DNA of 23,846 nt from a virus. Numbering within the stretch: position 1 is the first letter of the stretch; every line of letters starts with the position of its first letter. The notes below the pieces were generated by a model. The model worked only from the letters and a program-made list of their open reading frames with translations. It was not told where the DNA came from and did no database searches. The stretch spans positions 1 through 23,846 of the IMG/VR virus record IMGVR_UViG_3300047312_000186; one strand, 5' to 3'. Made by a program: the position numbers and the translations under genes. Positions 1 to 23,846 of the stretch are shown here, in pieces.

Positions 1-1433
1 GCCGCGGTGACCTGGGCCTTGTCGTAAGCGAGCAAACATTGCTGCCTCAGTGCCTCGCGATCCTGTTCTTCGGCGCAATTCAGAACGGCCGAAACGAACG
101 CGTCCTCGGCTTCGACACCATCGGTCAGCAGTTCCGCCCAACTCAACAAGCGGCGAAGCCCAATCCCCGCGGTCAATTGCTGTCCCTCGGCCGCGGCCCT
201 TGTCGTTGCTGCCGCGGCGATCAAGAGCGAAGCCAGTTCCGGCGTGCACCCGGTATATGAAACGATGATGTCCCGCTCTTGATCGGCCGGCATGTAGTCG
301 AATTTTACGCGCACCCCGAAACGATCAAGAAACGCTAAATTCAACTTGTTGGTGTCGGTAAACCCGCGCCGCGCACCGCCGCCAGTTCCGTTCGTGTTGT
401 CCCCGGCGATGAAAATTACGCCTTCGGCGACCTTCACGCGCCGGCCGGTTTCGCCGACATATAAAACCCTGTTGGCCAACACATTCTGCATGACGAACAA
501 GGCGCCTGGGCGTGCGAGTGAAGGCTCGTCTATCAGGACAACGCAACCGGGCGTCTGAATTGCGCGCGTCAGCTGGCCATCCTGCCAAGTAACCGCACCA
601 TCAGCACTCGGGACCGTCATCCCCACCAGCGTCGGGGCATCGGTGGCGCTGTCACAGGATATCAGCGCGAAGGGCCTCCCCGTCCGCGCGGCCAACTGCA
701 TTGCCCACTCGGTCTTGCCCGTGCCGGGGGGACCATACAGGAACGCGTTCCGGCCGCGCGCGATCTGTGTCAACGCGATGGCAGTCTGCGGTTGCGGCCA
801 GATATACCGCACGTTGATCTTGGGGGTGTCAGGGTGCGTCCCGTCCCAAAGCTTGGTGACGCGTGCGCCTAACGTGCCTTTCACGCCGCAAAGCTTCTTC
901 CAGGTTTCTTCCTTCCCCGTGCAACGCGCGATGTGCATGGCGGTCCCCGCGGTCCCCGCGGTCCCGGTAGCGCAAGGCGCGGCAGGAACGGGAACTTCGA
1001 CCGTGATGGTCACCGGCGGCTTGTTCGCCTGCGTGACCAGCTCGCGCAACCGGGCATCCAACGCGCCAAAGCCACCCGACACGATTAGTCCCCGCACCGC
1101 GGCAACCTGGGCTTCGATCGCATCGGCGCCGGCGTCCTCGCCGTCCTCGCCGTCCTCGCCGTTCTCGGCGCCGGCGTCCTCGTCGTCCTCGGCGCCGGCG
1201 TTCTCGCCGTCCTCGGCGCCGGCGTCCCGGGCCTCGCCGTTCCCGGTCACGGTGGCGGAACCGGAAGCAATGATGCGGCCCGCATCAATGCCCAGGGCAT
1301 GCGCCACAGTGATTAAATCGCCCAGGCGCAGGTCATTGATCTTGCGGCCGGCCAGGATGGCAGCGGCGCCAGGATGCGAGCGCACCGCGGCGCGCAACGC
1401 GTTGCGCCGGATGGCGCTAGGGGTGTTGGTCAT
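1..1433 (-). CDS. MoxR/CobS-like AAA+ ATPase (3' end off window)
   Basis: An open frame runs from ATG at 1433-1431 to the left edge without a stop, giving at least 477 residues. Walker A is GPPGTGKT at residues 234-241 (K240). Walker B is VVLIDEP, with D302 and E303. A sensor-1-like segment IFIAGDNTN and an LDRF arginine-finger-like segment follow. This arrangement fits the MoxR/CobS (AAA_5) branch of AAA+ ATPases, which remodel partner proteins and usually act with a von Willebrand A-domain protein encoded next door. Any such partner would lie beyond position 1. Residues 1-60 look helical and are unrecognised. Residues 70-104 are an acidic Ala-Gly-Glu-Asp repeat linker, and a short Gly-Thr-Ala repeat precedes the ATPase core. 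The start is supported by AAGGA about 8 nt upstream. ATPase class is confident; the biological role in the phage is unknown. Confidence 0.85.
   Translation of the reverse strand, partial: MTNTPSAIRRNALRAAVRSHPGAAAILAGRKINDLRLGDLITVAHALGIDAGRIIASGSATVTGNGEARDAGAEDGENAGAEDDEDAGAENGEDGEDGEDAGADAIEAQVAAVRGLIVSGGFGALDARLRELVTQANKPPVTITVEVPVPAAPCATGTAGTAGTAMHIARCTGKEETWKKLCGVKGTLGARVTKLWDGTHPDTPKINVRYIWPQPQTAIALTQIARGRNAFLYGPPGTGKTEWAMQLAARTGRPFALISCDSATDAPTLVGMTVPSADGAVTWQDGQLTRAIQTPGCVVLIDEPSLARPGALFVMQNVLANRVLYVGETGRRVKVAEGVIFIAGDNTNGTGGGARRGFTDTNKLNLAFLDRFGVRVKFDYMPADQERDIIVSYTGCTPELASLLIAAAATTRAAAEGQQLTAGIGLRRLLSWAELLTDGVEAEDAFVSAVLNCAEEQDREALRQQCLLAYDKAQVTA
1134..1228. repeat. Degenerate microsatellite encoding an acidic linker
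   Basis: Imperfect tandem units of the type tcctcgccg / tcggcgccggcg lie inside the AAA+ gene. On the minus strand they encode alternating Ala-Gly-Ala-Glu and Gly-Glu-Asp blocks at residues 70-104. A second short tandem, three copies of the 9-mer gcggtcccc (last base differs) at 940-966, encodes a Gly-Thr-Ala repeat in the next linker. Both look like replication-slippage expansions in disordered linkers. Confidence 0.75.
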
Positions 1434-1466
1434 TTGGGGCGTCCTTGTGTGTAGGGTGTGACAGAT
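1434..1466 (-). repeat. Leader repeat, copy 1 (5' of AAA+ gene)
   Basis: Read on the minus strand, the 33 nt immediately before the AAA+ start contain ATCTGTCACAC, CTACACACAAGGAC and GCCCCAA. This is nearly identical to the leader of the preceding 46-residue ORF (1609-1640), with one substitution and one extra base. It carries the AAGGA ribosome-binding site and fills almost the whole gap between the two genes. Confidence 0.85.
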
Positions 1467-1467
1467 A

Positions 1468-1608
1468 TCAGCGCGTGCGGCCGTTCCATTCCGGCGCCCA
1501 TCCGGCCGGCTTCACGCTGGCAAGCCATGCCTTTAATGCCGCGCGATTAGCGGCCGCTTGTTCGGCCGCTTTCGCCATTAACGCTTTGTATTCTTCATCG
1601 GTGGTCAT
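1468..1608 (-). CDS. 46-residue hypothetical protein upstream of AAA+ gene
   Basis: The frame starts at ATG 1608-1606 and stops with TGA at 1470-1468, encoding 46 residues. AAGGA lies about 7 nt before the ATG. A longer frame is open back to 1725, but it would run through the divergent intergenic region and lacks this ribosome-binding site, so the internal ATG is preferred. The product is Ala- and Lys-rich, predicted helical (residues about 4-32), with a Trp-containing basic tail. No family is recognised. It precedes the AAA+ gene by 34 nt on the same strand and shares its leader, so the two are probably co-expressed. It could be a small partner or regulator of the ATPase, or the residue of a leader-gene duplication. 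Confidence 0.55.
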   Translation of the reverse strand: MTTDEEYKALMAKAAEQAAANRAALKAWLASVKPAGWAPEWNGRTR

Positions 1609-1640
1609 TGGGGCGTCCTTGTGTGTAGTGTGTGACAGAT
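1609..1640 (-). repeat. Leader repeat, copy 2 (5' of 46-residue ORF)
   Basis: On the minus strand this 32-nt segment reads ATCTGTCACACACTACACAC followed by AAGGACGCCCCA, directly before the ATG at 1608. It matches copy 1 at 1434-1466 except for one substitution and one missing base. The repeat sits in the same place relative to both starts, so it duplicates a translation-initiation or regulatory leader. Confidence 0.85.
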
Positions 1641-1660
1641 CGTTCCCCGCGGCCGTGACA

Positions 1661-1680
1661 GACACAACGGGGACACAACA
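1661..1680 (+). promoter_or_regulatory. Paired GACACAAC motif in divergent intergenic region
   Basis: GACACAAC occurs at 1661-1668 and again at 1672-1679, starts 11 bp apart (about one helical turn). The pair lies 22 nt before the start of the gene at 1702 and about 55 nt from the divergent minus-strand start. Similar pairs lie before the tail-fibre gene (2574-2589, opposite orientation) and before the scaffold gene (13213-13234). It could be an operator or part of a phage promoter. No convincing sigma-70 promoter was found in 1641-1701. Confidence 0.4.
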
Positions 1681-1701
1681 AATAGTAGGCAAGACACGAA
1701 G

Positions 1702-2172
1702 ATGCAATCCCTTCCGCTGCAACAAGCACGCCGGTGCGTGAGCTGCGGTTCAATGGCGATCCGCGGCAGCATGTTTTGCAAGTGGCACCAGCCCGATTAC
1801 GTGCGCGCCAGGGACCGGGGGCCGCGAATACGGAACCATGGCGCGGGACAGGGACCGGGCGCCCAGGGACAACAGGACGCAGGCTCGGCGGGGACAACGG
1901 GGGGCAATATGGGTCTGCCCCGCAATGTGGTAACCGGTTATGTCAGTCCGGCGCGGCAGACCCTGCTCCAAATCGCGCGCGACACTAAAGCTAGTGCCAC
2001 GGCGCGGACATCGGCAGCACGTGCACTCGCTGAACTGGACGGTTATCTGGGCAAACATCAACAGGCGCCGGACCGCACGGCCGATAGCGTTTTGTCCTCG
2101 TTGTCCCGTGCTGATTTGGTGCGCGAACTTGCGAGGCTACGTGCGCGGTCCTCTGCATCCGACAGCACGTAA
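1702..2172 (+). CDS. Zinc-knuckle-like protein, possible small terminase subunit
   Basis: The gene encodes 156 residues. The N-terminus has C12-x2-C15-x10-C26-x2-H29, a plausible zinc-binding knuckle. A disordered Gly/Gln/Pro-rich stretch at about residues 45-70 follows, then a helical C-terminal part (about 80-150) whose pattern, with AARALAELDGYLGKH and SLSRADLVRELARL, resembles the helical region of phage small terminase subunits. A small terminase would bind the packaging site and activate TerL. Against this, TerL lies about 7 kb away, beyond the tail fibre. The upstream ribosome-binding site is weak; the ATG at 1702 is chosen because the Cys cluster needs an upstream start. The coding call is good; the TerS role is only a suggestion, and a transcriptional regulator is the main alternative. 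Confidence 0.6.
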   Translation: MQSLPLQQARRCVSCGSMAIRGSMFCKWHQPDYVRARDRGPRIRNHGAGQGPGAQGQQDAGSAGTTGGNMGLPRNVVTGYVSPARQTLLQIARDTKASATARTSAARALAELDGYLGKHQQAPDRTADSVLSSLSRADLVRELARLRARSSASDST

Positions 2173-2331
2173 ACCCTTGGGGCAGTAGGCGTTTCTACAT
2201 CCTGGCAGGGGACCGCATCGCGCTGTCCCTGTCCCAGGACAAGCGCGCGCCGCGGTCCCGGCATGGGGGCGCCCGCCCCCCGGAGGGTCCCGCGCGCGCC
2301 GCTGATCCTGATGATTGGCTCACTGGCTAAA

Positions 2332-2390
2332 TTTCAATATTTGAAACATTTGAATACCACTTCGTAATCAAGTTTTGACCAAGTTTGACC
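2332..2390. promoter_or_regulatory. Operator-like repeats in AT-rich island
   Basis: TTTCAA-TAT-TTGAAA at 2332-2346 is a perfect inverted repeat. Another TTTGAA follows at 2349-2354, then two adjacent copies of CAAGTTT(T)GAC at 2369-2379 and 2380-2389. Inverted and direct repeats packed into 60 bp of otherwise AT-rich, non-coding DNA suggest protein-binding sites, and they overlap the best sigma-70-like promoter. Confidence 0.4.
2341..2368 (+). promoter_or_regulatory. Candidate sigma-70-like promoter
   Basis: TTGAAA (2341-2346; five of six consensus bases) is followed after 16 nt by CGTAAT (2363-2368; four of six). It would fire toward the tail-fibre gene. A terminator-like hairpin lies only 35 nt downstream, so any transcript would be attenuated or would need antitermination. 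The assignment rests on consensus matching alone. Confidence 0.3.
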
Positions 2391-2402
2391 TCTTCGGTTT
2401 CC

Positions 2403-2438
2403 CCCCATAACCCCACCCTATGGGGCCTCCTGTTTTTT
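2403..2438 (+). terminator. Intrinsic terminator resembling T7 T-phi
   Basis: CCCCATA (2403-2409) pairs perfectly with TATGGGG (2419-2425) across a 9-nt loop, followed after 7 nt by a run of six T (2433-2438). The segment shares the words CATAACCCC, TGGGGCCTC and TTTTTTG, in the same order, with the T7 late terminator T-phi as recalled from memory. An alternative stem pairs CCCTAT (2416-2421) with ATAGGG (2443-2448). It lies 230 nt after the stop of the gene at 1702 and before the tail operon. Confidence 0.6.
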
Positions 2439-2573
2439 GAATATAGGGGGGTTTCTGCAACGTTTTGGCGGAGCTGTCTGGGGGTCTGCCTGGTAACCGC
2501 GGCGCGCGCCCCAGGGCTGCCCTGGCCCCCCTGTCAAGCCTCTCGGGCCGGCTGAGCGTTGCGTTTTTGTATT

Positions 2574-2589
2574 GTGTCGCGCTAGTGTC
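2574..2589 (-). promoter_or_regulatory. Paired GTGTC (GACAC) motif before tail-fibre gene
   Basis: GTGTC occurs at 2574-2578 and 2585-2589, starts 11 bp apart. On the minus strand this reads GACAC-N6-GACACAA, matching the paired motifs at 1661-1679 and 13213-13234. It lies about 30 nt before the tail-fibre ATG. Confidence 0.35.
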
Positions 2590-2618
2590 GTGCGTTCTTG
2601 TGTGGGGACAGCACCCAG

Positions 2619-5600
2619 ATGGATGGCTCGTCACGCCCGCGCGCACCCCAGCCAGCGCCACCTGACCGCGCGTTTTCCTTTACCGATTGGCAGACAAACA
2701 ACCCAACGGCGCCGCCGCCGGGGGACAAAATCGACGCCGAGTTGGATCGGACCAATCAGGCCGTCGAAGACGTCATCGAGTGGGTTTCCACGAGCCTGAA
2801 CTCGGATGGGTCGCTGGTCGAGCCGCCCGGGACTGATCCCCCACCCCCGACCGGGGCCGTCGCCGAGGCTGAAGAGTGGGCTGTTGTGTCCCAGGCGTGG
2901 GCTGAGCACATGCCGGACACCATTCCACCCAACATTCTGGCGGAAATGGCGATCACCGGCGAGCATTGGTCGGCGCGCTGGTGGGCCAAGCAGGCGGCAG
3001 ATCAGGTGCAGAACCCTGACGCCCCCGACGATGGGTTCACCTACGGGCGGATGGCGCATCACTGGAAGCAGGTCCTGCCCCTGACCGGCGGGACCATCGA
3101 CGGCACTTTGACCGTCCTCGGGACCCCCTCCGATGGGGCGATGCACGTGCGTTCGGCGGCGGAATGGCCCGGGACCGTCTACCACATCGACAACGACACC
3201 GGTGGCGCTTTCCTGCGCAGCAACCGTGAAGGTCTCGCCCGTTGGCTCGTCTACCTGGGGGACGATGCCCCCGAGACGGGCGGCAATCAGGGCACCAACT
3301 TCAAGATCAGCCGCGCCGACGATGCCGGGAACGAAATCGACTTCCCGATCCAGATCGACCGTGCCACCGGGCAGGTGCTGATCAATGGTGTCGCCGGCGG
3401 CAGCGGTGGCAGCGGGCTGACGCCGCAACAGATCGACGCGCTTACTTATGGGGTGAAGGCCGATTACGTCGAGCTAAGCGGGGGCGTCCAGTGGTCCGGT
3501 AACGTTGTTACGCTTTTTGCACATAGTTTTGTCGCTGCTGATATCGGCAAAACGCTGCTGATGCCCGCAGGCGGGCCGGCCAATGCGCCGAAGCTGACGA
3601 CGATTACGGGCGTGGCGTTGGGCGCGGCAACCGTCGACCCTCCTGCTGACATCGACTTTTCCGGTCTGACCAACATCATCGGTGGACCCAACGGCACGCC
3701 CTGGAACATCGACGTCGCCGCTCCTGGTGCCGGGGGATCGTTCATCGGCGACGTACTGACCCTCGTTGCGCCCGCCATTCGGCCGGGGACGGTGCAGGTC
3801 ATCCAGACCACGGTGTTGAGCGCGACGGTCATCAACCCCGGCAGCAATGGCCCCGTGGGTGCCGTGCTCTTGCGCGGCACCACCGGATACGGGCGGCGTG
3901 TGGTGTTGTCGGGCACGGTCGATGCGACCGGGACGCTCTTGCCGGCGCTGACGCTCGATCCCGCCACGGGCGCTGACCCGGGCGCCTACTGGTTCGATGT
4001 CGAGGACCCCGCCAACGAGCCACTGCGGGCCGACCCGCAGAAGATCACCTTCCCGGCGCGCTGGGACACGTCCAACCCGGCGGTCACATTGGACAGCGGG
4101 CAGGTCTCTTCGCTTGTGATGCCGTCGATCCACGTGGGCGCGGTCATCTTCTGTGTCGACGACAATAATCAGGTCGCATTCCCGCCGCACACGACGGTGG
4201 TGAGCGTCGATACGCCGTCACTGACGATAACGGTGTCGAACACGGCGACCGTCACCAATGGCAGCTCTGGCCCGCAGAACGTCGATTTCAGCGACAACAA
4301 GCACGAGATCGCCTTTACGGCGACGTTCGGAAACAATGCCCTGATCATCCAGGCGACGGGACCGCTGCCTGCGGGTGTTGCCGTGGGGCAGGTTATCTAC
4401 GGTCCTGGCCTCAGCGGCGGCGGCGATCCGACCAATCCTGCCGCCGGCACCACCATCGAACTCATCACCTATCCGAACATCTTCATTTCGCGGCCGACCA
4501 CGCACGCCGCCTCAACGGCCGTGACGGTGCACGCGGTGCCTTACCTCACCGGTGCAGTCGTCCAACTCAATCTTGTGCCGGCAGTCCTCGCGTTCAAAGA
4601 CCGGGGTGCTTACACCGGTGCCCCGGGCACCTCTGGTGTTCCCTTCGCGACGACGCGTAACGGCATTCCCACCGACATCACGCTGTTGATCGACAACCCG
4701 ACGCGCAACGTGCCTGTCGCCATCAGCATGGGTACCGACAACACGGCGCAGATCAATGCGTGGCTGGCGGCGGCGCGCACTATGATGAATGCCAACGCCG
4801 GAGGCGTGGAAGCGACCCTGCGGCCCGGCCGCTACCTCACGCTGGGGACCGTTAACGCCCGCAACCTAAACCAGAACGGCTCGACGTTGCGCGTCAGCGG
4901 AGTGAGAATTGTCTCCGCTGCCCAAGGCTTGCGGGCATGGGACGCCTCCGGCGCGGCTTCATATCGCATGGTCGGCGACTTCGTCCTCACCGGCAATCAA
5001 CTCTTCCCGCCCGATATCGGGATGGTCTTTGCCTGGAGTGACACGCAGCTTCGATGCAACGGTTGTTCGCTGCGCGATATCAGCGCCACCGGCTGGTTCA
5101 GTTTCGCCTCGGTCTACATCGCGAACGCGGAAGGCTTCCACGTTATCAACATGCAAAGCGGAAACGCGATGCCGTGGCCGACCCCGATCGATCCGACGAA
5201 CCCGCTTTGGCACCCCACCTTTGGCAAGGTCATCGACGGCGACAACAGCTACAACAAACTCGACGGGCCGCCCCACAACACGCACGGCAGCTTTGTCGGC
5301 TTCCTGGAGGACAACGGCGCATCGAACTGCAATGGCGGCGCGGTTCCGTTCTCGGTCGTCGGCTGCGGCGGCTATACTAACCGGGCCGGCTATGCGGCGT
5401 CCTGGTCCACCCCGGCGATTTTCTTCTCTAAATCCGGACCCTCGGACCTGGATATCCACTGCGAGGTGGAGACACTTACTGACGCCATTTTCTTATGGGA
5501 TCGCAATAACGGCGTCGCCTCATTCAGCGGCAGCACGTTCAAGGACCATGCCTGCTACGCCACCAACTCAGTTTTTTCCTACGATCATCTCGCCAAGTTC

Positions 5601-6377
5601 GGTGTCCACATCGCCGCCTTCAACGCGACGAACTGCCGGGTGGCGGTCGGCCCGCAGCATAACAATATGCAGATATTTGACGACCATTTGGGCTTTCCCG
5701 GGTCGCTGGCCTGGCACGGCGACATCTCTGTCGGGGGCGTGCTGAAAACCTATGCGCCGCACTGGGTGCGGAACTTCCCCGACGACCGCGAGGGCATCCT
5801 GTATCTTGGCGACGACAAGACCAATTTCTATGGAGACATCGTCAACACCAGCACGCTTATCGCGGGCAGCGCGATCGTCCAGGGTAATGCGACGGTGTCG
5901 GGGCAGGTGTTTGCCGGTGACGGGCTGGTGCTCGGCGATGTGGGCTTCCCGCAGGGCACGCTGAAATTCGACGGCACTAACGTCACCTCGACCAAGCCGA
6001 TCAGTCTGCCGGATGGTTCGGTGGCGGTGACGCAGGCCCCTGGTGACAACGACACGAGCGTTGCCACCACAGCGTTCGTGCAAGCCGCTGCAAGCGCGGC
6101 GGTCAGCGGCGCGGCGGTGATCAACACGCAGACCATCGCCGCCATCACCGCCAACACGATCACCGTCCCCGCCGGGACCAACCACATTCTGGTGCAGGAC
6201 AGCATCAACGCGGTGAACACGCTCACGGTGGGCAGCGGCACGCTCGCGGACGGTTACGACATGTGGCTGCATTTTCCCAACGGCGGCTCGTTCGCCGGCG
6301 TGCCGGTGTCAGCGCACGGCAACCTCACCCTGAAGGTGTTCGCCGGCGGCTGGTCGATCTTGGCGAAGTTCGGATAG
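2619..6377 (+). CDS. Tail fibre / tailspike with beta-helix core
   Basis: The product is 1252 residues if ATG 2619 is used; it has a GGGGA about 12 nt upstream, whereas the longer frame from TTG 2598 lacks any ribosome-binding site. Residues 1-70 resemble the virion-anchoring N-terminus of podovirus fibres (FTDWQTNNP, DAELDRTNQAVEDVI). LTGGTIDGTLTV near 155 is a common fibre repeat, and a Gly/Ser linker lies near 260. YGVKAD at 277 and DNTAQINAWL at 707 with LRPGRYL near 734 are the two halves of a tailspike entry motif, here separated by a roughly 430-residue beta-rich insertion. Right-handed beta-helix-like sequence follows to about 1010. The C-terminal part carries QAPGDNDTSVATTAFV near 1140. 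The protein probably binds, and may cleave, cell-surface polysaccharide. Enzymatic activity cannot be read from sequence. Confidence 0.88.
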   Translation: MDGSSRPRAPQPAPPDRAFSFTDWQTNNPTAPPPGDKIDAELDRTNQAVEDVIEWVSTSLNSDGSLVEPPGTDPPPPTGAVAEAEEWAVVSQAWAEHMPDTIPPNILAEMAITGEHWSARWWAKQAADQVQNPDAPDDGFTYGRMAHHWKQVLPLTGGTIDGTLTVLGTPSDGAMHVRSAAEWPGTVYHIDNDTGGAFLRSNREGLARWLVYLGDDAPETGGNQGTNFKISRADDAGNEIDFPIQIDRATGQVLINGVAGGSGGSGLTPQQIDALTYGVKADYVELSGGVQWSGNVVTLFAHSFVAADIGKTLLMPAGGPANAPKLTTITGVALGAATVDPPADIDFSGLTNIIGGPNGTPWNIDVAAPGAGGSFIGDVLTLVAPAIRPGTVQVIQTTVLSATVINPGSNGPVGAVLLRGTTGYGRRVVLSGTVDATGTLLPALTLDPATGADPGAYWFDVEDPANEPLRADPQKITFPARWDTSNPAVTLDSGQVSSLVMPSIHVGAVIFCVDDNNQVAFPPHTTVVSVDTPSLTITVSNTATVTNGSSGPQNVDFSDNKHEIAFTATFGNNALIIQATGPLPAGVAVGQVIYGPGLSGGGDPTNPAAGTTIELITYPNIFISRPTTHAASTAVTVHAVPYLTGAVVQLNLVPAVLAFKDRGAYTGAPGTSGVPFATTRNGIPTDITLLIDNPTRNVPVAISMGTDNTAQINAWLAAARTMMNANAGGVEATLRPGRYLTLGTVNARNLNQNGSTLRVSGVRIVSAAQGLRAWDASGAASYRMVGDFVLTGNQLFPPDIGMVFAWSDTQLRCNGCSLRDISATGWFSFASVYIANAEGFHVINMQSGNAMPWPTPIDPTNPLWHPTFGKVIDGDNSYNKLDGPPHNTHGSFVGFLEDNGASNCNGGAVPFSVVGCGGYTNRAGYAASWSTPAIFFSKSGPSDLDIHCEVETLTDAIFLWDRNNGVASFSGSTFKDHACYATNSVFSYDHLAKFGVHIAAFNATNCRVAVGPQHNNMQIFDDHLGFPGSLAWHGDISVGGVLKTYAPHWVRNFPDDREGILYLGDDKTNFYGDIVNTSTLIAGSAIVQGNATVSGQVFAGDGLVLGDVGFPQGTLKFDGTNVTSTKPISLPDGSVAVTQAPGDNDTSVATTAFVQAAASAAVSGAAVINTQTIAAITANTITVPAGTNHILVQDSINAVNTLTVGSGTLADGYDMWLHFPNGGSFAGVPVSAHGNLTLKVFAGGWSILAKFG

Positions 6378-6382
6378 CCACC

Positions 6383-8257
6383 ATGACCGCAATCAATCCC
6401 ATCCCCCTACATGTCAGCGCCATCGGTGCTGGCCCCGACACCGGGCAGAACGATCTGATCCCCGCGCTGCACCTGAGCCGCTGGGCCACCTCCGGCGTCA
6501 AGACGGTCGATATCATCGGTGACAGCACCGGGACTGATCTGCCGGGACCGAACTATGCCTGGGACCCGACGCAGACGATCTGGGGTGCGCTCAAAGCGGA
6601 AATCACGCGGCGTAATCCGCAGTTGAAATTCAACTTCATCAACCGCGCCATCTCATCGACCAACTGGGCTAACCCGGTGATGACCGCAAACCAGCGTGGT
6701 GATGCCATTACTGCGCCTGCTCCTGATTGGTATGTGGATCGCGACAAGGTCTGGCTCGACTATGTGCGCGACGATCAGCCCGACACGCTGATCTGGGTTA
6801 TGGGAACTAACGTGCCGCAAGCGGGCCAAGGCCCAGGTGCCGGAAACGGTGTCCCATCGTTTATCAACGACAGTTTCACCCGCATCAACGGCTGGGTGAA
6901 AGTGCCTGACATCGTGATCTGCACGACGAAGATCGGCAATGCGGCCTATGGCCCCCCTGGCGATACGCAGGAAGCCTACAAGGCGATGGCGGCGTTCCTG
7001 CGCACCTTTGCGCGCAGCAACCGGAACGGATACGCCGCATTTCCGCGCATTAAATACATTGGCTTGATCGATCTTGGCCGGCAATATGCGGCGCGCGCAC
7101 TCGGGAAGGACCTTGCGCATCAATACATGTCGCGCGTCCGGAGCGCGATCGTCAGCGGCTACACTCTGACTGGGCCTTACCCCACAGTCAATACTCTTGG
7201 CACGACCACCGATGGCGACCTGAGCCTGACGCTTTTGTTCCACAACGCTGGTGGAACAAACATGTATAATGCGGTTGGCACAGGGTTCTACATCAATTTT
7301 TCTGCCTACCTTGCTAACCGCATTCACGTCACGCTCCAGAATACAGGAGTGTGGGTGGTGCGCTACCAGTTCATGGGCATTGACACCGATCCGGTCATCA
7401 CCGGCTTGAACTACAGCCCACCTGCGGGTGACGTCACAATGACCATCACTCTCAAGGGCGAGGTCGTCCGTGTTTCGCTCAACGGCGTCTACGTCATCGA
7501 CACGACAGCGGCACGCCTGATCCAGAATAGTGTGGTGAGCATCAACGCACTAACTGCTCCGACCAGTGCCATCGTCTTCGATGTGACCGAATTTCTCGAA
7601 GGCATCGGATCGCCTGTGGTGCAGACGCTTGATCCGACGACTGCGTTCGGTGGTCTGACTGGTGGGAATGTGGCAGGTAACAATGTCAATCATCCCTCAA
7701 GCACAACTGTGGCGTTGATTGATTACTCGACCATTGCTGCATCGAACTTCTCGGCGCCGCTGCCGACAGCAGCACAACTCAGGGATGACAAGATGCAAAT
7801 CTACTCCGACATGACCTCGACATCGAACACGGCAATAACTACGGAGGAAATTCTCAAGACCGCGCCGATCCAGGCCAATCAGCTGCAAAACACCGGCGAC
7901 ACGCTGGAAATCGAGGCGTGGGGCACGCTGGCTGCCACGACCGACAGCAAGACCGTGCGGCTGCGCTGGAACGGTATTGCCGGTGCATCGCTTGTGTCCC
8001 CGTTCACGGTGTCAGCTGCCGGCAATAAGTGGCGCATCATGGGCACGGTCGTGAAAAGTGCAGTCAATGTGCAGCAGCTCAGCGGGCAGGGCATAATCTC
8101 CAACACGAATTATGCAACCAGCAGCATCTCGTCAGGGGTTGCCGACGCCGCGCCGACGACGCTGGTGGTCACGTCGCAGAACGCCACGACCGCCGCCGCC
8201 GGCTCCATCACCTGCGATGGGCTCCGCGTCAGCTACATCAAAGCGCCGGGCACCTGA
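6383..8257 (+). CDS. SGNH/GDSL-type hydrolase, tail-associated esterase
   Basis: This 624-residue protein starts at ATG 6383, five nt after the fibre stop; an upstream extension to 6263 would overlap the fibre gene and is rejected. Block I is IIGDST with nucleophile S48. Block III is WVMGTN with G141 and N143. Block V is uncertain: D243-L-A-H246 fits DxxH, but NHPSS at 436-440, with H437 and Asn rather than Asp three residues before it, also looks like block V. Residues about 260-430 form a beta-rich, lectin-like insertion (VRVSLNGVYVIDT), and the last 170 residues another beta domain. Such enzymes in phage tails deacetylate capsule, O-antigen or exopolysaccharide. Placement directly after the fibre supports a receptor-modifying role. 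Substrate is unknown. Confidence 0.75.
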   Translation: MTAINPIPLHVSAIGAGPDTGQNDLIPALHLSRWATSGVKTVDIIGDSTGTDLPGPNYAWDPTQTIWGALKAEITRRNPQLKFNFINRAISSTNWANPVMTANQRGDAITAPAPDWYVDRDKVWLDYVRDDQPDTLIWVMGTNVPQAGQGPGAGNGVPSFINDSFTRINGWVKVPDIVICTTKIGNAAYGPPGDTQEAYKAMAAFLRTFARSNRNGYAAFPRIKYIGLIDLGRQYAARALGKDLAHQYMSRVRSAIVSGYTLTGPYPTVNTLGTTTDGDLSLTLLFHNAGGTNMYNAVGTGFYINFSAYLANRIHVTLQNTGVWVVRYQFMGIDTDPVITGLNYSPPAGDVTMTITLKGEVVRVSLNGVYVIDTTAARLIQNSVVSINALTAPTSAIVFDVTEFLEGIGSPVVQTLDPTTAFGGLTGGNVAGNNVNHPSSTTVALIDYSTIAASNFSAPLPTAAQLRDDKMQIYSDMTSTSNTAITTEEILKTAPIQANQLQNTGDTLEIEAWGTLAATTDSKTVRLRWNGIAGASLVSPFTVSAAGNKWRIMGTVVKSAVNVQQLSGQGIISNTNYATSSISSGVADAAPTTLVVTSQNATTAAAGSITCDGLRVSYIKAPGT

Positions 8258-8282
8258 TAACCACTAGTAAGGAACTCTAACC

Positions 8283-8834
8283 ATGACCTTTGATCCGGAA
8301 ACCGTCACCACGCTACCTGGATACCGCGTTGGTCTACGAACGCCCAAGGACGGCAGTCTGGCGGCGGGCGAGATATATGTGGAGCTGTCCGCCCCGCCCC
8401 GGTTGTGGATCGGCGGTCCCGAAGGCACCGTTGCGCTCCTGGTGGCGACGCCGCCGGTGACGGCACCGATCAACACCGACGTGCCCTACGTGTTCCAGGA
8501 AGGGGACCTCCTCACCTGCACCATGGGCACCTGGACCGGCGAGCCGACCGCCTATGCCTATCAGTGGGCGCTCAACGGGACCGCGACCGGCGATGGCTCC
8601 GAAACGCTCACGGTCACGGTCGATGATGTTGGCCGCACCGCGACCTGCGTGGTGTCGGCCACCAACGACCTCGGCACCACCGAGGCGCCACCCTCCAACG
8701 CGCACATTGTCACGGACGTTGCGCCGGCCGCACGCACGACCGTCGACCTGCCGTTTTCACCAGACGACGTGAAATCCGGAAGGGTTGCGGAGTTCGAGAA
8801 CGAGCAGGAAGAGGGGGAAGGGTATCAGCGATGA
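8283..8834 (+). CDS. Ig-like-domain virion accessory protein
   Basis: This 183-residue protein has AAGGA upstream of ATG 8283. After an N-terminal 50-residue segment (YRVGLRTPKDGSLAAGEIYVEL), residues about 55-150 form an Ig-like beta sandwich with the characteristic order GDLLTCTMGTW, YQWALNG, LTVTVDDVGRTATCVVSATN and PPSN. Its two cysteines are placed like the disulphide pair of Ig folds. The last 30 residues are acidic (EFENEQEEGEG). Ig-like domains on phage particles usually mediate weak binding to cell-surface or extracellular glycans. Its position between the esterase and the terminase suggests a tail or capsid decoration. The next gene starts within its stop codon (ATGA). Confidence 0.7.
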   Translation: MTFDPETVTTLPGYRVGLRTPKDGSLAAGEIYVELSAPPRLWIGGPEGTVALLVATPPVTAPINTDVPYVFQEGDLLTCTMGTWTGEPTAYAYQWALNGTATGDGSETLTVTVDDVGRTATCVVSATNDLGTTEAPPSNAHIVTDVAPAARTTVDLPFSPDDVKSGRVAEFENEQEEGEGYQR

Positions 8835-9064
8835 CCCGCGCCCAGCACGGCAGCGACGGGCGTTTCATGGCCGCGGCTGCGGCTTCAGTTGCGGACGAAA
8901 CGCCTGAGCCTCAAGTGGCGCCGCCGAAGCCGTTCACCACTCCGGTCCTGCGCGTGCAGAAGCAGGATTACCGCGACTGGATCGCGGCCACCGGCACGCC
9001 GCCGATCTACGGGACCTTCACGGTCTCGGGTGGCATCATCACCAGCACGGGCGGGCAGGTGTGA
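8831..9064 (+). CDS. 77-residue hypothetical protein upstream of TerL
   Basis: The start ATG overlaps the stop of the Ig-like gene (ATGA), and its own stop overlaps the GTG start of TerL (GTGA). A purine-rich AGGGGGAAGGG lies just upstream. This coupling strongly supports translation. The product has an Ala-rich helix (residues 12-21), a Pro-rich linker and a C-terminal segment containing QDYRDWIAATGTPP and a GGIITSTGGQV tail. In T7 the gene before TerL is the small terminase, but no helix-turn-helix or oligomerisation pattern is visible here, so that role is not claimed. Confidence 0.65.
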   Translation: MTRAQHGSDGRFMAAAAASVADETPEPQVAPPKPFTTPVLRVQKQDYRDWIAATGTPPIYGTFTVSGGIITSTGGQV

Positions 9065-10632
9065 CCCCTGACGAACAACGCTACGAGCTTTGTCTCAAGC
9101 GGCTGATCGCCATCCTCGACGCCGAGAAGGCGATGCTCGCCTTCACGCGGTTGATGAAGCCGACGCCGGATGACCCCGACGATCCCGACTGCACCCGCTA
9201 CGAGGCGCAGAAATTCCACAAGGTCATCTGCGCGGCGATCGAGGAGCTTGAAGCCGGCCGCATCAGGCGGCTGATCATCAGCCTGCCGCCGCGGCACGGG
9301 AAAACTGAGCTTGCCTCGAAGATGTTTCCGGCCTGGTTTTCGGGCCGGAACCCGCATCTGAGTCTGATCTTCGGCACCTACAACGAGAAATTTTCCCAGG
9401 ACATCGGCCGTGCGGTCCGGGACATCATGCTGTCCCCGGCCTACGCCCAGGTGTTCCCGGACACGATCCTGAAAGGCGACAGCAAAGCCTCGGATCGCCT
9501 GCAAACCACCAAGGGTGGCATCCTCGCCTTCGTCGGCCGCGGCGGCACCACCACCGGCCGCGGCGGTGATGTGCTGATCATCGATGACCCGCTCAAGGAT
9601 CGCCAGGAGGCCGACAGTCCGACCATCCGCGACACGCTCTGGACATGGTTCAGCCAGGTGATTTCCACCCGCCTGATGGACGAAACCGGACGGATCATGC
9701 TGATCCAGACGCGCTGGCACCAGGACGACCTCGTCGGCCGGCTGACCGACCCGACGAACTCGCACTACGACGTCGACGAGGCGAAGCAGTGGAGCATCAT
9801 CGACCTGCCGGCGCTGGCGATTGATCCCGATCACGATCCCCTCAAGCGCAAGCCCGGCGAAGCTCTCTGGCCCGGGCGTTTCGGGACCGAATACCTGCTT
9901 GGCGTGCAGCGCCGCGATGCGCGCGGTTTCTCGGCACTCTACCAGGGCCGTCCCTCGCCCGCCGGCGGCACGTTCTTCAGTGCCAAGTGGCTGAAGACCT
10001 ACAAGCCTGCCGACCTGCCCAGCAACCTGCGCTACTACGGTGCGTCCGACCACGCGGTCAGCCTCAAGCAATATGCCGACAAGACGTGCCTGCTGCTGGT
10101 CGGCCTCGATGCCGAAGAGAACATCTACGTGCTGCCGGACCTCGTGTGGCGGTCGATGACCGCGGAGCAGTGTGTCGAGGCGATGCTGCGCATGATGCGC
10201 GGCTACAAGCCCATGTTCTGGTGGGCCGAACGCAGCATGATCAGCAAGTCGATCGGGCCGTTCTTGAGAAAACGCATGCTTGAGACCCAGACCTTCTGTT
10301 CGGTGATCGAAATGCAGCCGATCGCCGACAAGCAGACCCGCGCCCAGTCGATCCAGGGGCGCATGTCGATGGAGAAGGTGCTGTTCCCGGAGCGCGCGCC
10401 CTGGTGGCCTGCGGCGCGGGACCAGCTGCTCAAGTTTCCGCACGACCAGCACGACGATTTCGTCGATGCGCTCGCCTACGTGGGCCTTGGCCTGACGCTT
10501 CAGGTGGGCGCCGGCGTGCGGGCCGAAAAGAAGCCCGACAACGCCGAGGGCACGTTCGGCTGGATGATCGATCAGCGGCGTATCGCCGAGAAATCCGTGC
10601 GTCTCGGCTTCGGCGGGACAGGGGGCTGGTAA
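9061..10632 (+). CDS. terL: Terminase large subunit (packaging ATPase-nuclease)
   Basis: This 523-residue protein starts at GTG 9061, coupled to the previous stop. The ATPase half has Walker A PPRHGKT at residues 76-82 (K81), Walker B VLIIDD at 171-176 and a coupling motif IQTRWH at 215-220. A T-G-R-G-G segment just before Walker B is usual in TerL. The RNase H-like nuclease half has D330 (YGASDHA), E390 (WWAERS) and D466/D469 (HDDFVDAL) as likely metal ligands. The enzyme cuts concatemeric DNA and pumps it into proheads through the portal, whose gene follows 4 nt later. All key residues and the full length are present. Cohesive-end, headful or direct-terminal-repeat packaging cannot be told from this alone, although the T7-like neighbours make terminal repeats plausible. 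Confidence 0.97.
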   Translation: MTPDEQRYELCLKRLIAILDAEKAMLAFTRLMKPTPDDPDDPDCTRYEAQKFHKVICAAIEELEAGRIRRLIISLPPRHGKTELASKMFPAWFSGRNPHLSLIFGTYNEKFSQDIGRAVRDIMLSPAYAQVFPDTILKGDSKASDRLQTTKGGILAFVGRGGTTTGRGGDVLIIDDPLKDRQEADSPTIRDTLWTWFSQVISTRLMDETGRIMLIQTRWHQDDLVGRLTDPTNSHYDVDEAKQWSIIDLPALAIDPDHDPLKRKPGEALWPGRFGTEYLLGVQRRDARGFSALYQGRPSPAGGTFFSAKWLKTYKPADLPSNLRYYGASDHAVSLKQYADKTCLLLVGLDAEENIYVLPDLVWRSMTAEQCVEAMLRMMRGYKPMFWWAERSMISKSIGPFLRKRMLETQTFCSVIEMQPIADKQTRAQSIQGRMSMEKVLFPERAPWWPAARDQLLKFPHDQHDDFVDALAYVGLGLTLQVGAGVRAEKKPDNAEGTFGWMIDQRRIAEKSVRLGFGGTGGW

Positions 10633-10636
10633 GTTT

Positions 10637-13000
10637 ATGTCCGGGACAAACCTTCCCATGGGGACGATGCCTGGCACGCTTGCCGGGGACACGTCCTATG
10701 CGCCCACTGGTCCCAGCCAGGGACCTGTCCCGCCGGGGACAGGTCCCCCCGACCCGACCGCCGACAACAAATTCATCAACCGTGAGCGTCCTGAACCCGA
10801 AGAACCCCGCCGTAAGCTGGTCAAACGGTGGACCGACCGCGTGCAGCGCGCCAAGAAACACTGGCAGAACGACTTCAAGCGCATGCGGGAGAACGAAAAC
10901 TTCGTCGAGGGGCGGCAGTGGCCGGACATGCCCGCCCCGGAGACCCAGGTGGTGCGGGACGATCGCTACATCGCCAACATCTGCATCCGGCACGTGCTCC
11001 AGCGCACGGCGGAACTCTACCCCAACAACCCGACCATGCAGGCCAAGCGCGCGCCGCGGCTGATGGCGACCACCTGGGACGGGACCGGCCAGCAGTTGCA
11101 GCAGGCGCAGCAATCCATGCTGATGGCGGCTCAGCACGGCATGCCGCCCGACCCGCACGCGCTGATGGTGCTGCAAGACGCGCAGACGGTGCAGCAGTTC
11201 GACCAGCTTATGGAGCGCGTCGGCACGACGTTGCGGATGCTTTACGACTACAACGTCCGCGAGCAGACGCATTCGTTCAAGAACTGCATGAAGATGACCG
11301 TGCGCCGCGGCATCATCACCGCGGTCGGCTACGTGAAAGTGGGCTTCCAGCGGGCGATGCGCATGCGCCCGGAAATCGAGGCCCGTATCGCCGACATGTC
11401 GGAGCGTCTGGCCCATATCGAACGGCTGGCGGCGGATATGGCCGACAGTGAAATCCAGTCCGACAGCGCCGAAGCCGAGGAGTTGAAGCTCGCCATCCAG
11501 TCGCTGATGCAGGAAGAGCAGATCATCATCCGTGAAGGGCTGACCTTCGACTATCCCGACAGCACCGCGATCATCCCGGACCCGAAATGCCGGTCCCTGC
11601 GCGGGTTCCTGGGTGCCGACTGGGTGGCGCAGGAATTTTTACTTTCACCGGAGCAGATCGAAGAAATCTACATGGTCGACGTGGGGACCAGCTACACCGC
11701 TTACACCGCGGACGGGCTGTCCCAGGGTTTCGAGAGCGCACGGCTCGACAACCATTCGGCCGGTGGCCGCGACGACGAGTTTTCACCCGACACGCAGGCG
11801 TGCGTCTGGGAAATCTATCATCGCAAGGACGGCCTGGTTTACGTCGTCTGCGACGGCTACCCGGATTTTCTGCAAGAGCCGGCGTCGCCTGACACCGAGT
11901 TTTCCCGCTTCTGGCCCTGGTTCGCCTTCGTGTTCAACGAGGGCTATGCGCAGCGCGGCCTTTATCCACAGTCGGACATCGATCTGATGCGCGACATGCA
12001 GCTTGAGCTGAACCGCGCGCGGCAGGGGCTGCGCGAGCACCGGCGGGCCAACCGGCCGAAGACGGCGGTCGCTGCGGGACTGCTCGAAGAAGCCGACATG
12101 AACAAGTTGCGCACGCATCCGGCGAATGCGCTGCTGGAGTTGAACGGGCTGGCCCCGGGACAGAAGATCGGGGACGTGTTGCAGGTCATCGAGATGCCGC
12201 CGATCGACCCGCATGTTTACGACACCGCACCGGTGTTCGAGGACGTGCTGCGCGTGCTGGGTTCGGATCAGGCCGACCAGGGCACCACGTCGGGGGATGC
12301 GACCGCGACCGAGGTTTCCGTCGCCCAGTTCAGCCAGAACACCGACACGCTCAGCCTCGTCGACGACATCAACGACACTATGAGCGAGATGGCGCGCACG
12401 GCGTCGGAAATCCTGGTGCTGAACGTGACCCCTGACACTGTACAGAAAGTGGTTGGTCCAGGTGCTGCGTGGCCGCAGCTCGATCGCCAGACGGTCGCCG
12501 AAAACGTGTTTCTCATGGTCGATGAAGGCGCCAACGGTCCCGTCGATCGCCAGCAGGAAGTGCAGACGCTGGTGCAGCTTGTGCCCCTTCTCCAACGGGT
12601 CCCCGGCATCTCCCCCGAGTGGCTGGCGCGGCAGCTTATCCGCCGCATGGGCGACGACATCGACGTGACCGAGGCTTTCAGCGAGGGGCTGCCGTCGATG
12701 GAAGCCCTGAACCAACTCATGGGGCGCCCGCCCGCTGCCCCAGGAGCCGGCCCCGGCGCTGCGCCTCCCAGTGGCGCCGGGAAAGGCCCGCCACGACCTC
12801 CCGGGGCCGGCCAGGACCCGAATGCGCAGGGACCGGCCGGCGGCACCGGCACTCCGGCCCCGCCCGGGGTGACGCCCTCCGGGCGCATGGGTGCCTTCAC
12901 CCCGCCGCTCCAGGTTTACGGGGCCAACGGCAACCGCCCGGGCACCGGCGGCGGCATGCCGCGGATCGCGCCCTCGTCGCAGGGCATGCCGACGCCATGA
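10637..13000 (+). CDS. Portal protein
   Basis: This 787-residue protein follows TerL immediately. The N-terminal 50 residues are Pro/Gly/Thr-rich and disordered. The body begins with KRWTDRVQRAKKHWQNDFKRMRENENFVEGRQW, typical of podovirus portals, and continues with a long helical segment, a coiled-coil stretch at about residues 253-295, and a central region with DYPDSTAIIPDPKCRSLRGFLGADW. The last 90 residues are low-complexity Pro/Gly/Ala. Portals form the dodecameric channel at one capsid vertex, where they dock TerL, scaffold and adaptor. The family was recognised from overall pattern, size and the TerL-portal-scaffold-capsid order. A strong GGGAC-based inverted repeat lies over codons 25-37. 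Confidence 0.92.
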   Translation: MSGTNLPMGTMPGTLAGDTSYAPTGPSQGPVPPGTGPPDPTADNKFINRERPEPEEPRRKLVKRWTDRVQRAKKHWQNDFKRMRENENFVEGRQWPDMPAPETQVVRDDRYIANICIRHVLQRTAELYPNNPTMQAKRAPRLMATTWDGTGQQLQQAQQSMLMAAQHGMPPDPHALMVLQDAQTVQQFDQLMERVGTTLRMLYDYNVREQTHSFKNCMKMTVRRGIITAVGYVKVGFQRAMRMRPEIEARIADMSERLAHIERLAADMADSEIQSDSAEAEELKLAIQSLMQEEQIIIREGLTFDYPDSTAIIPDPKCRSLRGFLGADWVAQEFLLSPEQIEEIYMVDVGTSYTAYTADGLSQGFESARLDNHSAGGRDDEFSPDTQACVWEIYHRKDGLVYVVCDGYPDFLQEPASPDTEFSRFWPWFAFVFNEGYAQRGLYPQSDIDLMRDMQLELNRARQGLREHRRANRPKTAVAAGLLEEADMNKLRTHPANALLELNGLAPGQKIGDVLQVIEMPPIDPHVYDTAPVFEDVLRVLGSDQADQGTTSGDATATEVSVAQFSQNTDTLSLVDDINDTMSEMARTASEILVLNVTPDTVQKVVGPGAAWPQLDRQTVAENVFLMVDEGANGPVDRQQEVQTLVQLVPLLQRVPGISPEWLARQLIRRMGDDIDVTEAFSEGLPSMEALNQLMGRPPAAPGAGPGAAPPSGAGKGPPRPPGAGQDPNAQGPAGGTGTPAPPGVTPSGRMGAFTPPLQVYGANGNRPGTGGGMPRIAPSSQGMPTP
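10709..10747 (+). repeat. Nested GGGAC/GTCCC inverted repeats in portal 5' end
   Basis: GGGACCTGTCCC (10720-10731) and GGGACAGGTCCC (10736-10747) are perfect reverse complements separated by GCCG, giving a 12-bp stem with a 4-nt loop. Just upstream, GGTCCC (10709-10714) can instead pair with GGGACC (10720-10725), so the two structures are mutually exclusive. The stretch encodes part of the disordered portal N-terminus, where codon choice is relatively free. Confidence 0.8.
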
Positions 13001-13209
13001 CCGACGCTCCGTCGCCTCCGGGCGCGAGCGTCCTCGTCTCGATCAGCGAGCGGCTGATCCGCGTTCTGCCGCCGGCCTTTCTCCTGCTCATCGTCATGAA
13101 TTGCATGTTTCTCGGCGTGATGGCCTGGACCTTCGACCACAACGCCGACACGCGGAACGTGATGCTGACGAAAATCATCGAACAGTGCTTGCTTCGGCAG
13201 CAGCCCTGA
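12997..13209 (+). CDS. 70-residue single-TM protein
   Basis: The ATG overlaps the portal stop (ATGA), indicating translational coupling. The 70-residue product has a hydrophobic span at about 24-44 (LPPAFLLLIVMNCMFLGVMAW), a short polar N-terminus with a SERLIRVL helix, and a charged C-terminal tail with a Cys near the end. One membrane segment and small size fit a holin-like, spanin-like or membrane-docking protein, but no lysis partner is adjacent. An open frame extends upstream to 12619 in another frame of the portal gene and is not credible. No specific family is recognised. Confidence 0.7.
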   Translation: MTDAPSPPGASVLVSISERLIRVLPPAFLLLIVMNCMFLGVMAWTFDHNADTRNVMLTKIIEQCLLRQQP

Positions 13210-13273
13210 CGCGACACAACACTAGACACAACACCAACAAAACAACTACGGTTCTCCTTGGAGAACCGAAAAA
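13210..13273 (+). promoter_or_regulatory. Leader of scaffold gene: GACACAAC pair and RBS hairpin
   Basis: GACACAACAC occurs at 13213-13222 and 13225-13234 (12-bp period), followed by a G-poor, A/C-rich stretch to 13248. GGTTCTCC (13250-13257) and GGAGAACC (13260-13267) are perfect reverse complements separated by TT. The right arm contains GGAG, the ribosome-binding site for the GTG start at 13274. The hairpin could therefore control access of ribosomes to the scaffold message. Confidence 0.6.
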
Positions 13274-14416
13274 GTGTCGGAAACGACATCGATCCCCTCG
13301 GACAGCACGACCACCGCGGCGCCTTCGTCCAGCGCCGACGCCACCAGTGCGGCTTCACCAGCCGCGCCGGCCCCCGACGCACCGTCGCCCTCGTCAGGCA
13401 CCGACAGCCCTTCGCCCTCGTCAGGCGACAGCCGCCGATCCGACCGTGAGGAACTGCTCTCCGCGGTTCTCAAGGTCGTGCCCACCAAGCCCGAGACCTC
13501 TGCGCTCCCCACCGAGGGTGACCCCTCCGTCGCGGAGCAAAAGGACGCGGGCAAAGCGGGACCGGATCAGGTCGCGGCTAAGGACACGGGTCAGGGACAG
13601 ACCCCCGCCCCGGAGACTTCCCAGGACAAGGACGCCGAGGCCGATCCGAGCGAGGGCGAGCTGCGCAAGCTCCGTCCCGAAACCCGGCGCCGGTTCGAGC
13701 GCCTTCTTGGCCAGCGAAACGAAGCCCGTCAGGCGTTTGACGCCGTGCAACCGGAGCTGACAGCGCACCGGCAACTGCAAGGCTATCTCGCCGAGAACCA
13801 GCTTGCGGCTGACGATGTCAACCGTTTGTTGGGCATTGGCTCTGCCCTGCGTCGCGGCGATTACCGTGCGTTCCTGGAAGGCGTCACCCCTTACGTTCTG
13901 GTGGCCCAGGAAGCGGTCGGCGCGCGCATCGCGCCCGATCTGCAAAAGCAGGTCGAGGACGGCACGCTGAACGAGGACGCGGCGCGGGAGTTGACCCGCA
14001 CGCGGCACCAGGCACGGCGGGCCGAGAGCGAATTGACGGCGACGCGGCAGCAGCAAACCGCGGAGACGCAGACGCGAAACGTCGGCGCTATCCGTGACGC
14101 GGTTGACGCATGGGAAGCCGACCTCCGGACCAGGGACCCCGACTACGCCCGCAAGTCGGTTGCCGTGCGTCGCTTCTCCCAGGCTCTGATGCAGGAGCGC
14201 GGCTTGCCCGCGTCCCCTGCCGCAGCGGTGGCGCTTGTGAAAGCGGCCTATGACGAGGCCACACGCGAATTGCTGAAGGGACAGCCTGTCCCGCAGGCAA
14301 CGCGCCGCACCCCGTCCGGCATCCAAACGACAACCACAGGGTCCGTCGTTCGGGAGCCAGCCAGTATGAAGGATGCAGTTCTTCAGGCACTCGCCGGGAT
14401 GCGACGGGCCTCCTGA
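13274..14416 (+). CDS. Head scaffolding protein
   Basis: This 380-residue protein starts at GTG 13274, preceded by GGAG. Residues 1-60 are Ser/Ala/Thr/Pro low-complexity, and residues 60-135 are acidic and disordered. From about 135 to 330 it is strongly helical and charged (LRPETRRRFERLLGQRNEARQAF, ELTRTRHQARRAESELTATRQQQ). A short helix at the C-terminus (MKDAVLQALAGMRR) could be the coat-binding segment. Scaffolds direct coat assembly and leave before or during packaging. The call rests on composition and on the portal-scaffold-capsid order; scaffold sequences diverge too fast for motif recognition. Confidence 0.85.
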   Translation: MSETTSIPSDSTTTAAPSSSADATSAASPAAPAPDAPSPSSGTDSPSPSSGDSRRSDREELLSAVLKVVPTKPETSALPTEGDPSVAEQKDAGKAGPDQVAAKDTGQGQTPAPETSQDKDAEADPSEGELRKLRPETRRRFERLLGQRNEARQAFDAVQPELTAHRQLQGYLAENQLAADDVNRLLGIGSALRRGDYRAFLEGVTPYVLVAQEAVGARIAPDLQKQVEDGTLNEDAARELTRTRHQARRAESELTATRQQQTAETQTRNVGAIRDAVDAWEADLRTRDPDYARKSVAVRRFSQALMQERGLPASPAAAVALVKAAYDEATRELLKGQPVPQATRRTPSGIQTTTTGSVVREPASMKDAVLQALAGMRRAS

Positions 14417-14433
14417 TCCCAGGGGCCTGATCA

Positions 14434-15516
14434 ATGGCGTTCACAGCAGGAGAAATCACCAACATCGCGAATGCGTCGTTGGATTTCTATCTCAACAAGG
14501 GCGACACGTTTAAGCAGTCCATCCAGGCAAAACCGTTGCTGCGCCTGATAGAGGGGAGCGCGAAATCGTTCCCCGGCGGCAAGGGAAACATTTCCCTGGC
14601 CGTGAAAGGCACCTACGGTGCCGGCGGCGTCAACGACCACATCGTCGGCTACACGCACAACGACAGCGTGAGCTTCTACACGCCCGCCAATATCATGCGT
14701 TGTAACTTCCCGTGGCGCGAGCACCACATCGGCCTGACGCTCACGCACACCGAACTGAAGATCGACGGCATCTCGGTCACCGACGACGCCGGCGACGGTT
14801 CGAGCACGTCTAACCACTCCGACCGCGAGGTCACCGTCCTCGTCAATCTGATGGCCGACAAGCTGGAGGATTTCGGCGAGCAATACGCGCGCGGCATGAA
14901 CGGCCTGCTCTGGGGGGACGGCACCGCCGACCCGAAGGCGCTGGCCGGCCTTCAGTCGATCATCATCGACGTGCCCAACACGGGGACCACCGGGGGCCTG
15001 TCCCGCAGCGCCAACACGTGGTGGCAGAACCGCTCTGCGTGCGCAGCGTACGGCACTGCCGGCGGGCGCGGCGCGATCACCTCGGCGACCACCAACGGCG
15101 GCGCGCTGTGGACGTTCTTGCAGCAGGAAAAACGCCAGTTGATCCGCTACGGCGGGCGCCCGACCAAGTTCCTGGCGGGATCGGATTTCATTTCGGCACT
15201 CGAAACCGAAATCCGCGCCAACGGGAACTATTCGATGACCGGCTACACCGGCACCCAGGACGGCTCCATGGGGCAGGTGAAGTTCGGCGACTGCACCATC
15301 GAATACGATCCGACGCTGGATAACCTCGGCCGTAACAAATACGGCTACTGGTGGGACCCGCGTCACATCTACCTGATGAAGCAGGACGGCGAGTGGGATC
15401 ACCGTTTCACGCCCGCACGACCCTACAACCAGTTCGTCTTATATAAAAGTATGACCCATACTGGTCAAATGGTAGCACAACAGTTGAACTCGTCACTAGT
15501 TGTGGCCATCGCCTAA
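14434..15516 (+). CDS. Major capsid protein
   Basis: This 360-residue protein follows the scaffold by 17 nt, with AGGGG about 8 nt before ATG 14434. It begins MAFTAGEITNIANASLDFYL and has a Gly-rich region KSFPGGKGNISLAVKGTYGAGG, a long helix near residue 130-150 (TVLVNLMADKLEDFGEQYARGMNGLLWGDG) and a beta-rich C-terminal half. Length and context match HK97-fold coat proteins of podoviruses. The fold itself is inferred. The last roughly 25 codons are visibly richer in A/T and use codons such as TTA, TAT, AAA and AGT that are uncommon in neighbouring genes. A strong hairpin follows the stop. Confidence 0.9.
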   Translation: MAFTAGEITNIANASLDFYLNKGDTFKQSIQAKPLLRLIEGSAKSFPGGKGNISLAVKGTYGAGGVNDHIVGYTHNDSVSFYTPANIMRCNFPWREHHIGLTLTHTELKIDGISVTDDAGDGSSTSNHSDREVTVLVNLMADKLEDFGEQYARGMNGLLWGDGTADPKALAGLQSIIIDVPNTGTTGGLSRSANTWWQNRSACAAYGTAGGRGAITSATTNGGALWTFLQQEKRQLIRYGGRPTKFLAGSDFISALETEIRANGNYSMTGYTGTQDGSMGQVKFGDCTIEYDPTLDNLGRNKYGYWWDPRHIYLMKQDGEWDHRFTPARPYNQFVLYKSMTHTGQMVAQQLNSSLVVAIA

Positions 15517-15524
15517 CAAACAAT

Positions 15525-15560
15525 CATGGACCCGCTGCCCCTCGGGACAGCGGGTCCATG
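15525..15560. terminator. 13-bp perfect hairpin after capsid gene
   Basis: CATGGACCCGCTG (15525-15537) and CAGCGGGTCCATG (15548-15560) are perfect reverse complements around a 10-nt loop. The position, directly after the major capsid gene and before the adaptor genes, is that of the T-phi terminator in T7. Only GTGCGTTT follows, not a clean T-run, so it may act as a partial terminator, an RNA-processing site or a 3'-stabilising structure for capsid mRNA. Confidence 0.65.
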
Positions 15561-15588
15561 TGCGTTTCAACCGAGGAGAAGTTTTCTT

Positions 15589-16317
15589 ATGGCGACCTAC
15601 CAGCTATTGCGCTGCCTGATCGCGCTGGCCGGGGACAAGGACAACGTCGTGTCCCGGGACCGCGGGCGTCCCGTCACCTACCCCGAACTGCCGATCCTGC
15701 TCCACCTGCACGGCGAGGACGCGGTGGCCGACATCGCCGTGGTCGGCATGTGCGAAATGTCCAGCGACGAGATGCTGATGCGGGTGCGCCAAATCTACGG
15801 CGACGATGCGGTCAAAGCCGTCTATCCGGGCACGCGCCCGCGGCTGCCCGTGGGTGACCCCGGCCTGCCGCTGTGCACGCGTCCCGTCTTCGTGGCGCCG
15901 CCCACCCGGCCGGCGAACCCCGACCCGGTCCTGCGCCCGATCGACGCGTTGACGCCGGCCCCCGGCATCGAAATCATCCAACGCGAACTGGCGGCGGAAA
16001 GCGACCCCACCGACGAGGAAATCCTCCGCAACATCCAGGCCGATCCTGACGCGGACCTGCTCGACGAGTTCGAGTTGCCCAGCGAGAACGACGACCGCGT
16101 TGACCTGGCTGCTGCGTTGCGGTCTGCGGTTCCCCCGGGTGCCCCCGGTCCCGGGACACGCCCGAAGGTGAGCGACCAGCCGCAGACGCGCGTGGATTTC
16201 CGGGGACAGGCACGCCAGGCGCGTGAGCCGCTTGCGCACCTGCCCGACGTGTCGGGCGACAAGGTGCGGCAGCCGACGCGGCAAGGCGGCCACGACCATG
16301 ACCGCCCCAGGGGGTAA
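15589..16317 (+). CDS. Hypothetical protein between capsid and adaptor
   Basis: This 242-residue protein starts at ATG 15589 with a strong GAGGAG 9 nt upstream. A longer frame back to 15526 would begin inside the hairpin stem and is rejected. Residues 1-95 look folded (LLRCLIALAGDKDNVVSRDRGRPVTYPELPILLHLHGEDAVADIAVVG). The remainder is Pro/Asp/Arg-rich and probably disordered, with an acidic patch near 150-170. No family is recognised. Position after the coat gene suggests a head-decoration, head-completion or connector role. Its coding sequence holds two copies of the palindrome GTCCCGGGAC (15651-15660 and 16148-16157). Confidence 0.75.
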   Translation: MATYQLLRCLIALAGDKDNVVSRDRGRPVTYPELPILLHLHGEDAVADIAVVGMCEMSSDEMLMRVRQIYGDDAVKAVYPGTRPRLPVGDPGLPLCTRPVFVAPPTRPANPDPVLRPIDALTPAPGIEIIQRELAAESDPTDEEILRNIQADPDADLLDEFELPSENDDRVDLAAALRSAVPPGAPGPGTRPKVSDQPQTRVDFRGQARQAREPLAHLPDVSGDKVRQPTRQGGHDHDRPRG

Positions 16318-16320
16318 GCC

Positions 16321-17070
16321 GTGGCGAAGCAGCTACGTGAATTGCTGAGCGACCTGCGGTCCGAGCTGGGGCATTCGACCAATGTCGCGTTCGGCATCAA
16401 CGATCGCGACACGCTGCTTTACTACCTGAACCGCACGCAGCAGGACCTGTATCGGGACTACGACTGGCCGCAACTCATCGTCGACCGTGACGTTCATCTG
16501 GCCGATGGCCAGCGTTATTATCCCTATCCTGTCGATCTCGCGTTCGAGGACATCGGCAACATCTGGGTGCTGATCAACACCGTCTACAATGAACTGAGCT
16601 ATGGCATCGGCCCCTACGAGATGGTGCTGTGGAACTCGGACACCGGGTTCAAATCCTGGCCCACCCAGAAATGGATGCACCACGCCGACGACAACACGTT
16701 CGAGTTGTGGCCGATCCCTGACGGCAATGCCGCCTCCACCAACGCGATCGTGCGGCTGCGGGGGACCAAGACCGTGCCCTGGATGGTCAGCGACAGCGAT
16801 GTGTGCGTGCTGCCCGACCATCTGATCGTCATCTACTCCGCGGTCGAGCTGCTGCGGCGGGACAACGCGAAGGACGCCGACGCCAAACAGCTTCGCGCGG
16901 CCGAACTGATGCGCCGGCACCGGGTGCGGCAGTCGACGCACAAGCGCACGCGGCCGATGGCGATCGGCGCCGGCGGCGGCGACGCGCAGAGCCGTCCCGG
17001 CGCGCAGCCCGTGCTGGGCCTCGACTACGTGCCTCCCGGATATGGCAGCGGCCCTAACAGGGGGCCGTGA
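16321..17070 (+). CDS. Head-tail adaptor / tail tubular protein A (gp11-like)
   Basis: This 249-residue protein starts at GTG 16321 with AGGGGG 7 nt upstream. The N-terminus LRELLSDLRSELGHSTNVAFGINDRDTLLYYLNRTQQDLYRDYDWPQL is the helical pattern shared by T7 gp11 and P22 gp4-type adaptors, which form a dodecameric ring under the portal. Residues 60-160 are beta-rich, and a helical segment (IVIYSAVELLRRDNAKDADAKQLRAAELMRRHRVRQ) precedes a disordered Gly/Pro tail. It overlaps the next gene by one base (TGATG). Family assignment comes from the N-terminal pattern plus gene order. Confidence 0.82.
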   Translation: MAKQLRELLSDLRSELGHSTNVAFGINDRDTLLYYLNRTQQDLYRDYDWPQLIVDRDVHLADGQRYYPYPVDLAFEDIGNIWVLINTVYNELSYGIGPYEMVLWNSDTGFKSWPTQKWMHHADDNTFELWPIPDGNAASTNAIVRLRGTKTVPWMVSDSDVCVLPDHLIVIYSAVELLRRDNAKDADAKQLRAAELMRRHRVRQSTHKRTRPMAIGAGGGDAQSRPGAQPVLGLDYVPPGYGSGPNRGP

Positions 17071-18497
17071 TGCCCGATGCCGGCGTCTTCACGATCAGCG
17101 ACTTCCTGGGTGGGCTGGACACGCGCAAGACTGCGCTGACGGCGCCATCGGGGACGTTGCGCATTCTTGAGAACGCCGTGCTCAACCCCGGCGGCGAAAT
17201 CGAGAAGCGGCTGGCGTTCGTGCCGGTGGCGACGCTCACTTTCGACCAGTATATTTTCGGGCAGGGGGACAGCCTGCATACGTTCCGCTGGGAACTGGCC
17301 CCCGCCATCACGCCCGGGACATGTCCCGTGCCGATCGTCGGGCACACGCTTACCGGCGCGCTGGGCGGTGATCCCGTCATCCAGGATGTCGAAGCCTACA
17401 CCGGCAGGTTCCAGGTCTCGATGGTCGACGGGGTGACCGGCGAGAGCGCCGTGTTCTGGGACGGGTTCCGGCTGGTCGACACCGGCCCCGGGGGTCTCCC
17501 CGCCTTCGGCAGCTACTCGCGCACGTTCCGTTCCAAGATGTATCGCATCGACGGCGAGTTCCTGCGCTTCTCGGGCATCGGCGATCCCGGCGTGCTCGAT
17601 CCGGCCGCGCCCGCGCCCAATAACGGCGCCGGCTTCATCAACATCGCCGAGCAGGACCCTGATGCCGAGGAGCTTCAGGGGATGGAACTATACTACAACA
17701 GCATGGCGATCCTTTCGCGCCTGCAAACCACGATCTGGACGCTCGATCCTGATCCGGTGAAATCAGCGATCCAGCAGACCTTACGCATCGGCACCGTGGC
17801 CCCGCACTCGATCCTGCAATTCGGGACCGGCGACGTGCTGTTCCTGTCCGACAGCGGCGTGCGCAGCCTGCACGCGCAGACGATGAACCTCTCGGCGTCG
17901 GTCACGGACGTCGGTTCGGCGATCGACCCGATTTTGATCCCGATCATCCGCGACAACCCGGTCCTGGCCGCGAAGGCGCGGGCCACCATCCAGCCGGTCA
18001 ACGGACGCTACTGGCTGCATCTGGCCGGCAAGATTTATGTCCTGTCCTACTTCCCGTCCTCGAAGATCACCGCGTGGAGCGTGTTCGATCCGGGCTTCGA
18101 GGTGCAGGAGTTCGCGGTCGTGCAGAACCGGGTTTTCGCGCGCGGTCCCGATGGCACGGTCTATCTCTACGGCGGTCCCACGCTCAAGGAATATGATAGC
18201 TGCAAGGTAACAGTGCGTACGCCGCATCTGGCGATCGAAAGCCCCACCACCACCAAGCGGCTCAAGTCGATCGACGTCATGTGCGAGGGCAACTGGTCGC
18301 TCGCTGTCGGCATGCTGCCGAACAACCTCGAAGCGTTCGAGTTGGTAGCCAACCTCGCGGACAACACCTACGGCGAAAAGTCGATCCCCTTCGCCGGCGT
18401 CGGTTCGCACGTCGCCATACACATGGAGCATCAGGCACCGGGGCCGGCCAAGCTCGCCGCCATCCACGTCAACCCGCAATTAGGCTGGACAAAATGA
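17070..18497 (+). CDS. Tail tubular protein B / stabilisation protein (gp12- or gp10-like)
   Basis: This 475-residue protein starts at ATG 17070, overlapping the adaptor stop by one base; a GTG at 17067 is also possible. The N-terminus has DFLGGLDTRKTALTAPSGTLRILENAVLNPGGEIEKRLAFV, the signature arrangement of tail-nozzle proteins in which a Gly-Gly-x-x-x-x-R-x turn precedes a beta-propeller-like body. The body is rich in short beta segments (YSRTFRSKMYRIDGEFLRFSG, IGTVAPHSILQFGTGDVLFLSDSGVRSLHAQ). It would build the distal tail nozzle below the adaptor and carry the fibre. The stop is overlapped by the start of the HNH gene. CGGGACATGTCCCG, a perfect 14-bp palindrome, lies at 17315-17328. 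Confidence 0.82.
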   Translation: MPDAGVFTISDFLGGLDTRKTALTAPSGTLRILENAVLNPGGEIEKRLAFVPVATLTFDQYIFGQGDSLHTFRWELAPAITPGTCPVPIVGHTLTGALGGDPVIQDVEAYTGRFQVSMVDGVTGESAVFWDGFRLVDTGPGGLPAFGSYSRTFRSKMYRIDGEFLRFSGIGDPGVLDPAAPAPNNGAGFINIAEQDPDAEELQGMELYYNSMAILSRLQTTIWTLDPDPVKSAIQQTLRIGTVAPHSILQFGTGDVLFLSDSGVRSLHAQTMNLSASVTDVGSAIDPILIPIIRDNPVLAAKARATIQPVNGRYWLHLAGKIYVLSYFPSSKITAWSVFDPGFEVQEFAVVQNRVFARGPDGTVYLYGGPTLKEYDSCKVTVRTPHLAIESPTTTKRLKSIDVMCEGNWSLAVGMLPNNLEAFELVANLADNTYGEKSIPFAGVGSHVAIHMEHQAPGPAKLAAIHVNPQLGWTK

Positions 18498-18961
18498 TAT
18501 CGAAACGAACCGGTCCTGTTCCGCATCACTGGTCGCACTGGGTTAGTCCTGAACCAAACAGCGGTTGTTGGTTGTGGGAGGGGCAGACCAGCAGCGAGGG
18601 TCGCGCCACGCTAATGCGGCACATTAACGGTAAGCGCCGCAATCTTAGAGCTGCCCGGTTAGTGTGGGAGGAAATCAACGGACCAATTCCGACTGACAAA
18701 TGGGTGCTTCATCGTTGCCACAACAAGGCATGCGTCAATCCTGAGCATCTTTACCTTGGCACACATAGAGAGAACATGCAGGACATGGCGCGTTCTGGTG
18801 TCAAAAAACGTGTCTACCGCACGCACTGTCCTCGTGGACATCGTTACGATCTGCGTTATTCCTACCCGTATCAAAACATCTTGCAAGCGTGTTCGACCTG
18901 CAACCGGGATAGGTATCGCACTCACAAGGCCCTCTTTTTTGCCGAAAAGATTTCGGCATGA
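18494..18961 (+). CDS. HNH endonuclease (free-standing homing type)
   Basis: This 155-residue protein starts at ATG 18494, overlapping the previous stop (ATGA); an open frame continues upstream in another frame of the tail gene but is not credible. CWLWEG at 25-30 and the core with H73, C75, C80, N82 and H85 (LHRCHNKACVNPEHLYLGT) followed by N94 match phage HNH nucleases. C112, H116, C133 and C136 form a probable C-terminal zinc site (CPRGH, CSTC). Such enzymes nick or cut a cognate intronless site and spread themselves by recombination. Base composition is clearly less GC-rich than the flanking genes, a sign of independent acquisition. All core HNH residues are present, so it is probably active. 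Confidence 0.93.
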   Translation: MISKRTGPVPHHWSHWVSPEPNSGCWLWEGQTSSEGRATLMRHINGKRRNLRAARLVWEEINGPIPTDKWVLHRCHNKACVNPEHLYLGTHRENMQDMARSGVKKRVYRTHCPRGHRYDLRYSYPYQNILQACSTCNRDRYRTHKALFFAEKISA

Positions 18962-18979
18962 TGTGGACAAAGTAGGAAA

Positions 18980-19138
18980 ATGGACATGTTAGGACTGATC
19001 CTGCTCGTGTTCTCGTTCGTGCTGGCGGTGTGCGCCGCCGCAAACTGGCCCGCCATACCCAGACCAAATCTCGGCTGGGCGGCGTTTGCGTTTTTCATTG
19101 CCTATCTGCTGTTCAGCCACGCCCCGGCCTTCAGGTAG
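18980..19138 (+). CDS. 52-residue protein with two TM segments
   Basis: The ATG at 18980 has TAGGA 4-8 nt upstream and the stop TAG is at 19136-19138. The product is almost entirely hydrophobic: TM1 at about 3-21, a short loop NWPAIPRPN, and TM2 at about 32-46, ending HAPAFR. It is shorter than most gene-finder cut-offs and easily missed. Size and topology resemble small holins or inner-membrane mini-proteins, but no endolysin or spanin is adjacent. The next gene begins 3 nt after the stop, consistent with an operon. Confidence 0.7.
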   Translation: MDMLGLILLVFSFVLAVCAAANWPAIPRPNLGWAAFAFFIAYLLFSHAPAFR

Positions 19139-19141
19139 CGA

Positions 19142-19675
19142 GTGACGAGCGTGATCACCGTGAAGGGACCGCCGTTCGCCCGCGAGGAGGTCGCGCACAT
19201 CGTGCGCAACCTGCGCCCGCGGGACCAGGCTGAAATCTACGCCCTGCGCTGGAACAATGACCCTGACCAGCTCACCGACGAGATGCTCACCGTCGCGCAC
19301 GCGATGTGGCGCATCTTCTGCGTCGACGCCGAGCCGGTGGCGATGGCCGGCGTGATCCCGACCCGCCCCGGCGTCGTTTCCGCCGGGGCATTCGGGACCG
19401 AACTGTGGCCGCTTGTGGTGCGGCACGTCACCCGGTTTGCGCGCGACTGGTCGATCCCGCGTTTGCGCAAAGCTAACTGTCATCGGGCCGAGTGCTATGC
19501 CCTCGCCACCAACCACGACAGCCGCGGCTGGCTGATTTCGCTGGGGGCGGAAGAAGAAGCCTACCTGCGCGGCTATGGCCGCGATCAGCAGGATTTCATT
19601 CTTTATGCGTGGAGACTGCAAGATGTGCATGGGCGGCGGCGGGAAGTCGGGACCAAGCTACGGCATGTTTGCTGA
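19142..19675 (+). CDS. T7 gp13-like virion protein (GNAT-like fold)
   Basis: This 177-residue protein starts at GTG 19142 with AGGT about 5 nt upstream, 3 nt after the two-TM gene. The pattern WRIFCVDAEPVAMAGVIP, FGTELWPLVVRHVTRFARDWSIPRL, HRAECYALATNHDSRGWLISLGAEEEAYLRGYGRDQQDFILYAW follows T7 gp13 homologues, whose sequence resembles a GNAT acetyltransferase. In T7, gp13 is needed for particle morphogenesis. It sits exactly where gene 13 lies in T7. The final 18 codons overlap the next gene by 53 nt; the conserved part ends at about the point where that gene starts, so the tail may be dispensable read-through. Confidence 0.78.
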   Translation: MTSVITVKGPPFAREEVAHIVRNLRPRDQAEIYALRWNNDPDQLTDEMLTVAHAMWRIFCVDAEPVAMAGVIPTRPGVVSAGAFGTELWPLVVRHVTRFARDWSIPRLRKANCHRAECYALATNHDSRGWLISLGAEEEAYLRGYGRDQQDFILYAWRLQDVHGRRREVGTKLRHVC

Positions 19676-20531
19676 CCCGGCGGGCAACTGGCATTACGCC
19701 GAAGAAGGCATCCCCGGCGAGTATCTGGCGCGCGGCGCGACCAGCGTGTCGCAGTATCAGACCATGGCCAGCCAGGACCTTTCCGACAAGCAGATCGCGG
19801 CGCAGAAGGAAATCGCCGACAAGCAGGACGCGTTCAACCAGCAGCAGCTCGACTACCAGAAGCAGCAGCAGGATTTGGCTGCGAAGCAGGCGCAGGAGCA
19901 GGCTGACCGGCAGAGCGCCTACGACACCGGGCGGTCGCAGAACCTCGCCGAGGGCACCAAGGCGATCAACGATGCCTTCGCGCAGTTTAACGACAGTTAT
20001 TTCAACAAGTATGCCCAGGACTACATGTCCCAGGCCGGCGATCAGGTCGGCTACCAGAAGGACCTCGCCACCAAACAAAATACCTTCGACATGGCGCGTT
20101 CGGGGCTGACCGAAAGTCAGGCGAACGCCAACCAGTTGGGGCTGATCGAGGAGACCGCCGGCCGCACGCTCGCCGATCAGACTAAGAACGCGCAGGCCGG
20201 CGAGAACGCGCTCCGCACCGATGTCGCCAACAACAAGACCAACCTGTTAGGGCAGTTGACTTCGACGCAGTCGATCGGCTCGCCGATCGCCGGCAACACG
20301 CTGGACGACGTGAACGCGGCCATCCAGACGCAGAAGACGGCGATTTCCGGGATCGACGCCAACGCCAACAACATCGTGGCGGCGACCTCGGGCGTGCCGC
20401 AGGTGAGCACGCTGGGGAACATCTTCAGCGGCATCGTGCAGGGCGGCGGCAGCTATCTCGGCGGCGTGCAGTCGGCCAACGTGCGCGCGGGCGGCGGCAT
20501 GTTCGGAACCAACTCGAAAACGGGGACCTAA
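19623..20531 (+). CDS. Putative internal virion protein, coiled-coil
   Basis: This 302-residue protein starts at ATG 19623 (GGAG 8 nt upstream); a second ATG lies at 19629. The N-terminus MCMGGGG is Gly-rich. Residues about 55-125 form a Gln/Ala/Lys-rich helical, coiled-coil-like stretch (QKEIADKQDAFNQQQLDYQ, LAAKQAQEQADRQ), followed by more amphipathic helix to about 230 and a Gly-rich C-terminal end. Composition and position between the gp13-like and the next MC-starting gene fit an ejection protein stored inside the head. No catalytic motif is seen. Assignment is by context. Confidence 0.7.
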   Translation: MCMGGGGKSGPSYGMFADPAGNWHYAEEGIPGEYLARGATSVSQYQTMASQDLSDKQIAAQKEIADKQDAFNQQQLDYQKQQQDLAAKQAQEQADRQSAYDTGRSQNLAEGTKAINDAFAQFNDSYFNKYAQDYMSQAGDQVGYQKDLATKQNTFDMARSGLTESQANANQLGLIEETAGRTLADQTKNAQAGENALRTDVANNKTNLLGQLTSTQSIGSPIAGNTLDDVNAAIQTQKTAISGIDANANNIVAATSGVPQVSTLGNIFSGIVQGGGSYLGGVQSANVRAGGGMFGTNSKTGT

Positions 20532-20534
20532 GCC

Positions 20535-21542
20535 ATGTGCGACCCGGTTTCCTCCTCTATCATCGCCGGCGTCTCTGCCGCGGCCTCGCTGGGCGGCTCG
20601 TATATGAACGCGCAGGCGCAGACACGTGCCGCCAACTCGATCGCCGAGCAGAACCGTGTCACCGCGCTGGCGCAGAACCAGGGCTTCACCGACCGCATGC
20701 GTGCGGCGATTGCCCAGACCGGGTCACAGCAGAGCGTCATGGACCAGACCATGGCTGACCGGAACGCGGCCTTCACGCAGATGCGCGAGGGGCAGACCGC
20801 GGCGATGAAGCAGCAGCAGGACATCATCGCCGCCGAGAACGCCAAGGCCGAAGAGCTACGCACGCAGGGCGACACCGCGGGACAGCAGATGCTTACCAGC
20901 ACCAGCGGGGACGCGCTTTCGGGATCGCAGGACGCGTCCCGCGCGCAGGCGGCGGCGCTTCTCTCCAGCGCCACCGCGCCGCCGATCGTGGGACCGTCAG
21001 GGACTGACCCGAACGCAGGGAGCAGCAGCGGGGACAGCGCCACCAAGCAAGCCATCGCGCGGCGGCTGGCCGAGGCCACCACCAACATCCGCACCTACGG
21101 CGGCAAGGTCGCCGACGTGACCTCGTATGCGCAGCCGGGACAGACGGTGTCGGATGCGATTGCCGCCAACAAGTTCGGCATCAAGCCGGCGCAGGCCGCG
21201 GAGCGCCTGCTGACGGCGGGGTCGTCCACGCGGCTGGCACCGGCGACGATCGCCTATCGCAACGCGACCGGGACTGGTGCTGCGACCGATGCGCTGATCA
21301 GTTCGCGCGGGCAGTCGGGCCTGGATGCAGCTTCGCTCTCCTACGGCAACGCCACCGACATTTCCAACTTGACGCAGCAGGACGCCGACACGATTGCCGC
21401 CAACAAGAACCGGCAAGCTCAAGAGGACGCTGCCGCGCAGCAGAGCCTGGCCGGCATAGTGTCCGGGGTCGGCAACCTCGGCCTCAAGGGGGTCGGCTAC
21501 TACGGTAAAACGCCCGACTTCCTGAAGCGTAAGGAGTACTGA
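20535..21542 (+). CDS. Putative internal virion protein (gp14-like)
   Basis: This 335-residue protein starts at ATG 20535, three nt after the previous stop, with GGGGAC about 9 nt upstream. The N-terminus MCDPVSSSIIAGVSAAASLGGSYMNAQAQ combines the MC-x-P start and a small-residue amphipathic or hydrophobic helix common to T7 gp14-type ejection proteins, which cross the outer membrane on infection. A long Gln/Ala-rich helical stretch (about 25-115) and a Ser/Gly-rich middle follow; the C-terminus is basic (GKTPDFLKRKEY). Gene order agrees with gp14. The sequence is low-complexity, so context carries much of the weight. Confidence 0.75.
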   Translation: MCDPVSSSIIAGVSAAASLGGSYMNAQAQTRAANSIAEQNRVTALAQNQGFTDRMRAAIAQTGSQQSVMDQTMADRNAAFTQMREGQTAAMKQQQDIIAAENAKAEELRTQGDTAGQQMLTSTSGDALSGSQDASRAQAAALLSSATAPPIVGPSGTDPNAGSSSGDSATKQAIARRLAEATTNIRTYGGKVADVTSYAQPGQTVSDAIAANKFGIKPAQAAERLLTAGSSTRLAPATIAYRNATGTGAATDALISSRGQSGLDAASLSYGNATDISNLTQQDADTIAANKNRQAQEDAAAQQSLAGIVSGVGNLGLKGVGYYGKTPDFLKRKEY

Positions 21543-21545
21543 CGC

Positions 21546-23603
21546 ATGCCATCGGTGAATTACACGCCTTACGGGAACCTCGGCAGCGACCTCGGCAACC
21601 TGGGTTCGCTGCTGTTCCCGGACGCGTCGAAGGTGATGGAAGGGCGCTACTACGGGGCCAAGTCGCGCGAGGCCCAGATCAACGCCCTGAAGGGTCAGGC
21701 CGAGCTTAATGAGCGTCCTTACATTATGGGAATGACCTCGGGCAGCGGCGTGCAGCCGGCACCCGCGCAATACTATCACCCGCCCGGGTCGAACCCGAAC
21801 GATCCGCCGATCATCGCGCCGTCCACCGGGATCACGATGCAGGACGGGTCCTCGCCGCCGCTGTCCCAGACCGTCACCACGCCGGCGCCCGGGCCTGCTG
21901 CCCCCGGGACACCGGCGGTCCCCCCGGCGCAGGTCGCCGATCTCGCCGACCAGGCGGGCGTCCACACCGGGGCGCCCCCGGCCTCGTCCTCGCCGGCGCC
22001 CAATTCGGGTGCGCCGCCGGCGCGGACGACGACGGCCTCGAACGGCACCACGCCGACCAACGATCCCCTGTCGGCGACCATCCATCCCGGCACGTTCTGG
22101 TCGGCCGATGGCGGGCGCAAGATGGCGCCGCCGGCGCAGGCGAACGGCTCGCCGGCCCCGCTGGCGTTCAATCCGAACCTCTACATGGCGCACATGCTGG
22201 CGGCGGGATACACCGCCCAACAGGCCCAGGCGGGGCTGGCCAGCTACATCCTGCAATTCAAGAACGCGCACGTCATCGACGAGTCTACCGCCAACTATGC
22301 GATGAGCGCGGCGGGCAACGCGACACCGATGGCCGAAGCTGGCGCCACGACCCGCACCGGCATGACCAACGCGACCGAACTCGCGAAGCAGCGCATGGTT
22401 ACCGGTGAGAACGCGCGGCAGTTCGACCTCTCGGACACTCTGACCACGGACACGCCGGGGGGACAGCCGATCCACACGCCGCGTCGGGACAGCTTCGGCA
22501 AGCCCGCTTACGATGCCAGCTATTCGACGCAATACAACACGCCCGCCCTGACCCAGCCGACCCCGGGCGGCGCGCCGGTGTCCGCGAAGCAAGGGGAAGT
22601 GAAACCGGGCACCCCCATGTTCAACCAGCCCTTCACGGCCGACTACAACAAGCCGACGGAGGTCAGCGGGCCTAACGGGGAAAAACTCACGCAGCGTGCC
22701 GGTGAGCTACCGCCGGGACCAACGGCAGCCTACTCGCCCGAGCGTGAAAAGGCGGGCATAACGGGGGTGCTCGTCATGGACCCGGCGAACCATAACCAGT
22801 TGAAAACCGTTTCGACCCTGGAGTACAACAAAGGCGGCTACGTCAGGGCACCGGCGAACATTCCCGTTGGCGAAGCCGGGACATTGCAGGACCGCCTGGA
22901 TCAGCGCATGGCGCGGCGGTTTGCGCCGCCACCGGTTGACGTTGCAAACCGGGCCTACATGTTCCCGGCACGGGCTGACGGCGAGGCCAACGCACGGCTG
23001 CTGTCGAGGATGACCGAACTCTATCAGTCGTCACCGGATGCCAGTGTTCGCGGCAATTACGATGCCGCCGCAGACGCGGCGATCAGCGAAGGCCAGCAAA
23101 AGGGCTGGCTGCCTTCAGTGCAGGAAGCCAACGCGGAGCGTGTGCATTCCGTCGCCGGGAGAGAAACGGTGATGAAAGAGCATATTTTCCAGACGCAGAC
23201 CCCGGACGGCACCGCGACCAACACGTTTTTTCTGCTGCCCAAGCCGGGTCTGGGCGGGACTGTGGCCCCGGGGACCACGCCGGCACCCACTCAGACCCCC
23301 GCGGCACCTGTGGCCGCAGCCCCTGCGACCCCCGCGGCTGCGCCCGGGACCTCGGTGATGTCCGCGCCCACCCTTGGGGCTTTCGTCTCCCGTCTCTTCG
23401 GTGGCGGCAGCCCCGCAGCGACTGCCCCCGCAGCCGCGGCACCTGCGCCAACACCCCAGGCCGCCGGCGCGATGCCCGCCGGGGCGCTGATGGCGGTGCC
23501 GAACGCGGTGGAAAACCAGACCGGGACCACGCGTGACGGGACACGGTTCGTCGTGCATGGCGGCTACGCCTTCCCGGTCGCGTCACCCCAAGCAGGACGG
23601 TGA
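21546..23603 (+). CDS. Putative large internal virion protein (gp15 position)
   Basis: This 685-residue protein starts at ATG 21546 with AAGGAG about 12 nt upstream. Residues 1-60 look folded (MPSVNYTPYGNLGSDLGNLGSLLFPDASKVMEGRYYGAKSREAQ). Residues about 65-190 are a Pro/Ala/Thr/Gly disordered linker; a mixed helical region with AAGYTAQQAQAGLASYILQFKNAHVID lies near 215-245. A mostly helical region near 430-560 (RLLSRMTELYQSSPDASVRGNYDAAADAAISEGQQKGW) precedes a second Pro/Ala-rich linker (about 575-655). No enzymatic motif is visible. It occupies the T7 gene 15 position, directly before the transglycosylase. The gp15 role is inferred from position only; gp15 homologues normally lack such long Pro/Ala linkers. 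Confidence 0.7.
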   Translation: MPSVNYTPYGNLGSDLGNLGSLLFPDASKVMEGRYYGAKSREAQINALKGQAELNERPYIMGMTSGSGVQPAPAQYYHPPGSNPNDPPIIAPSTGITMQDGSSPPLSQTVTTPAPGPAAPGTPAVPPAQVADLADQAGVHTGAPPASSSPAPNSGAPPARTTTASNGTTPTNDPLSATIHPGTFWSADGGRKMAPPAQANGSPAPLAFNPNLYMAHMLAAGYTAQQAQAGLASYILQFKNAHVIDESTANYAMSAAGNATPMAEAGATTRTGMTNATELAKQRMVTGENARQFDLSDTLTTDTPGGQPIHTPRRDSFGKPAYDASYSTQYNTPALTQPTPGGAPVSAKQGEVKPGTPMFNQPFTADYNKPTEVSGPNGEKLTQRAGELPPGPTAAYSPEREKAGITGVLVMDPANHNQLKTVSTLEYNKGGYVRAPANIPVGEAGTLQDRLDQRMARRFAPPPVDVANRAYMFPARADGEANARLLSRMTELYQSSPDASVRGNYDAAADAAISEGQQKGWLPSVQEANAERVHSVAGRETVMKEHIFQTQTPDGTATNTFFLLPKPGLGGTVAPGTTPAPTQTPAAPVAAAPATPAAAPGTSVMSAPTLGAFVSRLFGGGSPAATAPAAAAPAPTPQAAGAMPAGALMAVPNAVENQTGTTRDGTRFVVHGGYAFPVASPQAGR

Positions 23604-23607
23604 GACA

Positions 23608-23846
23608 ATGGACGGTCCTCCCCTTTCCGCCACCGTCGTGCCGCAGCAGCCGGGGGTGTCGGCGCCGGGTTTCCGCGGCGAACTGATCAATGCCGAAAGC
23701 AGCGGCCGGAACGTGACCAACCAGGCCGAAGGTGCCGAGGGCTACTATCAGATCACCGCTCCGACCTGGCAGGACTTCGCGCCGCGCGCGGGGGTCGATC
23801 TCGCCCAGTATCCCAGCGCGATCCATGCGCCTTACGAAGTCCAGAG
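23608..23846 (+). CDS. Internal virion lytic transglycosylase (5' part only)
   Basis: The frame starts at ATG 23608, four nt after the previous stop, and is open for 79 codons to the right edge. After a Pro-rich 20-residue lead, ELINAESSG places a likely catalytic Glu at residue 30, followed by a YYQITAPTWQDFAP segment. This is the SLT-type pattern: Glu-Ser-x-Gly, then Gly-x-x-Gln-[IF] and Thr-Trp. T7 gp16 has such a domain at its N-terminus and uses it to open peptidoglycan during DNA ejection. Being at the gp16 position, the full protein may be very large. The rest is outside the window. Confidence 0.82.
   Translation, partial: MDGPPLSATVVPQQPGVSAPGFRGELINAESSGRNVTNQAEGAEGYYQITAPTWQDFAPRAGVDLAQYPSAIHAPYEVQ

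Follow-up and report, generated by a model that had tools for sequence, protein, structure and literature searches.

The window analysed here, i.e. the complete IMG/VR record IMGVR_UViG_3300047312_000186 (23,846 bases), begins with a minus-strand gene for an AAA+ ATPase, ahead of which lie a short open reading frame (ORF46) on the same strand and, across an intergenic region, a divergent gene (Table 1). The AAA_5 and CbbQ_C domains of the AAA+ protein pass their respective cut-offs, and the PHROG that this protein matches best bears the label porphyrin biosynthesis. We call it CobS-like only, because its TIGR01650 (CobS) score of 54 bits, obtained for a protein cut off at the record's end, is far under the cut-off of 558.55. 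In the closest relative of the window, introduced below, the AAA+ gene is followed by one for a 693-residue protein with a VWA match below cut-off, and in Microcystis phage Mae-Yong1326-1 (OP028995) an annotated CobS is followed by CobT. The locus thus resembles phage cobS/cobT genes such as those of Mae-Yong1326-1, where a CobS-like AAA+ gene, followed by CobT, is divergent from another gene, but it differs in the small frame ahead of cobS, since no gene is annotated between CobS and the divergent gene of Mae-Yong1326-1. An acidic low-complexity linker of the AAA+ protein (window 1115-1249) weakly matches (52% over 46 residues, E 0.002) positions 10277-10414 of locus L004, which form the tandem-repeat region of the relative's 693-residue protein downstream of AAA+. 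Elsewhere in the window, a tail-fibre-like ORF of 1259 residues (2598-6377) has, by eye, kept ends and a strongly different middle with respect to the relative's 1455-residue version, and a frame between tail-region genes (18281-18961) has an HNH-endonuclease-like look in its later part, again judged from the motif by eye.

Table 1. Features at and ahead of the start of the AAA+ gene (window coordinates).
Feature	Position	Strand	Remarks
AAA+ ATPase gene, CobS-like	3..1433	-	AAA_5 + CbbQ_C; runs off left record end
Leader copy B	1434..1466	-	before AAA+ gene; starts one base past ORF46 stop codon
ORF46	1468..1608	-	46 codons from ATG, stop TGA 1468-1470; one helix predicted, residues 4-32
Leader copy A	1608..1640	-	before ORF46; resident operon leader by position
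CTGTCAC-N16-CTGTCAC direct repeat	1632..1661	-	period 23; also in G001 and G025
Upstream block	1669..1689	-	common to G001 and, save one C, to G025, which is more distant; resembles a promoter by eye only; outside the duplication
Divergent 156-aa gene	1702..2172	+	other side of shared intergenic region

The starts of ORF46 and of the AAA+ gene are preceded by the two copies of a 33-nt direct repeat, both read on the minus strand. A repeat search of the window found them to be 97% identical (32/33 positions), and a pattern search allowing up to 3 mismatches returned these two sites only, against a chance expectation of 0.00 (two matches were obtained in 0 of 100 shuffles). The preliminary description of this DNA, which had reported a 33-nt leader duplicated before two adjacent minus-strand genes, with one substitution and one base between the copies, is borne out in both respects: the copies differ by a substitution at 1455/1629 and by one extra A ahead of the AAA+ start codon, and their minus-strand consensus is ATCTGTCACAC[A/C]CTACACACAAGGACGCCCCAA(A)ATGACCA. 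In each copy an AAGGA ribosome-binding site lies 7-8 nt ahead of the ATG. The same description held the two coding sequences to be unlike, which is correct past ATGACCA, where ORF46 and the AAA+ gene show no resemblance, but not for their first bases: the identity continues past the start codon through ATGACCA, so that both proteins start with M-T, and base 1608, the last of copy A, is the A of the ORF46 ATG. It had also proposed a search for further copies, especially left of position 1. Since the window is the entire record, nothing lies left of position 1 in it; the record holds 2 copies of the leader and no further ones, and the 25-nt leader core has no exact match in genome_contigs.

A search of viral contigs with the leader identified one contig, IMGVR_UViG_3300046516_001081 (G001, also L011 among the AAA+ relatives), in which TerL is 99% and AAA+ 91% identical to that of the window. 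There the flank of leader A leads into a single leader and then directly into the AAA+ gene, with ORF46 and one leader absent, and the alignment with the window shows a clean insertion whose flanks are colinear on both sides. With up to 3 mismatches allowed, the leader occurs once in this 51.9-kb contig; even at up to 11 mismatches the four pieces spanning the contig yield no second copy. Because the upstream flank of copy A equals the flank of this single leader, we take copy A to be the resident leader. Differences between the window and the relative amount to 1/61 positions upstream, 21/471 in the divergent gene, 21/898 in AAA+ (3-900) and 16/135 in the first 135 nt of AAA+. The difference between the leaders is of the same order as this local divergence, so that their likeness needs no selection. 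TerL relatives, searched for in genome_contigs with the host in mind, were not found.

ORF46 and the second leader are best read as a derived insertion and not as a genome-wide motif. We consider it likely, with a probability of about three in four, that a phage cobS/cobT-like operon acquired a small orphan gene at its head by insertion, with the leader duplicated in the process. ORF46 would have entered ahead of the AAA+ gene, and the insertion would have duplicated the translation-initiation leader, i.e. about 33 nt that include the AAGGA site and extend past the start codon as far as the first base of codon 3. ORF46 would then have taken the resident leader A, and the AAA+ gene would have kept copy B right behind the ORF46 stop. 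One transcript would probably run from a promoter upstream of copy A, with ribosomes entering separately at each leader copy; each gene has a ribosome site of its own, because AAA+ leaders carry one and copy B begins one base past the ORF46 stop. The preliminary description had offered two readings, and the first, in which a recent duplication allowed an additional gene to enter under a start signal of its own, is supported by the empty site in the relative and by the lack of an ORF46-like gene in 22 of 23 relatives (see below). Points that weigh against the insertion are the occurrence of ORF46 in one contig without a homologue, the lack of a promoter in the consensus scan, the weaker ribosome site and diverged leader of the more distant relative G025, and a single leader in the closest relative that does not combine A and B in a simple way (see below). 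This seems to be an ordinary kind of gene gain in one phage, apparently caught with the empty site still available, and it suggests a simple route: when an initiation leader is duplicated through the start codon, a gene may be added ahead while the translation of the next gene is left undisturbed.

ORF46 itself is probably a gene, and we infer that it is translated. Its 46 codons, counted from the ATG, belong to a longer open frame of 85 codons (1468-1725), which opens with TTG at 1725 and runs through leader A. The codon-usage score of its frame, 0.573, is the best of six, by a small margin over an antisense frame (0.533); on the same yardstick 46-codon pieces of real genes have a median of 0.72, and the 95th percentile of wrong-frame pieces is 0.50. 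AlphaFold, run on the single sequence without an alignment, predicts one helix (residues 4-32, mean pLDDT 74). No homologues were detected in phages, plasmids, Pfam, NCBIfam or viral_contigs, the one PHROG match being phrog_16646 with E 0.076, and ORF46 is present in one contig only; exact stretches of the insert in the other sequences compared are at most 15 nt long. Of 30 records searched with ORF46 one, that of L017, gave a match (39% over 23 residues, E 0.03), which was read as chance, because the 31-residue frame concerned crosses a long open frame in another register, and a 27-nt DNA match of 92.6% in Acinetobacter phage nACB2 (E 0.1) was likewise taken as chance. The insert might instead be a non-coding by-product of the duplication, with an accidental open frame. 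An orphan of 46 codons seen once is compatible with such an origin, as open frames of this length are by our estimate not rare, and so are a frame that stays open upstream of its ATG and a moderate codon usage nearly equalled in antisense. Since the ATG is properly spaced from a ribosome-binding site and the stop lies one base from copy B, and since structure prediction, albeit on one sequence alone, gives a helix, we regard this explanation as unlikely, but as one to be taken seriously.

The second reading in the preliminary description was a control element shared by the two genes, i.e. a leader bound by a protein or a small RNA and kept alike for their co-regulation. Its wider use in the window phage is unsupported, as there are no more copies in the record or in the contig of the closest relative; the window copies are no more alike than a recent duplication would give, the leader RNA folds no better than its shuffles (z +1.43), and the window has no match to an Rfam family. 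What speaks for this reading, unproven as it is, comes from a distant group of phages. In the 23rd of the AAA+ relatives (L091, record G037), whose AAA+ protein is 32% identical to that of the window, the window's leader matches at 20/33 positions, and this match is in perfect register with the start of a gene of 76 residues ahead of AAA+; and AAGGAAACAGTGACATG occurs twice in the 19.5 kb of L091 and nowhere else at up to 3 mismatches. The 14-nt core AGGAAACAGTGACA, searched with up to 2 mismatches, is present exactly twice and without mismatch in 5/5 contigs of the group, and the backwards-read control matched once in 4/5 (a sixth locus, L145, matched without the gene's 5' end and was not usable). 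The five contigs form two lineages, with 75% identity between their AAA+ proteins and 69%, over 70 residues, between their small proteins; in the four aligned leaders (two per lineage) the core is identical despite different flanks, and one lineage shares with the window the additional A ahead of the AAA+ start. On the other side, the leaders of the window and of the second group have little in common beyond the ribosome-binding site. On balance a shared control element appears to us rather improbable for the window, although the second group keeps the reading of shared translational control alive.

The small proteins of the second group show no likeness to ORF46 and have no match in phage records, and their AAA+ gene is followed by one for a protein with a CobT_C domain. 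The conserved 76-79-residue gene before the CobS-like AAA+ gene, with AGGAAACAGTGACA at both starts, is seen at L141 3663-4003 (G037), at L143 3652-4003 and in records G038-G041; G037 also has a 28-residue membrane-like frame between the small gene and the AAA+ gene. One may speculate that phage cobS/cobT-like operons repeatedly recruit a small head gene, yoked to cobS by an identical leader, and that the small protein would be needed in step with AAA+ as a partner or adaptor. There would be at least two independent origins, ORF46 and the unrelated 76-79-residue gene, with the matched leaders of the latter kept through divergence. We hold this idea to be doubtful, slightly more so than the control element itself; should the parallel seen in the second group prove functional, it would point to a small protein that partners the CobS/CobT-like ATPases of phages.

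The direction of change was considered with 23 AAA+ relatives, among them the closest one, in which the leader was compared ungapped with 700 nt upstream. Left out of this set were G008 (start not settled), Mae-Yong1326-1 (cited apart), L005 and L092-L109 (whose likeness lies mainly within the ATPase domain), L120 and L124 (without 5' end), L145 (whose match starts only at query residue 191) and contigs fetched twice; L142-L144 and L146, found later, are outside the 23 and were treated with L091. A single leader and no ORF46-like gene ahead of AAA+ were found in 22 of the 23, with a best upstream leader match of 15-19/33 positions, compared with 32/33 in the window. In 6/22 (L011, L084, L051, G025, G026 and G012) a loose filter for ribosome sites lets through frames that start with GTG and are 30-60 codons long; we take them as chance, because two run past the AAA+ start and none is like ORF46. 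That the leader belongs to the AAA+ gene follows from 18 aligned relatives; in these the leader of AAA+, for the most part CA-rich, includes a site of the AAGG, AGGA or GAGGT type. G025, which by TerL (87%) is the nearest outgroup that has the region, possesses one leader, with a weaker ribosome site (GGAAAGACG) and otherwise diverged. Parsimony favours a gain of ORF46 in the lineage of the window, and this is the direction that we infer.

The converse history, in which ORF46 and two leaders are ancestral and recombination between the 33-nt repeats deleted ORF46 in the relative, draws on the ability of direct repeats of such size to delete the sequence between them. The authors who compared the mycobacteriophages Island3 and Brujita could not, in the part of their report dealing with Island3 gene 68, decide the direction in that similar case (PMC3029335). 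Against an ancestral ORF46, it is also lacking in the more distant relatives, G025 included. Against a deletion by repeat recombination, the leader of the relative does not run from A-type to B-type. Its two variable positions read C, as in copy B, and then CCAATG, as in copy A, unlike the single copy of the Island3 case, which is a recombinant, although insertions of that kind do not require this. As it is no hybrid of A and B, one change must be placed in each window copy, and judging by its sequence the relative's leader equals a parental form that underwent one change on the way to A and one on the way to B. We therefore find a deletion in the relative quite improbable. It is very improbable that the arrangement is an assembly artefact in which two strains were joined at a common leader, for although the record is metagenomic, the copies differ by two changes and the sequence flanking them on either side is colinear with that of the relative.

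The intergenic region upstream of copy A contains the block CCTACTATTTGTTGTGT, shared by the window and G025, and the CTGTCAC-N16-CTGTCAC repeat, of which only the second half falls inside the duplicated leader. In comparison with G025, the unduplicated block is better conserved than the duplicated stretch; we did not notice the block in other relatives among the 18 aligned. A consensus scan of 1400-1800 revealed no sigma-70-type site, and the promoter placed upstream of copy A is putative, based on conservation with G025 only. Block and repeat together (1632-1689, minus strand), located between the divergent genes and kept in both G001 and G025, could be an operator.

Among known systems the closest precedent is gene 68 of Island3, an 85-residue orphan found in one of two close Cluster I mycobacteriophages and flanked by a short direct repeat of which Brujita has one copy; in the passages devoted to it the difference is explained by insertion or deletion through recombination (PMC3029335). 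ORF46 is likewise an orphan in one of two close relatives, flanked by a repeat, with an empty site that retains one copy. The two cases differ in that, as the Island3 case is presented there, the repeat lies at the 3' ends of genes and the single copy of Brujita is a clean recombinant, whereas in the window it is a translation leader with a start codon, and the relative's copy is not such a recombinant (PMC3029335). Closest in anatomy are the Start-Associated Sequences (SAS) of Cluster K mycobacteriophages, described in the relevant part of the source as 13 bp long and found at 93 sites over the phages studied, before many genes (PMC3203893). As in the window, the repeat holds a ribosome-binding site a few bases before the starts of different genes, but SAS have many copies genome-wide, according to the same part of that source, and the window has 2 adjacent copies and its relative 1 in 51.9 kb (PMC3203893). 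Nor does the link of SAS to the same gene families have a counterpart here: relatives do carry a similar type of leader ahead of AAA+, but ORF46 and its leader copy are absent from 22/23 relatives and the 23rd has an unrelated gene. Among the literature titles that matched in short lists none dealt with a phage cobS gene whose start leader is duplicated; this does not prove that no such work exists.

The PeSL mobile regulatory cassettes of T4-type phages, reportedly described by Arbiol and colleagues in 2010, are said to be non-coding regulatory segments that flank inserted genes and carry an early promoter and a stem-loop; neither a PeSL-like early promoter nor a stem-loop was detected in the duplicated leader.

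The sharing of leaders between neighbouring genes was surveyed in 110 sequences (1.17 Mb) as pairs of ribosome-site-bearing starts, with open-ended frames allowed. Among nearby pairs (60-1,500 nt), 11 of 12,204 share at least 14 bases up to the start region; they come from 7 sequences, with 6 of the 11 rows contributed by L031 and L032, and the pairs of the window and of G037 tie for the most shared 14-mers among all 12,204. For farther pairs the figure is 5 of 53,417, in 3 sequences. A looser survey gave 26 pairs versus 1, 0, 0 and 0 in shifted controls, which flatter the contrast because they lack shared ribosome sites, so that the far pairs are the fairer control. Its 26 rows do not include the window's own pair (one-base shift, and an AAA+ frame open at the record's end); L095 accounts for 13, mostly through its antisense frames, and alternative starts in L031 and L032 account for 6. 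Since the loci were mostly fetched via AAA+ or TerL genes, AAA+ starts are over-sampled, and with a sample so centred the coincidence at CobS-like genes is suggestive only. These counts indicate that leader sharing between neighbours is uncommon, but not unique.

Two further loci deserve mention. Several of the plus-strand starts at 1280, 1627, 2069, 2494, 3726 and 4955 of L095 have a common leader of TCCTGAAAGGA type, which makes it a many-copy, SAS-like repeat associated with starts in an unrelated phage. In L106 a leader of the type TTAGTACC..TAAGGT..GGTATGA is found before two small frames (starts 4801 and 6087, reverse complement), and it resembles the leader of the AAA+ gene on the other strand, whose start lies 87 nt before 3001.
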